Assembly: GCF_004402785.1 (NCBI RefSeq) | Contig: NZ_SOFP01000046.1 | Coordinates: 186,001 to 250,000, forward strand | Length of the DNA stretch: 64,000 nt | Reading direction: 5' to 3' | Origin: Cryobacterium algoritolerans | GTDB lineage: Bacteria > Actinomycetota > Actinomycetes > Actinomycetales > Microbacteriaceae | In this document: piece by piece, positions 1 to 64,000 of the stretch | How positions within the stretch are numbered: position 1 is the stretch's first letter | Layout of the letters: each line of letters starts with the position of its first letter | Program-made: the position numbers and the translations under genes | Notes under the pieces: generated by a model | Databases searched by the model: none | What the model saw: the letters and a program-made list of their open reading frames with translations, nothing else | Told to the model about the DNA's origin: nothing

Positions 1-168
1 ATGCGAGGCATCGTGGGCGTTGGCGTGCAGGTCGATGGCGCGGGTCTTGATTTGCCCCGGGTTCGCGACGGCGTCCCGGAGCGCGTCGAGCATGCCGGAG
101 TTATCCATGCCGCCGGTGGCTCTGGTGGCTCTGGTGGCTCTGGTGGCGCCACGCACGATGCCGGTCAT
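1..168 (-). CDS. FAD-binding/Fe-S D-lactate dehydrogenase family protein, N-terminal 56 codons only
   Basis: Partial gene that runs off the left edge. Its ATG at 168 overlaps the TAA stop of the lactate permease gene (TAATG), so the two are probably translationally coupled. A second in-frame ATG at 108 is an alternative start and gives a more usual N-terminus. The residues after it (ALRDAVANPG, then KTRAIDLHAN and AHDASH) match the opening of long FAD-binding and Fe-S-binding oxidases of the GlcD/Dld type, which oxidise D-lactate or glycolate at the membrane. The first 20 codons include three consecutive Ala-Thr-Arg units from a 9-bp repeat, which favours the later start. Function is inferred from this short stretch plus the permease and LldR-type regulator beside it. 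Confidence 0.6.
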   Translation of the reverse strand, partial: MTGIVRGATRATRATRATGGMDNSGMLDALRDAVANPGQIKTRAIDLHANAHDASH

Positions 169-1898
169 TACGGCAACATCCAGCTGAGAACCGGGGTGGA
201 CTGCAGCACGATCAGCACGGCGATCAGCACGAGCAGGCCCAGGCTCCAGCCAATGAGCTTTCGGAAAAGGGTGCTCTCCGCGCCCTCCAGCCCGACGGCG
301 GCAGCGGCCACCGCCAGGTTCTGCAGCGCGAGCATCTTGCCCAGCACTCCGGCCGACGAGTTGGCGGCGGCCATCAGCACCGGCGAAAGGCCGGTCGAGT
401 TGGCGGCGGTGACCTGCAGTTGCCCGAAAAGCGCGTTGGACGAGGTGTCGGAGCCGGTGAGGGCCACGCCGATCCAGCCGATCAGCGGCGAGATCACGGC
501 GAAGAACGCCCCGGTGGAAGCGAGGAAGGCGCCGAGAGAGGCGGTCTGGCCGGACAGGTTCATCACGAATGAGAGGGCCAGCACGGCCGTGACGGTGACG
601 ATGGTCCAGCGCAGCTGGACGAGGGTGTCCCGGTAGATCTTCAGTCCCTGGCGTAGCGAGACCTTGTAGAGCGCCATCGTGATCAGGCCGGAGAAGAGCA
701 ACAGGGTTCCGGTGGCTTTGAGGTGGTCGAGCTTGAACGTCGTGGCCGGAACCGGGTCGCCGGCCGCGTTGGTGACTTCCAGCCCGGGCCAGGCGAAGGT
801 GACGCTGCCCACGACGCCGAGCCAGGCCTTGACGGCCGGGATCTGCGCGATCGAGAAGATGCCCATGATGATCAGGTACGGGGCGATGGCCTTCCAGACC
901 TGGCGGGGTTCCGGGCGGGTGTTGTCGGACAGGTCAGGGGTCCCGCCGGAGCGCCGCGCAGTCTTGATCGCGGTCGTGGGGGTGCTGCGCAGCGCGTCGA
1001 CCGGGCGAGCCTGGGCCAGCAGGGTCCGCTGCTCGGTCTCGGGCGCGGCGACCAAGTCGACATCGTCGTTGTGTCCCATGGCTTCGGCCGGCTGCCAGAA
1101 TCGCAGCATGACGAGGACCGCAACGACGGTTGCGACGGCGGCCACAACATCCGTCAGTTCAACGGCGAAGAAGTTTGCGGTGACGAACTGGGCCAGTCCG
1201 AAGACGAAGCCGGCCACCAGGGCCAGCGGCCAGGTCTGCTTCAGTCCGCGCTTTCCGTCAACGATGAAGACGAGGATCAGGGGCACCAGCACTGCGATGA
1301 AAGGGGTCTGGCGCCCGGCCATCGAGGCGAGTTCCTGAATCGGCAGGCCCGTGACACCGTTGAGCGCGATGATCGGGGCGGCCATGGCGCCGAACGCCAC
1401 CGGGGCCGTGTTCGCCAGCAGGGACACCAAGGCGGACTTGAGCGGCTTCATGCCCGCGGCCATCAGCATCGCGGCGGAAATGGCCACGGGGGCGCCGAAA
1501 CCGGCCAGGGACTCCAGCAGCGCGCCGAAGCAGAAGGCAATCAGGATCGAGAGGATCCGGAGGTCGTTGGAGATGGAGCGGATGGTGCGGCCGAGAACCT
1601 CGAACCAGGGCGTCGCGACCGTGAGCTTATAGATCCAGAGTGCGTTGACCAGGATCCATAGGATCGGAAATAGGCCGTAGAAGGCACCGGCGGCCGTTGC
1701 GCTCAGCGCCTGGCCCACGGGCATCTGCCAACCGACTACGGCCAGTGTGACCGAGAGCAGGAGGCTGGCCAGCGCCGCCTTATGTGCCTTGACCCGGAAT
1801 ACGCCGAGCAGAACGAAGAGAAGGATGAGGGGTAGTGCGGCGAATATTGCCGACCAGACGAGGGATCCAAAGATCGGGTCGAGGGGCTGCTGAAACAT
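168..1898 (-). CDS. lldP: L-lactate permease (LldP family)
   Basis: 576-residue polytopic membrane protein, close to the usual length of LldP/GlcA carriers that import L-lactate, D-lactate or glycolate with protons. Many hydrophobic helices run along its length. The family-typical segment FGALLESLAGFGAPVAIS lies near residue 125-145, and a charged non-conserved loop at about residues 270-330 separates the two halves. The ATG at 1898 follows a purine-rich GTGGAGAG Shine-Dalgarno. It is read away from the divergent GntR regulator and into the D-lactate dehydrogenase gene, so the three make a lactate-use locus. Operator-like sites lie 49-101 bp upstream of the start. Confidence 0.93.
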   Translation of the reverse strand: MFQQPLDPIFGSLVWSAIFAALPLILLFVLLGVFRVKAHKAALASLLLSVTLAVVGWQMPVGQALSATAAGAFYGLFPILWILVNALWIYKLTVATPWFEVLGRTIRSISNDLRILSILIAFCFGALLESLAGFGAPVAISAAMLMAAGMKPLKSALVSLLANTAPVAFGAMAAPIIALNGVTGLPIQELASMAGRQTPFIAVLVPLILVFIVDGKRGLKQTWPLALVAGFVFGLAQFVTANFFAVELTDVVAAVATVVAVLVMLRFWQPAEAMGHNDDVDLVAAPETEQRTLLAQARPVDALRSTPTTAIKTARRSGGTPDLSDNTRPEPRQVWKAIAPYLIIMGIFSIAQIPAVKAWLGVVGSVTFAWPGLEVTNAAGDPVPATTFKLDHLKATGTLLLFSGLITMALYKVSLRQGLKIYRDTLVQLRWTIVTVTAVLALSFVMNLSGQTASLGAFLASTGAFFAVISPLIGWIGVALTGSDTSSNALFGQLQVTAANSTGLSPVLMAAANSSAGVLGKMLALQNLAVAAAAVGLEGAESTLFRKLIGWSLGLLVLIAVLIVLQSTPVLSWMLP

Positions 1899-1946
1899 TT
1901 GCTCTCCACACTGAGGTCAAGGTCACCGCGTTGTGACGTTCCAAAA

Positions 1947-1999
1947 GTGTCTAACAAGTGTGCACGCTTGTCAATGACTAGTGCCGATTTGTCTGACAA
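1947..1999. promoter_or_regulatory. LldR-type (GntR/FCD) operator sites in the lldP-lldR divergent promoter
   Basis: TTGTCTGACAA at 1989-1999 is a perfect 11-bp palindrome around a central base and fits TNGTNNNACNA, the half-site pattern described for actinobacterial LldR. GTGTCTAACAA at 1947-1957 fits it with one mismatch. Between them, 1952-1973 is a 22-bp palindrome centred on GTGCAC with two mismatched pairs. The cluster lies between the divergent permease and regulator genes, so control of both by the regulator is likely. Binding is inferred. Confidence 0.55.
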
Positions 2000-2000
2000 G

Positions 2001-2729
2001 ATGGGGGAATATGAGTTGAAGAGTGTGAGGCACAATGTGGCATTCCGTGTAGCGGCAACCTCGATCGTCGATGCAATCGCCGATGACCTCCGCGCGCGCC
2101 TGTTCGTCGGGGAGCTGGCCGGCGGCATGGCGCTGACCGAGACCGACATGGCCGCGTCCTACGATGTGGCGCGCCCGACTGCCAAGGCCGCGATCGAGAA
2201 ACTCGTCGCCGAGGGGCTGCTCGTGCGCGGCGTGCACAAGACCGCACGGGTGGCCGCTCTCGGCCCAGAGTCCGTGCGTGACATCTATCTGGCCCGTGCC
2301 TACCTCGAGAGCGAGGTTCTCCGGCGGCTGGCGGCGACCCGCACCGTCCCGGCCGGCGCGGCACAGGCGAACCAGGACATCGCGGCCGTGGGTGACGGGT
2401 CGGCCCTGGCCGTGGTCGAGCCGGACATGCGCTTCCATACCAGCCTCATCGACGCCGTCGGAAATGAGCGCGTCAGCAAGATGTACCGGTCCCTGGTCAG
2501 CGAGGTGCGTTTGTGCATGACGCGGGTGCAGTCGCTGAACCTGCTCGACACCGCGCTCATTCAGGCCGAACACGAGAAGATCCTTGAGCTGATCGGCGCC
2601 GGCGAGGGGGAGGCCGCGGCGGCCCTCCTCGATGTTCACCTCGGGCGAGCGCGGGAGCGCCTGGTCGCGGCCCTCGGAGGCCGGCCCGGCCCGGCGGCCG
2701 AGCTGCCGTCCGACCTGCTGCCCAGCTAG
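2001..2729 (+). CDS. lldR: GntR family transcriptional regulator, FCD domain (LldR-like)
   Basis: About 242 residues with an N-terminal winged helix-turn-helix (roughly 17-90, including TDMAASYDVARPTAKAAIEK) and a C-terminal all-helical FCD ligand domain. The Asp and His residues that bind the metal in this family are visible: EPDMRFH, AEHEKIL and DVHLGRARERL. These regulators usually sense lactate or another small carboxylate and release DNA. The start is uncertain. ATG 1974 overlaps the palindromes, ATG 2001 follows them directly, and GTG 2025 is possible; 2001 is chosen because an operator normally lies outside the coding region. Divergent from the lactate permease, which supports a lactate-sensing role. 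Confidence 0.85.
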   Translation: MGEYELKSVRHNVAFRVAATSIVDAIADDLRARLFVGELAGGMALTETDMAASYDVARPTAKAAIEKLVAEGLLVRGVHKTARVAALGPESVRDIYLARAYLESEVLRRLAATRTVPAGAAQANQDIAAVGDGSALAVVEPDMRFHTSLIDAVGNERVSKMYRSLVSEVRLCMTRVQSLNLLDTALIQAEHEKILELIGAGEGEAAAALLDVHLGRARERLVAALGGRPGPAAELPSDLLPS

Positions 2730-2751
2730 CCCTGACACGCTAGGAGTCGAA

Positions 2752-3309
2752 ATGAAATCCTTCCTCGCACCGACGACCAGGGCTGCGCTGGCCAGGCTGG
2801 CCGAGCACGACGAGAACAGCGAGTCGCCGCCGATCGAGCGGCTGCGTGCTATCCGGGCGCTGCTCCTCGCTCTGGAAACCGACCCGGCAACCCTCGCCGG
2901 CGTACGGGCGGCGCTCGAGCAGGGCGCGAGCTGGAAGCAGATCGCCGACGCCGCCGGGCTGAAGCCCGCTGCCGCCAAGTGGCGCTGGCACGGGACCGAC
3001 ATTGAGATCGAGGCCAGGCAGGATGCCGGGCGCAAACGCTCCCTACGCCCGAGCAACGTTCCCACCGACCTTCCCGGCCTGTCCGTGGCCGAGGCGGCCG
3101 CCAAACTCGGCATCACCCCACAGGCCGTGTACCTCCAGGTGAGCCGCGGCCGGCTGTATGGCCGAACCGTGGAGCTCCCCGATGGCCGCAGCTATAAGCG
3201 TGTGTTCCCCGAAGGCTATGTGCCGCCCCGGCTTGACCCCGATCAGGCTGCGGCACACAATAGTGCGACGGATACCCGAGCGACAGACGACGGAGTGAGA
3301 CATGACTAA
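2752..3309 (+). CDS. Putative DNA-binding protein with two helix-turn-helix-like segments
   Basis: 185 residues from ATG 2752, preceded by AGGAG at good spacing. I do not recognise the family. Two segments look like helix-turn-helix motifs: WKQIADAAGLKPAAAKWRW near residues 65-83, and LSVAEAAAKLGITPQAVYLQ near residues 110-130. The second resembles excisionase/MerR-type domains, with a following wing (RGRLYGRTVELPDGRSYKR). The C-terminus is polar and looks disordered. The stop codon overlaps the start of the next gene by 8 bp, so the two are probably cotranscribed and coupled. It follows the GntR gene by 22 bp and could be read with it. No function is assigned. Confidence 0.7.
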   Translation: MKSFLAPTTRAALARLAEHDENSESPPIERLRAIRALLLALETDPATLAGVRAALEQGASWKQIADAAGLKPAAAKWRWHGTDIEIEARQDAGRKRSLRPSNVPTDLPGLSVAEAAAKLGITPQAVYLQVSRGRLYGRTVELPDGRSYKRVFPEGYVPPRLDPDQAAAHNSATDTRATDDGVRHD

Positions 3310-3877
3310 TTTGCCCCCAGCCACGCCCACACGAATGATGCCGGTGGCCGATACGGACGTGTACGCGCGCACAGTACCGATCGATCGGCCGGCCACGGAG
3401 CAGCAGCCAATGCCGCTCGCACAGCCCGCCGCCGCGCCCCGTCAGTCTGCAGAGTCGGTCCCTACCGGAGCCCCGGCCTCCAGCCAGGCCTCCGACCGCC
3501 CCGCTGCCCCGCCGCGCACCGCGCTCGTCGTGCTGGCCGGGATCGGCGCCCTCGCACTGGATTTCATCGTCATGATCCTGGTCGGCGTCTCGAGCGAGAG
3601 TATCAACGCACTCGCCGTGCTCTCGACCCCCATCGCCTCGATGGTCGCCGCGTACTACGGCATCACGCTGAGCATCCAGCAGGTGCGGAACGAACGCGCC
3701 GAGAAGGAGAAGGCCATCGGGCGCGCGGACGCCGCCGACGCGAGCAGCCGTGAAACCGAGGTCTGGTCTGCACAGATGGAGTCCGGGCTCCGGGTGGCTA
3801 TGGCCAAGCTCGCCGCCGCCGGCGTCGGCACCGACGAGGTCACGAAGGCGGCGGGCACCCCGGACGGCTTCTTCTGA
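3302..3877 (+). CDS. Small membrane protein of unknown function with a Pro/Ala-rich N-terminus
   Basis: 191 residues overlapping the HTH gene by 8 bp. Residues 1-75 are low-complexity and rich in Pro, Ala and Gln, without a signal peptide. Two hydrophobic segments follow, about residues 77-100 (ALVVLAGIGALALDFIVMI) and 105-125 (a helix ending near YYGITLSIQQ). After them comes a charged, probably helical or coiled-coil stretch (RNERAEKEKAIGRADAADAS) and a C-terminal amphipathic part. The shape suggests a two-pass inner-membrane protein with cytoplasmic ends. No family was recognised. Coupling to a DNA-binding partner hints at a membrane-tethered regulatory pair, which is inference only. Confidence 0.7.
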   Translation: MTNLPPATPTRMMPVADTDVYARTVPIDRPATEQQPMPLAQPAAAPRQSAESVPTGAPASSQASDRPAAPPRTALVVLAGIGALALDFIVMILVGVSSESINALAVLSTPIASMVAAYYGITLSIQQVRNERAEKEKAIGRADAADASSRETEVWSAQMESGLRVAMAKLAAAGVGTDEVTKAAGTPDGFF

Positions 3878-3935
3878 TCGACCGCGGACGCCGTTCTCCG
3901 CCGCTCCGCCGCTCCGTTTAACCACTCCGTGTCAC

Positions 3936-3996
3936 CGCGAGAGTGCACTTTTCGCCCCCATGCGCCTCCCGAAGGGGCCACAAGTGCACTCTCGCG
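3936..3996. terminator. Perfect 15-bp inverted repeat between convergent genes
   Basis: Arms at 3936-3950 (CGCGAGAGTGCACTT) and 3982-3996 (its exact reverse complement) enclose a 31-base loop. It lies between the converging membrane-protein gene and ltrA, where a bidirectional terminator would be expected. There is no clear T tract, so it may equally be a copy of a palindromic intergenic repeat. No second copy was seen in this window. Confidence 0.5.
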
Positions 3997-4021
3997 AGCA
4001 GGGAGTTGAACGGGGGCGAGG

Positions 4022-5254
4022 TCAGCCGGCGTCGTCGTCGGTTGTGCCGGCTCGGAGCCGCACGATGGTTTCGCTGCCGGCGACGAGCACCAGCACGGCA
4101 GTGCACAGGCCCGCGAGGGCAAGCGGCGATACAGACCCGGCGGCGGCGAACGCCAGCACCAACAGTGCGATCCCGGCGAGGTGTGAGGCCAAAACCTCCC
4201 GGGTGACGATCCAGCGGAACAGTTGGAGCCCGACGAGGTAGATGAAGGGGCCGCCGGCGATGACGACGGCCGTCGACAGGCGCATCGAATCGTACGGATG
4301 CGCGAGAATCTCCTTGTCGGCGACGCTGGCCAGCACGATGCCGGCGATGATGATCGCGTGCACGTAGGTGTAGGCGAGGCGAGCGATCCTGCCGGGCTCG
4401 GCCGAGGCGGCGATGGTGCGGCTTCCGGCCCGCTCGCCGTGGTCGAAGTACAGCCACCACATCGCCACGCCGCTGGTGAAGGCGAGGAGCAGACCCAGCA
4501 CGCCAGGAACCGACGCTTCCTGGTCGACAAACGCGAAACCGGTGACGAGGATGGATTCGCCCAGCGCGATGATCACGAACAGGGCGCTGCGCTCCGCGAT
4601 GTGCGGGCCGGAGAGATCCCAGTCGTCGAGGCCGGACCGGCCGAGCCCCGGCACCCGAAAGCCGATGCTCGCCGAGACGTACTCGACCAGGAGCCCGGCG
4701 ATCCACAGGGGCAGCCGGAACTCCAGCGGCAGCAGCGCGCCCACGATCCAGCAGACGCCTGCCACCGAGAGCCAGACCAGAATGCGCAGGAAATTCCAGT
4801 ACAACACCCGGTCGTGGCGTGCCAGGGCCAGCATCATGAAGACGGTGCGACCCAGTTGCAGCGCCACGTACGCGAGGGCGAAGACGAGGCCGCGGTCGCC
4901 GAACGACTCGCCGATCGACACGCTCAGGAGCAGGCCGACGACGGACAGCCCGATCACGACCAGGCGCACCGGCAACCGGGCCGGGTCGAGCACGTTCGTC
5001 ACCCAGGTCGTGTGCACCCACACCCACCACAACGCCAACACCAGAGTCGCGGACTCGAGCGCGCCGACCCAGGACTGGTTCTCGTAGAGGAAGCGCGATA
5101 GCTGGGTGAGGGCGAAGACGAAGACGAGGTCGAAGAACAGCTCGACGTAGGTGACCCTATCGGTGCGCGGATGGTCGGTGGGCCGGGCTAGATTGCGGTG
5201 GAGCGCCAGCGCGGGCATGGGTGGATGCGTCGCATCGTTCGGTCGGTGAATCAC
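4022..5254 (-). CDS. Low temperature requirement protein A (LtrA) family membrane protein
   Basis: 410 residues with about ten hydrophobic helices. It has the diagnostic N-terminal motif of the family, RVTYVELFFDLVFVFALTQL, near residues 33-52, followed by LWWVWVHTTW. LtrA-like proteins were named from a Listeria mutant unable to grow in the cold; their biochemical role is not settled. The GTG at 5254 gives the longest form, and ATG 5218 is an alternative that still keeps the motif. It diverges from the phenylacetate genes, with about 120 bp between, and is probably unrelated to them. Its length is usual for the family. Confidence 0.88.
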   Translation of the reverse strand: MIHRPNDATHPPMPALALHRNLARPTDHPRTDRVTYVELFFDLVFVFALTQLSRFLYENQSWVGALESATLVLALWWVWVHTTWVTNVLDPARLPVRLVVIGLSVVGLLLSVSIGESFGDRGLVFALAYVALQLGRTVFMMLALARHDRVLYWNFLRILVWLSVAGVCWIVGALLPLEFRLPLWIAGLLVEYVSASIGFRVPGLGRSGLDDWDLSGPHIAERSALFVIIALGESILVTGFAFVDQEASVPGVLGLLLAFTSGVAMWWLYFDHGERAGSRTIAASAEPGRIARLAYTYVHAIIIAGIVLASVADKEILAHPYDSMRLSTAVVIAGGPFIYLVGLQLFRWIVTREVLASHLAGIALLVLAFAAAGSVSPLALAGLCTAVLVLVAGSETIVRLRAGTTDDDAG

Positions 5255-5320
5255 GACCCCAGTCTGCCCGACCTGCCTGGCCGGAGAGTCGGTTGCCCCA
5301 TCCGTCGTTTCTGTGTCATT

Positions 5321-5342
5321 CTTTACGGAACGAACGGTCAGT
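5321..5342. promoter_or_regulatory. PaaR-like (TetR) operator, one good half-site
   Basis: CGAACGGTCAGT at 5331-5342 matches the right half of ACTNACCGNNCGNNCGGTNAGT, the PaaR motif I recall from Corynebacterium glutamicum, at every fixed base. The left half (CTTTACGGAA, 5321-5330) keeps only about half of them. It lies 32 bp ahead of the thiolase start, where a repressor of phenylacetate genes would act. No tetR gene is adjacent in the window. Confidence 0.4.
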
Positions 5343-5373
5343 AAGTAATACGGCGATCAAAGGTGATGAAGCC

Positions 5374-6558
<1,185 letters not shown>

Positions 6559-7305
6559 ATGCCCCGGGAATTCAGCACCCTGCTCGTCGAACGCCGCCCG
6601 GACCGGGTGCAGGTACAGCTGAACCGCCCCGACGTGCGCAACGCAATCGACCAGGCCATGGTCGACGAACTTCACTTGCTCTGCGGCGAGCTGGAACGCG
6701 GGCCGAGGATCCTGATCCTCTGCGGTTCCGCCGGGGTCTTCGCCTCCGGCGCCGACATCGCCCAGCTCAGGGAGCGGCGCCGCGACGACGCCCTGAAGGG
6801 CATCAACTCGGAACTGTTCGAGCGGATCGCCCGCCTGCCGATGCCGGTGATCGCCGCGATCGACGGTTGGGCGCTCGGCGGCGGGGCTGAACTCGCCTAC
6901 GCGGCCGACTTCCGGATCGCCTCCGAAACGGCCCGGCTCGGCAACCCGGAGACCGCGCTCGGCATCATCCCCGCAGCCGGGGCGCTCTGGCGACTGGCCG
7001 AGCTCGTCGGTGAACCCGTCGCGAAGGAGATCATCCTGGCCGGCCGCATCCTCACTGCCGAGGAGGCACTCGCCGTGCGACTGGTCACCGAGGTGCACCC
7101 CGCGGAGCTGCTCCTGGGCGCCGCCCACGCCCTCGCGGATCGGATTGCCGCCCAGGACCCCCTCGCCACCCAGTTCGCCAAGGAGGTCTTCCACGTGCCG
7201 CGCGCCCGGCATCCGCGCGCCGACAACGAGGCCCAGGCCGTCCTCTTCGAATCCGAGGAAAAATTCGCCCGAATGACCGCATTCCTGGAGAGGAAGAAAC
7301 GATGA
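6559..7305 (+). CDS. Enoyl-CoA hydratase/isomerase (PaaF/PaaG-like)
   Basis: 248 residues of the crotonase fold, starting directly after the thiolase stop. The oxyanion-hole region FASGADIAQL is near residue 70. ALGGGAELAYAADFRIA near 105-120 and GNPETALGIIPAAGALWRL near 132-150 carry the two Glu residues that define hydratase activity. In the paa pathway such enzymes hydrate 2,3-dehydroadipyl-CoA (PaaF) or isomerise the ring epoxide to the oxepin (PaaG). Only one such enzyme is present here, so which step it serves cannot be told. The stop overlaps the dehydrogenase start (ATGA), which indicates one transcript. Confidence 0.88.
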   Translation: MPREFSTLLVERRPDRVQVQLNRPDVRNAIDQAMVDELHLLCGELERGPRILILCGSAGVFASGADIAQLRERRRDDALKGINSELFERIARLPMPVIAAIDGWALGGGAELAYAADFRIASETARLGNPETALGIIPAAGALWRLAELVGEPVAKEIILAGRILTAEEALAVRLVTEVHPAELLLGAAHALADRIAAQDPLATQFAKEVFHVPRARHPRADNEAQAVLFESEEKFARMTAFLERKKR

Positions 7306-8207
7306 CGCTCGCCCCCGGCACCACGGCCCACCAGAACACCGAGGCGCCCGCCGTCGTTCCCAGCCAGGTCGGCGTTCTCGGCGGCGGACGGATGGGTGCG
7401 GGCATCGCCCACGCCTTCCTCGTCGCCGGTTCGCACGTCACCGTCGTCGAGCGCGATGCGGACGCGGCCGCCGCGGCACACGAGCGAGTGCTCGGTGCCG
7501 TCGACACCGCCCTCCGCCTCGGCGCGATCGAGGGCGCACGGTCCTCCTTCGCCGACCGGCTCAGCGTTGCCACGGACGCCTCGGCGTTCGCCGGAGCCGG
7601 GCTTGTCGTCGAGGCCGTGCCGGAGGTCGTGTCGCTGAAGTCGCAGGCGCTTCGCAGCGTGGAGGCTCATCTGGCCCCCGACGCCTGGCTGGCCTCGAAC
7701 ACCTCGTCGCTCTCGATCACCGACCTCGCCGGTGTGCTCGAACGCCCGGCCCGGTTCATCGGGCTGCACTTCTTCAACCCGGTTCCGGTCTCGACCCTGA
7801 TCGAGGTGGTGACGGGGGCGGCCACCAGCCCCGAACTCGTCGCCCTGGCCGCCGGCTGGGTCTCCGCCCTCGGCAAGACGCCGATCCTGGTGCGCGACTC
7901 GCCCGGCTTCGCCAGTTCGCGGCTCGGCGTCGCGATCGCGCTCGAGGCCATCCGGATGGTCGAAGAGGGCGTCGCCAGCCCCGCCGACATCGACGCGGCC
8001 ATGGTGCTCGGCTACAAGCACCCGGTTGGCCCGCTCCGCACCACCGACCTGGTCGGACTCGACGTGCGCCTCGGCATCGCCGAGCACCTGCACTCCACCC
8101 TCGGCGAGAGGTTCGCTCCGCCGCAGCTGCTGCGCGACCTCGTCGCGCGCGGCGACCTCGGACGCAAGAGCGGCCGTGGATTCTTCGATTGGAAGGACGC
8201 ATCATGA
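7302..8207 (+). CDS. paaH: 3-hydroxyacyl-CoA dehydrogenase (PaaH-like)
   Basis: 301 residues: one NAD-binding Rossmann domain followed by one C-terminal dimerisation domain. It is the short form of the family (PaaC/PaaH homologues of E. coli are longer, with a duplicated C-terminal part). The dinucleotide motif GVLGGGRMGAGIAHAFLVAG is near residues 25-45. ASNTSSLSITDLA (around 130) and the catalytic His region GLHFFNPVPVSTLIEVV (around 150-167) are intact. It should oxidise 3-hydroxyadipyl-CoA with NAD+. It overlaps the upstream hydratase and the downstream paaZ by 4 bp each, the usual sign of tightly coupled genes. The first 25 residues are extra and variable. Confidence 0.88.
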   Translation: MTLAPGTTAHQNTEAPAVVPSQVGVLGGGRMGAGIAHAFLVAGSHVTVVERDADAAAAAHERVLGAVDTALRLGAIEGARSSFADRLSVATDASAFAGAGLVVEAVPEVVSLKSQALRSVEAHLAPDAWLASNTSSLSITDLAGVLERPARFIGLHFFNPVPVSTLIEVVTGAATSPELVALAAGWVSALGKTPILVRDSPGFASSRLGVAIALEAIRMVEEGVASPADIDAAMVLGYKHPVGPLRTTDLVGLDVRLGIAEHLHSTLGERFAPPQLLRDLVARGDLGRKSGRGFFDWKDAS

Positions 8208-10249
8208 CTCTCCTCAGCACCGGCACGATCGTGCCCAGCTACGTCCTGGACTCCTGGTGGACCCCGGCGGACGGCTCCCGGTCCCAGCTCGTGCTCGACG
8301 CCAGCACCGGCGAGGAGGTCGCCTCGGTCAGCAGTGAGGGACTCGACCTCGCCGATGTGGTCGAGCACGCCCGCACGGTCGGCCAGGCCTCGCTCGGCCG
8401 GCTCACCTTTCATCAGCGTGCCATCCTGCTCAAACAGCTCGCCCAATATCTGAGCGGCGTCAAGGATGAGCTATACACGCTCTCCGCCCGCACCGGAGCC
8501 ACCCGGTACGACTCGATGGTCGACATCGACGGCGGCATCGGCGTGCTGTTCACCCTGTCGTCGAAGGGTCGGCGGGAGATGCCCAACAGCCAGGTCTACG
8601 TCGACGGCGACGTCGAGGCGCTGTCGCGGGACGGCTCGTTCAGCGGCCAGCACATCTTCACCCGCATCCCCGGGGTGGCCTGCCAGATCAACGCGTTCAA
8701 CTTCCCGGTCTGGGGGATGCTCGAGAAGTTCGCCCCGGCGTTCATCGCCGGGGTGCCCTCGATCGTCAAACCGGCCTCGCCGACCGGGTACCTCACCGAG
8801 GCGGTCGTTCGTCACATCATCGCCTCCGGGATACTGCCACCCGGCACCCTGCAGCTCGTCTCCGGCAGCGCCCGCGACCTGATCGACCACCTCGATTACC
8901 GCGACCTCGTCGCCTTCACCGGTTCAGCCGGGACCGCGCGCAGCCTCAAGGCACACCCGAATGTGGTCGAGGGCGGGGTGCGGTTCACCAGCGAGACCGA
9001 CTCCCTCAACGCGGCGATCCTGGGTCCGGACGCCACTAAGGGCACGGCCGAGTTCGACGCCTACGTCGCCTCCGCCGTCACCGAGATGACCAGCAAGGCC
9101 GGCCAGAAGTGCACGAGCATCCGCCGGCTGATTGTTCCGTCCGGGCGGCGCGACGAGATCGTCGCGGCCGTGGCCGAGCGAGTGGAGCGCCGGGTCAGGG
9201 TCGGAGATCCGCGCGCTGACGGGGTCACCATGGGTCCCCTGGCCAGCCTTGACCAGCGGCGGGAGGTGCTCTCCAGCGTCGCGCGCCTGGTCGAGGGCGG
9301 TGGCCGGATCGTGATGGGCTCCACGGATGCCCCGGCCGGCACCGACCCGGGCGGCGCCTTCGTGGGGCCGCTGCTTCTCGCCTTCGACGACGCCGAGAGC
9401 CCCGCCGTACACGAGATCGAGGCGTTCGGTCCGGTCGCGTCGATCATCGAGTACACCGACCTGGACCACGCCGTCGCCCTGGCCGCCCTGGGCGGAGGTT
9501 CGCTGGTGGCGACGGTCGCCACCCACGACCCGAACGTCGCCCGCGCCCTGGTGCTCGGGATCGCCGCCCACCACGGACGGGTGCTGATGCTCGACCGGAT
9601 CGACGCGCGCAGCAGCACCGGCCACGGCGCACCCGTGCCGCATCTGGTGCACGGCGGGCCGGGCCGGGCCGGCGGCAGTGAGGAGCTGGGCGGCATCCGC
9701 TCGGTGCTGCACCACATGCAGCGCACGGCCATCCAGGGTTCGCCCGACATGCTCACGGCGATCACCGGCCAGTGGCACACCGGTGCTGCGGTGCGGCACG
9801 GGATCCACCCGTTCCGCAAGTCCCTCGCAGTGCTGCGGGTGGGTGACCAGGTGCAGGGCGGGCCGCGCACCGTGAACCTTGCGGACATCACCGCGTTCGC
9901 CGAAGCCACCGGCGACAAGTTCTACGCGCACACCGATGCTGAGGCGGCCTCGGCGAACCCGTTCTTCCCCGGGATCGTCGCCCACGGCTACCTCCTGGTC
10001 TCGTGGGCCGCCGGGCTGTTCGTGGATGCGGCCCCCGGACCCGTGCTCGCGAACTCCGGGTTGGACCGACTCCGGTTCGTCACCCCGGTCTCCCCGGGCG
10101 ACAGCATCCGGGTCACCCTCACCGCCAAGCGGATCACCCCGCGCGAGACGGAGGACTACGGCGAGGTCTGTTGGGACGCCGTGTTGCACAACCAGAACGA
10201 TGAGGTCGTCGCCAGCTACGACGTGCTCACCCTGGTCAGCAAGAACTAG
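8204..10249 (+). CDS. paaZ: PaaZ: bifunctional aldehyde dehydrogenase / oxepin-CoA hydrolase
   Basis: 681 residues, the expected length for the two-domain PaaZ. The N-terminal aldehyde dehydrogenase domain (about 1-520) has the catalytic Cys in SKAGQKCTSIRRLIV near 305 and a Glu in FTSETDSLN. The C-terminal MaoC hotdog domain (about 545-681) shows the hydratase-like motif DKFYAHTDAEAASANPFFPG. The MaoC part opens the oxepin-CoA ring and the dehydrogenase part oxidises the resulting semialdehyde. ATG 8204 follows GGAAGGAC and overlaps the paaH stop. It is last in the operon and converges on the next gene with a 4-bp overlap. The paaABCDE epoxidase and paaK ligase genes are not in the window. 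Confidence 0.93.
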   Translation: MTLLSTGTIVPSYVLDSWWTPADGSRSQLVLDASTGEEVASVSSEGLDLADVVEHARTVGQASLGRLTFHQRAILLKQLAQYLSGVKDELYTLSARTGATRYDSMVDIDGGIGVLFTLSSKGRREMPNSQVYVDGDVEALSRDGSFSGQHIFTRIPGVACQINAFNFPVWGMLEKFAPAFIAGVPSIVKPASPTGYLTEAVVRHIIASGILPPGTLQLVSGSARDLIDHLDYRDLVAFTGSAGTARSLKAHPNVVEGGVRFTSETDSLNAAILGPDATKGTAEFDAYVASAVTEMTSKAGQKCTSIRRLIVPSGRRDEIVAAVAERVERRVRVGDPRADGVTMGPLASLDQRREVLSSVARLVEGGGRIVMGSTDAPAGTDPGGAFVGPLLLAFDDAESPAVHEIEAFGPVASIIEYTDLDHAVALAALGGGSLVATVATHDPNVARALVLGIAAHHGRVLMLDRIDARSSTGHGAPVPHLVHGGPGRAGGSEELGGIRSVLHHMQRTAIQGSPDMLTAITGQWHTGAAVRHGIHPFRKSLAVLRVGDQVQGGPRTVNLADITAFAEATGDKFYAHTDAEAASANPFFPGIVAHGYLLVSWAAGLFVDAAPGPVLANSGLDRLRFVTPVSPGDSIRVTLTAKRITPRETEDYGEVCWDAVLHNQNDEVVASYDVLTLVSKN

Positions 10250-10716
10250 GGGCGCCGTCGCCGGGAACCGGAGGAGCTGAGCAGCGCGAAGAAGAGGAAG
10301 GTCAGCACCGTCGTTGTCGCCACAGCAATGACGTCGACGACGGTGAGCGGATTCGGGCCCAGCGCGGCCGGAAGCAGCACGAGCAGGCTCCAGCAGAACA
10401 GCACGGCCGCCGCCGCGGTGCACGCACTGGACAGCCGCACCGCCCCAAGCGAACCGTAGTGCGCGGCCGCGGATGCGCCCAGGACCGCACCCACGAGGGC
10501 TGCCAGCCCGACGAAGGCACCGAGCAGGAGCCCGAGGCCGGCGCCCAGGGCGGCCATGCCCCCGGCCAGGGCCGGGCCGCGCCCACCCTGGTAGGCGAAG
10601 AGGAAGTTGGCCACCGGGTAGGCCGCCCCGGCCGCCGCCGCGAGCACGACGATCGGTCGCCCGCGGCGCCCGACCCGCGCGGCGGCGTCACCCCACCGGT
10701 CCTGTAACGATTTCAC
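10246..10716 (-). CDS. Hypothetical multi-pass membrane protein
   Basis: 156 residues with four or five hydrophobic helices, rich in Ala, Gly and Leu, and a basic C-terminal tail (SGSRRRRP). A short basic N-terminus (RWGDAAARVGRRGRP) precedes the first helix near residue 22, which places the N-terminus inside by the positive-inside rule. No conserved motif or family was recognised. It converges on paaZ with a 4-bp overlap of stops, and its start lies about 70 bp from the stop of the E2 gene, so it is probably transcribed alone. Codon use looks like its neighbours. Confidence 0.65.
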   Translation of the reverse strand: MKSLQDRWGDAAARVGRRGRPIVVLAAAAGAAYPVANFLFAYQGGRGPALAGGMAALGAGLGLLLGAFVGLAALVGAVLGASAAAHYGSLGAVRLSSACTAAAAVLFCWSLLVLLPAALGPNPLTVVDVIAVATTTVLTFLFFALLSSSGSRRRRP

Positions 10717-10786
10717 CTCTCCATCGTGGCAGATTGAGGTGAGTAAGACTCAGGAATTTTCAGTCGGTGCGTGCCGAATGCGGGCC

Positions 10787-12301
10787 TCAGAGGTCGGCGA
10801 GCAGGGAAACGGGGGATTCGATGCAGCGCGCGACAAAGGTGAGGAACCCCGCAGCCGTATCGCCGTCGCAGACCCGGTGGTCGAAGACCATGGACAGTTC
10901 GACGACGGTCCGCACCGCCAGCTCGTGGTCGACCACCCACGGGCGTTCGATCATCCGGCCGATGCCCAGGATGGCGGCCTCCGGGTGGTTGATGATCGCC
11001 GCCGACCCGTCCACGCCGAGGGAACCGAAGTTGTTCAGGGTGAACGTTCCACCGGACAGGGCGCCGGGGGCGAACGCGCCGTCGCGTGACTGCGTCACGA
11101 GGCCGGCGATGGAATCCCGCAACTGCCGGGTGGTCAGGCCGTGGGCGCCGTGCACGACCGGGACCATCAGGCCCCGTGGAGTCTGCGCGGCGATTCCGAG
11201 GTTGATGTCCCCGCGCACCAGGATCTCCTGGCTGGCGGTGTCGACCGAAGCGTTGAGGAGCGGGTACCGACGCAGGCCTTCGACGACGAAACGGGCGATC
11301 AGCGCGGTTACGCTGAAGCGTTCGCCGGTGACGGCGAGCAGCCGGTCCCGGGCACCGAAGAGCTCGGTGGCGTCGACGTCGAGCCAGATCGTGGCCTCGG
11401 GGATCTCCCGTCGGGACTGGGCAAGGCGCTCGGCCACCACCTTGCGCAGCCCGGTGATCGGGATGCGGGTGTCCCCGATGGCCGGCGCTCCCAACTCTGC
11501 AGCGGCTGCGGGAGCGGCGGACCGTGCCTGTGGCAGCGTCGGGGCTGCTGCCGTTGCTGCCGTTGCTGCCGTTGCTGCCGTTGCTGCCGTTGCTGCGGCT
11601 GCTGCTGCCTGGCCCTGGGCGTGGATCCGGGCTTCGACGTCGCGGCGCAGGACCAGGTCGTTCGGCCCGCTGCCGCGCAGCGTGCTCGCGTCGAAGCCGT
11701 TCTCCCGGGCGAGCCTCCGCACGATCGGGGAGACGACCGGTGACGGGAGACCAGGGTGGGTCGGGCCGGCCTCGGGAGTGATCACCGCGGCTGTCGTCAC
11801 GAGAATCTGCTGGGGGGACGGTTCACCTCCCCTGGCGCCGAATCGCGCCGAGGAAGGCCGCCGGACCGGCCGGGTATTCTCACTCGTGCCGTAACCGACG
11901 AGCACGGCACCGGACGCCCCGCCCGACTCGGCGGGCGAGTCGGCAGATGAATCGGCAGATGACGAGGCGGGCGCAGCTGCGGCCGCGGGTGCCGGCAGAG
12001 TTCCCGGTGCTGCCCCGACGGAGGGTGCGGACACAGGTGCGGATTCCGGGGCCGGCTCCGCGGCATCCGTCACGCTCAGCAGCACCTGGCCGGAGTGGAT
12101 CACCTGGCCGGTCTCGCCGAAGAGCGCCTCGACAACGCCGCCGAACGGCGACGGGAGTTCCACGATCGACTTCGCGGATTCGACCTCGACGACGGGCTGG
12201 TCGATCGCGATGGTGTCGCCGACGCTCACCAGCCAGGACACGATCTCCGCCTCGGTCAGGCCCTCGCCGAGGTCGGGAAGGATGAAGTCGTGCGTCATCA
12301 T
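10787..12301 (-). CDS. bkdC: Dihydrolipoamide acyltransferase E2 of a branched-chain 2-oxoacid dehydrogenase complex
   Basis: 504 residues with the classic E2 order. An N-terminal lipoyl domain (1-80) has the lipoylated Lys in VEVESAKSIVELPSP. A peripheral-subunit binding domain lies near 180-215 (SPIVRRLARENGFDASTLRG). The C-terminal acyltransferase core ends with the active-site His motif MVFDHRVCDGDTAAGF. The linkers are Ala-rich, and one is built from a 9-bp tandem repeat. Double ATG at 12301/12298 overlaps the E1beta stop (ATGA), so the three subunits are coupled. Sequence fits a branched-chain or pyruvate-type complex; the Lrp regulator upstream favours branched-chain. No E3 gene is nearby. 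Confidence 0.9.
   Translation of the reverse strand: MMTHDFILPDLGEGLTEAEIVSWLVSVGDTIAIDQPVVEVESAKSIVELPSPFGGVVEALFGETGQVIHSGQVLLSVTDAAEPAPESAPVSAPSVGAAPGTLPAPAAAAAPASSSADSSADSPAESGGASGAVLVGYGTSENTRPVRRPSSARFGARGGEPSPQQILVTTAAVITPEAGPTHPGLPSPVVSPIVRRLARENGFDASTLRGSGPNDLVLRRDVEARIHAQGQAAAAAATAATAATAATAATAAAPTLPQARSAAPAAAAELGAPAIGDTRIPITGLRKVVAERLAQSRREIPEATIWLDVDATELFGARDRLLAVTGERFSVTALIARFVVEGLRRYPLLNASVDTASQEILVRGDINLGIAAQTPRGLMVPVVHGAHGLTTRQLRDSIAGLVTQSRDGAFAPGALSGGTFTLNNFGSLGVDGSAAIINHPEAAILGIGRMIERPWVVDHELAVRTVVELSMVFDHRVCDGDTAAGFLTFVARCIESPVSLLADL
11551..11595. repeat. Five 9-bp tandem units (CCGTTGCTG) inside the E2 gene
   Basis: Five exact copies of CCGTTGCTG, flanked by degenerate GCTGCTG units. 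On the coding strand they encode an (Ala-Ala-Thr)n spacer between the subunit-binding and catalytic domains. The unit length keeps the frame, so copy-number change would alter linker length without breaking the protein. Confidence 0.9.
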
Positions 12302-13314
12302 GACCACTCCCAGGTGCCGAGTGCGGCGAGGATCCGGTCGGGGGTCGGCAGGAAGTATTCCTCGAGCTTGGGGGACGGATAGGGGATGTCGAATCCGGTG
12401 ATCCGCAGGATGGGCGCGGCGAGGTGGAAGAAGTTGCGTTCGGTGAGCCGCGCCGCGACCTCTGCGCCGTACCCGCCGAACTGCGCGGCCTCGTGCACGA
12501 CGGCGGCCCTGCTCGTCTTGCGCAGCGACGCGCCGACGGTGGCGTCGTCGAAGGGCGACAGGCTGCGCAGATCGATCACTTCGATCGACAGGCCCTCCGC
12601 CGTGGCCAGCTCAGCGGTGGCCAGCGCGGTCTTCACGGTCGGACCGTAGGCGATGAGCGTGACGTCGGTGCCCTCCCGAAGCACCACGGCGGTGTTCATC
12701 GGGGTGGTCTGCACGGGCAGACTGAGCACCTCTTTCATCCAGTAGCGGCTCTTGGGCTCCATGAAGATCACTGGGTCGTCGCTCGCGATGGCCTCGCGCA
12801 ACATCGAATACGCGTCGGCGGGGTTGGACGGCGACACGACCGTCAAGCCGGGCGTGGCGCTCCAGTACGCCTCGGACGAGTCGGAGTGGTGTTCCACCCC
12901 GCCGATGTCGCCCGCGTATGGGATACGGATGACGATGGGGAGCGAGATCCGCCCCCGGGTGCGATTGCGCATCTTGGCGAGGTGCGAAACGATTTGCTCG
13001 AACGCCGGATAGCTGAACGCGTCGAACTGCATCTCCACCACCGGGCGCAAGCCATAGATGGCCATGCCGATCGCGGTGCCGACGATACCGGACTCGGCCA
13101 GAGGAGAATCGCTCACCCTGGTCTCGCCGAACTCGGCGTAGAGCCCGTCGGTGACCCGGAAGACGCCGCCGAGGGGACCGACGTCCTCCCCGAACAGCAC
13201 GACGGTCGGGTCGTCCCGCATCGAGTCGTGGATTGCCGCGTTGAGGGCGGCGGCCATGGTGAGGGCGGCGGGCGGGCGGGCGACCACTGGGGAGATCGTG
13301 CTCTGCAGTGTCAT
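12298..13314 (-). CDS. bkdB: 2-oxoacid dehydrogenase E1 component, beta subunit
   Basis: 338 residues, normal for E1beta of the thiamine-diphosphate dehydrogenase complexes. An N-terminal pyrimidine-binding domain (FGEDVGPLGGVFRVTDGL near 35-52, with the activating Glu) and a C-terminal transketolase domain (LRSLSPFDDATVGASLRKT near 250-270) are intact. With the alpha subunit it decarboxylates 2-oxo acids and transfers the acyl group to E2. ATG 13314 overlaps the E1alpha stop (ATGA). The frame stays open upstream, but that part is a shadow of the E1alpha C-terminus and is not included. Confidence 0.92.
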   Translation of the reverse strand: MTLQSTISPVVARPPAALTMAAALNAAIHDSMRDDPTVVLFGEDVGPLGGVFRVTDGLYAEFGETRVSDSPLAESGIVGTAIGMAIYGLRPVVEMQFDAFSYPAFEQIVSHLAKMRNRTRGRISLPIVIRIPYAGDIGGVEHHSDSSEAYWSATPGLTVVSPSNPADAYSMLREAIASDDPVIFMEPKSRYWMKEVLSLPVQTTPMNTAVVLREGTDVTLIAYGPTVKTALATAELATAEGLSIEVIDLRSLSPFDDATVGASLRKTSRAAVVHEAAQFGGYGAEVAARLTERNFFHLAAPILRITGFDIPYPSPKLEEYFLPTPDRILAALGTWEWS

Positions 13315-14495
13315 GCGTGCGCTCCTGCGGGGGTGGTGGATGACGAGGGGGTGGTCGGCGCTGAGGGTGTGGCGGGCGGCTGCCCGGCGAGCGCGGCGTG
13401 TTCGGCCAGTTCGGCGGCCAGGAACGCGCGCTGTTCGGCGAGCGCGGCCCGCGGGTCGGCATAGACGTGGTCGAAAAGTTCGAGCGGGTCCACCCGCACC
13501 GGCAGCATCATGCATTCCCGGGTCGCCGCCGCGAGGTCCTCCGCTTCGTCACGGATGCCCGCCCGCTCCTGGTCACTCAGCGCGCCGATGGAGACCAGGT
13601 AGGTGTCCAGGCGTTCGATCGGGTCGCGCCGCCGCCAGACGTCGACGTCGCCCGCCGCGCGGTAACGGCTCGGGTCGTCGGAGTTGGTGTGCGCCTCCAT
13701 CCGGTAGGTCAGCCCCTCGACCAGGGTCGGCCCACCGCCCGTGCGTGCCCGGTCGACGGCCGCGGAGGTGACGGCGTACATCGCGGCGACGTCGTTGCCG
13801 TCGACGTAGAAACCGGGCATACCGTAGCCGATGGCCTTGTCCGCGATGGTGCGGCAGCGCATCTGCTTGTCGAGCGGCACGCTGATCGCGAACTGGTTGT
13901 TCTGCACCACGAATACGACTGGCGCCTGCCAGACGGCGGCGAAGTTGAGCGCCTCATGCGCGTCGCCCTCGCTCGTGGCGCCGTCACCGAGCAGGGTGAG
14001 GGCGACGGTGCTGTCCTGCTTGAGCTTGGATGCCGTGGCCAGGCCGACGGCGTGCAACGCCTGGGTCGCGAGCGGAGTGGCCTGCGGGGCGATCCGGTGC
14101 TCGTATTGGTCGTAGCCGCTGTGCCACTCACCGCGGAACGAGGCGAGGATGTGTTCGGGCTTCACCCCCCGGGTGAGCAGGGCGATACTATCCCGGTAGG
14201 TAGGGAAGAGCCAGTCGCCCGGATCGAGCGACGCGACGGCCGCGATCTCGCAGGCCTCCTGGCCGAGGGCCGAGGGGTAGGTGGCCAGGCGGCCCTGTCG
14301 GGTGAGCGCGGTGACCTGCACGTCGAACCGGCGTGCCACAACCATCTGCCGGTAAAGGCCGAGGAGCGTGCCGGGGTCAGGGAGCACGAAATCGCCGGCG
14401 TTGTCCGTCACGGCATGGCCGGTGTCATCGATCAGGCGGAGGGGCTGCGGCGCCGGCGCGGTGGACACGACGGGGCTCTCGACGTTGAGGCTCAT
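13311..14495 (-). CDS. bkdA: 2-oxoacid dehydrogenase E1 component, alpha subunit
   Basis: About 394 residues. The thiamine-diphosphate/Mg site is plain: LLGDGATSEGDAHEALNFAA followed by VVFVVQNNQFAISVP. RQGRLATYPSALGQEACEIA near residue 80-100 is the phosphate-loop region shared with branched-chain E1alpha. The last 25 or so residues form a Pro/Ser/Thr-rich tail. The start is uncertain: ATG 14495, ATG 14513 and a start at 14528 are all in frame, and none has a clear Shine-Dalgarno. It heads the E1alpha-E1beta-E2 operon, about 110 bp after the Lrp gene read in the same direction. Confidence 0.9.
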   Translation of the reverse strand: MSLNVESPVVSTAPAPQPLRLIDDTGHAVTDNAGDFVLPDPGTLLGLYRQMVVARRFDVQVTALTRQGRLATYPSALGQEACEIAAVASLDPGDWLFPTYRDSIALLTRGVKPEHILASFRGEWHSGYDQYEHRIAPQATPLATQALHAVGLATASKLKQDSTVALTLLGDGATSEGDAHEALNFAAVWQAPVVFVVQNNQFAISVPLDKQMRCRTIADKAIGYGMPGFYVDGNDVAAMYAVTSAAVDRARTGGGPTLVEGLTYRMEAHTNSDDPSRYRAAGDVDVWRRRDPIERLDTYLVSIGALSDQERAGIRDEAEDLAAATRECMMLPVRVDPLELFDHVYADPRAALAEQRAFLAAELAEHAALAGQPPATPSAPTTPSSSTTPAGAHA

Positions 14496-14606
14496 GACGC
14501 AATCGTGGGGCATCGGTCGGTCGGTCACGACACCGCGGAGACGGATGCGAACGATTGGCTCGAACCTGCCCTTTACCGTGCCAAACGTCCGAGAACCATG
14601 GCGGCG

Positions 14607-15101
14607 TCAGTGCCAGATGTCCGGAGCTTCGGCGGGCGCGTGACCGGCGATCTCCTCGAGAATCAAGTGGGACCGGGTGGATATGACACCGGGCATACTG
14701 TGGATGTCTCGCAGGATGGCCTGGCTCAGCTGCTCGTGGTCGGGCGCGCTCACCGTGAGAATGATATCGATGTCGCCGCTGACCGCCTGAGCCTTCTCGA
14801 CGAAGGGCAGCTTGCTGAGTCGGGACGCGATGTCGGTCCAGGAGACGTCGCCGATCTTGACCACTACCAGGGCGGACACGTGCAGGCCGAGGGCGCGCGG
14901 ATCGATCTGGGCTCCGAAGCCGGTGATGACCCCGTGGCGCACAAGGTTCTGAACCCGCGTGTGGGCCGCCGTGCGGGAGATGTGCACGAGGGCAGCGACC
15001 TGGCGCATCGACAGGCGGGCGTCCCTGCTGAGTTCGGCGACTATCCGCCGGTCGATGGCATCAAGGCCGGCGGGCGCGGGCGATGGGGAGTGATCGCTCA
15101 T
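14607..15101 (-). CDS. Lrp/AsnC family transcriptional regulator (probable bkd activator)
   Basis: 164 residues, standard for the family. An N-terminal helix-turn-helix (about 13-60, AELSRDARLSMRQVAALVHI then SRTAAHTRVQNLVRHGVI) and a C-terminal RAM/ligand domain (VSALVVVKIGDVS through VSGDIDIILTVSAPDHEQL) are complete. Such regulators bind amino acids as octamers. Its place directly upstream of the bkd genes, in the same direction, matches BkdR-type regulators that respond to branched-chain amino acids. This role is inferred from context. The start ATG lies 40 bp from the stop of the MpaB-family gene. Confidence 0.88.
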   Translation of the reverse strand: MSDHSPSPAPAGLDAIDRRIVAELSRDARLSMRQVAALVHISRTAAHTRVQNLVRHGVITGFGAQIDPRALGLHVSALVVVKIGDVSWTDIASRLSKLPFVEKAQAVSGDIDIILTVSAPDHEQLSQAILRDIHSMPGVISTRSHLILEEIAGHAPAEAPDIWH

Positions 15102-15141
15102 ACCGGCAGTTGCGTCATGGTGGTCCTCAGGTCGGGAGGCT

Positions 15142-15942
15142 TCAGACTACCGCCGGCTCACTCGACTGGCGCACCTCGCGCAGGTAGTGGTTCTTCGGCC
15201 AGTGCCGAAGCCGCAGCGGCAACAGTGGGTAAACGACCGCGGTGAACGCCAGGAGGCGGTCGAAACGACGCTGCGAGCGCGGTGACCAGTCCAGTTCAAA
15301 CAGGTCCCGCACGTGCGGGGGGAGCAGCCCCACGGTGAGGAAACGGCCCAGTGGCATCAGGAGGTGGAGCCATCCCGGACCGGTCTGGGGGTGCAGGAGT
15401 TGCCTGGCCACCGCCCTGGTGGTTGCATCCGTGCGGAGTTCGGCGAGCCGGTCCCGGAAATACACGGCGAAGGCCGCGCGATCAGCCGGCCACAGTTCGG
15501 TCGGCACCTGCAGCGCCGTGCCGAGAACGGCGTAGTCCAGGTAGAGGGCGTCGGCGACGTCGTCCGCCAGAGGACCGAAGACGAGTTCGCGCATCGTGAT
15601 CGCCGAGTCGTACAGGGTCGCTGCCACCCAGAGTTGCAGCTCGGGGGTGAACGCGCTGTAGGCCGGGGCCCCGTTGGCGGCGTCGCCGACGACCGGGCCG
15701 TGAGCGCGGTTGACCCGACGGCTGGCGCTCGCCGCCTCGGAGGGGGTGCCGAAGACCACGGCGTAGACGTACGTGAGTGTGCCGCGCAGCCGGTTGAGGG
15801 GCCGTGATGCGAAATCGCTGTGGTGGGCAACGCCGTGCCCAATGGCCGGATTCGCGATCTGCAGCAGGATGGACCGTCCGCCGGCGGCGATGAGCACGCC
15901 CTCGCCGGCGATGTCACGCATGCCCAGGTCGCGACGTGTCAC
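15142..15942 (-). CDS. Oxygenase MpaB family protein (DUF2236)
   Basis: 266 residues. The family is recognised from GEGVLIAAGGRSILLQIANP near residues 13-32, GHGVAHHSDFASRPLNRLRG (His-rich, near 35-55), and the later AATLYDSAITMRE. MpaB-family proteins are heme-dependent oxygenases, including the mycophenolate-pathway enzyme and latex-clearing proteins; the substrate here is unknown. The GTG start at 15942 has a strong GGGAGGAAG Shine-Dalgarno. It is followed on the same strand by the lrp gene after 40 bp, but no functional link is evident. Its length is typical for the short bacterial form. Confidence 0.8.
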   Translation of the reverse strand: MTRRDLGMRDIAGEGVLIAAGGRSILLQIANPAIGHGVAHHSDFASRPLNRLRGTLTYVYAVVFGTPSEAASASRRVNRAHGPVVGDAANGAPAYSAFTPELQLWVAATLYDSAITMRELVFGPLADDVADALYLDYAVLGTALQVPTELWPADRAAFAVYFRDRLAELRTDATTRAVARQLLHPQTGPGWLHLLMPLGRFLTVGLLPPHVRDLFELDWSPRSQRRFDRLLAFTAVVYPLLPLRLRHWPKNHYLREVRQSSEPAVV

Positions 15943-16049
15943 TTCTTCCTCCCGTCGGGTTCCTCCCGTTGTAGATGACGAGTGTAGTGCGACTTGAGAG
16001 GATCGTGACGCCGGGTTCCCGTGACAGTTCGCGGGGCTAACCTTGACTG

Positions 16050-17303
16050 ATGGATACCGGGCGAGGACGACCAGGACGGCCTCGCGGGGGCGCGATGCTC
16101 GTCGTTGCTCTGGCCGCCGCTGTTGCCGTTTCCGTGCTGCTGGGCGGCTGCTCGCCGGTGTCGCCCGCTACAGGCGCCCGGGGGCCCGCCCAGGTGCCGT
16201 CGGCTCATGCCAGGGATCGGGTCGATCCGCTCGCTGCCAACGCCCGGCGGCGGCTGTCCGCCATGACGCTGACCGAGAAGATCTCCAGCCTGCTGATGCT
16301 GCACCAGCCGGGAACGGATGCCGCCACGCTCGGTTCCTTCGCCGCGGATAACGGCCTGGGCGGGCTCATCCTGATGGGCGACAATGTGCCGGAAGCCCCA
16401 GAGGCCCTCGGCAAGCTGACCGCGACGCTGAGCGCCGACGCAGCGCTTCCGCTCGTGATCGGGATCGACCAGGAGGGCGGCGAGGTCGACCGGCTGAGGA
16501 ATGACGAGGCGCCGGGGGCGGAGGCCGTGCGCTCCCAGCCCGTGCCTGCCACGGAGGGCGCCTTCCGTAGTCGCGCCGCCCTGCTTCAGTCCGCCGGGGT
16601 CAGCGTCAACTTCGGCATCGTGGCCGATGTCACCGCCGATCCGAACTCGTTCCTCTACGGCCGGGTGCTCGGCACGGACCCTGCCACGGCATCCGTGCGG
16701 GTTGCCGCCGCCGTCGCCGGCGAACGTGGCCGGGTGCTGAGCACCCTCAAGCACTTTCCGGGGCATGGGGCGGCGCAGGGGGACTCGCACCGGAGCGTTC
16801 CGTCGACCGAGCTGGGTTATCGGGAATGGCTCAGCCAGGTGGCACCACCGTTCAAGGCCGGCATCGCCGCCGGCGCCCAGGTGGTCATGTTCGGGCACCT
16901 GGCCTATCCGGCCGTTGATGCCCGGCCCGCCAGCCTTTCCCCGGCCTGGCACACGATCCTGCGCCGCACGCTCGGTTTCACCGGCATCGCAATCACCGAC
17001 GACCTGCTGATGCTTCAGGACACGGGGCTGCCCGAGTACGCCGACCCAACCGAGAATGCCATCGCGGCGATCGCTGCCGGCAACACCATGCTGCTCTACG
17101 TCACACCCGCCGACCCCGCGCGCGTCGGGATCGCCGTTCCCGCTCTGGTTGCCGGAATCGCCGGCGCCGTCGAATCCGGACGGATCGAGGAGGCCCAGAT
17201 CGACGACGCGGCTTACCGGTTGATGGTGTTGCGCCGCGGACTCGCCGTGCGTTCGGCCCACGGCGACCCGTGCGGCGTCGACTGCCGCCGGCTGCTGCGA
17301 TAG
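16050..17303 (+). CDS. Lipoprotein glycoside hydrolase family 3, NagZ-type beta-N-acetylhexosaminidase
   Basis: 417 residues. The N-terminus is a lipoprotein signal: basic start, hydrophobic core VVALAAAVAVSVLLGGC, lipobox Cys near residue 35. The GH3 TIM barrel follows. VIGIDQEGGEVDRL (around 137) and LSTLKHFPGHGAAQGDSH (around 230) carry the substrate-binding and NagZ-type Asp-His residues. The nucleophile Asp is in IAITDDLLML near 313. Secreted NagZ-like enzymes trim N-acetylglucosamine from cell-wall fragments, so a role in peptidoglycan turnover is likely. Length is right for a single-domain GH3. It is divergent from the MpaB gene and stands alone. Confidence 0.88.
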   Translation: MDTGRGRPGRPRGGAMLVVALAAAVAVSVLLGGCSPVSPATGARGPAQVPSAHARDRVDPLAANARRRLSAMTLTEKISSLLMLHQPGTDAATLGSFAADNGLGGLILMGDNVPEAPEALGKLTATLSADAALPLVIGIDQEGGEVDRLRNDEAPGAEAVRSQPVPATEGAFRSRAALLQSAGVSVNFGIVADVTADPNSFLYGRVLGTDPATASVRVAAAVAGERGRVLSTLKHFPGHGAAQGDSHRSVPSTELGYREWLSQVAPPFKAGIAAGAQVVMFGHLAYPAVDARPASLSPAWHTILRRTLGFTGIAITDDLLMLQDTGLPEYADPTENAIAAIAAGNTMLLYVTPADPARVGIAVPALVAGIAGAVESGRIEEAQIDDAAYRLMVLRRGLAVRSAHGDPCGVDCRRLLR

Positions 17304-17409
17304 CGAGGCGGTCCGAAAGAAAACTAGCGGATTCGGAATAATCCGAGATCCTATGCGATTGCATGTAATTGGCGGCGATAATCCACCGCCTGAGACTCGA
17401 GGAGAACCA

Positions 17410-17970
17410 ATGACTGACACCATCACGAACATCCCCGGATACAAGGCCGGAACCTGGACCATCGATCCCACCCACAGCGAGGTCGGTTTCAGCATCCGTC
17501 ACCTGATGATAAGCAAGGTCAAGGGCAAGTTCGAGAAGTTTGACGCGACATTCGTGACCGCAGAGAACCCGCTCGACAGCACTGTCAGTGCAACGGCCGA
17601 GGTTGCCTCGATCAACACCAACGAGGCTAACCGCGACGGTCACCTCCGCACGGGCGACTTCTTCGACGCCGAGACTTTCCCCTCCATCAACTTCGTTTCC
17701 ACCGGTGTGCGTAACGTCAAGGGCGACTTCCTCATCGACGGCGACCTCACCATCAAGGGCGTCACCAAGCCGGTCACCTTCGACTTCGAGTTCGGCGGCT
17801 TCGGCACTGACCCCTACGGCAACTACAAGGCCGGTGCCACCGCCAAGACCGAGGTCACCCGCGCAGACTTCGGGCTCGAGTACAACGCGGCCCTCGAGAC
17901 CGGCGGCCTTCTCCTCGGCGAAAAGGTCACCATTACCCTTGAGCTGCAGGCCGCGCTGAACCAGGCGTAA
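17410..17970 (+). CDS. YceI family polyisoprenoid-binding-like protein
   Basis: 186 residues, the usual size of the lipocalin-like YceI beta-barrel. Family motifs are seen in order: WTIDPTHSEVGFSIRHLMIS (about 17-36), KVKGKFEKFDATF, then GVRNVKGDFLIDGDLTIKGV and KPVTFDFEFGGFG. There is no signal peptide, as is common in actinobacterial members, so it is probably cytoplasmic. YceI proteins bind long isoprenoids or amphiphiles; the ligand here is unknown. ATG 17410 follows GGAG. It stands alone, with a strong hairpin terminator behind it. Confidence 0.9.
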   Translation: MTDTITNIPGYKAGTWTIDPTHSEVGFSIRHLMISKVKGKFEKFDATFVTAENPLDSTVSATAEVASINTNEANRDGHLRTGDFFDAETFPSINFVSTGVRNVKGDFLIDGDLTIKGVTKPVTFDFEFGGFGTDPYGNYKAGATAKTEVTRADFGLEYNAALETGGLLLGEKVTITLELQAALNQA

Positions 17971-17985
17971 TCCGGCGGTATCGAC

Positions 17986-18014
17986 AGGGGCTCTGCTACG
18001 GCGGGGCCCCTTTG
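17986..18014 (+). terminator. Rho-independent-type terminator of the YceI gene
   Basis: AGGGGCTCTGC and GCGGGGCCCCT pair over 11 bp (two G-U pairs) around a TACG tetraloop, followed by TTTGT. It begins 15 bp after the stop codon. Confidence 0.75.
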
Positions 18015-18220
18015 TCTCGCCCGGGCCGGCAAAAGGACTCCCCATTGTGGCGCCGACCCGCCTCGGATGGCCCAGCCAGACGGGCCTCACCGTGACGGGC
18101 CGGGTGTACTTCCAGAAATTGAGGGCATTGGAACGCTGGTGGTTGAACTGTTCTTGACCAAGACGTCCAGCCCGCCCCGTCGTCGAGCGTGTCCCGCGGT
18201 GCTTGAGCGTGCCCTAGCGT

Positions 18221-18273
18221 GGTCGAGCCAGTCCTGCGGTGGTCGAGCCAGTCCTGCGGTGGTCGAGCCAGTG
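18221..18273. repeat. Direct repeat of a 20-bp unit related to the dispersed GGTCGAGC repeat
   Basis: Two exact copies of GGTCGAGCCAGTCCTGCGGT (18221-18240 and 18241-18260) plus a 12-base partial third. It sits in the roughly 300-bp space between the YceI terminator and the 3' end of the broken HNH gene; nothing else was recognised in that space. Confidence 0.8.
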
Positions 18274-18560
18274 GAGACCTGGCTCAGTCGGGTGGTTGCT
18301 GACTCGCCCCGCGCTTTATGGCCGCCTTGTTCTGGCGGAGCTTGAGGTGGGTCTTGCGGGGGAGTGGGATGAGGGTTTGTTCCGGGTCGAGTGTCGTGGG
18401 TGGTTTGAGGCGGTAGGTGTTGGCGTTGCGGAGGATTTCCCAGTGTGTGTTGTGGAGGAGTAGGTGGTGGGGGTGGCAGAGGCAGATTCCGTCGGCGAGG
18501 TCGGTGAGTCCGTGTTCGAGTAGCCATTTTTTGAGGTGGTGGGCTTTGGTCCAGGATGGT

Positions 18561-18600
18561 GGTCGGTCGCAGTCGGTCGCAGTCGGTCGCAGTCGGGCCA
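18561..18600. repeat. 10-bp tandem repeat interrupting the HNH motif
   Basis: About three copies of GGTCGGTCGC/AGTCGGTCGC, read as GACTGCGACC on the coding strand. One copy would join WPDCDR to PPSWTKAHH in frame, as in intact family members. The two extra copies add 20 bp and shift the frame. Confidence 0.9.
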
Positions 18601-18828
18601 GAGGCAGCCGCCGTCACGTGCGCCCATGGTGGTGCGTTGTTTTTCGGTGAAGAATCGTTGTTCTCGTCCGACGTCGAGTGCCTGTCCGGTGTCGTTGAAG
18701 AGGATCCCGCGCGCACCGGTGTCGCGGAGTTGTCGTTCGATGGTGGCGAGGGAGATCGAGGCGGGACTGCCCTCAAGGTAGCCGTGGCCGACCGGTGGAG
18801 AGGATGCAGCGGTTTCTGCGGGAGTTGA

Positions 18829-19257
<429 letters not shown>

Positions 19258-19424
19258 TGAACCCGCAAGCAGCCGGGTGAGGGTGGTAAAGAGTTTGTCC
19301 GCGGTGACAGCGGTGTCGATATCTCCCAAGCCCTTCCGGATCGACTCCGCGGCATCGACGGAGAGCGTGCCGGCGGCCACGGCGCGCGCGATCGGGCCCT
19401 GCCACGCCCGGGAGCGCCTGAACC

Positions 19425-19496
19425 GGGCAGGAGACCAGGCAGGAGACCGGGCGGGAGACCAGGCGGGAGACCAGGCGGGAGACCGGGCGGGAAACC
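19425..19496. repeat. 12-bp tandem repeat encoding Gly-Leu-Pro-Pro units
   Basis: Six consecutive 12-bp units on the minus strand (GGTCTCCCGCCT type, with C/T variants) encode GLPP or GLLP in the first frame of the HNH gene. The first frameshift lies just downstream of the last unit. Confidence 0.9.
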
Positions 19497-19938
19497 GGCA
19501 GGACGGTCGGGGCTGTCGGGCCCGCCGGCACCACCGGTGTCGCCGGTCCCACCGGCGCTGGGCGACCCGAACGCGTCATTCTTGCTGGAACCGGTGACCT
19601 TCTGGATCATCGCCTCCGGCGAGAGGAACTCCTGCCGGGCGGCCAGTCCCGAATGGCCCAGCTCCGGCCGGGACCGGTGGGCGATCGTCGCGGCCATCCA
19701 CGCCGCATACTGTTCGATCAGACGGCGGGCGACGGCGATCTGACCTTGACCCGTCAGCACCGCAGCATCAGGCAGGGCCTCCAGATCGGCGCTGGAACAG
19801 CCCAGACGCGCGACGGTCTCCGCTGCCTGCCTGAGCTGATCTGCCGGTGAATCCATACCACGAGAATACCAAAAGGTGAACACAAATATGAGTGAACATC
19901 ACGTCTTGTGGATAACTAATCGAAAGTTTATCCACCGG

Positions 19939-20023
19939 GTCTTGACGGGCTCGACCACCGGGCCAGGCACGATCACTGGGCTCGACGGTCTCGACCACCG
20001 GGCCGGCTCGACCGCCGGGGGCG
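19939..20023. repeat. Copies of the dispersed TCGACCACCGGG repeat in an intergenic space
   Basis: Two copies of a TCGACCACCGGGCC core (19951-19964 and 19991-20004) with related flanks, followed by a shorter GGCTCGACCGCCGGGG. It lies between the HNH pseudogene start and the FUSC stop, that is, between a gene start and a gene end. The first copy, with its GGTCTTGACGGGC flank, is nearly identical to the sequence inside thrS at 55001-55026. Confidence 0.75.
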
Positions 20024-20049
20024 GCGATACCGCCGGGACTCGATCTGCC

Positions 20050-21087
20050 CTAGTCGCCCTTGATCTCCTCGCGCACCCGACGCAGGTCCTCCATCAGCGA
20101 GCCGATCAGGATCCAGTGCTGCGGATGCGGCAAAGCGATGAACAGTGGGGCGGTCAGTGTCGGCGGCTCGACGGGCAGGGACACCTTCTCTCGATCGGGG
20201 TGGTCGACCTCCGACGCCAGGAGCCTGAGGTCATGGGCGGCCCGGCTGAGCTCCACGGTGATCGCCAGCACGGTCGGCTCCAGGTGGAGCGAGTGGTCAT
20301 AGTGGTCCCTGAGCGACCTGGTCATGCCGATGGTGCGCGTGACCAGGGAGATCAGACGGTTGTAGAACTCCTCGTCGATATCGAGCAGGCGCCGGTGCAT
20401 CCCATGCCGTGGATTGAGGGTGAGACTTTCCTCGGCCTGTTTGATTGCCTTCTCGGCCTTGCTCAGCATCGGGCGCAGCAGCCGCGCCTTGATCATCATC
20501 TCTTCGATCTGGCTGGCCTGCTGCGGAAATCGGAGGGCGTCGACAATGCGGTCGAGGGTGTCGGCCACTTCGCGTGCGAGCCGCACGACGGCGTCGTGGG
20601 CCGGTGCGAGTAGCACGGGCGGCACGATCAGCGCGTTGACGACGAGCGCGACGGCCGCCCCGATGATCGTCTCCAGGATGCGGTCCCGTGCGTACTCGGG
20701 GGTTGTCGCCCCGATCGAGAGCACGAGCATCGCGCTGATCGGGATCTGGCTGGCCGAGCTGGGGGCGAGGCGAAGTGCCCAGGCCAGCATGATGCAGAAG
20801 ACGATGGCGAGCAGCACGATCCAGCTGGACTGGCCGAAGGCGATGCCGATCGCGTAGGCGATGAGCACGCCGCCGATCACCCCGAGGCTGCGCTCGACCG
20901 CTCGGCCCAGGGTCTGGTTGATGTTCGGTTGCACGACCAGCAGCGCCGCGATGGCGGCGAAGATGGGCAGGTCGGTCTGCAGCAGGACCTGTGACAGGAG
21001 CCAGCCAAGTCCCACGGCGACGGAGGTCTTCACGGCCTGGAGTAGCGGGATCCGGCTCGTGGATCGCAGGCGGGCCGTTATTCTCAC
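20050..21087 (-). CDS. FUSC family membrane protein (aromatic acid exporter-like)
   Basis: 345 residues from GTG 21087. The N-terminal half holds about six closely spaced helices (PLLQAVKTSVAVGLGWLLSQ; DLPIFAAIAALLVVQPNINQ; TLGRAVERSLGVIGGVLIAY), the pattern of the fusaric-acid-resistance/YccS-type domain. The C-terminal half is helical and cytoplasmic, with a region rich in charged residues (KARLLRPMLSKAEKAIKQAE). Such proteins are thought to export aromatic or carboxylated compounds. The frame is open further upstream, but that part reads as the end of a decayed winged-helix gene, so the later GTG is preferred. It is read alone. Confidence 0.82.
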   Translation of the reverse strand: MRITARLRSTSRIPLLQAVKTSVAVGLGWLLSQVLLQTDLPIFAAIAALLVVQPNINQTLGRAVERSLGVIGGVLIAYAIGIAFGQSSWIVLLAIVFCIMLAWALRLAPSSASQIPISAMLVLSIGATTPEYARDRILETIIGAAVALVVNALIVPPVLLAPAHDAVVRLAREVADTLDRIVDALRFPQQASQIEEMMIKARLLRPMLSKAEKAIKQAEESLTLNPRHGMHRRLLDIDEEFYNRLISLVTRTIGMTRSLRDHYDHSLHLEPTVLAITVELSRAAHDLRLLASEVDHPDREKVSLPVEPPTLTAPLFIALPHPQHWILIGSLMEDLRRVREEIKGD

Positions 21088-21119
21088 TTGCTCAGGGTAG
21101 CGTGAGCCGGCCGCCCGGC

Positions 21120-21850
21120 GGTCCGGGTGGCTCGACGTGTTCCAAGGTTTCGGCAGGCTGGGTTGCGGTTGCGGTTCATCCGACGCGGCCCAGAACTGGG
21201 TGATGCCCTCCACCTGCAGTTCGATCAGCCGGTCGCGAGCTGCATTGAGGCCGACCTGGACTTCGGCAACGGTGAGCCGGGACGACCCCATGAAATCCTG
21301 CAGGGTCGCCGGTCCGTGGCCGGAGAGGTAGCGGAGCGGCGCCCGTAGACAGTCGTCCAGCAGTACCTGCAGTTGCCGAGAGCCGACCTGTCTGCCCCAG
21401 CAGATCGGGCCCGGTCAGGTCAAGGCGGGCGATCAATTGGTAACCGCTCCGGCCCGTTGTGGTGATTCCGGCCGACACGAGGGTGGCGAAGAAACCGACC
21501 CCGGACAGCTGACGGCTCCCGTTCAGGGAGGAAAGCGCGGCGTCCCTCGCCTGCTCGAGGATCGCCTCGTTCGGGCCGAGTTGACCTCGATGGGTTTTCA
21601 TTCCGGGCAACACCCGCGGGCCGTCAGACCGAGCGTCCAGGCCAGGTCTACCGCCGGTAGGCAATGGTGGGGGCCGCGCATCGGCCAGGACCGCACGATC
21701 TGCGCGCCATCGATCGCCTGGAGAACGTCGCAAACGGATGATCCGGGTGCCCGCACACCGATGGCACACCGGGCGGCCGCGAACTCCTGCGCCTGCACGG
21801 CGAGGAGGCGATCGGTGCCATCGAACAGGTATGCCGGACAGAGTCCGGGC
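21120..21850 (-). pseudogene. Remnant of a winged-helix DNA-binding (AlkZ/YcaQ-like) protein gene
   Basis: Three blocks in three different frames, in the right order, look like one protein of the winged-helix/AlkZ glycosylase-like family. The N-terminal block reads AVQAQEFAAARCAIGVRAPG, then DGAQIVRSWPMRG and PAVDLAWTLGL. The middle block reads GQLGPNEAILEQARDAALSS and FFATLVSAGITTTGRSGYQL. The late block reads RYLSGHGPATLQDFMGSSRL. Stops and frame changes separate them, and the far N- and C-terminal parts are not recognisable. Its relatives unhook DNA crosslinks or are uncharacterised. The last fragment is in frame with the FUSC gene, which lengthens that open frame artificially. Boundaries are approximate. 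Confidence 0.6.
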
Positions 21851-21884
21851 CACGGCTGTTCTGGCTTGGACAGGCCTGCCTCGG

Positions 21885-22175
21885 TCAGTCAAACGTGCGA
21901 ACCAGCTGCCACTCCGCCTCGGTTTCGCCGTGCTCCACGTCGAAGACGTGGGTTTCGCCGTCGTCGGCCGTGGCTTGGAACCTCCAGCCGGCAATCCGCA
22001 ACGGGGGATGCCCGATGCCGAAGTCGTGCGGTGAGAACGGTCTCCACCAGTCGCAGGTCCCCACCAGGGTCGTCGGGGTGTCGGTCACCCGGAACCGGCG
22101 CGCGCGCCAGACCATCCGCTGCGGTTCTCCGACCGCACTCGTCCAGACCCTGATCGATTCGTCCACCCTCGGCAC
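21885..22175 (-). CDS. Small protein of unknown function, possibly DUF6504-like
   Basis: 96 residues from GTG 22175, which has GAGGTGG at good spacing; an ATG at 22196 would give a longer form. It is rich in Trp and Arg, with no signal or membrane segment: RMVWRARRFRVTDTPTTL near 22-40, CDWWRPFSPHDFGIGHPP near 45-63, then GWRFQATADDGETHVFDVEH. The pattern of a short protein opening with RVDESIRVW and then VWRARRFRV recalls small actinobacterial proteins coded beside the SOS mutasome genes (imuB/dnaE2), but I cannot confirm the family. A LexA-type box directly upstream agrees with a DNA-damage link. No mutasome genes are next to it here. Confidence 0.65.
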   Translation of the reverse strand: MPRVDESIRVWTSAVGEPQRMVWRARRFRVTDTPTTLVGTCDWWRPFSPHDFGIGHPPLRIAGWRFQATADDGETHVFDVEHGETEAEWQLVRTFD

Positions 22176-22202
22176 GGGGCGCCACCTCACTACCATCCCA
22201 AA

Positions 22203-22218
22203 TAGAACGTATGTTCGA
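22203..22218 (-). promoter_or_regulatory. LexA (SOS) box
   Basis: TAGAACGTATGTTCGA: the core AGAACGTATGTTCG at 22204-22217 fits CGAACRNRYGTTYG, the Gram-positive/actinobacterial LexA consensus, at 13 of 14 positions. It ends 28 bp ahead of the GTG of the small gene at 21885-22175, overlapping its likely promoter. Confidence 0.6.
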
Positions 22219-22303
22219 TAAGAAACTGTAGCTCCGTTGTGCGGTTCACCGCCAGTACCCGTCGCACCGGGATCTCACTTCGGCTCGGCACCCACTGGCG
22301 AGT

Positions 22304-23386
22304 TCAGGCGAGGTCGTCGTCCGTGCGCGCGCCGAAGACGATCTCATCCCAGCTGGGCATCGAGGCCCGGCCGCGCTTGCCGTGGCTGCCGGTGTTGCGG
22401 GGCTGACCGGTGGCGGCCTGGTTTGACCAGGCGTTCCTGGATGGATCGGTGGTCGGTTCCACCGCGGGCGCCTCCACCGGGGTCTCCAGCAGTCGCATGC
22501 CCTGGGAGGACACCGAGGGGGCTTCGTCGTGCTCGAAAACGGCCGCTTCCCGCTCGCCGCGCCGGCGACGAAGGGACTCGAGCAGGTCGGCGGTTTCGCT
22601 CAGGCTCTGGGGTGGTTCGGCGGCGCGTTTGATCGCGGCCTTGGAGACGGCATCCGTCGTACCGGCCGGGCGAGAGTACGGGATCGGATCAAGCAGCGGC
22701 GCCGTGTCAGCCAGCAGGTCGTCGGCCAGGGACTCCTTGAACGTGAAGGCTCCGCTGTCGAACCGGGACACGTCGGCCAGGCTCGTCTCCGCGCCGACGG
22801 CGCGAAGGCGGGGGATGAGCGCTCCCTTGAGCTCGCCCTGCTGGGAGAGTGCGATCGCCTCGTTGCCGACCGGCGACAGGGAGTTCTTCTTCGGCTCGAA
22901 GCCCCAGCGCGCATCGTGGTCGATGTCGTCCGCGGTGAAGGCGAGCTTGACAATCCAGCCGGCGCCCGGCTCTTTCCAGCTGGCCCACCGCTCATTGATG
23001 GCGCCGAGCGACGCGAGGCGTTCACGGATGACGCTTCCGAAATTGGCGCCGCCCTCGATCGGATCGGGGTCGATCGCGGTATGCACGGGCACGCTCAGCG
23101 CGCAGGACACGATGTATTCGCGCTCGGCGACGACCGGGCCCTCGAAACGGCGAACGAAGTCGATGGACGCTCCGGTCACGGCCGCGACATCCTCTGCGGA
23201 CATGCCCGAACGAATGTGCGCCTGCACCTCGCGCGGGGATAGCTTCGGCCCAGCCGTGGATTCGGTCTGGGTTTGGCGAAGTCGGGACTGGAGAACCTCG
23301 TCGATGGGGATCCGGAAACGATCCCCATCTTCGCTTGCTGCAAGCAGCGCGCCGTTCTCAACTCCGATAACTTTCAATTCCTGCAT
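22304..23386 (-). CDS. sepH: Septation protein SepH (DUF3071)
   Basis: 360 residues. The conserved N-terminal domain (about 1-170) starts MQELKVIGVENGALLAASED and contains a helix-turn-helix-like segment (VQAHIRSGMSAEDVAAVTGA). It is followed by the family block VVAEREYIVSCALSVPVHTA and RWASWKEPGAGWIVKLAFTA. The C-terminal half is polar and disordered, ending in an acidic tail. SepH is an actinobacterial cell-division protein that binds FtsZ and promotes its assembly at the septum. It diverges from the DUF4193 gene, the arrangement usual in actinobacteria. Its length is typical. Confidence 0.9.
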   Translation of the reverse strand: MQELKVIGVENGALLAASEDGDRFRIPIDEVLQSRLRQTQTESTAGPKLSPREVQAHIRSGMSAEDVAAVTGASIDFVRRFEGPVVAEREYIVSCALSVPVHTAIDPDPIEGGANFGSVIRERLASLGAINERWASWKEPGAGWIVKLAFTADDIDHDARWGFEPKKNSLSPVGNEAIALSQQGELKGALIPRLRAVGAETSLADVSRFDSGAFTFKESLADDLLADTAPLLDPIPYSRPAGTTDAVSKAAIKRAAEPPQSLSETADLLESLRRRRGEREAAVFEHDEAPSVSSQGMRLLETPVEAPAVEPTTDPSRNAWSNQAATGQPRNTGSHGKRGRASMPSWDEIVFGARTDDDLA

Positions 23387-23583
23387 CTCGAAAGCCCTCT
23401 CGCGATCACTGATGTCGCCAAGACTGCCATGAGATCACCGCTTTTCCGGGGAATACGCCGGGCGTGCCGCAAGTTGATGACTGAGCCGGTGAACACGGAC
23501 GGCGCGTAGTTTGCTATTCCGTCAGGATTGTTGGAAACTATGCCCGCCGATTTCGTTTATCGGCGTTAAAGAAATGGATGGGT

Positions 23584-23877
23584 ATGGCAACCGATTACGA
23601 CGCACCGCGAAAGACCGAAGACGACTCTGAGTCGATTGAGGCCCTCAAGGAGCGCGTACCCGACAAGATGTCCGGAGTCGTGGATGTCGACGACTCAGAC
23701 AACCCCGGTGGTTTCGATCTTCCCGGCGCCGATCTGTCCGACCTCGACCTCGATGTCGTCGTCCTGCCCCCGCAGGCCGATGAGTTCACCTGCGTTGAGT
23801 GTTTCCTCGTGAAGCACCGCTCGCAGATGTCGCACGAGACCAAGCTCGGTCCGGTCTGTCTGGAGTGCGACGCCTAA
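23584..23877 (+). CDS. DUF4193 family protein
   Basis: 97 residues from ATG 23584; an ATG six bases earlier is also open. The sequence is strongly conserved in actinobacteria: MATDYDAPRKTEDDSESIEA, VDVDDSDNPGGFDLPGADLS, and a C-terminal zinc-ribbon-like part with two CxxC pairs (CVECFLVKHRSQ and CLECDA). It is highly acidic and soluble. Function unknown; some relatives are linked to dUTPase and SepH by conserved position, as here. Confidence 0.9.
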   Translation: MATDYDAPRKTEDDSESIEALKERVPDKMSGVVDVDDSDNPGGFDLPGADLSDLDLDVVVLPPQADEFTCVECFLVKHRSQMSHETKLGPVCLECDA

Positions 23878-23883
23878 GCGCGC

Positions 23884-24339
23884 TTAGTTACTTGATACTG
23901 GCCGTCGCGATCCATTGATCGCGGCGGCCAATTTCTGTGGGTGGCGAGTCGACACCAGCCAGTACGGCGCGGGGTCGGTCGCATCCACGATCGGAATGCG
24001 CACGACCGGGCCGACCCAGCCACGGATGAGCAGCCACGCGCGGGCATCGAGCCGGCGTCCTCGTTCCAGGGTCGCCTCCGCGCCCTCGAACGGCATTGCC
24101 TCGCCGACCAGATCGGTCGTAATCGTCGCCTTCCCCGCCGTCAGAGTCCCGTCCTTCACGGCAACGACGGGCGAGGTGAGCACCAGGGTCAAGACGCAGG
24201 CGGCATACAGGCCGGCGGCGATGATGATTCCGGCCGGCATCGAGATCGGCGCGAAGACGAGGATGCTCGCGGGGATGACAAGTGCTGTGGCGACGTAAGG
24301 CGCAGGTGACGCCCAGAGTTTTTCGCGATATTCAGGCAT
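23884..24339 (-). CDS. DUF3093 family membrane protein
   Basis: 151 residues. Two N-terminal transmembrane helices (YVATALVIPASILVFAPISM and IIIAAGLYAACVLTLVLTSP, about residues 15-58) are followed by a soluble PH-like domain containing VAVKDGTLTAGKATITTDLV and ARAWLLIRGWVGPVVRIPIV. This is the layout of DUF3093, a small actinobacterial family of unknown function always found near dut. It diverges from dut (39 bp between starts) and converges on the DUF4193 gene (6 bp between stops). Confidence 0.88.
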   Translation of the reverse strand: MPEYREKLWASPAPYVATALVIPASILVFAPISMPAGIIIAAGLYAACVLTLVLTSPVVAVKDGTLTAGKATITTDLVGEAMPFEGAEATLERGRRLDARAWLLIRGWVGPVVRIPIVDATDPAPYWLVSTRHPQKLAAAINGSRRPVSSN

Positions 24340-24377
24340 GGCTCTATTCGATCAGACTTCTGCACTACCCTCGACAC

Positions 24378-24869
24378 GTGGCAGAAAGCGTCGAAGTCCT
24401 GATTACCGCGTCCGTCCTCCCGAATTACGCGCATCCGGGCGATGCCGGGGCAGATCTGCATTCCTCGGAGGCGCTCGTCCTGGCCCCCGGTGAGCGAGCC
24501 CTCGTCGGAACCGGTGTCGCCATCGCGCTGCCCGACGGCTACGCCGCGTTCGTGGTTCCCCGAAGCGGGCTCGCCGTGAAGCACGGAATCACCATCGTCA
24601 ATGCGCCCGGCACCGTGGATGCCGGCTACCGCGGCGAGATCAAGGTCACGCTGCTCAACACGGATACTTCTGCCGCATTCCCGATCGCCATCGGCGACCG
24701 TATCGCGCAGCTCATCATCATGCCCGTGGCCCGTGCCGCCTTCATCCCCGTCGAACGGCTGCCAGGCAGCCAGCGCGGGGAAGGCGGATTCGGGTCGACC
24801 GGGCTCGGCCGGAAGCCCGCCGGCGCCGCAGGGCCAGTCGGCACCCCAGAATCAGGAGACACCCCGTGA
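24378..24869 (+). CDS. dut: dUTP diphosphatase
   Basis: 163 residues from GTG 24378. It hydrolyses dUTP to dUMP and pyrophosphate, keeping uracil out of DNA and feeding dTMP synthesis. The five trimeric dUTPase motifs are present: HPGDAGADLHSSE; VPRSGLAVKHGITI; NAPGTVDAGYRGEIKVTLLN; GDRIAQLIIMPV; GSQRGEGGFGSTG. No Shine-Dalgarno precedes the GTG, and a TACCCT -10-like box lies just upstream, so the message may be leaderless. A frame open upstream to 24282 would overlap the divergent DUF3093 gene and is rejected. The stop overlaps the DUF3710 start by 4 bp. Confidence 0.93.
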   Translation: MAESVEVLITASVLPNYAHPGDAGADLHSSEALVLAPGERALVGTGVAIALPDGYAAFVVPRSGLAVKHGITIVNAPGTVDAGYRGEIKVTLLNTDTSAAFPIAIGDRIAQLIIMPVARAAFIPVERLPGSQRGEGGFGSTGLGRKPAGAAGPVGTPESGDTP

Positions 24870-25495
24870 GTGACATCGTTGAGCCGGAAGAATTCCCGGA
24901 ATTATTGGCCAAGTCGGCACCGGAAGACCGTGAGACCGAAGGCCCACTCGACGAGATCGAGGCGAACCCCGTGCGACCTTATGTCGACCTCGGCGGCGTG
25001 AAGATCCTGCCCCGCGAGGGTCTCCACTTGCGCCTTGAGATCGAGGAGGGCAGCAAACGGGTTGTCGCAATCGGGCTCGACTACGCCGGCTCGACCCTCC
25101 AGGTGCAGCCGTTCGCCGCCCCGAGGTCGAGTGGCCTCTGGCACGAAATCCGTGACCAGATCGCCGACCAGATCGGTAAGCAGGGTGGCACGACGACCCT
25201 GCGGGAGGGCCCGTTCGGCCCCGAACTCGTCGCGGAGATCCCGGTCGCGGCCGGCTCCGGCGCCGACGAATCGAGCCGACTCGCCCGCTTCATCGGCGTC
25301 GACGGCCCCCGGTGGTTCCTCCGCGGCGTGATCGCGGGGGAGGGTGCCGTCAACCCGGAGGCGGCCGCCCAGATCGAAGACCTCTTCCGCAGCATCGTCG
25401 TCGTGCGCGGGTCGGCGCCGATGCCGCCCCGAGACCTCATCCCGCTCCGGATGCCGTCTACTCCGGCCGGCGCGGCCGAACCGACCGACGGCTGA
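24866..25495 (+). CDS. DUF3710 family protein
   Basis: 209 residues, GTG start overlapping the dut stop (GTGA). Conserved family blocks are YVDLGGVKILPREGLHLRLE near residues 39-58, AGSTLQVQPFAAPRSSGLWH near 73-93, and SRLARFIGVDGPRWFLRGVI near 137-155. It is soluble and acidic. The family is restricted to actinobacteria and sits between dut and DUF3159 in many of them; its biochemical role is unknown. Coupling to dut suggests coexpression rather than a proven shared function. Confidence 0.9.
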   Translation: MSDIVEPEEFPELLAKSAPEDRETEGPLDEIEANPVRPYVDLGGVKILPREGLHLRLEIEEGSKRVVAIGLDYAGSTLQVQPFAAPRSSGLWHEIRDQIADQIGKQGGTTTLREGPFGPELVAEIPVAAGSGADESSRLARFIGVDGPRWFLRGVIAGEGAVNPEAAAQIEDLFRSIVVVRGSAPMPPRDLIPLRMPSTPAGAAEPTDG

Positions 25496-25524
25496 ACCGG
25501 CCTCCCAGCAGAAAGAACGCCCGC

Positions 25525-26364
25525 ATGACGGACGCACAGGTACCTCCAGACGAGCCTCCGGCCGCGTCTTCGTCGGTGGACGCCCCGGCCGGGCCCGCAT
25601 CCGGCGCGCCGCCGGGTTCCGGGGCCCGCCCCGCGGTTCCGGAGACCTTCGCCCAGGGAATGGCCGCCGCCGCCAGGCGCGCCGGCTTCGCGTCCGCCGC
25701 CGACGGCGAGCCGATCAGCGGCCACGCCCTGCTCGCGGCGATGGGCGGCATCCGTGGCCTGGTCGAGGCCGTGCTGCCCGGCCTGGTCTTCCTCGTCGTC
25801 TACACGTTCACCCGATCAACCCTGCCTGACCAGTCGCTTCTACTATCCCTGATCGCCCCCGTGGTCATCGGCGTCGTGTTCGCGGTGCTCCGCCGCGCGG
25901 TGCGGCAGACCGTGACCCCGGCCATCGGCGGCCTGCTCGGCGCCGGGTTCAGCGCCGTGCTGGCTCTGTTCTCCGGCAATGCCGCGGATGCCTTCCTGCC
26001 CGGCTTCTGGACCAACGGGGCGTACGGGACGGTGCTGCTGGTGTCGGCCCTTGTCGGCTGGCCGATCCTCGGCCTCGCGGTCGGCTTCCTGATGAATGAC
26101 GGAATCGCGTGGCGGGACGACCCGTCGAAGCGGCGGGTGCTCACTGTCCTCACCCTGTGCTGGGCCGCGCTCTTCGCGCTCCGCCTGATCGTGCAGCTGC
26201 CGCTGTACTTCTCCGGCAATGTCGAGTGGCTCGGCGCGGCCAAGCTGATCATGGGTATTCCGTTGTATGCCCCGCTCCTGGTCGTGTCCTGGCTGATGGT
26301 GCGTTCCGTCTATCCCGCGCCGGGCCATACGGGTACGACGTCTGCCGGGGCGAGCGGGGCCTGA
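25525..26364 (+). CDS. DUF3159 family membrane protein
   Basis: 279 residues from ATG 25525. A Pro/Ala-rich, disordered N-terminus (about 1-55) is followed by ALLAAMGGIRGLVEAVLPGL, the family signature, and about five to six membrane helices (VIGVVFAVLRRAVRQTVTPA; NGAYGTVLLVSALVGWPILG; LIMGIPLYAPLLVVSWLMVR). It is an actinobacterial family of unknown function, usually beside DUF3710. The gene starts 29 bp after the DUF3710 stop and ends 4 bp before the ATPase gene, so all are probably one operon from dut onward. Confidence 0.9.
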   Translation: MTDAQVPPDEPPAASSSVDAPAGPASGAPPGSGARPAVPETFAQGMAAAARRAGFASAADGEPISGHALLAAMGGIRGLVEAVLPGLVFLVVYTFTRSTLPDQSLLLSLIAPVVIGVVFAVLRRAVRQTVTPAIGGLLGAGFSAVLALFSGNAADAFLPGFWTNGAYGTVLLVSALVGWPILGLAVGFLMNDGIAWRDDPSKRRVLTVLTLCWAALFALRLIVQLPLYFSGNVEWLGAAKLIMGIPLYAPLLVVSWLMVRSVYPAPGHTGTTSAGASGA

Positions 26365-26368
26365 CCTC

Positions 26369-28759
26369 ATGGTCGCGGGCGATGAGCTTCCGGGTCTCAC
26401 CGGCGGGGAGGTTGCGCAGCGACTGGCCGACGGTCGCGGAAACGATGCACCGCAGCCGACCTCGCGCACCGTGGGGGACATCCTGCGAGAGAACGTCTTC
26501 ACCCTGTTCAACGCGATCCTCACGGCGTGTTTCGCGGCCGTACTGCTCCTCGGAGACCTACGCGACGGGCTGTTCTACGGGGTTGTCCTCGCGAATGCGC
26601 TGATCGGAATCGTGCAGGAGGTGCGAGCCAAGGTCGTGCTCGACAGACTGGCGCTCCTGTCCACGCCGGAGGTCGCGGTCAAGCGCGACGGGAGGCGGCA
26701 GATCGTGCCGCTGGCCGGGGTCGTCCTGGACGACATCCTCGTGCTGCGGCCGGGCGACCAGGTGCCTGCCGACGCCCGGGTACTGGGCGGGGATGACCTC
26801 GTCGTCGACGAGGCCATGCTGACGGGCGAGTCTGAGCCGCAGACCAAGGTGGCGGGGGACCTGCTGCTGTCCGGCTCGCACGTGGCAGGCGGGACCGGCT
26901 ACGGGGTCGTCACCGCGGTCGGCGCAGCGTCCTACGCGAACAAGCTGACGGTCGAGATCAAGCGACATTCCCTCGTGCGCTCCGAGTTGAGGGCGGCGAC
27001 CAACCGCATCCTTGTCCTGCTGTCCTGGATCCTCGGGCCCGTGATCGTGATCACCCTTCTCGGCCGGGTCTCGACCTACGGCGGAATCGCGGCCCTCGCC
27101 GACTTCAGTGACGGAGACTGGCGCGCCGCCCTCCGCGACGCGGTGGCCAGCGTGGTCGGCATGATCCCGGAAGGTCTCGTGCTGCTGATCAGCCTCGCCT
27201 TCGGGGTGGCCGCGATCCAGCTGGCCAGGCACAAGGTGCTGATCGAGGAACTGGCGGCAGTCGAGGTGCTCGCCCGCGTCGACGTGCTCTGCCTCGACAA
27301 GACCGGCACGCTCACCAGCGGCGAGCTCGTCTTCGACCGGCTCGTCCTCGACCGCGGGGCCCGGCTCGACCCGACACTCGAAACGGGGGCGAGCCGGGCC
27401 CTCGGCGCCTTCGGCGCCGACGATGCCGCCAACCTCACCGCCCGGGTACTCGGCGGCCATTTCTCCACTGACGGCGCCACGGTGCGATCCCGGCTGCCAT
27501 TCGGCTCGGCCCGGAAATACAGCGGTGTCGCACTCGAACACCGGGGAGAGGCATCCGCGTGGCTCCTGGGGGCACCGGAGCGGCTCCTCGCGGGGCACCC
27601 GGACCGCCTCGCCGCGGCGAACGACATCGCCGCAGCCGGCGAACGCACCCTCGCCCTGGTCAGGCTGGGCGGCGACCTGGCAACGAACGCCGCCGACCCG
27701 ACCGACCAGCCCCTGACCCCGGCGGCGCTCGTGGTGTTCCGAGAATCGGTGCGCCCGCACGCTGCCGAGACCCTCCGCTACTTCGCCGGGCAGGGAGTGC
27801 GCGTGATCGTGATGTCCGGTGACAACCCCGTCACGGTCGCGGCCCTCGCCCGCAGGCTCGGCCTCGCCGGGGAGACGGTGAACGCGGCGGGCCTCGCCGA
27901 TGACGCGGGCCTTGCTGCGGCTCTGGGCTCGGCGAGCCTGTTCGGCCGGGTCAGCCCCGAGCAGAAGCGGAAGGCCGTCGCCATCCTCCAGGCCGAGGGC
28001 CGCACCGTCGCGATGACCGGCGACGGGGTCAACGACGCCATGGCGATCAAGGACGCCGACCTCGGCATCGCCATGGGGACTGCGACCCCCGCCACCAAGG
28101 CCGCGTCCCGGCTGGTGCTGCTCGACAACCGGTTCGACCGGCTGCCCGAGGTGCTCTACCTCGGCCGCCGGGTGATCGCCAATGTGGAGCGGGTGGCGAA
28201 CCTGTTCCTGTCGAAGACCGTCTACGGCATCCTGATCGCCCTGACCATGGCGGCCCTCTCGCTACCGTTCCCGTTCCTGCCGCGCCAGCTGACCCTGGTT
28301 TCCGCCCTCGCGATCGGGATCCCCTCGTTCGTGCTGGCCCTCGCCCCGAACCGGCGCATCTACACGCCCGGCGTGCTGCGCCGGATCATCCGATATGCCG
28401 TGCCGACCGGGATGATCGCCGCCGCGACCGTGCTCACGGCCTTCCTCCCGCTCTATCCCCGGATTCCCCTGAACGAGGCCAGGAGCGTCACGACGGTCGC
28501 CCTGTTCGTCGTCTCACTGGCGATCCTGGCCGCGCTGGCCCGGCCGCTCACCGGCCCGCGGTTGGCACTGGTGTTGTCCATGGCGGCGGCAATGGTCCTC
28601 GCCTGCAGCGTGCCGTTCGGCCGGATATTCTTCGCCATTTCGGTTTCGCCGAACCCGGCACTGGCCTTCGGCATCGGGATCGGCCTGTTGGGCGCAGCCG
28701 GCATCGAACTGATGTACCGGTTCGCGAGGCGTCGCGGCTTGATCTTTGACCGCGAATAG
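26369..28759 (+). CDS. P-type ATPase, CtpE-like cation transporter
   Basis: 796 residues with the full P-type ATPase set. The actuator-domain motif MLTGESEPQ lies near 150. The membrane motif VVGMIPEGLVLLISLAF near 258-275 has the IPEG form in place of the CPx of heavy-metal pumps. The phosphorylation site is CLDKTGTLTSGE near 308. The hinge is MTGDGVNDAMAIKDADLG near 552-570. About ten helices are present. The IPEG signature and overall order fit CtpE, which takes up calcium in mycobacteria; the ion here is inferred. It starts 4 bp after the DUF3159 stop. An extended C-terminal membrane region is normal for the subfamily. Confidence 0.88.
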   Translation: MVAGDELPGLTGGEVAQRLADGRGNDAPQPTSRTVGDILRENVFTLFNAILTACFAAVLLLGDLRDGLFYGVVLANALIGIVQEVRAKVVLDRLALLSTPEVAVKRDGRRQIVPLAGVVLDDILVLRPGDQVPADARVLGGDDLVVDEAMLTGESEPQTKVAGDLLLSGSHVAGGTGYGVVTAVGAASYANKLTVEIKRHSLVRSELRAATNRILVLLSWILGPVIVITLLGRVSTYGGIAALADFSDGDWRAALRDAVASVVGMIPEGLVLLISLAFGVAAIQLARHKVLIEELAAVEVLARVDVLCLDKTGTLTSGELVFDRLVLDRGARLDPTLETGASRALGAFGADDAANLTARVLGGHFSTDGATVRSRLPFGSARKYSGVALEHRGEASAWLLGAPERLLAGHPDRLAAANDIAAAGERTLALVRLGGDLATNAADPTDQPLTPAALVVFRESVRPHAAETLRYFAGQGVRVIVMSGDNPVTVAALARRLGLAGETVNAAGLADDAGLAAALGSASLFGRVSPEQKRKAVAILQAEGRTVAMTGDGVNDAMAIKDADLGIAMGTATPATKAASRLVLLDNRFDRLPEVLYLGRRVIANVERVANLFLSKTVYGILIALTMAALSLPFPFLPRQLTLVSALAIGIPSFVLALAPNRRIYTPGVLRRIIRYAVPTGMIAAATVLTAFLPLYPRIPLNEARSVTTVALFVVSLAILAALARPLTGPRLALVLSMAAAMVLACSVPFGRIFFAISVSPNPALAFGIGIGLLGAAGIELMYRFARRRGLIFDRE

Positions 28760-28809
28760 TCCGGAAATGCCGCACGGAATGCTGCCATGCCACTGCGTCA
28801 CGCTAGAGT

Positions 28810-28827
28810 TATCTCTACGTCAAGATA
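28810..28827. promoter_or_regulatory. Operator-like palindrome ahead of acnA
   Basis: TATCTCTACGTCAAGATA: outer TATCT/AGATA and central ACGT are symmetric, 14 of 18 positions in all. It lies about 130 bp upstream of the acnA GTG. I cannot name the regulator. Confidence 0.4.
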
Positions 28828-28960
28828 GTTTGGCGGACAGCATCGACCGGGTGCCGTGCCCGCTGGTTAGGTTAGCCTTGCTGGCAGGGGCAGGCGTCCG
28901 GTCGTCAGGATTGGGGATTGCGGACGGTTTCCCGTCGGTTTCCACAAAGGAGAGGGCAAC

Positions 28961-31780
<2,820 letters not shown>

Positions 31781-31799
31781 CAACTCCCGGCTGGCGCCC

Positions 31800-31844
31800 A
31801 AACCGGCGCGTAGACTCGGTCTGACCGAATCCACGCGCCGGTTT
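31800..31844 (+). terminator. Hairpin after acnA
   Basis: Perfect 12-bp arms AAACCGGCGCGT (31800-31811) and ACGCGCCGGTTT (31833-31844), with a smaller inner hairpin TCGGTCTGACCGA. The short T run is part of the stem. It separates acnA from dxs. Confidence 0.65.
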
Positions 31845-31879
31845 CCCTCGGCGCCTGGCCAACGTGAAAGGTGTTCTTG

Positions 31880-33835
31880 ATGGGTCTTCTGGAGACAATT
31901 TCCGGTCCCCGTGATCTCGATGGTCTTTCGAACCAACAACTCATCGAACTGGCCGCCGAAGTGCGGGCGTTCCTGGTCAGCGAGGTCGCGAAGACCGGCG
32001 GGCACCTCGGGCCCAACCTCGGCGTCGTCGAGATGACGATCGCCATCCACCGGGTCTTCGAATCGCCGCGGGACGCCATCGTGTTCGACACTGGCCACCA
32101 GACCTACGTGCACAAGATGCTGACCGGGCGCCAGGACTTCAGCAAGCTGCGGCAGCGCGGCGGTTTGGCGGGCTACCCGCAGCGTGCGGAGTCGGTGCAC
32201 GACATCGTCGAGAGCTCCCATGCCTCGAGCTCGCTGTCCTGGGCCGACGGGATCTCCCGAGCCTTCGAGATAACCGGGCAGAGCGACCGCCACGTGATCG
32301 CTGTGGTCGGTGACGGCTCCCTCACCGGGGGAATGACCTGGGAAGCCCTCAACAACATCAGCGACGACAACACCCGGCGCCTGATCATCGTCGTCAACGA
32401 CAACGGCCGCTCCTATGCGCCCACCATCGGCGGCATGGCCAGGTTCCTCAACACCGTGCGCACCCGGAAAAGCTATCGGGCGGCCTACCTGACCAGCCGC
32501 CAGGCCTTCGATCACATGGGTGCTCCCGCGCGGGCCTTCTTCCGCGGTGTTCGCGGCGGGCTGCACGGCTTCCTCGCCCGCGTCACCAATAACGAGGCGC
32601 TCTACTCGAACCTCGACATCAAGTACATCGGCCCGGTCGACGGCCACGACATGGCGGCCATGCTCGAGGCCCTTCGCCAGGCCAAAGGCTACGGGGCCCC
32701 GGTGATCGTGCACACGATCACGCAGAAAGGCAAAGGCTACGACCCGGCCATGCAGGATGAGGCCGACCAGTTTCATGCCGTCGGCCAGATCGACCCGGAG
32801 ACCGGTGAATCGACCGAATCGGCCGGTGCGCCGTCGTGGACCTCTGTCTTCGCCGACGAGCTCCTCCGTCTCGCCACCCTCGAGGAGCGGATCGTCGGCA
32901 TCACCGCCGCGATGCTCCGCCCAACCGGACTGCACAAGATGGCCGAGCGGTTCCCCGACCGCGTCCACGACGTGGGGATCGCCGAGCAGCACGCCGTGAC
33001 GAGCGCGGCCGGCCTCGCCTTCGGCGGCCTGCACCCGGTCGTCGCGCTCTACGCCACCTTCATCAACCGGGCCTTCGACCAGGTGCTGATGGATGTCGCC
33101 CTGCACAAGGCCGGTGTCACCTTCGTGCTCGACCGGGCCGGCGTGACCGGTCCGGACGGCCCGAGCCACCACGGAATCTGGGACCTGGCCATCCTCCAGG
33201 TCGTGCCTGGTATTCGTCTCGCCGCCCCCCGGGACTCGATCCGGCTGCGCGAGGAGCTCGAGGAGGCCGTCAAGGTCGACGACGGACCGACCGTGTTGCG
33301 CTTCCCCAAGGGGAGCACCGGAGTCGAATTCGACGCCATCCGCCGTCTCGACGACGGGGTGGACGTGCTCCTGGAATCCAGCCAGAACGATGTGCTCATC
33401 GTCACGGTCGGACCCATGGCCGGGATGGGTCTCGACGTCGCGCAGCGCCTCGCCGCGCAGGGAATCGGCGCCACCGTCGTCGACCCGCGCTGGGTTGTGC
33501 CGGTGCCGAAAAGCATCATCGGGCTTGCCGCCGAGCACCGGATCGTCGTCACCATCGAGGACGGCATCCGGGTCGGCGGTATCGGCACCCGGATCCGCCA
33601 GGACCTGCGCGAGGCCGGCGTGGACACGGCTGTGACCGAACTCGGCCTGCCCGACGAGTTCCTCGACCACGGCACCCGGGCGGAGATCCTCGAGCACGCG
33701 GGGCTGACCCCGCAACACATCGCCCGCGACGTCGTCGCCATGGTGCTCGGCAGCAAGATCCCGCACGCCAGGGCGTTGCCGGCCGACCACACCGACACGG
33801 GCTCGATCACGGTCAACCGCGCCCAGAAGGACTGA
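31880..33835 (+). CDS. dxs: 1-deoxy-D-xylulose-5-phosphate synthase
   Basis: 651 residues from ATG 31880, which follows AAAGGTG; an upstream in-frame start at 31871 is less likely. First enzyme of the MEP isoprenoid pathway: condenses pyruvate and glyceraldehyde 3-phosphate using thiamine diphosphate. The cofactor site VGDGSLTGGMTWEALNN is near 148-164. The GHxYVHK-type His motif FDTGHQTYVHKMLTGR is near 70-85. The transketolase pyrimidine domain has VGIAEQHAVTSAAGLAFGG near 368-386 and GPSHHGIWDLA near 425. Length is usual. The aldo/keto reductase gene follows after 27 bp. Confidence 0.95.
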   Translation: MGLLETISGPRDLDGLSNQQLIELAAEVRAFLVSEVAKTGGHLGPNLGVVEMTIAIHRVFESPRDAIVFDTGHQTYVHKMLTGRQDFSKLRQRGGLAGYPQRAESVHDIVESSHASSSLSWADGISRAFEITGQSDRHVIAVVGDGSLTGGMTWEALNNISDDNTRRLIIVVNDNGRSYAPTIGGMARFLNTVRTRKSYRAAYLTSRQAFDHMGAPARAFFRGVRGGLHGFLARVTNNEALYSNLDIKYIGPVDGHDMAAMLEALRQAKGYGAPVIVHTITQKGKGYDPAMQDEADQFHAVGQIDPETGESTESAGAPSWTSVFADELLRLATLEERIVGITAAMLRPTGLHKMAERFPDRVHDVGIAEQHAVTSAAGLAFGGLHPVVALYATFINRAFDQVLMDVALHKAGVTFVLDRAGVTGPDGPSHHGIWDLAILQVVPGIRLAAPRDSIRLREELEEAVKVDDGPTVLRFPKGSTGVEFDAIRRLDDGVDVLLESSQNDVLIVTVGPMAGMGLDVAQRLAAQGIGATVVDPRWVVPVPKSIIGLAAEHRIVVTIEDGIRVGGIGTRIRQDLREAGVDTAVTELGLPDEFLDHGTRAEILEHAGLTPQHIARDVVAMVLGSKIPHARALPADHTDTGSITVNRAQKD

Positions 33836-33862
33836 CTGGGCCTCTGAGAGGAATTCACCCGC

Positions 33863-34866
<1,004 letters not shown>

Positions 34867-34884
34867 TCAGGGGCTTCAGCCGCC

Positions 34885-34962
34885 GGTCGAGCATCACCCC
34901 GGTGGTCGAGCTTGTCGAGACCGGATCTCGACAAGCTCGATCAGTGCGGGGTGTGCTCGACC
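34885..34962. repeat. Nested palindromic GGTCGAGC repeat, probable bidirectional terminator
   Basis: Inner perfect hairpin: TCGAGCTTGTCGAGA (34906-34920), loop CCGGA, TCTCGACAAGCTCGA (34926-34940). Outer arms: 34885-34902 pairs with 34946-34962 with one bulge. It lies 45 bp after the aldo/keto reductase stop and 23 bp after the fadB stop, between convergent genes. Confidence 0.8.
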
Positions 34963-34984
34963 ACCGCTGTTACTCGGTCACCCG

Positions 34985-37147
34985 CTACTCGGCCGCGATG
35001 GCCAGTGCCGGAACCGCTCCGACGCCGCGGATCGGCGGCGTGTGGAATGTGCCTCCGAAGACTCGCTCGCTCGCGCCCACACGGTCGAGGTACGGCGTGA
35101 CCCCGCCCATTTGGAACGGGTAGCCGGCGCCGAGGATCATGCACAGGTCGATGTCCTCTGCCGCGTGCACGACGTCGTCATCCAGCATCCGGTTGATCTC
35201 GTCGGCAAGGCCATCCTCGAACCGGCGCTGCAGTTCCGCGGCAGTCATCGGGGTGGTGCCACCCGCGACGATCTTCAGGGCGCCCTTGTCATACCCCTTG
35301 ATCTTGCCCTTCGCGTCGCGGTCGAGGAGCTTGCCATGTTCGGCGAGCCTGTGCAGGTTCGTGCTCTCGAAGAACCGGTCGGGGAAGGCGGCGTGATGGG
35401 TGTCCAGGACGTGTGCGCCCACCTTGAGGCCGACCAGTTCGAGCAGTTCGAACGGTGTCATCGGCAGTCCGAACGGGGCGATCGCCTCGGAGACGACATC
35501 GAACGGGGTGCCGGTGTCGACGGCGTGCATGGCCTCGCCGAGCACCTTGGCGAGAACGCGGTTGACTACGAATCCGGGGGTGTCCCGGGTGATCACCGCG
35601 TTCTTCTTCAGTTTGCCCGCGACGACCATGGCCGTTGACAGGGTGACATCGCTGGTCTGCGGGGTGTTCACCACCTCGATCAGCGGCATGACGGCGACGG
35701 GGTTGAAGAAGTGGAAGCCGACCAGCCGTTCGGGGTGGGAGAGCTTCGCACCGATCTGCTCGACCGACAGTGATGATGTGTTGGTGGCGAGGATGGCGTC
35801 GGGAGCGATGAATTTCTCGATCTCGGCGAAGACGTCCTGTTTGACGCCCAGCTCCTCGAAGACGGCCTCGATCACCCAGTCGGCGTCGGCGAACTGCGCC
35901 TTGTCCGTGGTTCCGGTGACCAGCGCGCGGAGCCGGTTGGCCTCATCGGAGGTGATCCGCTTCTTGGTCTCCAGGGCGATGATCTCGTCGTGGATGTAGG
36001 CGACGCCCTTGTCGACCCTGGCCTGGTCGAGGTCAGTGATCACGACGGGCACACGCAGCCGCCGCACGAACAAGAGGGCGAACTGGCTGGCCATCAGCCC
36101 GGCGCCGATGACGCCGACCTTCCTGATCGGGCGAGCCAGGGCCTTGTCCGGGGCGCCGGCCGGGCGCTTGGCGCGCTTCTGCACGAGGTTGAACGCGTAG
36201 ATGCTCGCCTGCAGTTGATCGCCGGAGATGAGCCCGGCCAGAGCGTCGTCCTCTCGTTCGAAGCCCTCCTGCCTGGTGCCGCTCTTGGCGGCCTTGACCA
36301 GGTCGAGCGCGACATAGGGCGAGGCGGCGACGGTACCGATCCGGCTCTCCAGCATCCGCCGGGCGATGCCAACGGCCGCATCCCATTTCACGAGTCGTTC
36401 GACCTTGCCCGGGAGGTTCGGCCTGGTCACCGTCTCGGATCCCGCGATGACCCGGTCGGCCCACGCGATCGAACTCTCGAGGAAGGTCGCGGAGGCGAAG
36501 ATGACGTCGGCGATGCCGAGTTCGAGGGCATCCGTCGCCTTGAGCACCCGGTTCTTGAGCGGGTTCTCGATGATCACCTTGAGCGCGTTCTCGATCCCGA
36601 CCAGGTTCGGCAGGAGGTACGAGCCGCCCCAACCGGGGATCAGCCCGAGGGAGACCTCCGGCAGCGCGATCGCCGGGACGGAGGCGTCAACGGTGCGGTA
36701 GTCCGCGTTCAGGGCGATCTCGAGTCCGCCGCCGAGTGCGAGCCCGTTGATGAAGACAAAGGAGGGCACGCCCAGCTCCGACTGCTTGCCGAGAGCGTGG
36801 TGGCCGAGCTGAGCGAGCAGCTTGCCGGTGGCAAGCGACGGGATCTCGCTGACCTTGCTCAGATCGGCGCCCGCGGCGAGGAAGTACGGTTTGCCGGTGA
36901 CGGCGACGCCGTGGATCTCCCCACGCGCAGCGCGCTGCTTCAGGACGTCCATGGTGGCCGAGAACTCCAGCAGCGTTACCGGGCCAAGGGTGTTCGGGCG
37001 GGTGTGATCCCTGCCGTTGTCGAGCGTGACCAGGGCGAGGGTACGGCCGTGGGAGAGCGGGACATCCCTGACGAAGGAATGGGTGACGACCTCGTCGGTC
37101 GACAGGTCGACCAGCGGGGAGAAATCGAGTGTGGAGTAGTCGCTCAT
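34985..37147 (-). CDS. fadB: Fatty acid oxidation multienzyme: enoyl-CoA hydratase / 3-hydroxyacyl-CoA dehydrogenase
   Basis: 720 residues. The N-terminal crotonase domain (about 1-310) has GLALGGGLEIALNADYRTVD and LPEVSLGLIPGWGGSYLLPN with the two catalytic Glu. The NAD-binding dehydrogenase domain begins at KVGVIGAGLMASQFALLFVR near 342-361 and has NTSSLSVEQIG and VGFHFFNPVAVMPLIEVVN. A C-terminal dimerisation domain follows. Such proteins carry out the second and third steps of beta-oxidation and pair with a thiolase. It starts 3 bp after the fadA stop, in one operon. Length matches the actinobacterial FadB/FadJ-like form. Confidence 0.93.
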   Translation of the reverse strand: MSDYSTLDFSPLVDLSTDEVVTHSFVRDVPLSHGRTLALVTLDNGRDHTRPNTLGPVTLLEFSATMDVLKQRAARGEIHGVAVTGKPYFLAAGADLSKVSEIPSLATGKLLAQLGHHALGKQSELGVPSFVFINGLALGGGLEIALNADYRTVDASVPAIALPEVSLGLIPGWGGSYLLPNLVGIENALKVIIENPLKNRVLKATDALELGIADVIFASATFLESSIAWADRVIAGSETVTRPNLPGKVERLVKWDAAVGIARRMLESRIGTVAASPYVALDLVKAAKSGTRQEGFEREDDALAGLISGDQLQASIYAFNLVQKRAKRPAGAPDKALARPIRKVGVIGAGLMASQFALLFVRRLRVPVVITDLDQARVDKGVAYIHDEIIALETKKRITSDEANRLRALVTGTTDKAQFADADWVIEAVFEELGVKQDVFAEIEKFIAPDAILATNTSSLSVEQIGAKLSHPERLVGFHFFNPVAVMPLIEVVNTPQTSDVTLSTAMVVAGKLKKNAVITRDTPGFVVNRVLAKVLGEAMHAVDTGTPFDVVSEAIAPFGLPMTPFELLELVGLKVGAHVLDTHHAAFPDRFFESTNLHRLAEHGKLLDRDAKGKIKGYDKGALKIVAGGTTPMTAAELQRRFEDGLADEINRMLDDDVVHAAEDIDLCMILGAGYPFQMGGVTPYLDRVGASERVFGGTFHTPPIRGVGAVPALAIAAE

Positions 37148-37150
37148 CGC

Positions 37151-38350
37151 TTACTTGGCCTTCCGGTTGAAGTGTGGGTTCTCCCAAATTACGGTGCCGC
37201 CCTGACCGAGGCCGATGCACATGGCGGTCAGTCCGTAGCGCACCTCGGGGTGCTCGCTGAATTGGCGGGCAAGTTGGTTCATCAGGCGCACGCCCGAGGA
37301 CGCGAGAGGGTGGCCGATCGCGATGGCGCCGCCGTATTCATTGACCCGCGGGTCGTCATCGTCGATGCCGAAGTGGTCGAGGAACGAGATGACCTGCACG
37401 GCGAAGGCCTCGTTGAGCTCGAAGAGCCCGATGTCGGTGATGCTGAGGCCGGCCTTGCGGAGGGCCTTCTCCGTGGACGGAACCGGTCCGAGGCCCATCA
37501 CCTCAGGCTCGACCCCGGCGAAGGCGAAGCTGACCATCTTCATCTTGACGGTGAGGCCGAGTTCCTTGGCCGCCTTGCCACTGGCGAGGAGGCAGGCACT
37601 GGCGCCGTCGTTGAGTCCGGAGGCGTTGCCGGCCGTGATCCGGCCGTACGGACGGAACGGAGTCTTCAGGCCGGCCAGGCCCTCCAGGGTGGTTTCGGGG
37701 CGTGGTGCCTCGTCGCGGGTCGCGAGTCCCCAGCCGGCCTCACTGCGGATCGCAACGGGGATCAGGTCGGGCTGAATCTTGTCGGCGGTGTACGCGGCGG
37801 CGACCTTCTGCTGGCTGCGGAGCGCGAAACGGTCGGAACGTTCCTTGGTGTACGAGGGAAAGCGGTCGTGGATGCGTTCGGCCGTGGCACCCATGATGAG
37901 GGCGTCATCGCTGACCAGACGCTCGGCCAGGAAGCGGGGGTTCGGGTCGACACCGGATCCCATCGGGTGGCGTCCCATGTGCTCGACGCCGCCGGCGATG
38001 GCCAGGTCATATGCGCCGAATCCGATGGCGGAACCCATGGTGGTCACGGCGGTCATGGCGCCGGCGCACATGCGGTCGATCGCGAAACCGGGTACCGACT
38101 TCGGCAGCCCGGACAGCAGGGCAGCGGTTCGACCGAGGGTGAGACCCTGGTCGCCGGACTGAGTCGTCGCGGCGATGGCAACGTCGTCGATGCGTTCGCC
38201 GGGGACCGCAGGGTTGCGTTCAAGCAAGCCCATCATGGCCTTGACGACCAGGTCGTCTGCCCGGGTGTTCCAGTACATTCCCTTTTCACCGGCTCGCCCG
38301 AACGGGGTGCGAACCCCGTCCACGAAGACGACTTCTGTTCTATCGGCCAC
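37151..38350 (-). CDS. fadA: Acetyl-CoA acyltransferase (3-ketoacyl-CoA thiolase)
   Basis: 399 residues from GTG 38350, with GGAGG at good spacing; the frame is open far upstream but that region overlaps rnd. Final step of beta-oxidation: thiolytic cleavage of 3-ketoacyl-CoA. The nucleophile Cys is in FAIDRMCAGAMTAVTTMGSA near 95. GGAIAIGHPLASSGVRLMNQ (His, about 345-365) and TAMCIGLGQGGTVIWEN (Cys, about 380-395) complete the site. It forms a two-gene operon with fadB, matching the FadBA complex. An inverted repeat around a -10-like box sits 33-49 bp upstream. Confidence 0.94.
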   Translation of the reverse strand: MADRTEVVFVDGVRTPFGRAGEKGMYWNTRADDLVVKAMMGLLERNPAVPGERIDDVAIAATTQSGDQGLTLGRTAALLSGLPKSVPGFAIDRMCAGAMTAVTTMGSAIGFGAYDLAIAGGVEHMGRHPMGSGVDPNPRFLAERLVSDDALIMGATAERIHDRFPSYTKERSDRFALRSQQKVAAAYTADKIQPDLIPVAIRSEAGWGLATRDEAPRPETTLEGLAGLKTPFRPYGRITAGNASGLNDGASACLLASGKAAKELGLTVKMKMVSFAFAGVEPEVMGLGPVPSTEKALRKAGLSITDIGLFELNEAFAVQVISFLDHFGIDDDDPRVNEYGGAIAIGHPLASSGVRLMNQLARQFSEHPEVRYGLTAMCIGLGQGGTVIWENPHFNRKAK

Positions 38351-38370
38351 TTTGCCTCCATCAATCCAAC

Positions 38371-38399
38371 GGGTGTCGGTCGATCCTAAGGTGACACCC
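38371..38399 (-). promoter_or_regulatory. Inverted repeat overlapping the fadA promoter
   Basis: GGGTGTC (38371-38377) and GACACCC (38393-38399) flank a TAGGAT -10-like box read on the minus strand. The arrangement suits a repressor site for the fadAB operon. The regulator is unknown. Confidence 0.45.
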
Positions 38400-38426
38400 T
38401 GGGTCAGAAGAATCCTTGGACGGTTC

Positions 38427-39623
38427 CTACGAATCCGCTTCCGAGGCTGCCACGATCGTTTGGTGAATGTCGACAAAGGCATCGGCGATTCGTTGTGAGG
38501 TAAGTTCAATTTGCCACTCGCGCGCTCCGAGGACGGCCAGGGCCTGCCCGACCGATTCGGCGTCGATCGGCTCCGGCGGAGTCCAGGCCATCCGGCGCAC
38601 GTAATCGGGCGTAACCAGGTTCTCCAGTGGGATGAGGAACTCCGTGGAGATCTCGGCGAGCACCGCGCGCGCGGCCTTGAAACGCAGGTCGGCCTCCGGA
38701 TTACGGTCGGCCCAGGCTCGGGGCGGGGGAAGAGCGTCCCCGTTTCCCCGCAGCGACGGGAGATCGGTCTGGGCCAGGCCGGTCTGGATTGCGGCCCACC
38801 ATCGGTCGAGTTCGCTACGGCTCGCCCGACCGCTGAAATCCCGGAGGTCGGCGAGACCCTGGCGGGTGGTCGGAAGGGCGCGAGCCGCCGCGATGAGCGA
38901 CGCGTCCGGCACGAGACGTCCCGGTGAGACGTCGATGTCCTGCGCAAGTCTGTCCCGGGCGAGCCAGAGTTCACGAGCGACGGCCAGGTTGCGCTGGGTG
39001 CGGAGGGAATGCACGCCGGACAGTCGCCGCCACGGCTCGGCCAGCGGGGGTTTGGTCTCCCGCGTCAGTACCGCCGCGAACTCCTGCTCGGCGATGACGC
39101 TCTTCTGGTCTGCCGCGAGCATTTCGACCATCTGATCGCGAAGGTTCGGGAGCAGCTCAACGTCGAGCGCGCCGTAGACGAGCCACGCCTCCGGCAGCGG
39201 GCGGGTCGACCAGTTCGCGGCTGAGTGCTCCTTGGCCAGGTGGATGCCGAGCAGCTCTTCGACGACCGTGCCGAGGCCGACCCGGGGCATGCCTAACAGG
39301 CGTGCGGCGAGTTCGGTGTCAAAGATCCGCGCTGGGTCGAGGCCGACCTCGCGCAGGCAGGCGAGGTCCTGGCTGGCGGCGTGGAAGATCCACTCCTCGT
39401 CGACGAGGGCGTCGTTCAGTTCGCGGAAATCGCCGATCGCCGGCGGATCGAACAGGAAGGTACCGGCGCCCCGACGGTAGATCTGGATCAGGTACGCGCG
39501 CTGCGAGTAGGTGAAGCCGGAGGCACGCTCCGCGTCGACCCCGATCGGGCCAGTGCCGCCGACAATAGCCGCGGTCGCCGTCAAGTAGGCGTCCCGCGTG
39601 TCGATCACGTGGTGATCAACCAC
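38427..39623 (-). CDS. rnd: Ribonuclease D / HRDC domain 3'-5' exonuclease
   Basis: 398 residues from GTG 39623, overlapping the DUF3000 stop by 8 bp. The DEDD exonuclease domain (about 1-200) shows motif I IGVDAERASGFTYSQRAYLI, motif II FHAASQDLACLREVGL, and motif III YGALDVELLPNLRDQM with its Tyr/Asp. A C-terminal HRDC domain lies near 215-290 (WRRLSGVHSLRTQRNLAVAR). It trims 3' ends of tRNA precursors and other small RNAs. The extra length after HRDC is typical of actinobacterial RNase D. Cotranscribed with DUF3000, the usual pairing. Confidence 0.9.
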   Translation of the reverse strand: MVDHHVIDTRDAYLTATAAIVGGTGPIGVDAERASGFTYSQRAYLIQIYRRGAGTFLFDPPAIGDFRELNDALVDEEWIFHAASQDLACLREVGLDPARIFDTELAARLLGMPRVGLGTVVEELLGIHLAKEHSAANWSTRPLPEAWLVYGALDVELLPNLRDQMVEMLAADQKSVIAEQEFAAVLTRETKPPLAEPWRRLSGVHSLRTQRNLAVARELWLARDRLAQDIDVSPGRLVPDASLIAAARALPTTRQGLADLRDFSGRASRSELDRWWAAIQTGLAQTDLPSLRGNGDALPPPRAWADRNPEADLRFKAARAVLAEISTEFLIPLENLVTPDYVRRMAWTPPEPIDAESVGQALAVLGAREWQIELTSQRIADAFVDIHQTIVAASEADS

Positions 39624-40206
39624 GTCCGGTTCGGCGTGTGGACAACATGCTGACTCCTTCGCCAGTGGGTGGAAGACCTGCGAGCATGCAGAGCAGTTCA
39701 CCCCATCCTTCGACATGGGCGGTGAGATTGTGGTCCTGCGGCGTCCACGAGGCTCTCAGCTCTATCTGTGCTCCGTCGCCCTGCTTGGCAAGTTCGCCGA
39801 AGCCTGACGAGATGATCTTAGTCGCAGTCCCTGATGCCGCGGTGTATCGGGCACCGTGGGCGTCGAGCGCGTCGACCAGCCAGGCCCAGGCAACCTCGGC
39901 GAGGAACGGGTCGAGGCCGATGTCCGTTTCCAGTGGAGCCTGCGCGAAACAGACCACGCGGAAGGCGCCCCCCCACGCTTCTGGCTCATCGGGGTCGTAG
40001 AGCAGGATGAACCGGCCCGTTCCGAGGTCGGAGTTCCCGCCGTGACGACTCGGCGTCACGTCGGCGGCGAGCGCCACGGCGTAGGGCGCAAGATTGCCCG
40101 GCGCCGAGATCTCGTTGACCACCAGTTCGACCCGGGACCGGGCGCGCCGAACCGCCTCGAGGGCTGCGGCGAACTCCGGCGGGAGTGGTTCCTGTGTTTC
40201 GGGCAC
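39616..40206 (-). CDS. DUF3000 family protein
   Basis: 196 residues, GTG start at 40206. Conserved family sequence includes ALEAVRRARSRVELVVNEIS near 15-34, APYAVALAADVTPSRHG, RFILLYDPDEPEAWGGAFRV near 65-84, and LRASWTPQDHNLTAHVEGWG near 151-170. Soluble actinobacterial protein of unknown function whose gene almost always precedes an RNase D gene, as here with an 8-bp overlap. That conserved coupling hints at a role in RNA processing, which is inference. Divergent from the alpha/beta hydrolase gene. Confidence 0.88.
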   Translation of the reverse strand: MPETQEPLPPEFAAALEAVRRARSRVELVVNEISAPGNLAPYAVALAADVTPSRHGGNSDLGTGRFILLYDPDEPEAWGGAFRVVCFAQAPLETDIGLDPFLAEVAWAWLVDALDAHGARYTAASGTATKIISSGFGELAKQGDGAQIELRASWTPQDHNLTAHVEGWGELLCMLAGLPPTGEGVSMLSTRRTGRG

Positions 40207-40271
40207 GAGTGCAGACTAGAGTTTTTTCAGGGTGCTTTACGACAGGCACGCCGAGCGGGTGGAGGCGACGC

Positions 40272-41459
40272 GTGAGCAGAGGGTGTGACTGGGTCGGGCG
40301 TCTGGTGCGGATTGCGGCGTTGGCCGGGATAATCGGTGGGGCCGCTCTGGCCAGTGGCGCCCTGGCGGCGAGTGTTCTCTCCGGTGTCATGGCCCGTCGG
40401 ATCGTCACGCCGTCGGTGAAGCGCGCCGATGACGTGCGGGTCGAGGCCGTTGATCTCGCGGCCGGAACGATCACGTTGCAGTCCACTGCCGACTCCGTGC
40501 TCCAGGGCGACTACAGCTTCTGGTTCTCCGGTGACAGCGGGCATGCGCACGTGGGGGAGGTTCTCCGCAGCACGCCCGCGGCGGTGACCCGGCGCATCCT
40601 GCGAGTCGACTACGGCGACCTGGCGGAGGCGCGGCGCGGCCGCCTCGGCGGATATTCCTTCCTGGGTCCCTGGGACCTCTCGGTCGACTTCGAGGACGTG
40701 CTCATTCCGACTCCGGCCGGGGATGCCCCGGCCTGGCTGATTTCGTCGACGGTCCCGGGCGGGCGGTGGGTCATCCAAGTGCACGGCCGCGGCGTGCGGC
40801 GGCAGGAGACGCTGCGGGCGGTGCCGGTTTTCAGGGACGCCGGGTACACCTCCCTTCTCATTTCGTACCGGAACGACGGCGAAGCGCCCGTGAGCGCCGA
40901 CGGGCGCTACGGTCTCGGCGACACCGAGTGGCAGGACGTCGAGGCGGCCATTGCGTTCGCCGCGGGCCACGGGGCCACCGAGATCGTGCTGATGGGCTGG
41001 TCGATGGGCGGTGCCATTGTGCTGCAGGCGGCCACCCGGTCCCGGTTGCGGGAACTCGTCGTGGGTGTCGTGCTCGACTCGCCCGTGATCGACTGGGCCG
41101 ATGTCGTCGCCTTCCAGGGTGACAGCCTGGGGTTGCCGGGGATGGTGTCCAGTGGCGCGATGCAGGTGCTGGGCCGGCGCTGGGGCGGGCTGATCACCGG
41201 ACAGAGGGCCCCGATCGACTTCCGCCGGCTGGACTTCGTGTCGCGGGCGGCCGAACTTGACCGGCCGGTCCTGCTGATGCACAGCGATGACGACGGTTAC
41301 GTGCCGGCGACCGGTTCGCGGGCCCTTGCCGTGCGTCGACCCGACATCGTCACCTTCCTGCCGTTCACTGTCGCCCGCCACACCAAGCTGTGGAACTACG
41401 ACCGGGAGAGCTGGAACCAGGCGATCATGAACTGGCTGGCGGCACTCCCGACACGGTGA
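40272..41459 (+). CDS. Membrane-anchored alpha/beta hydrolase
   Basis: 395 residues from GTG 40272, preceded by GGAGG. A single N-terminal transmembrane helix (about residues 11-40, AALAGIIGGAALASGALAAS) probably anchors it with the catalytic domain outside. The hydrolase core has the oxyanion strand VIQVHGRGVRRQETLR, the nucleophile elbow VLMGWSMGGAIVLQAATRSR (Ser), the acid in LMHSDDDGYVP (Asp) and the late His in VARHTKLWNYD. A complete Ser-Asp-His triad is therefore visible. Substrate unknown. It stands alone and converges on sufE. Confidence 0.85.
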   Translation: MSRGCDWVGRLVRIAALAGIIGGAALASGALAASVLSGVMARRIVTPSVKRADDVRVEAVDLAAGTITLQSTADSVLQGDYSFWFSGDSGHAHVGEVLRSTPAAVTRRILRVDYGDLAEARRGRLGGYSFLGPWDLSVDFEDVLIPTPAGDAPAWLISSTVPGGRWVIQVHGRGVRRQETLRAVPVFRDAGYTSLLISYRNDGEAPVSADGRYGLGDTEWQDVEAAIAFAAGHGATEIVLMGWSMGGAIVLQAATRSRLRELVVGVVLDSPVIDWADVVAFQGDSLGLPGMVSSGAMQVLGRRWGGLITGQRAPIDFRRLDFVSRAAELDRPVLLMHSDDDGYVPATGSRALAVRRPDIVTFLPFTVARHTKLWNYDRESWNQAIMNWLAALPTR

Positions 41460-41498
41460 CTCGGGCTCGGGCTTTGGCTCCTGCGAGCAGCCGCGTGG

Positions 41499-41942
41499 TC
41501 AGGCACCGGTCTCGCGGAGCCGTCGTTTCGTGCGGGCGAGCATCGCCGTCATCCCGCGGATGCGCAGCGGCGACACGGCCTTCGTCAGGCCGATCGACTG
41601 CGGGTAGTCGTCAGGAACGGCGAGTACCTCCTCGGTGCTGAGGCCGTCGAGACCCTGAGCGAGGATGGACGCGAAGCCCCTGGTGGTCGGTGATTCCCTG
41701 GGCGCAGTCGCGTAGAGGTGCACCGATCTGCGGGCGTCGTCATCCACCTCGACGAACATGAACACGGGGGACTGGCACTCGACGACCCGTTCGAGAAGGT
41801 CGGGATGCTCGTCGTATCTCGCGGGGAGCGCCGGGAGCTCATTGGCGAACTCGAGCAGGAGCAGCAGGCGGTCGGGTTGCTCGAGGGCGAGGAAGTCACC
41901 CTGGATCTCGGCCAGTTTCGCGGGCAGTTCGGTGTAAGTCAT
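41499..41942 (-). CDS. sufE: SufE family cysteine desulfuration protein
   Basis: 147 residues, normal for SufE. The sulfur-accepting Cys is in ERVVECQSPVFMFVEV near residue 56. LPAKLAEIQGDFLALEQPDR near the start and GFASILAQGLDGLSTEEVLA near 90-110 are family blocks. SufE takes persulfide from a cysteine desulfurase and passes it on for Fe-S assembly or other sulfur transfer. It follows a sulfurtransferase gene on the same strand, after 71 bp that contain a strong hairpin; the pair is common in actinobacteria. Confidence 0.9.
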   Translation of the reverse strand: MTYTELPAKLAEIQGDFLALEQPDRLLLLLEFANELPALPARYDEHPDLLERVVECQSPVFMFVEVDDDARRSVHLYATAPRESPTTRGFASILAQGLDGLSTEEVLAVPDDYPQSIGLTKAVSPLRIRGMTAMLARTKRRLRETGA

Positions 41943-41954
41943 CGAGCATATTCT

Positions 41955-41984
41955 GCCACGCGCCGCAGAGAGGCGGCGCGTGGC
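41955..41984 (-). terminator. Perfect 12-bp hairpin between sseA and sufE
   Basis: GCCACGCGCCGC (41955-41966), loop AGAGAG, GCGGCGCGTGGC (41973-41984). No T tract follows on the minus strand, and the stem ends 12 bp before the sufE ATG, so it could be a terminator or a structure that limits sufE translation. Confidence 0.55.
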
Positions 41985-42013
41985 CGGCGAGCCGGGAACA
42001 CTCGGCGGGAGGA

Positions 42014-42916
42014 TCAGTGGGGGGACGGGGCGGCACCAGGGTCGGTGCCGAGCGCGATCGGCACGTGCACCGCGTTGCCCCATTCGGTCCAGGAACCGTC
42101 GTAGTTGCGGACGCCCTCGAAGCCGAGCAGGTGAGTGAGCACGAACCAGGTATGGCTGGAGCGCTCCCCGATCCGGCAGTAGGCGATCACCTTGTCGCCG
42201 TCGGTGAGACCGGCCTCGCCGCGGTAGATGGTGTCGAGTTCGGCCCGGGTGCGGAAGGTCGCATCCGGTGCGGCGGCGCGGGCCCACGGCACGGACGCGG
42301 CCGACGGGATGTGGCCGCCGCGGAGGGCGCCCTCCTCCGGGTATGCCGGCATGTGTGTACGCTCCCCGCTGTACTCCTCGGGGGACCTCACGTCGATCAG
42401 CGGATTGCCGAAGTGGGCGAGCACATCGTCCTTGAACGCGCGGATGGGCGCGTCATTGCGGGGGACGACCGGGTAGTCGACCGGTGTCACCCGGCTGGCG
42501 ACGGTTGTGGTCTCGCGCCCCTCGGCGATCCACTTGTCCCGGCCTCCGTCGAGCAGGCGCACATCGGTGTGGCCGAAGAGGGTGAACACCCACAGGGCAT
42601 ACGCGGCCCACCAGTTGTTCTTGTCGCCGTAGATGACCACCGTCGTGTCCCGCGCGATCCCCTTGGAACCGAGCACTGCCGCAAAGGCGGTGCCGTCGAC
42701 GAAGTCACGTTCCACCGGGTCGTTGAGGTCGGTGTGCCAGTCGATCTTGACGGCGGCGGGGATGTGCCCGGTCTCGTAGAGCAGCACATCCTCATCGGAT
42801 TCCACGACGACGAGGCCGGGCTCGCCGAGGTGAACCTGCAGCCAGTCGGTGGACACAAGCCGCTCGGGGTGGGCGTAGGCGGCGAACTTGGGGGCCGGAT
42901 CGAGTGCGACGGACAT
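42014..42916 (-). CDS. sseA: Sulfurtransferase (thiosulfate/3-mercaptopyruvate type, two rhodanese domains)
   Basis: 300 residues from ATG 42916, with GGAGG upstream; the frame is open further but without a good start. Two tandem rhodanese domains: the first (about 10-150) is the inactive copy, the second (about 165-290) holds the persulfide Cys in [19 protein letters not shown] near 257. The CRIGERS loop is that of actinobacterial SseA/CysA-type thiosulfate sulfurtransferases. It moves sulfane sulfur to thiol acceptors. Followed by sufE, and divergent from zapE. Confidence 0.92.
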
Positions 42917-43092
42917 GGGGATAACCTCCGGGGAGCGTCGGAACGACACGGGATTGATTTGGCTGCGGTTTAGGCTGGTCAGCGTCCGCTCTTCGAATCT
43001 ACGCGGTGTGGGCGGCGAACGCATCCGGTCGGTCACACGATGACCCGGAGGCGTGTTCCCACCAATCGACACAGAAACACGGGTGTTCCACC

Positions 43093-44142
43093 ATGGCTCC
43101 AGAGGCGCCTCGCCGTCAGCCTCGGCTGATCGATCGTTCCCCCAGTATCACCGGAGCCGAAATCGTCGCCGAGTTGACGCCGCCACCCCAGTTCGAGCAC
43201 GCCTCCTTCGATTCCTACCGGCCGGACCTGAACTTCCCGTCGCAACTCGAGGCCGTCGAGCGGTTGAACGCCTTCGCCGGCGCATGGCTGCCCCAGCGCC
43301 CCAGCGGTTTCTTCTCCCGCACCCGCAAGCCCAAACCAGAGCTTCCCGGGATCTACCTGGACGGCGGCTTCGGAGTGGGCAAGACCCACCTCCTCGCCGC
43401 GCTCTGGCATGCCGCCCCCGGCCCCAAATACTTCGGCACCTTCATCGAGTACACGGCGCTGGTCGGCGCCCTCGGCTACGCGGCCACGGTCAAGCAGCTC
43501 TCCGGCGCCCGTCTCATCTGCATCGACGAATTCGAGCTCGACGACCCGGGCGACACAATGCTGATGACCCGGCTGCTCGCGGAACTCGTCGCCTCGGGAA
43601 CCCGCGTCGCCGCAACCTCGAACACCCCGCCGAACTCCCTGGGCGAGGGCCGTTTCGCGGCGATCGACTTCCTGCGGGAAATCCAGGCGATGTCGGCGAA
43701 CTTCGAAATCGTGCGGATCGACGGCCTCGACTACCGCCGGCGTGACATCGAGGGCCACGCGATCGCCGTGTCGGAAGATGTGCTCGAGCACCTCGTCCGT
43801 GCCCTCCCGGGGCGGGGATCGATCGTCACCCTCGACGATTTCGGCGCCCTGATCCGACATCTCAGCACGGTGCATCCGTCGAAGTACATCAAGATCATCA
43901 ACGGCATCGACGTGATCGCACTCACCGACGCCTACCTGCTGACCGACCAGACGGATGCTCTGCGCCTGGTGGCCTTCATCGACCGGGTCTACGACGCCGA
44001 GATCCCGATCATCGCCAGCGGCCAACCGCTCAACGAGGTTTTCGACGACGAGATGCTGTCCGGCGGGTACCGCAAGAAGTACCAGCGCTCCCAGTCGCGC
44101 CTGGTGGCGCTGACCACGGGAGAGCTCCCGCCGCACGACTGA
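43093..44142 (+). CDS. zapE: Cell division protein ZapE (AFG1-like ATPase)
   Basis: 349 residues from ATG 43093; the frame opens earlier at 43006, in the divergent promoter. Walker A is [18 protein letters not shown] near 93-110, Walker [16 protein letters not shown] near 140-154, and the sensor region [17 protein letters not shown] near 175-191. AFG1/ZapE ATPases act on FtsZ rings in proteobacteria; in actinobacteria the role is not settled. Length is usual. Divergent from the sulfurtransferase gene. Confidence 0.88.
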
Positions 44143-44162
44143 TTGGCGCCCCGGCCTGGCGC

Positions 44163-44180
44163 CCCGGCCTGGCGGCCGGG
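44163..44180 (+). terminator. Hairpin after zapE
   Basis: CCCGGCC, loop TGGC, GGCCGGG, 20 bp after the zapE stop, without a T tract. Two direct copies of TGGCGCCCCGGCC precede and overlap it. Confidence 0.45.
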
Positions 44181-44225
44181 CCGGAACCGTGTCGGAAACG
44201 CGATGTTAACACGTTCGCCGACCGC

Positions 44226-44263
44226 GTAACGCGGCCGAAACATCCGCGCGCATTCGCCGAAAC
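44226..44263 (+). promoter_or_regulatory. Tandem GlnR-type boxes ahead of amt
   Basis: GTAAC-N6-GAAAC (44226-44241), then after six bases GCGCA-N6-GAAAC (44248-44263). This keeps the period of the actinobacterial GlnR pattern GTnAC-N6-GAAAC; only the third element is degenerate. It lies about 97 bp before the amt start, so nitrogen-dependent activation is likely. Confidence 0.6.
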
Positions 44264-44359
44264 GTGGCAGTTCCAAACTAACTCTTGTACCCGCCGAGAC
44301 ACGATCAATTGCTCACCCTGTGCACGTCGACGGCAATCCTGAGTTAGAGAGAGGTAACC

Positions 44360-45637
44360 ATGCCCATGGTTGAACTGTCAGTCCTGTTGAACGCCACGAC
44401 GGATAAACTATCCCTTAACCTCAATTCGCTGTGGCTGCTCGTCGCGGCGGCCCTGGTGCTCCTGATGACGCCCGGCGTCGCGTTCTTCTACGGCGGCATG
44501 GTCAAGGCGAAGAGCGTTATCAGCATGATGATGATGAGCTTCGGCGCCATGGGTGTCGTGGGCGTGCTCTGGGTTCTCTACGGGTACGGCATGGCGTTCG
44601 GGCCGGCGCTCATCCCCGGCTTCCTGGGCAACCCGTCATCGTTGCTCGGCCTGAGCGGGCTGCTCGGCGCAGGCAAGGACGGCGCACTGGCGCCGGACCT
44701 GAACGGTCTCGCCTTCGCGGGTTTCCAGGCGACCTTCGCCATCATCACCGTCGCCCTGATTTCCGGCGCGATCGCCGACCGGGCGAAGTTCGGCGCATGG
44801 TTGATCTTCGCCGCCGTGTGGTCGACGCTGGTCTACTTCCCCGTCGCCTACTGGGTCTTCAACCTCGCCGACGGCTGGGCTCCCGCCGCACTCGGGGTCA
44901 ATGACTTCGCCGGGGGCACCGCGGTGCACATCAACGCCGGTGCCGCCGGGCTGGCTCTCGCGCTGGTCCTGGGCAAGCGCGTCGGCTTCAAGAAAGGCAT
45001 CTCGAAGCCGCACAACGTTCCCCTGACGCTGCTGGGTGCCGCTCTTCTCTGGTTCGGTTGGTTCGGCTTCAACGCTGGTTCAGAAGCCGCCGTCGACGGC
45101 ATCGCCGCCCTCGCCTGGGTGAACACGCTCGCCGCTCCCGCCGCCGGCATCCTCGGCTGGCTGATCGTCGAGAAGATCAAGGACGGCAAGCCCACGTCGA
45201 TCGGTGCCGCGTCCGGTGCCGTCGCCGGCCTGGTCGCCGTCACCCCGGCCTGTAACATCCTCACCCCCGGCTGGGCGATCGTGCTCGGCGTGCTCGTCGG
45301 CGCGGTCTGCGCGGTCGCCATCGACCTCAAGTTCAAGTGGGGCTTCGATGACTCGCTCGATGTGGTGGGCATCCACCTCATCGGCGGCATGATCGGCACA
45401 CTGTTCATCGGCATCTTCGGTTCGGGCATCGGTCTCCTCGACACGGGCAGCCTGGCGCAGCTGGGAGTGCAGGCGATGGCCGCCTTCGGAATCGCGATCT
45501 TCTCGTTCGTGATGGCGTACGCAATCGGCTGGGTCATCCAGAAGACGATCGGCTTCCGGATCAACAACGAAGACGAGGTGGCCGGAGTCGACACCATCGT
45601 GCACGGCGAAGAGGGTTACGCTCTGGACACGGTCTGA
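44360..45637 (+). CDS. amt: Ammonium transporter (Amt/AmtB family)
   Basis: 425 residues with eleven helices. Family signatures: LVLLMTPGVAFFYGGMVKAK near 35-54, then VYFPVAYWVFNLADGWAPAA, DFAGGTAVHINAGAAGLALA near 182-201 (pore His) and WFGWFGFNAGSEAA near 230-243. DVVGIHLIGGMIGTLFIGIF near 334-353 holds the second pore His. It moves ammonium across the membrane. ATG 44360 follows GAGAGAGGTAA; ATG 44366 is also possible. No glnK or glnD follows, unlike in many actinobacteria. The upstream tandem GlnR-like boxes suggest nitrogen control. Confidence 0.95.
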   Translation: MPMVELSVLLNATTDKLSLNLNSLWLLVAAALVLLMTPGVAFFYGGMVKAKSVISMMMMSFGAMGVVGVLWVLYGYGMAFGPALIPGFLGNPSSLLGLSGLLGAGKDGALAPDLNGLAFAGFQATFAIITVALISGAIADRAKFGAWLIFAAVWSTLVYFPVAYWVFNLADGWAPAALGVNDFAGGTAVHINAGAAGLALALVLGKRVGFKKGISKPHNVPLTLLGAALLWFGWFGFNAGSEAAVDGIAALAWVNTLAAPAAGILGWLIVEKIKDGKPTSIGAASGAVAGLVAVTPACNILTPGWAIVLGVLVGAVCAVAIDLKFKWGFDDSLDVVGIHLIGGMIGTLFIGIFGSGIGLLDTGSLAQLGVQAMAAFGIAIFSFVMAYAIGWVIQKTIGFRINNEDEVAGVDTIVHGEEGYALDTV

Positions 45638-45809
45638 TCCTCGGGCCCCTCGGGCAGTGGTGGGACGGAGTCCGGTTTCAACCGGGCGCCGCCCCACTCT
45701 GTGCAGCAGCCCTGCGATAGTCCCGCCCACAGCCGTTGTACAGCCCCTTGCCGAGAGATCATTCCTGCGGGAAGCTCAACGTGCTGGCGATGCACCCGAA
45801 CATCGCGAG

Positions 45810-45857
45810 ATTCCCCGAGCCGGTTTCTTTATTGAGACCGGGTCGGGGATTTTTTTT
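45810..45857 (+). terminator. Rho-independent terminator upstream of the SPFH gene
   Basis: ATTCCCCGAGCCGGT pairs with ACCGGGTCGGGGAT (one mismatch and one bulge) around TTCTTTATTGAG, followed by seven T. It is 173 bp after the amt stop. The remaining 370-bp space holds a second small hairpin near 45676-45690 (CCGGTTTCAACCGG) and no gene I can support. Confidence 0.85.
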
Positions 45858-46008
45858 GCCTGCCGGGTCCATGCCGGGCCCGTGGAGGCCGCCCTCCCGA
45901 TAGCGTGGCCTGGACAGGACACGGATGCACGCCGTGCGGGGGTCCTGTCGCCGGCCGATGGCCGGTGATCAGCGCTGCCGCTGCCAGGGCGGAAAACGAA
46001 AGGATCCA

Positions 46009-47472
46009 ATGTTAGATTTCCTGCTCAGTCCCATTCCCGGGTTCATCGTGCTGGCGGTCATCGCCTTCCTGATCGTGTTGCTCTATGCCCGGTCGATCTA
46101 CAAGAACGCCGGCCCTGACGAGGCGCTCATCATCACCGGCAAGAAATCGAAGAAGACCATCGTCGACGGCGCCACCCTCGAGCAGTCCGGGCAGCGGGTC
46201 GTGCACGGCCAGGGAGTGTTCATCACCCCGTTCTTCCAGAAGGCCTTCAAGATCAGCCTGCGCAGCCGGGCCATCGAAATCACGGCCATCGCGCAGGACA
46301 AGATGGGTATCACCCTGACGGTCGAAGCGGTCGCCATCGTGAAGGTGGGCGACGACCCGGATGCCATCCGAGCCGCCGCCCAGCGCTTCCTCGGCCAGGA
46401 CAAGAACATCGACAACTTCGCACTCGAGGTGCTGTCCGGTTCCCTGCGATCCTCGATCGGTGCGACCGACGTGATGACGATCATCCAGAAGCGCGACGAG
46501 CTCGGCGCCTCAGTGCTCGCCACCGCCCGCGAATCGCTGGCCAACCAGGGCCTGGACGTCGACTCGTTCGAAATCAAGGGCATCAGCGACGCCAACGACT
46601 ACATCAAGGACATGGGTCGAGCCGAGCAGGCCAAGGTGCGCCGCCAGGCCGAGGTCGCCGAACACCAGGCCAACCGGGAGGCCCAGGAGGCGGCGATCGC
46701 CGCCGAACAAGCCATCGCCGTCGCCCAGAACACCCTCGCCCTGCGCCGCGCAGCCCTGCAGCTCGACACCGACAAGGCGGCCGCCGAGGCTGCCGGTGCC
46801 AGGCCGCTTGCCGAGGCGAAGACCCAGCAGGCGATCGTGCAGGAGCAGGAGCTCACGGCCCAACGCCGCGCGAGCCTGCGCAAGGCCGAGCTGGAATCCG
46901 AGGTGAATGCCGTCGCGGACGCCGAGGCATACCGTATCCGGGTCACCGCGGCGGCTGCCGCCGATGCAGCGGTGACCGCGGCGAACGCAGACCGGGACAG
47001 CCGCAAGGCGAATGCCGAAGCGATCCGTGCCGAGGGCCAGGCCAACGCCGACGCCATCCTCGCCCGCGGCGCTGCCGAGGCCGAGTCGACCCGGCTCAGC
47101 GCGGAGGCCCTCGCCCAGCAGTCGGAGGCGCTCATCCAACTGCGAATGGTGGAAATGCTGCCCCAGATCGCCCACGAACTCGCGGCGCCGATGAGCAACA
47201 TCGACAACCTGACCGTCATCTCGACCGACGGCGCGAGCCAGCTCAGTAAGAGCGTGGCCGCGGGCTTCACCGAGGTGGATGCCGTGCTCTCCTCCACGAT
47301 GGGGGTCGGTATCCGTGATCTGCTCGGCAGCCTCGTCGGCGGGGCGGTCGCCGGGCAGGGGTTCGCGAGGGCAGCGTCGCCGGTTGAACCGGCGGGGGAG
47401 CCGGCAGCCGTTGCCGCGTCCGATGCGTCGCCCATGTCGCAGCCGGAGGCGGCCGAGGTCTACGCCGAATAG
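46009..47472 (+). CDS. Flotillin-like SPFH domain protein
   Basis: 487 residues from ATG 46009, with AAAGGATC upstream. One N-terminal membrane helix (about 7-28, PGFIVLAVIAFLIVLLYARS) is followed by the SPFH/PHB domain (about 35-200) and a long Ala/Glu/Arg-rich coiled coil (about 215-390) with AEVAEHQANREAQEAAIAAE-type heptads. The C-terminus (VVGRG-type glycine-rich tail) is variable. Flotillins scaffold membrane microdomains and oligomerise through the coiled coil. No nfeD-like partner gene is adjacent. A strong terminator isolates it from amt. Confidence 0.88.
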   Translation: MLDFLLSPIPGFIVLAVIAFLIVLLYARSIYKNAGPDEALIITGKKSKKTIVDGATLEQSGQRVVHGQGVFITPFFQKAFKISLRSRAIEITAIAQDKMGITLTVEAVAIVKVGDDPDAIRAAAQRFLGQDKNIDNFALEVLSGSLRSSIGATDVMTIIQKRDELGASVLATARESLANQGLDVDSFEIKGISDANDYIKDMGRAEQAKVRRQAEVAEHQANREAQEAAIAAEQAIAVAQNTLALRRAALQLDTDKAAAEAAGARPLAEAKTQQAIVQEQELTAQRRASLRKAELESEVNAVADAEAYRIRVTAAAAADAAVTAANADRDSRKANAEAIRAEGQANADAILARGAAEAESTRLSAEALAQQSEALIQLRMVEMLPQIAHELAAPMSNIDNLTVISTDGASQLSKSVAAGFTEVDAVLSSTMGVGIRDLLGSLVGGAVAGQGFARAASPVEPAGEPAAVAASDASPMSQPEAAEVYAE

Positions 47473-47524
47473 CGGCGGCGCACCACGGGTGCGCGGTCGA
47501 CGAGCCGGGTGCCGTAACGTGAAC

Positions 47525-47560
47525 CATCGGCATCGGCATCGGCATCGGCATCGGCATCGG
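47525..47560. repeat. Six CATCGG hexamers ahead of the DUF2071 gene
   Basis: Six exact tandem CATCGG units ending 24 bp before the ATG at 47584. The tract sits where the -10 or the 5' leader would be, so copy number could alter promoter spacing or the leader. Confidence 0.9.
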
Positions 47561-47583
47561 CAATACAGACAGGAAGGTCCACT

Positions 47584-48315
47584 ATGACGGGTGCAGGGAC
47601 GCAACCGATTTCGTCCATTGCGCCGCTGCTGGCAGGTCGTGCATCGGCCAGCCAGCGGTGGTCGCACCTGGTCTTCCTGCACTGGCGGGTGGAGGCGGCG
47701 CAGGTGGCCCCTCTCCTGCCTGCCGGGCTCGTTCCGGATGAGTTCGACGGCAGCAGCTGGGTGGGTCTGATTCCGTTCGTGCTCGACCGGGCGACGGTCT
47801 GGGGAAGCCCGCCGGTGCCATACTTCGGCAGTTTCGTCGAAGTCAACGTCCGCCTGTACGCCGTCGATGCCGCCGGCCATCGAGGAGTGGTCTTCGTGTC
47901 GCTGGAGGCCTCGAGGCTCGCCGCGGTGATTGCCGCCCGGACCCTTTTCCGGATTCCGTACCGCTGGTCCCGCACCAGGCTCGCCAGGTCGGCGGGGGAG
48001 TTCAGCTACACCTCCCGCAGGCACCTGGCTGTTTCCGCCCGGACTGACATCGTGGCGCGCCGCACGGACCAGCCTGTCGTCGACGATGCCCTGGCCGACT
48101 TCCTCACCGCGCGATGGGCACTTTTCACCACGGTGCGCGGTCGAACGGTGCACCTGCGCAACCACCATGAGCCGTGGCCATTGTTCCGCGCAGAGCTGGT
48201 GCGGCTCGACGACACTCTCCTGGCCGCGGCCGGGTTCCCCGATGTCGCCGACCGGCAGCCCGATTCCGTGCTCTACTCGCCGGGGGTGACCACTCGGTTC
48301 GGACGAGCCGGTTGA
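47584..48315 (+). CDS. DUF2071 (YqjF family) protein
   Basis: 243 residues. Family blocks: RWSHLVFLHWRVEAAQVAPL near 25-44, LPAGLVPDEFDGSSWVGLIP near 45-64, FGSFVEVNVRLYAVDAAGHR near 80-99 and GVVFVSLEASRLAAVIAART near 100-119. It is a soluble acetoacetate-decarboxylase-like beta fold of unknown function, common in actinobacteria and Bacillus. ATG 47584 has AGGAAGG upstream. It starts after a CATCGG repeat and ends next to the heliorhodopsin remnant. Confidence 0.85.
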   Translation: MTGAGTQPISSIAPLLAGRASASQRWSHLVFLHWRVEAAQVAPLLPAGLVPDEFDGSSWVGLIPFVLDRATVWGSPPVPYFGSFVEVNVRLYAVDAAGHRGVVFVSLEASRLAAVIAARTLFRIPYRWSRTRLARSAGEFSYTSRRHLAVSARTDIVARRTDQPVVDDALADFLTARWALFTTVRGRTVHLRNHHEPWPLFRAELVRLDDTLLAAAGFPDVADRQPDSVLYSPGVTTRFGRAG

Positions 48316-48689
48316 GGCGTTGGGCACCCGCAATACCTGCCGGAGCCGAGACGCTGACGGGTACCGTCGGGGCGAGGACCCCGTGATCAAGGCGGCGACC
48401 CCGATCGGCGTTTTCTCGGTGCTCCGGTCCGTGATCGGATTCCCGCGCTGCGTGTTCGTGCTGCCGGCACTGGCGAACAGCCTTGTTGCCGGGGACGCCT
48501 CCACCCGAGCGCCCCGGCCTGGTGGGTGGGCGCTCTCAGAAACATTCTGTCTGGTGTGCTGGGACAAGCGTCCGTGAGGCTGCGAGCTCAGCAGGCGCTG
48601 ATCGGCCTTGTATCTCAGATCCGGGTGAGCTACGCCGAGAAGGTGGCGCCCCTGCTGGTGCATCCGGCCCTGGATGACCGGTCAGGTTT

Positions 48690-49116
48690 ATCAGCATGTA
48701 CTGGGGCATCGTCACGATCAACGCGCTCATCGCCATCGCCGGTGCCAACATCGCGATGATTCTGTTCGGCTGGCTGCAGGAAAAGATGAACCTCCTGCAC
48801 GAACCTCCACCACCCCGTGGGTTGCAATGGTCATCAATGTTTCGCTGCTCAGAGACGAAAACCTACCCGCAGCGCTGTATGTGATCCTGATCGTTCAGGG
48901 AGTCTTCTTCTTCTTCTTCTTCTTTTCTTCTTCTTCTTCTTCTTCTTCTTCTTCTTCTTCTTGTGCTGCTGCTTCGCCCTCAACCAGTGGCTTCAGTATC
49001 GGCAGGTTGGCCCGTGGCGCAACTACGCATTCGGTGAAAAGACGTATCTGGTGCTCAGCCTCGCGGCAAAGTCACTCTTGGCGTGGCAGATCTTCGCGGC
49101 GTCGCTCGTTGCGTGA
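48690..49116 (+). pseudogene. Heliorhodopsin gene remnant, N-truncated and frameshifted
   Basis: Three blocks in three frames match consecutive parts of one heliorhodopsin. First: MYWGIVTINALIAIAG and ANIAMILFGWLQEKMN (helices 3-4). Second: PWVAMVINVSLL and LPAALYVILIVQGVFFF (end of helix 5 into helix 6). Third: CFALNQWLQYRQVGPWRNYA and LSLAAKSLLAWQIFAASL (helices 6-7), ending at TGA 49114. The Lys of LSLAAKSLLAWQ is the retinal Schiff-base position. Helices 1-2 are missing, about 20-25 residues are lost between blocks one and two, and a TTC microsatellite carries the second frameshift. Upstream 48316-48690 holds no other gene I can support. Heliorhodopsins are retinal proteins with reversed topology, common in actinobacteria. 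Confidence 0.82.
48904..48962. repeat. TTC trinucleotide microsatellite within the heliorhodopsin remnant
   Basis: About nineteen TTC units with one interruption (TTCTTTTCTTC near 48920-48930). It sits where helix 6 should read continuously into CFALNQWLQY. The interruption, not the triplets, changes the frame. Confidence 0.92.
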
Positions 49117-49324
49117 CCAGAACGTTCTCCTGCGAAACGTGGGTCACGTAGCGGCGCGAGAGGGACATCAGATCGCCGAGCACTCGCCATGGCCCTGCAG
49201 TTCGAGTGTTGGCAAACTTCCTGCACTTCTCTCGGCCAGCACCGGAGCAGTTCGATCGAATGACCGTGATGGTGTCGCTCGACTCGTCTGGGACCAAGTG
49301 CAGAGGGGCCGGGACGAACTCCGG

Positions 49325-50035
49325 TCAGGCGGAGATCTGGAGAACGCTCGCCGCAAGTCCGACGCACAGCACCGCGACCAGGATGAACAGCCCAGCCCAG
49401 ACGGTGCCCGGAACGTGGGTGAGCCGGGCGAGCTGGTCGGCATCGGAGGAGTGCCCGCCGCGGCGGGACCGGGACACCTGCAGTTCGAGCGCGGTGCGCA
49501 CGGCGCCCAGCAGCAGGAACGTCGTGATCAGCAGGGCCCCGATTCCCTGGACCAGGGCAGAGCCGAACCAGGTGACCGCGAGGATAAGTGTGCCGGTCAC
49601 CAGGACCGACCAGAGCCCGAACCAGTTGCGAATCTGAACGAGGATCAGCGTGAGCGCGGCGAGCATCAGCCAGAGCAATCCGGTGGCAAAACCGGCGCCC
49701 AGCATCGAGGCCGCGGCGAGGCCGAGCAGGGCCGGCGCGGTGTAACCGGCGAGCAGGGTGAGAATCATGCCGAATCCTCGCGGTCGTCCGCGGCTGACCG
49801 TGAGCCCCGACGTGTCGGAGTGCAGGCGGATGCCGCCCAGCCGGCGCCCGGTCAGTGTCGCCACCAGGGCGTGGCCGCCCTCGTGCGCGATGGTGACCAG
49901 ATGGCGTCCATGCCGCCATAACGCCGGAACCAGAACGAACACGGCGGCCGTGAGCACGGTGAGCAGGGCTGTCGTCGGGGGGAGCGCATCCTGATGGGCG
50001 CAGACGCGCCCCCAGAAGCCGAGAAGTACGTCCAC
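49325..50035 (-). CDS. M50 family membrane metalloprotease
   Basis: About 236 residues. The zinc motif HEGGH is in VTIAHEGGHALVATLTGRR near residue 52 (in the second helix), and about six helices follow. The second site of S2P proteases (NxxPxxxLDG) is not obvious, as in the short M50B subgroup found in actinobacteria. It should cut membrane-bound substrates; the substrate is unknown. The start is unsure: GTG 50035 is chosen because it barely overlaps the upstream gene; TTG 50056 is also possible. Follows the ParA-like gene on the same strand, with stop and start overlapping or adjacent. Confidence 0.8.
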   Translation of the reverse strand: MDVLLGFWGRVCAHQDALPPTTALLTVLTAAVFVLVPALWRHGRHLVTIAHEGGHALVATLTGRRLGGIRLHSDTSGLTVSRGRPRGFGMILTLLAGYTAPALLGLAAASMLGAGFATGLLWLMLAALTLILVQIRNWFGLWSVLVTGTLILAVTWFGSALVQGIGALLITTFLLLGAVRTALELQVSRSRRGGHSSDADQLARLTHVPGTVWAGLFILVAVLCVGLAASVLQISA

Positions 50036-50039
50036 CGGC

Positions 50040-51011
50040 TCAGAGGCCTTCGGCAATCGTCGCCGTCGCGCGGAGCCAGGCCAGGCGAGTGTGCGGGGCC
50101 AGGGCGTGGATGTTCAGCGGTCCGCCGGCGACGATGGCCGGGTCGTATGGCACGTCGCAGACGGCCCGGGTGAGCTGGCCGAAGTGGTCGTGCAGCCGCC
50201 TGGAGAGCGCGGCGTCGACGGCCGTGGCCGGCATGGTCAGGATTGTGACGGCCTGGGCTACCTTGTCGGCGTGTCCCTTCTGGCGCAGTCCCTCCAGGAG
50301 CGCGGCCGCACCGTACCCGGTGTCCTCGCGAATCGTGGACACGACCACGAGCTGATCGGCCGTTTCGACCGCGGCCTCCCAGTTGGTGGCGCGCATGTTG
50401 TTGCCTGTGTCCACAATCAGCACCCGGTAAAAACGGCTGAGAATGCCGAAGAGCCTGCGGTATGCCGGTCCGTCGATGGTGGACACGCCCGCCGGGTCGA
50501 GATCGGACGCCAGGGCGTCGAACTGGGCATCCCCCTGTGAGTGGACATAGTTGTCCAGGTCACCGAGCCGAATCGAGTGTCCGTTGTCAAAACGGCCGAG
50601 GTCCCGCAAAAGATCCATGGCGGTATTCGTGTGCCCGCCGGCCATGATCCGTACCCCAAGGTTACCCATCGACTCGTTATTGTCCCAGGCAAGGGTGTAT
50701 CCGCCGCGGTACATTCCCATGGTCGCGGCTATCAGCAACGTCGCAGTCGTTTTGTTCGCTCCGCCCTTGGGATTGAGCACCACGATCGTCCGTGGGCCGT
50801 CGAAGGCGCGTTGGACTCTACCGATCGCCCGGCGTTGCCCGCGCTCGGCGCGACCGGGGCCGCAGGCGATGAGTCCGCGGGTCAGCCGCACCACCCTCCC
50901 CTGCCACCCGTGCTGGGCCGGCCCAGCTGTCGACGGGTTGGCCGGCGGATGAGGGCTGAGGAAACCGGCATGAGCGGCGGAACCATCGGTGCTGGGGGTA
51001 TTCAGCGTCAT
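50040..51011 (-). CDS. MinD/ParA-like ATPase
   Basis: 323 residues from ATG 51011 (a GTG at 51038 would add nine). After a Pro/Ser-rich N-terminal region (about 1-70) comes a deviant Walker A, VLNPKGGANKTTATLLIAAT near 78-97, then a P-loop ATPase core with LIVDTGNNMRATNW near 200-213 (Walker B-like, Asp) and QLVVVSTIREDTGYGAAALL near 223-242. The KGGxxKT form marks the SIMIBI MinD/ParA group. The partner ParB or a centromere is not nearby, and the Asn in place of Gly before KTT is unusual. Relatives are linked to type VII secretion or polar positioning. Function here is unknown. Confidence 0.78.
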   Translation of the reverse strand: MTLNTPSTDGSAAHAGFLSPHPPANPSTAGPAQHGWQGRVVRLTRGLIACGPGRAERGQRRAIGRVQRAFDGPRTIVVLNPKGGANKTTATLLIAATMGMYRGGYTLAWDNNESMGNLGVRIMAGGHTNTAMDLLRDLGRFDNGHSIRLGDLDNYVHSQGDAQFDALASDLDPAGVSTIDGPAYRRLFGILSRFYRVLIVDTGNNMRATNWEAAVETADQLVVVSTIREDTGYGAAALLEGLRQKGHADKVAQAVTILTMPATAVDAALSRRLHDHFGQLTRAVCDVPYDPAIVAGGPLNIHALAPHTRLAWLRATATIAEGL

Positions 51012-51253
51012 GGTCGGTCTCTTTCCGTCGTGATTCACCGGTGTTGCGCCTCATCGGGAATGGAGCTTCAACGTCCTCAACCGTAGGAGGTTCTCCACGG
51101 TCGTCCAAAACCGGTTGGTGCGGACCATGCTCCTGCCGGGCAACGGGCACCGAAACGGGCCTGACCTGCCTGCCGGCCGGGGGCCTGCGACGACGAGGCG
51201 ATTCGGTGCAACACTGGGTCGCAACAGCAGCTCCGCCGGAACGGAGGTGGAAG

Positions 51254-52726
51254 TTGGCAAAAGTATCGCACAGACCGGCCACCGCGGTAGTCTCTGACCG
51301 GTCTGCGCCGCGAGATGCGGTGATGGACCTCACCCGCGTTGCCAGTCTCGTCATCGTGGTGATCGGGCACCTTTTGATGCTCGGAGCATCCGTCGCCGCT
51401 GACCACCGGTTGGTGGTCCAACGCACACTGACCCTGCAGTTCTGGTTCACGCCCGTGACCTGGATCGCACAGGTCATGCCCTTGTTTTTCGTGGTGGGAG
51501 GATTCGCCGGGGTGAGGAGCTGGCGCCGGATCGAGGCGCGGGGCGAAACGGCGGCCGTCTTCATCCGCGCGCGGGTGCTCCGCCTGGCCGGGCCGACCCT
51601 GCCGCTTTTCGCGTTCCTGGCGCTGGCGATCCTCGTGCTGCACCTTGCCCGGCTGGCCCCTGACACCGTGGCGGAGATCGCGACCGGGGTCGTCTCGCCG
51701 CTGTGGTTCCTCGCCGCGTACACCTTCTGCCAGGCCTTCCTCCCGGGCATGGCGACACTGCACACACGGGGGCCGATTCGACTGCTGAGCTGCCTTGCCG
51801 GAGCGATGGTGATCGTGGATGCCGTACGGATGGGCACACACACGCCGGAACTCGGTCTGCTCAACATGATCTTCGTCTGGCTCTTTGTGCAACAGATGGG
51901 CCTGTGGGCGGCCGATGGCTGGTTCGGCCGAAGGTCGCGTCGTTTCCTGCTTGCGCTCGCCGGCGTGAGCTACGCGGTGCTCGGTCTGATCACGACCGTC
52001 GGACCATACCCGGCGAACATGCTGGAGAACCTCAATCCGCCGACCGTGGCACTGGCCGTGCTGGCCGTCGGGCAGTTCTCACTGCTGATGGCCGCGCGAC
52101 CGCAGCTGGAGCGCCTGATGCGGAGTGCGCTCCTGCAACGCGTCGTGGCCGGAATCGGTGCCCGGATGATGACGGTGTATCTCTGGCACCTTCCAGTTCT
52201 GGGACTCATCGTGGGAACGATGCTGCTCGTGCCCGTCCCGGGGCCGGTCCCGGGCGGCGCGGGCTGGTGGCTGACCCGCCCGCTGGTGCTCGCGGCTGCC
52301 ATAGCTGCCCTGATGGGCGTCGCGGCGTTGTTCGGTCGATTCGAGCATCCGGCCCGGTCGCCTGCCGGTGCGGCGGGGGCGGTGCGCGACTGGCGCGTCG
52401 GCATGTCGACCGCTCTGATGATCATTGCGCCGTTCACCATCATGCTCTTCGGCCTCAACCTGGTCATCGCCGTGACGAGCGAGCTGTTGCTTGCCGTGGC
52501 GGTGCTGCTGCAGTCGCCGATGCCGTCGGCGCCACTAGGCGAAGATGCGAACCAGGTTCACCAGGATCGCCGCCAGAGCCAGGATGATCGCGGTGAGGGT
52601 CAGCCCGCGGCCGCGCGCGCCGACCGGGATGACCCCGAAGGCCTTGCCGGAGAGCAACACGCCGATGACCGCGAGGATGAGCCCCGCAGAGGGAACGGGC
52701 ACGGCCAGGACGATCCCGGCCACTGA
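51254..52726 (+). CDS. Acyltransferase family 3 membrane protein
   Basis: About 490 residues. TTG 51254 is chosen because GGAGGTGGAAG precedes it; the frame opens from 51041 without a better start. Ten hydrophobic helices are seen. The family opening DLTRVASLVIVVIGHLLMLG carries the catalytic His near residue 41, and VMPLFFVVGGFAGVRSWRR and VYLWHLPVLGLIVGT follow. Acyltransferase-3 enzymes O-acylate sugars or lipids on the outer face. The last 65 residues are hydrophilic and antisense to a real small gene, so the natural end may have been lost. Divergent from the ParA-like gene. Confidence 0.78.
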   Translation: MAKVSHRPATAVVSDRSAPRDAVMDLTRVASLVIVVIGHLLMLGASVAADHRLVVQRTLTLQFWFTPVTWIAQVMPLFFVVGGFAGVRSWRRIEARGETAAVFIRARVLRLAGPTLPLFAFLALAILVLHLARLAPDTVAEIATGVVSPLWFLAAYTFCQAFLPGMATLHTRGPIRLLSCLAGAMVIVDAVRMGTHTPELGLLNMIFVWLFVQQMGLWAADGWFGRRSRRFLLALAGVSYAVLGLITTVGPYPANMLENLNPPTVALAVLAVGQFSLLMAARPQLERLMRSALLQRVVAGIGARMMTVYLWHLPVLGLIVGTMLLVPVPGPVPGGAGWWLTRPLVLAAAIAALMGVAALFGRFEHPARSPAGAAGAVRDWRVGMSTALMIIAPFTIMLFGLNLVIAVTSELLLAVAVLLQSPMPSAPLGEDANQVHQDRRQSQDDRGEGQPAAARADRDDPEGLAGEQHADDREDEPRRGNGHGQDDPGH

Positions 52727-52831
52727 GAACCAGAACCCGGGCACCCGTCCCGGCGTCTTCGACCAGTCGACCCGAGGGGCGCCGAGTCCGAGGAGGCCGT
52801 TACCCTCCATGTTCGCACGCGGGTCGTCCAC
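52535..52831 (-). CDS. Small DUF4190-like membrane protein
   Basis: 98 residues. Two hydrophobic helices (FWFSVAGIVLAVPVPSAGLI and LTLTAIILALAAILVNLVRI) separated by a short loop with GKAFGVIPVGARGRG match the DUF4190 layout of two-helix membrane proteins. The N-terminal 30 residues are polar. Function unknown. It overlaps the 3' end of the acyltransferase frame on the other strand by 192 bp. Confidence 0.7.
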   Translation of the reverse strand: MDDPRANMEGNGLLGLGAPRVDWSKTPGRVPGFWFSVAGIVLAVPVPSAGLILAVIGVLLSGKAFGVIPVGARGRGLTLTAIILALAAILVNLVRIFA

Positions 52832-52892
52832 AGGCGATTCCTTCCGTTGCGTCAGTCTTGCACGATCCGCGCGGCTGGGTCAGCGGAGACAC

Positions 52893-52918
52893 AAAAACCC
52901 CGGATGGCCGGGGTTTTA
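52893..52918 (-). terminator. Terminator of tRNA-Val(CAC)
   Basis: On the minus strand AACCCCGG, loop CCAT, CCGGGGTT, then a run of T. It begins 5 bp after the tRNA 3' end. Confidence 0.85.
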
Positions 52919-52923
52919 AACGG

Positions 52924-52996
52924 TGGGCGATACCGGACTCGAACCGATGACCTCTTCCGTGTGAAGGAAGCGCGCTACCAACTGCGCCAATCGCCC
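52924..52996 (-). tRNA. tRNA-Val (anticodon CAC)
   Basis: Acceptor stem GGGCGAT/ATCGCCC, D arm with GCGC stem, anticodon stem CTTCC/GGAAG around loop TTCACAC, T loop TTCGAGT, discriminator A. CCA is not encoded. Decodes GUG. Confidence 0.95.
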
Positions 52997-53091
52997 ATTG
53001 TGGCCTGAGCAACAACCACGAGACTTGATACTAGCCCAGAGCAGGGACCTGGTGCACATCGAGCGGGGCTCAAGATGTCGGGTCCGCCGGT

Positions 53092-53121
53092 TTGAAAATG
53101 CACCGGGATATCGGCTAGAGT
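53092..53121 (+). promoter_or_regulatory. Promoter of the first tRNA cassette
   Basis: TTGAAA (53092-53097), 18-base spacer, TAGAGT (53116-53121), 28 bp before tRNA-Gly. Confidence 0.6.
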
Positions 53122-53149
53122 CTTCAAGCGCGCAGAAATGCGGGTAGTT

Positions 53150-53221
53150 GCGGATGTGGCGCAGTGGTAGCGCATCACCTTGCCAAGGTGAGGGTCGCGA
53201 GTTCGAATCTCGTCATCCGCT
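53150..53221 (+). tRNA. tRNA-Gly (anticodon GCC), copy 1
   Basis: Acceptor GCGGATG/CATCCGC, anticodon stem TCACC/GGTGA around loop TTGCCAA, T loop TTCGAAT, discriminator T. CCA not encoded. Confidence 0.95.
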
Positions 53222-53228
53222 CGAATTG

Positions 53229-53254
53229 AATCGGCCGAAAGGTCGGTTCTTTTT
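53229..53254 (+). terminator. Hairpin between tRNA-Gly and tRNA-Cys, copy 1
   Basis: AATCGGCC, GAAA tetraloop, GGTCGGTT (two G-U pairs), then CTTTTT. It is repeated 421 bp later at 53650-53675. Confidence 0.65.
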
Positions 53255-53270
53255 GGTGTGGACCCTATGT

Positions 53271-53344
53271 GGTGGATTGGCCGAGAGGCGAGGCAGCGGC
53301 CTGCAAAGCCGTATACACGGGTTCGAATCCCGTATCCACCTCCA
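53271..53344 (+). tRNA. tRNA-Cys (anticodon GCA), copy 1
   Basis: Acceptor GGTGGAT/ATCCACC, anticodon loop CTGCAAA, T loop TTCGAAT, discriminator T, CCA encoded at 53342-53344. Confidence 0.95.
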
Positions 53345-53368
53345 GTCCTGATGAAGTTTTCAAGATAT

Positions 53369-53440
53369 GGGCGATTGGCGCAGCGGTAGCGCGCTTCCCT
53401 GACACGGAAGAGGTCACTGGTTCGATCCCAGTATCGCCCA
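53369..53440 (+). tRNA. tRNA-Val (anticodon GAC), copy 1
   Basis: Acceptor GGGCGAT/ATCGCCC, anticodon stem CTTCC/GGAAG around loop CTGACAC, T loop TTCGATC, discriminator A. CCA not encoded. Confidence 0.95.
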
Positions 53441-53446
53441 CAGACA

Positions 53447-53473
53447 AACCCCCGGTGAATTGGGGGTTTTTTT
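53447..53473 (+). terminator. Terminator after tRNA cassette 1
   Basis: AACCCCC and GGGGGTT around GGTGAATT, then seven T. Confidence 0.85.
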
Positions 53474-53570
53474 CTTGCCCGGTGCGTCCGCCACGCGGAA
53501 GCGACTGTGCGTGCGCCGATCCACGCCAGAATCGGCTAGAGTCTTCAAGTCAGCAGAAATGCGGGTAGTT

Positions 53571-53642
53571 GCGGATGTGGCGCAGTGGTAGCGCATCACC
53601 TTGCCAAGGTGAGGGTCGCGAGTTCGAATCTCGTCATTCGCT
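53571..53642 (+). tRNA. tRNA-Gly (anticodon GCC), copy 2
   Basis: Same as copy 1 except that the 3' acceptor strand reads CATTCGC, giving one G-U pair. The upstream -10 TAGAGT is kept, but the -35 TTGAAA is not. Confidence 0.93.
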
Positions 53643-53649
53643 CGAATTG

Positions 53650-53675
53650 AATCGGCCGAAAGGTCGGTTCTTTTT
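53650..53675 (+). terminator. Hairpin between tRNA-Gly and tRNA-Cys, copy 2
   Basis: Exact copy of the hairpin at 53229-53254. Confidence 0.6.
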
Positions 53676-53691
53676 GGTGTGGACCCTATGT

Positions 53692-53765
53692 GGTGGATTG
53701 GCCGAGAGGCGAGGCAGCGGCCTGCAAAGCCGTATACACGGGTTCGAATCCCGTATCCACCTCCA
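53692..53765 (+). tRNA. tRNA-Cys (anticodon GCA), copy 2
   Basis: Identical to copy 1, with CCA encoded at 53763-53765. Confidence 0.95.
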
Positions 53766-53789
53766 GTCCTGATGAAGTTTTCAAGATAT

Positions 53790-53861
53790 GGGCGATTGGC
53801 GCAGCGGTAGCGCGCTTCCCTGACACGGAAGAGGTCACTGGTTCGATCCCAGTATCGCCCA
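53790..53861 (+). tRNA. tRNA-Val (anticodon GAC), copy 2
   Basis: Identical to copy 1; CCA not encoded. Confidence 0.95.
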
Positions 53862-53867
53862 CAGACA

Positions 53868-53891
53868 AACCCCGGTTCGCCGGGGTTTTTT
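53868..53891 (+). terminator. Terminator after tRNA cassette 2
   Basis: AACCCCGG, loop TTCG, CCGGGGTT, then T. A different stem from that after cassette 1. Confidence 0.88.
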
Positions 53892-54581
53892 GTGCCTGGA
53901 GGAGATCGCGCATCATTCGTGCGGCGTCAGGTGCGAAACCTGGGCCGCCATAGCGCCCACTCCGACGACAGCCAGACACCGTAATCGGGTTTCTCCAACG
54001 TCCCGCCGAACACCTACGCAGGGGCCACGGGTTGGCGCCCCGCGTCCAGGTGCGGCCGGAGTCCCTGACCCTGCCGACGACCTCCTGAAGCCCATCCAAA
54101 GGATCGAGCACGGTGCCCGTGATCGGCACAGGCTGATAGATTCGGCGCCTTCGCTTCGCGGCGCCCGGGGACCCCAACGACCGGTGGGACATGAACGCCA
54201 ACGACCAGGCCGACAGGGGAGAGAACCGGCCCCAGCCCCGGCACAGAACAACAAGACAGAGGACGAAACCGCCAACGACAAGCAGCTACGCGGCTGTTCC
54301 TGCGCCACCGCCCCATCCGTCTGCAGAAAGCGTTCATTGTTCTCTCTGGCCTGGCCTGATCCTCCCCGGGCGACACGCGTGCGCACACCGTCGAATTCGC
54401 ACACCGCCCAATTAGAGGAACAGGTTGTCGCCTGCGCCTTCATCTGTTCCGACGGCTGCCTCGCGCCGCCAGGATTGCGCTGAACAACCGGAACGTGGTC
54501 GTGGCCGGGTTGGCGGGGACGGAGGCTTCATGTGCGCCGCTAAAGTTGGAGGGGTTCGCACACAATTGAGGAGTTACACAC
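53892..54581. other. 690-bp space without a supported gene, between tRNAs and thrS
   Basis: Open frames exist on both strands but none has a recognisable domain or a good start. GC looks lower than in its neighbours around 54190-54420. A short stretch near 54394-54417 (TTCGCACACC...AATTAGAGGA) resembles the thrS leader near 54558-54575 (TTCGCACACAATTGAGGAG), which suggests a local partial duplication. The thrS Shine-Dalgarno GAGGAG is at the right end. Confidence 0.5.
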
Positions 54582-56600
54582 GTGGTTGACGGCTTTGAGC
54601 TTTTCACCGACCGGTCCGTTGTCGCAATGCGCGTCAACGGCGAGCTCAGGGACCTCGCTGCGACGGTGACACCGACGGATGCCGTTGAGCCGGTCACCCT
54701 CTCGTCGGCTGACGGTCTCAACATCCTTAGGCACTCGGCCGCGCACGTGCTCGCTCAGGCCGTGCAGAACGTGAATCCGGCCGCGCGCCTCGGCATCGGG
54801 CCGCCCGTCACCGACGGCTTCTACTACGACTTCGACGTCGCTGAGCCGTTCACCCCCGATGACATCAAATCGCTCGAGAAGGCCATGGACCGGATCATCC
54901 GCCAGGGCCAGCGCTTCGTGCGCCGGGTCGTCACCGCCGAGGAGGCCAGGGCCGAACTCGCCGCCGAGCCGTACAAACTCGAGTTGATCGGGCTCAAGGG
55001 GGTCTCGACGGGCTCGACCACCGGGGACGGCTCGACTACCGGGCCTGCTGCGGACGCCGAGCTGGGCGCCGACAACGAGTCCGTCGAGGTCGGCGGCACC
55101 GAACTGACTATCTACGACAACGTCGACCCGAGGACGGGGGAGACCGTGTGGAAGGACCTCTGCCGTGGTCCCCACCTGCCCAACACGCGCATGATCGGCA
55201 ACGGCTACTCGCTCACACGGCTGGCCGCCGCGTACTGGCGCGGCTCGGAGAAGAACCCGCAGCTGCAGCGGATCTACGGTACGGCCTGGCCCACCAAGGA
55301 CGAACTGCGCGCCTACCAGGCCCGTCAGGAGGAGGCCGCCAAGCGCGACCACCGCAAGCTCGGCGCCGAACTCGACCTGTTCAGCTTCCCGGAGGAGATC
55401 GGCTCCGGCCTGCCCGTTTTCCATCCCAAGGGCGGCATCATCCGCCAGGAGATGGAGAACTACTCCCGCAAACGCCACGCCGAGGCCGGCTACGACTTCG
55501 TCTACACGCCGCACATCACCAAATCGAACCTGTTCGAGACCTCCGGGCACCTCGACTGGTACTCCGACGGCATGTTCCCGCCGATGAAACTCGACGCCGA
55601 ATACGACGCTGACGGTCACATGACCCGACAGGGCGTCGACTACTACCTCAAGCCGATGAACTGCCCGTTCCACAACCTCATCTTCCGCTCCAGCGGCCGC
55701 AGCTACCGCGACCTGCCGATGAGGCTGTTCGAGTTCGGCTCGGTCTACCGCTACGAGAAGTCCGGGGTGGTGCACGGCCTCACCCGGGTGCGCGGGATGA
55801 CCCAGGACGACGCCCACATCTACACCACGAAAGAGGGGATGAAGGAGGAACTCACCTCCACGCTCAACTTCGTGCTGAAACTCCTCGCCGACTACGGCCT
55901 CGAGGACTACTACCTCGAACTCTCCACCAAGGATCCGAAGAAGTTCGTCGGCAGCGACGAGGCGTGGGACGAGGCCACTCAGACTCTCGCCGAGGTCGCC
56001 GAGGCATCCGGGCTCGAACTCGTCTCCGATCCGGGCGGAGCGGCCTTCTATGGTCCGAAGATCTCGGTGCAGGCGCGGGACGCCATCGGCCGCACCTGGC
56101 AGATGTCAACGATCCAGCTTGACTTCAACCTGCCCGAGAGATTCGATCTCGAGTACACCGCGTCCGACGGTTCCCGCCAGCGCCCGGTCATGATCCACCG
56201 TGCCCTATTCGGTTCGATCGAACGCTTCTTCGCCGTGCTCACCGAGCACTACGCCGGTGCGTTCCCGGTCTGGCTGTCGCCGGTGCAGGTCGTCGGCATC
56301 CCCGTGTCAGAGCAATACGGTCCCTACCTCGACGAGATCATCGAGCGGCTCACGGAGGCAGGGGTGCGCGCCCAGGTCGACCACTCGGACGACCGCATGC
56401 AGAAGAAGATCCGCAACCACACCAAGGCCAAGGTTCCCTTCCAGCTGATCGTGGGGGAGGAGGACCAGGCCAACGGCGCGGTCAGCTTCCGCTTCCGCGA
56501 CGGCAGCCAGGACAACGGCGTTCCGATCGACGAGGCGATCAGCCGCATCGTCGCCGCGATCGAGACCCGCGCCCAGGTCACCGGTCAGGGGCAGAGCTAG
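54582..56600 (+). CDS. thrS: Threonyl-tRNA synthetase
   Basis: 672 residues from GTG 54582, with GAGGAG upstream. It charges tRNA-Thr. Domains: N-terminal TGS (about 1-55); editing domain with [18 protein letters not shown] (His pair near 50-65) and [11 protein letters not shown] near 193-203; class II catalytic core with [18 protein letters not shown] (zinc Cys near 365) and [17 protein letters not shown] near 399-415; anticodon-binding domain from [16 protein letters not shown] near 569. The editing domain holds an extra Ser/Thr/Gly-rich loop of about 20-30 residues ([14 protein letters not shown]) coded by the dispersed repeat. Next gene begins directly at its stop. Confidence 0.95.
55001..55045. 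repeat. Dispersed TCGACCACCGGG repeat in frame inside thrS
   Basis: GGTCTCGACGGGCTCGACCA, followed directly by CCGGGG and a second, diverged GGCTCGACTACCGGGCC. Its first 25 bases differ by one from 19939-19963, an intergenic copy. It encodes [14 protein letters not shown] in the editing domain. Confidence 0.75.
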
Positions 56601-57209
56601 ATGGTCCCCGTAAACGACGACGTCGGCACCGGCGCGGCCGGCACCGGCGCGTCCGCCGACGACCGGTTCGGAGGGATCGAGCACTCGTCCGACTTCGCCG
56701 CGGTACCGGATGCCTTCCAGCGCCTGTGGACGCCGCACCGCCTCATCTACATCCAGGACGGCCAGCAGCCGGACGAGTCCGACTGCCCGTTCTGCCTCGC
56801 GCCGAACATGACCGACGAGAAGGCTCTGATCGTTGCGCGCGGCACGCACGCATATGTGTTGCTGAACCTGTTCCCCTACAACAGCGGGCATCTGCTCGTC
56901 TGCCCGTACCGGCACATCGCGACATACGACGAGGCGACGCCGGAGGAGGTCGCCGAAATCGGGAGCCTGACCCAGGTGGCGATGCGCGTGCTCACCGAGG
57001 TGTCCCACTGTGACGGCTTCAACATCGGCATGAACCAGGGCCGGGTCGCCGGCGCGGGCATCGCGGAGCACCTGCACCAGCACATCGTGCCGCGCTGGGC
57101 GCTCGACTCGAACTTCTTTCCGATCATCGCCAGGACGAAAGCAGTTCCCCGCCTACTCGGCGAGGTACGGCGCGAGGTGGCCGACGGCTGGCCGAAAGTC
57201 GAAAACTAG
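56601..57209 (+). CDS. HIT family protein (Ap4A phosphorylase-like)
   Basis: 202 residues; ATG follows the thrS stop directly (TAGATG). The catalytic histidine triad is in GIAEHLHQHIVPRW near 152-165 (HLHQH). A CPFC pair near 63 (SDCPFCLAPNMTDEKALIVA) and HLLVCPYRHIATYD near 95-108 are typical of the actinobacterial type, which binds or cleaves diadenosine polyphosphates (Rv2613c-like). Coupling to thrS is conserved in actinobacteria. The pgsA and acyltransferase genes that follow in mycobacteria are absent here. Confidence 0.9.
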   Translation: MVPVNDDVGTGAAGTGASADDRFGGIEHSSDFAAVPDAFQRLWTPHRLIYIQDGQQPDESDCPFCLAPNMTDEKALIVARGTHAYVLLNLFPYNSGHLLVCPYRHIATYDEATPEEVAEIGSLTQVAMRVLTEVSHCDGFNIGMNQGRVAGAGIAEHLHQHIVPRWALDSNFFPIIARTKAVPRLLGEVRREVADGWPKVEN

Positions 57210-57267
57210 TTTCACTTTCACGCTCCGCGCGGCACTTCGCCGTGCGAAACACATGAAACGCATGGAA

Positions 57268-57273
57268 TAGAAT
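57268..57273 (+). promoter_or_regulatory. -10 box close to pdxS, possible leaderless transcript
   Basis: TAGAAT ends 7 bases before the pdxS ATG, and no Shine-Dalgarno lies between. Transcription would start at or next to the A of ATG. No clear -35 is seen. Confidence 0.4.
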
Positions 57274-57280
57274 TATACCT

Positions 57281-58183
57281 ATGACTGAAACCACTTCCGC
57301 CGAGCAGTTTGGTTCGAGCCGCGTCAAGCGCGGACTCGCCGACATGATGAAGGGCGGCGTCATCATGGACGTCGTCAACGCCGAGCAGGCCCGGATCGCC
57401 GAGGATGCCGGTGCCGTCGCCGTGATGGCCCTCGAGCGAGTGCCGGCCGACATCCGTTCCCAGGGTGGCGTCGCCCGGATGAGCGACCCCGACCTGATCG
57501 ACAGCATCATCGCCGAGGTCTCCATCCCGGTCATGGCCAAGGCGCGAATCGGCCACTTCGTCGAAGCGCAGGTCCTGCAGGCCCTGAACGTCGACTACAT
57601 CGACGAGTCAGAGGTGCTGAGCCCCGCCGACTACGTCAACCACATCGACAAGTGGAACTTCACGGTTCCCTTCGTCTGTGGTGCGACCAACCTGGGTGAG
57701 GCGCTGCGCCGCATCACCGAGGGCGCGGCCATGATCCGGTCCAAGGGCGAGGCCGGCACCGGCGACGTCTCCGAGGCCATGAAGCACATCCGCACCATCA
57801 AGGGTGAGATCGCTCGCCTGTCGTCGCTGAGCAAGGACGAGCTGTACGTCGCCGCCAAGGAACTTCAGGCCCCGTACGAGCTGGTCGCCGAGATTGCCGG
57901 CACGGGCAAGCTCCCCGTAGTGCTGTTCGTCGCCGGCGGCGTGGCCACCCCGGCCGACGCGGCCATGATGATGCAGATGGGCGCCGACGGTGTGTTCGTC
58001 GGCTCCGGCATCTTCAAGTCGGGCAACCCGCAGGCTCGCGCGAACGCCATCGTGAAGGCCGTCACGTTCTACGACGACCCCAGCGTCGTCGCCGCCGTGT
58101 CGCGCGGACTGGGCGAAGCCATGGTCGGCATCAACGTGTCCGACCTGCCCGCACCACACCGCCTTTCCGAGCGAGGCTGGTAG
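57281..58183 (+). CDS. pdxS: Pyridoxal 5'-phosphate synthase subunit PdxS
   Basis: 300 residues, standard. The synthase makes PLP from ribose 5-phosphate, glyceraldehyde 3-phosphate and ammonia. Family blocks: [20 protein letters not shown] near 14-33, [20 protein letters not shown] near 47-66, the Lys pair in [19 protein letters not shown] near 86-104 and [15 protein letters not shown]-type loop near 152-160. PdxS forms a dodecamer. pdxT follows after 10 bp and supplies the ammonia. The start lacks a Shine-Dalgarno. Confidence 0.96.
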
Positions 58184-58193
58184 TCACTCGTCC

Positions 58194-58787
58194 GTGAGCG
58201 TTGGAGTTCTCGCCCTCCAGGGTGATTTTCGTGAGCATGCCGAGGTTCTTCGGTCCCTCGGCGCCGACGTCGAACTCGTTCGCCGCCCGGAGGAACTGGC
58301 CCGCATCAGCGGGCTGGTGATCCCGGGCGGCGAGTCCAGCGTGATGGACAAGATGGCTCGCGCGTTCGGCCTCGCTGAGCCGCTCCGCGCGCAGATCAGA
58401 GCTGGACTTCCCGTATACGGCACCTGCGCCGGCCTGATCATGCTCGCCGACAGCGTCCTCGACGCGATCCGCGGACAGGAGAGCCTCGGCGGGCTCGACA
58501 TCGCGGTGCGCCGCAATGCCTTCGGCTCCCAGACGGCGTCCTTCGAAACCGACCTCGACGTTCCCGTGCTCGGCGCCACCCCGGTGCATGCGGCGTTCAT
58601 CCGTGCGCCGGTCGTCGAGACCGTCGGACCGCGCGCCAGGGCGCTGGCCACCCTCGCTGACGGCCGCTGCGTCGCCGTCGAGCAGGGGAACCTCCTTGGC
58701 ACCTCCTTCCACCCCGAGATCACCGGAGAGCACCGGTTCCACGAGTACTTCCTGGGTACGGTCGCGCGGGTCGGATTCCGTGGCTGA
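58194..58787 (+). CDS. pdxT: Pyridoxal 5'-phosphate synthase glutaminase subunit PdxT
   Basis: 197 residues from GTG 58194. Class I glutaminase with the start VGVLALQGDFREHAEVLRSL, the GGESS motif in LVIPGGESSVMDKMARAFG near 43-61, the nucleophile Cys in VYGTCAGLIMLADSV near 82, and the His-x-Glu at LLGTSFHPEITGEHRFHEYF near 169-188. It frees ammonia from glutamine and channels it to PdxS. Length is usual. The next gene starts 9 bp after the stop. Confidence 0.95.
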   Translation: MSVGVLALQGDFREHAEVLRSLGADVELVRRPEELARISGLVIPGGESSVMDKMARAFGLAEPLRAQIRAGLPVYGTCAGLIMLADSVLDAIRGQESLGGLDIAVRRNAFGSQTASFETDLDVPVLGATPVHAAFIRAPVVETVGPRARALATLADGRCVAVEQGNLLGTSFHPEITGEHRFHEYFLGTVARVGFRG

Positions 58788-58796
58788 GGCCCGCCA

Positions 58797-59339
58797 GTGA
58801 CCCGGTTCGTCGCCCTCCTGCGCGGCATCAACGTCAACGGAATCACGATCACGATGAACGACCTCCGCGGCACGTTCCAGGCCCTCGGCCACACCGGCGT
58901 GGAGACTGTCCTGGCCAGCGGCAACGTGCTCTTCGACACCGACCTGACGGATGCCGCCGCACTCAAGGCGCAGATCGAACGAGCCCTCAGCGGCAGGTTC
59001 GGCTACGAGGCGTGGATCGTTCTCATCGACACGGACAGCCTGGCGCGGGTGGTGCGGGACTTCCCGTTCGATCCAGGCCGGGACGGCTGGCATCCGTACG
59101 TGCTCTTCGGATCGGTACCGGCCGTGCTGGGCGAACTCGCCGCGGAGGCACCCGGGCTGGACCCGGCCGTCGAACGGGTGGCGTCCGGAGACGGGGTGCT
59201 CTACTGGCAGGTGCTCCGCAGCGTCGGCATCACGAGCCCGTTCAGCAAGATCACGGGCAAGGCCAGGTACCGGTCGACGACGACGACCCGCAACCTGCGC
59301 ACCCTGGACAAGCTGCTCGCCGCGCCACCGGCTCGATGA
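58797..59339 (+). CDS. DUF1697 family protein
   Basis: 180 residues from GTG 58797. The family is recognised from TRFVALLRGINVNGITITMN near residues 2-21, GHTGVETVLASGNVLFDTD near 31-49, and the C-terminal SKITGKARYRSTTTTRNLRT. Soluble, ferredoxin-like fold, of unknown function. It is probably cotranscribed with pdxT. The 140 bp between it and yebC contains a TAGAAT -10-like sequence near 59367 and the yebC Shine-Dalgarno GGGAG. Confidence 0.88.
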   Translation: MTRFVALLRGINVNGITITMNDLRGTFQALGHTGVETVLASGNVLFDTDLTDAAALKAQIERALSGRFGYEAWIVLIDTDSLARVVRDFPFDPGRDGWHPYVLFGSVPAVLGELAAEAPGLDPAVERVASGDGVLYWQVLRSVGITSPFSKITGKARYRSTTTTRNLRTLDKLLAAPPAR

Positions 59340-59478
59340 AACGGTTCCCCACCGGGCACCTCGGGTTAGAATGAGCAGCACCCAATCGGTGCGATGACCA
59401 CGCAGTACTGCGTTCGGCGGCACCGGGCCGGCACTGGCCGACACCGATCGACAGCCAAGCGAGACAAACGGGAGATTC

Positions 59479-60243
59479 ATGTCCGGACATTCCAAGTGGG
59501 CGACAACGAAGCACCAGAAGGCAGTCACCGACTCTCGTCGGGCCAAGGCCTTCGCGAAGTTGATCAAAAACATCGAGGTCGCGGCCCGTATGGGCGGCAT
59601 CGACTTGTCCGGCAACCCGACCCTGGTCGACGCTATCCAGAAGGCCAAGAAGACGTCGGTTCCCAATGAGAACATCGACCGCGCCGTCAAGCGCGGCGGC
59701 GGACTGACCGGCGAGGCCGTCGACTACTCAACCATCATGTACGAGGGCTACGCGGCCCACGGCGTCGCCATCATGATCGAGTGCCTGACCGACAACAAGA
59801 ACCGGGCCGCGGCCGAGGTACGCACCACCGTCACCCGCAACGGCGGCAACATGGCCGACCCGGGCAGCGTCGCCTACAACTTCCACCGCAAGGGTATCGT
59901 CGTCGTTCCCAAGGGCAACAACGTCACCGAAGACGACGTGCTCGCCGCCGTGCTCGACGCCGGGGCCGAAGAGGTCATCGACGAGGGCGACAAGTTCGAG
60001 GTCCTCAGCGAGGTGCACGATCTCGTCGCCACCCGCACGGCCCTGCAGTCGGCGGGAATCGACTACGACTCCGCCGACGTGGCCTTCATCCCCCAGCTCA
60101 AGGTCGAGGTCGATGCCGAGACCGCCCGCAAGGTGTTCCGGTTGATCGACTCGCTCGAGGAACTCGACGACGTGCAGAACATCTACAGCAACTACGACGT
60201 GTCGGTCGAGGTCATGGCGGAACTCGAAGCCGAAAACGAGTAG
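59479..60243 (+). CDS. YebC/PmpR family DNA-binding regulatory protein
   Basis: 254 residues, the usual length. N-terminal [20 protein letters not shown] is the family start, followed by [34 protein letters not shown] near 61-74, and the second-domain block [20 protein letters not shown] near 95-114. Such proteins have been described as transcriptional regulators and as translation factors at proline stretches (the latter for YebC subgroups). The gene precedes ruvC by 6 bp, the conserved order, so DNA repair genes and yebC share transcription. Confidence 0.93.
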
Positions 60244-60249
60244 CGGACG

Positions 60250-60852
60250 ATGAGCGTCCGGGTGCTCGGCATCGACCCCGGGCTCACCCGCTGCGGTGTG
60301 GGCGTGGTGGACGTCGCGGGAAACCGCACCGCGACCCTGGTGGACGTCACCGTTCTGCGCAGCGGTCCCGACCTTCCACTGGAACAAAGGCTGCTCCTGA
60401 TCAGCCGGGGACTCGAGGAGATGCTGGACCGTCACAAGCCGGCCTTCGTCGCGATCGAGCGGGTGTTCGCGCAGAACAACGTGCGTACCGTGATGGGCAC
60501 CGCCCAGATCAGCGGTGTCGCCCTGTTGCTGGCGGCCCAGCGCGGCCTGCCGGTGACGCTGCACACCCCGAGCGAGGTCAAGGCCGCGATAACGGGTTAC
60601 GGGTCGGCCGACAAGGCGCAAGTCGGTGCCATGGTCGCCCGCGTTCTCGGCCTCGCCGAGGTGCCCAGGCCAGCGGATGCCGCCGACGCCCTGGCCCTCG
60701 CCATCTGCCATGCCTGGCGCACCGGAATCTCCGGTGGAACGCTGCCCAGCGCGCCCGGTGTCACGGCCGGTACCCTGACCCCGGCCCAGAGGGCGTGGCG
60801 CGCCGCCGAACGAAGCTCGGTGTCGCCCGTGCCCCGTAGTCTTGAGCGGTGA
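60250..60852 (+). CDS. ruvC: Holliday junction resolvase RuvC
   Basis: 200 residues. The RNase H-fold acid residues are visible: Asp in [18 protein letters not shown] near 7, Glu in [20 protein letters not shown] near 71, and the Asp pair in [19 protein letters not shown] near 141-145. It cuts Holliday junctions as a dimer after branch migration by RuvAB. The C-terminal 25 residues are variable. The stop overlaps the ruvA GTG by 4 bp. Confidence 0.95.
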
Positions 60853-61472
60853 TCTCCTCCGTACGTGGCCTCGTCCTTTCCGCCCTGGGTTCCACGGCTG
60901 TGATCGAGGTCGGGGGAGTCGGCCTCGCCATCCAGGTCACCCCCACGACCGCGCTGTCGCTCCGCACGGGCACCGAAGCGCGCCTGGCCACCACCCTGAT
61001 CGTGCGTGAAGACTCCCTGACCCTGTACGGCTTCCCCGGCGCCGACGAACTCGGAGTCTTCGAACTTCTCGTCGGCGTGACCGGGGTCGGTCCCAAGTCC
61101 GCCCTCGGCGTGCTTGCCGTGCTCACCCCCAACCAGATCGCGCAGGCGGTCGCGGCCGAAGACGACGGCGTCTTCCGTCGGGTCAGCGGCATCGGGCCGA
61201 AGACCGCCAAGCTCATAGTGCTCTCCCTGGTGGGCAAACTGGCCGTCACACCCATGGCATCCGCCACCGGCCGCCCGGTGGCCAGCACCGTGGCCGCGGG
61301 CGTGCAGGCCGCGCTGATCGGCCTTGGCTGGTCGGAGCGGGTGGCAGCGCAGGCCGTCGAGGAGACGCTCGCCGATGCCGCCGACCCCGACCAGGTCGGC
61401 GTGGCGAGCCTGCTCCGCCTGGTCCTGGCCCGCCTCGGCCCAGCCCAGCAGGCATCGGAGCGCCGCTCATGA
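60849..61472 (+). CDS. ruvA: Holliday junction branch migration protein RuvA
   Basis: 207 residues. OB-fold domain 1 ([20 protein letters not shown]), HhH domain 2 ([20 protein letters not shown] near 70-89 and [20 protein letters not shown] near 111-130) and the flexible C-terminal domain 3 (about 155-207, with [20 protein letters not shown]) are complete. It binds four-way junctions and loads RuvB. GTG start overlaps ruvC, and the stop overlaps ruvB by 4 bp. Confidence 0.95.
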
Positions 61473-62551
61473 CCATGAACCCCGGCGCGACCAACCCGGG
61501 CCTGGCCGGCGACCCCGGCGTCGAAGTGACCAACCCTGCGCTCGAGGGAGAGGCGGAACTCGCCTTCGAGGGTGCCCTCCGCCCCCGCAGCCTGGGCGAG
61601 TTCGTCGGTCAGCACAAGGTGCGCGGACAGCTGCAGCTCCTGCTGACCGCCGCGACCATGCAAAACCGAACGCCCGACCACATCCTGCTGGCCGGCCCGC
61701 CCGGACTCGGCAAGACCACCCTGGCCATGATCATCGCCTACGAGGGCAACCGCCCGCTCCGGATGTCCAGCGGCCCGGCCATCCAGCACGCCGGAGACCT
61801 GGCCGCTGTGCTCTCCTCGCTGGTGCCCGGCGAGGTTCTCTTCATCGACGAGATCCACCGGATGGCCCGGTCCGCGGAGGAGATGCTCTACCTGGCGATG
61901 GAGGACTTCCGAATCGACATCATGGTCGGCAAGGGAGCCGGAGCCACCTCGATTCCGCTCGATCTCGCGCCGTTCACCCTCGTCGGCGCCACGACGAGGT
62001 CCGGCCTGCTGCCGAACCCGCTCCGCGACCGGTTCGGCTTCACCGCCCACCTCGAGTTCTACGCGGAGTCGGAACTGGAGCTGGTGCTCGGTCGCGCCGC
62101 CAGGCTGCTCGACCTCCCCATCGACCGGGAGGCCCTGGCGGAGATCGCCGGGCGCTGCCGTGGCACCCCTCGGATCGCGAACCGCCTGCTGCGCCGGGTG
62201 CGGGACTACGCGCTCGTGCACGGGGGAGACGCCGACCTGGCCGCCGTGCACGCGGCGCTGGAGCTCTATGATGTGGACGCGATCGGGCTGGATCGACTCG
62301 ACCGCGAGGTCATGCAGATCGTCCTTACCCGTTTTGGGGGTGGGCCGGTCGGGCTGAACACCCTGGCCGTGTCGGTCGGTGAGGAGTCGGAGACAATCGA
62401 AGCGGTCGTTGAGCCGTTCCTGGTGCGGATAGGCTTCCTCACGCGCACCCCGCGTGGGCGCGTGGCTACTCCGGCGGCCTGGCGGCACTTCGGTCTCGCC
62501 GGTCCGCAGGTCACCGCGCCTCCGGTCGCCCTCACCCTGGATGACCTATAA
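61469..62551 (+). CDS. ruvB: Holliday junction branch migration helicase RuvB
   Basis: 360 residues. AAA+ Walker [20 protein letters not shown] near 71-89, Walker [18 protein letters not shown] near 124-140, sensor 1 [20 protein letters not shown] near 170-189 (with the arginine finger region), and the C-terminal winged helix [20 protein letters not shown] near 325-344. The hexamer drives branch migration with RuvA. Length is normal. Confidence 0.96.
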
Positions 62552-62552
62552 T
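62547..62552 (+). promoter_or_regulatory. Perfect TATAAT at the ruvB stop, possible promoter for yajC-secD
   Basis: TATAAT overlaps the ruvB TAA, 74 bp before the yajC ATG. No convincing -35 is seen at 16-18 bp, so this may be chance. Confidence 0.3.
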
Positions 62553-62625
62553 TCGAGTTGGTTCGCCACGAGCCACTCGCGCAAGCTTCGGCCACCGCGC
62601 CGCAACCGGAAGGTTTCACAGTTTT

Positions 62626-63030
62626 ATGGATCCGTTGACTCTTGTCATGCTCGCCGTTCTGGCCGTGCTTGTCTTTTTCATGTTCCGCAATGGCCGCAAG
62701 CGCCAGAAGGACCAGGCAGCACTGCAGTCCCAGATGGTGGCAGGGGCCGAAGTCATGACCAACTTCGGCATGTACGGCACCATCCTGTCGATCGATGAGG
62801 AAGCCAACAAGGTCGCCCTCGAGATCGCCCCCGGCACCGTCGTGCACCTGCACCGTCAGACCATTGCCCGCGTCGTCGAGCCCACCGTGGCCGAGAGCGA
62901 CTCAGAGGTCGAGCCTGCGCCGACCGCCCAGCTGAACCAGGACAACGCGATCGTCATGGGCGAACCCGAGTTCGGCCAACGAGTCACCGATGCAGATTCC
63001 GACGAAGAACCCAAAAAGGGCGACGCGTAA
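62626..63030 (+). CDS. yajC: Preprotein translocase subunit YajC
   Basis: 134 residues. A single N-terminal helix (MDPLTLVMLAVLAVLVFFMF) is followed by RNGRKRQKDQAALQSQMVAG, then MTNFGMYGTILSIDEEANKV near 45-64 and VALEIAPGTVVHLHRQTIARV. The tail is acidic and longer than in E. coli (about 30 extra residues). YajC associates with SecDF at the membrane. It is followed by secD, the conserved order. Confidence 0.92.
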   Translation: MDPLTLVMLAVLAVLVFFMFRNGRKRQKDQAALQSQMVAGAEVMTNFGMYGTILSIDEEANKVALEIAPGTVVHLHRQTIARVVEPTVAESDSEVEPAPTAQLNQDNAIVMGEPEFGQRVTDADSDEEPKKGDA

Positions 63031-63093
63031 CCAAACCCTCTCCCGTGCCCGCGCCGGTGGCGCAGGCATGTGAAAAGAAAGCTGAGTTTCAAG

Positions 63094-64000
63094 GTGGCAA
63101 AGTCGACTCCGGCCAAGAAGGCCTGGCGTTCCCTGACGTGGCTGGGTGTGATCATTGTCGGTCTGATCGCCCTCAACAGCGCCGGCGTCCTCACCGGAGG
63201 CGGTTCCTGGGCCCCCAAACTGGCCCTGGACCTCGAGGGCGGCACGCAGATCATTCTCGCGCCGAAGCTCGAGTCCGGTCAGTCGGTTTCCCAGGAGCAG
63301 CTGAACCAGGCCGTGTCGATCATCCGGCAGCGGATCGACTCCGCCGGGGTCTCCGAAGCGGAGATCAACACCCAGGGCGGCCAGAACATCGTCGTGTCCA
63401 TTCCCGGGATCCCCGATGACGCGACGATCAACCGGATCGAGTCCTCGGCGAAGCTCGAGTTCCGCCCGGTCCTCGTCGCGGCGGCACCCTCGGCGGCCAG
63501 CGTCGGTGGTGACGCCACCTCCAGCGCGACCCCGTCGCCCACGGTTGACCCAAACCTCTCCACCACCCCCACCGCGGTCCCGACCAACGGCAGCGACCTC
63601 AGCTACGTCACGCCGGCGCTCCAGGCCCAGTACGGCGCGTTCGACTGCAGCAAGATCGACACATCCAATGTGGCACCGGCCAAGGAACCCCTGGTCACCT
63701 GCGAGTCTGACGGGTCGGTCAAGTACATCCTCGGCCCGGTCGAGGTGAGTGGCCAGAACGTCTCCAACGCCACCAACGGCCAGAAGACCACCCAGAGCGG
63801 CGCCACCACCGGCGAATGGGTGGTCAACATCGCGTTCGACGGCACCGGAACCACGGACTTCGCCACTGTCAGCACCCGCCTCAGCGGCCTCAAGGGGGTG
63901 CAGAACCAGTTCGCCATCGTGCTCGACGGCAAGGTCATCTCGGCTCCGCGCACCCTGGCCGTGATCACCGACGGAAACGCGCAGATCAGCGGAAACTTCA
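63094..64000 (+). CDS. secD: Protein translocase subunit SecD, 5' part (cut by the window end)
   Basis: About 302 residues read before the window ends. Start GTG 63094 gives AKSTPAKKAWRSLTWLGVII, the usual family opening; GTG 63070 is also in frame and would add eight residues. The first helix is at about 12-35. LALDLEGGTQIILAPKLESG near 45-64 is the conserved D1 motif (LGLDLxGG type), and IIRQRIDSAGVSEAEINTQG near 77-96 follows. The periplasmic P1 domain has a Ser/Thr/Pro-rich insert near 137-165. The later FAIVLDGKVISAPRTLAV near 274-291 is the second SecD signature. It drives late protein export with SecF. Confidence 0.92.
   Translation, partial: MAKSTPAKKAWRSLTWLGVIIVGLIALNSAGVLTGGGSWAPKLALDLEGGTQIILAPKLESGQSVSQEQLNQAVSIIRQRIDSAGVSEAEINTQGGQNIVVSIPGIPDDATINRIESSAKLEFRPVLVAAAPSAASVGGDATSSATPSPTVDPNLSTTPTAVPTNGSDLSYVTPALQAQYGAFDCSKIDTSNVAPAKEPLVTCESDGSVKYILGPVEVSGQNVSNATNGQKTTQSGATTGEWVVNIAFDGTGTTDFATVSTRLSGLKGVQNQFAIVLDGKVISAPRTLAVITDGNAQISGNF

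Follow-up and report, generated by a model that had tools for sequence, protein, structure and literature searches.

What occupies the roughly 1,000 bases between two intact genes of Cryobacterium algoritolerans, and what part did a trinucleotide repeat play in their present state? The window, by which we mean the whole stretch of 64,000 nucleotides that was analysed (G000:C68:186001-250000), comes from a draft genome (3.7 Mb, 87 contigs) with a completeness of 100% and a contamination of 0.92%. An interval of about 1,000 bases without an assignable intact gene is bordered on the left by a DUF2071 gene, whose product is 87-93% identical at the amino acid level in the four nearest species (tblastn), and on the right by an M50B peptidase gene (Table 1). 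The original prediction placed a decayed heliorhodopsin gene at 48690-49116 and held a TTC microsatellite responsible for its loss. The extent is correct for the heliorhodopsin itself; however, homology to ancestral genes reaches further 5', to 48541 for an SDR gene and to 48368 for a DUF4386 gene, and bases 48792-48814 and 49117-49320 lie outside these assignments. We are confident in the following reading of these pieces: an SDR-heliorhodopsin pair once stood between the M50 gene and what remains of the DUF4386 gene, and it has decayed, probably through deletions and through slippage in the TTC tract.

Table 1. Features of the DUF2071-M50 interval and its flanks (window coordinates).
Feature	Position	Strand	Evidence
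DUF2071 gene, intact left flank	47584..48315	+	PF09844 E 2.5e-70 (Pfam)
DUF4386 membrane-protein gene, fragment	48368..48540	+	residues 94-153 of 264; alignment itself runs to 48547; tblastn 60% identity
SDR gene, C-terminal fragment	48541..48687	+	residues 212-260 of 297; 69% aa identity to SO3 SDR (L124:4982-5872)
Heliorhodopsin remnant, helix 4	48690..48791	+	PF18761 E 2.1e-8; 67% aa identity to SO3 over 48690-48818
Joint with a change of frame, 40 nt shorter than in intact orthologs	48792..48814	+	comparison to the five intact orthologs
Heliorhodopsin remnant, end of helix 5 to start of helix 6 (PWVAM ... VILIVQGV)	48815..48904	+	ortholog alignment
Expanded tract: TTC x6, TT, TTC x12, TTG, TGC x3	48905..48972	+	TRF and ortholog alignment
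Heliorhodopsin remnant, from the last part of helix 6 through helix 7 (SxxxK)	48973..49116	+	PF18761 E 1.1e-21; 89% aa identity to SO3 from 48976
M50B peptidase gene, intact right flank	49325..50056	-	PF13398 E 7.8e-60 (Pfam)

The family assignment made in the original prediction was borne out by a search against the heliorhodopsin profile PF18761. Two ORFs score above its curated cut-off of 26.7 bits, one at 48696-48884 (34.2 bits, profile positions 111-145) and one at 48817-49113 (77.7 bits, profile positions 183-242), and a search of the whole genome with this profile recovers the same two places in the window. A third piece, at 48782-48904, aligns to residues 160-211 of the heliorhodopsin of Arthrobacter sp. 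SO3 with 43% identity. Together with this middle piece, the blocks stand in order and each in a different frame, as had been proposed, and both signatures that had been pointed out, LSLAAKSLLAWQ and FALNQWLQYR, are present in the translation. The retinal-lysine motif of heliorhodopsins, SxxxK in TM7 (PMC9601134), is found as SLAAK in 48973-49116, and in the alignment with intact orthologs the stop codon of the remnant (49116) is at the ancestral place. The loss of N-terminal helices was also recognized correctly, but its extent was underestimated: not just helices 1 and 2 but helices 1-3 are gone, with homology to the five intact orthologs beginning at about the YW of helix 4, and helix 5 is 40 nt short compared to the same orthologs (helix borders follow from an alignment with solved heliorhodopsins and from motif positions). 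The TM3 glutamate, which sits in the ESL motif of heliorhodopsins (PMC9601134) and in RFRWAEYS in the intact orthologs, is absent from the remnant, as TM3 is missing. Because helices 1-3 are absent and the remainder is spread over three frames instead of one open frame, the locus cannot give rise to a seven-helix product; judged by its sequence, it is a pseudogene derived from the PF18761 family and not a working member.

That an ancestor carried a working gene, as had been postulated, is supported by open, full-length orthologs in two genomes of the same genus (G046 and G038; 79% identical to each other) and by the substitution pattern of the surviving blocks. In a tree of 104 rows the remnant belongs to a clade of six (support 100/98), together with Arthrobacter sp. 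SO3, Arthrobacter sp. AL12, a MAG, G046, and G038. The remnant, which fills only 36% of the tree columns, is not separated from SO3 within this clade, and the group typified by a second heliorhodopsin of the same genome (C59) joins the large group that holds the remnant by long branches. The closest DNA within the genus belongs to G046 and G038, with 78-80% identity in the longer segments of the alignment and 73% in the tail of G038. A scan of named genomes with the G046 protein finds 76-77% identity in Arthrobacter sp. SO3, the MAG, which is labelled as Herpetosiphonaceae, and Arthrobacter sp. AL12, and at most 65% in all other loci among the 80 retained (out of 107 that encode a relative). 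Among 398 genomes of the family, a sample that lacks G046 and G038, the same protein has no listed match above 43% except for this genome's own pieces; this heliorhodopsin clade is rare in that sample. The contigs labelled as Herpetosiphonaceae and Bifidobacterium breve (L125 and L145) carry heliorhodopsins of the actinobacterial type and are likely mislabelled or misbinned MAGs.

Over 96 aligned codons, dN/dS between the remnant and the five intact orthologs is 0.13-0.18 (mean 0.157), and for the ten pairs of intact orthologs it is 0.08-0.18 (mean 0.128); these values come from the alignable blocks, a choice that biases them downwards, and dS approaches saturation. Since the surviving blocks are close to the intact genes in this measure, the decay looks recent. 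The blocks appear to carry no sign of long neutral drift, and a slight relaxation of the remnant is possible.

The SDR fragment lies directly 5' of the heliorhodopsin remnant, with order and strand matching those in Arthrobacter sp. SO3. By itself the fragment matches no Pfam family, and the SDR of SO3, at 22 bits, stays under the Pfam cut-off of 26.6; the putative family name rests on the homolog from G038, which matches adh_short with 29.8 bits against this cut-off. Compared with the 57 genomes of the genus, the SO3 SDR has a full close copy in G038 only (70%), the window fragment reaches 67%, and the remaining matches are at most 38% identical (44 genomes have any match). On SO3 coordinates the joint between the SDR and heliorhodopsin pieces skips about 620 bp. 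SO3 has GCCATG on both sides, and GCATG is found at the joint in the window, a microhomology that is suggestive only. Because SDRs are reported as one of ten frequent classes of heliorhodopsin neighbours (PMC11109279), we read the remnant as a fossil SDR-heliorhodopsin pair, apparently fused by a deletion of about 0.6 kb. The likeness to the PF18761 heliorhodopsins of the SDR-neighbour group, as far as that group is characterized in PMC11109279, consists of the profile match, the TM7 SxxxK motif, and the same-strand SDR upstream as in SO3, and it is drawn at the level of the SDR class. The remnant differs from this group in having lost its 5' half, part of helix 5, and its frame, and its SDR is a fragment of 49 residues.

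The gene neighbourhoods of the intact relatives are similar to one another without being the same. In SO3, a TetR gene on the opposite strand is followed by MFS, SDR, and heliorhodopsin genes (L124:2755-6789); in G038 the set consists of TetR, MFS, heliorhodopsin, and a convergent SDR gene (L071:1690-5626), so that position and strand of the SDR gene differ between the two clusters. In AL12 a TetR gene adjoins the heliorhodopsin gene, and within the flanks examined this SDR gene is found beside two of the five intact clade members. Possibly, the TetR/MFS/SDR/heliorhodopsin cluster represents a mobile light-responsive cassette. Searches of the window for MFS and TetR remnants with the SO3 proteins as queries listed no match exceeding 35% identity (threshold E 1e-3).

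The gene content of the DUF2071-M50 interval was inspected in the four nearest species. In two of them (G012 and G048) it comprises a TetR gene and a full-length DUF4386 gene, the latter matching PF14329 in G012 (Pfam); DUF4386 is shortened in G020 and absent from G040, where 78 bp separate the two aligned flanking genes. The intact heliorhodopsin gene that had been expected at this locus in close relatives did not come to light: in at least 33 other genomes of the genus, according to a hand count of the matches listed, DUF2071 and M50 matches are located at most 5 kb apart on one contig, and none of the heliorhodopsin matches listed in the genus search falls inside these intervals. This distribution points to an insertion of the heliorhodopsin and SDR pieces that is private to this lineage, or to a loss elsewhere. 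Given that a DUF4386 fragment persists at the site and the full gene is found in relatives, the SDR and heliorhodopsin pieces appear to have been added in this lineage and to have since eroded along with the older DUF4386 gene. A search for plasmids with 48500-49200 in distant mode gave no match. As in the usual bacterial pseudogenes that arise by deletion and frameshift, gene fragments lie between intact neighbours, and the same interval is shortened in two relatives (G020 and G040); what sets the locus apart is that one of its lesions is a triplet-repeat expansion, at a site with three units in intact genes.

The count of about nineteen TTC triplets in helix 6 agrees with TRF, which reports a period of 3, 20.3 copies, and a 96% match at 48903-48962. 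Exact TTC units are found at 48905-48922 (six) and 48925-48960 (twelve), and these are followed by TTG and by three TGC at 48964-48972. The TTTTC interruption to which a frame change had been ascribed corresponds to an incomplete unit, TT, between the two runs, and this is the point at which the frame changes; both the exact count and the incomplete unit are read from one draft assembly (87 contigs) of one isolate. Compared to the form in G046, the tract has a net gain of 56 nt together with the change in frame. The suggestion that a Phe-coding stretch had grown fits the intact genes well: four of the five intact clade members (G046, G038, SO3, and the MAG) read TTC TTC TTC TGC/TGT TTC at this site, AL12 being the exception with CTC TTT TTC TGC TTC. 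In 80 fetched loci, 56 motif matches were obtained, of which 37 have three TTC, 15 have two, 4 have one, and none has more; the remaining loci escaped the pattern, and the matches were not each confirmed as heliorhodopsin. Folding of the tract DNA revealed no structure beyond that of shuffled sequences (z -0.52).

A long TTC run had been called unusual, and with respect to this unit it is: (TTC)7 has no second occurrence in the genome and, among the other 56 genomes of the genus, is present in G039 only. The same does not apply to triplet runs as such. In this genus, which is of the NucS type, triplet microsatellites are fairly frequent, with (GTC)7 present in 7 of the 57 genomes and (CTG)7, its reversed control, in 16 of the 57, neither of them in the genome studied here. 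Going by these counts, triplet arrays arise readily in the genus, and it is the TTC unit and its location that surprise, not that an array exists at all. The run in G039, located at about 1500-1545 of L085 (G039:C69), is the only (TTC/GAA)7 besides that in the window across all 57 genomes; read in one frame, it looks like an E2 acyltransferase linker.

Replication slippage is a plausible origin for the tract, because the genome encodes a NucS protein (NucS_C, E 3e-43 in a profile search), gave no match to MutS_V in a search that was positive in 11 of 14 control genomes, and NucS repair is reported not to correct short indels (PMC8228993). The argument is limited by the suggestion, made in the same paper, that polymerase proofreading suppresses most short indels. 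In our preferred reading, decay of the pair by deletions and slippage, one deletion would have joined the C-terminus of the SDR straight to helix 4, and another would account for the 40 nt missing from helix 5. Growth of the TTC tract would reflect replication slippage, with unequal recombination as an alternative route, and the products of slippage would have been left standing by a NucS-type mismatch repair that does not correct indels. The loss of this heliorhodopsin may have been tolerated since the genome keeps two further heliorhodopsin genes open.

What the analysis leaves unsupported in the original prediction is a causal or initial role of the microsatellite in the loss of the gene. 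The first half of the gene and 40 nt of helix 5 were also lost, and the large deletions did as much damage as the TTC expansion, or more; moreover, a single genome cannot order the lesions, which leaves the claim that the expansion came first unsupported. We rank a late expansion as more likely. That the tract grew only after the death of the gene, by neutral slippage in released sequence, has in our estimate a somewhat better than even chance of being correct: intact orthologs have at most three TTC units in the motif matches, and the tract is almost without point changes and thus probably young. However, the order of the lesions is unproven, and blocks with little or no relaxation suggest that the time spent as a dead gene was probably short.

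The opposite order, in which a working gene was first destroyed by poly-Phe in helix 6 and then suffered the deletions, strikes us as unlikely, even though intact genes contain the seed of three TTC, the tract has hardly an imperfection, and a unit of three nucleotides would initially add Phe codons in frame. Two larger lesions are present, none of the 56 motif matches exceeds three TTC, and a nearly perfect tract beside blocks that have diverged by about 20% in DNA from the nearest ortholog fits a late expansion equally well or better. We are just as doubtful of the wider proposal that, in a NucS genome, the three-TTC Phe stretch of a working photoreceptor grew to about 19 units as the first inactivating event, which would make it a bacterial counterpart of trinucleotide-repeat disease. 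The likeness to the GAA-TTC expansion of human FXN in Friedreich ataxia is that the same repeat unit expands; however, the FXN repeat is intronic, whereas the tract in the window comprises about 19 units in bacterial coding sequence.

We consider it very improbable that the locus still yields a product, be it a two-helix protein of 99 aa from ORF 48817-49116 or that of a phase-variable gene switched by the repeat. This ORF does run without interruption to the ancestral stop codon and retains the retinal lysine, but the original start region has disappeared, the part of the ORF that precedes the TT is read in a frame other than the ancestral one, and such a form is seen in none of the full-length heliorhodopsin matches from the genus; as for phase variation, triplet repeats do not shift the frame. 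A phase-variable contingency locus was rejected as a candidate, the repeat unit being 3 and the gene otherwise broken. Finally, we give almost no credence to an assembly or sequencing error in an intact gene: the genome is a draft and the repeat is located at the frame change, but an error in a repeat would not explain the absence of helices 1-3, the junction with the SDR, or the 40 nt lacking in helix 5, and the tract of about 60 nt, which is shorter than common sequencing reads, has unique flanks.

Heliorhodopsins are found in at least one locus of 33 of the 57 genomes of the genus. Including the window, the genome studied here has four such loci, the most among the 57, and G046 has three. 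Its paralogs on contigs C49 and C59 are open over the whole PF18761 profile. The C59 gene is located beside genes for lycopene cyclase (PF05834) and beta-carotene 15,15'-dioxygenase (PF15461), and on account of these two genes the strain can probably make retinal. At this locus (L073:945-4198) the heliorhodopsin gene is divergent in type and convergent with its two carotenoid neighbours. In the fourth locus, on C75 (L072:4041-4871), the frame is broken by one base, and an ORF with a transposase domain is found about 0.4 kb 5' of it. By our own count (48 rows, with three loci split), 4 of the 45 loci in the genus are broken or split, namely the window, C75, G007, and G031; the heliorhodopsin of G031 (L029) has an in-frame TAA, and that of G007 (L080) is split in two frames. 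Assembly error is a possible cause of the breaks in C75, G007, and G031.

The locus can be regarded as a readable fossil of a light-receptor/SDR gene pair, in a lineage that appears to have discarded one of its four heliorhodopsin genes and keeps two open. Our literature searches, conducted at the level of titles, found none on a decayed heliorhodopsin, and such a report may exist in print. As it stands, the locus is one well-documented pseudogene, with the repeat as its point of interest. If repeat expansion turned out to be one way in which genes are lost in NucS-type genomes, then short triplet seeds would be predictable weak points in actinobacterial genes. Repeats with a longer unit are also present in the window: a perfect hexamer array, CATCGG x6.3, is found at 47525-47562, just 5' of the DUF2071 start codon, and a second hexamer array, CCGGCA x21 with a 90% match, at 18863-18988.
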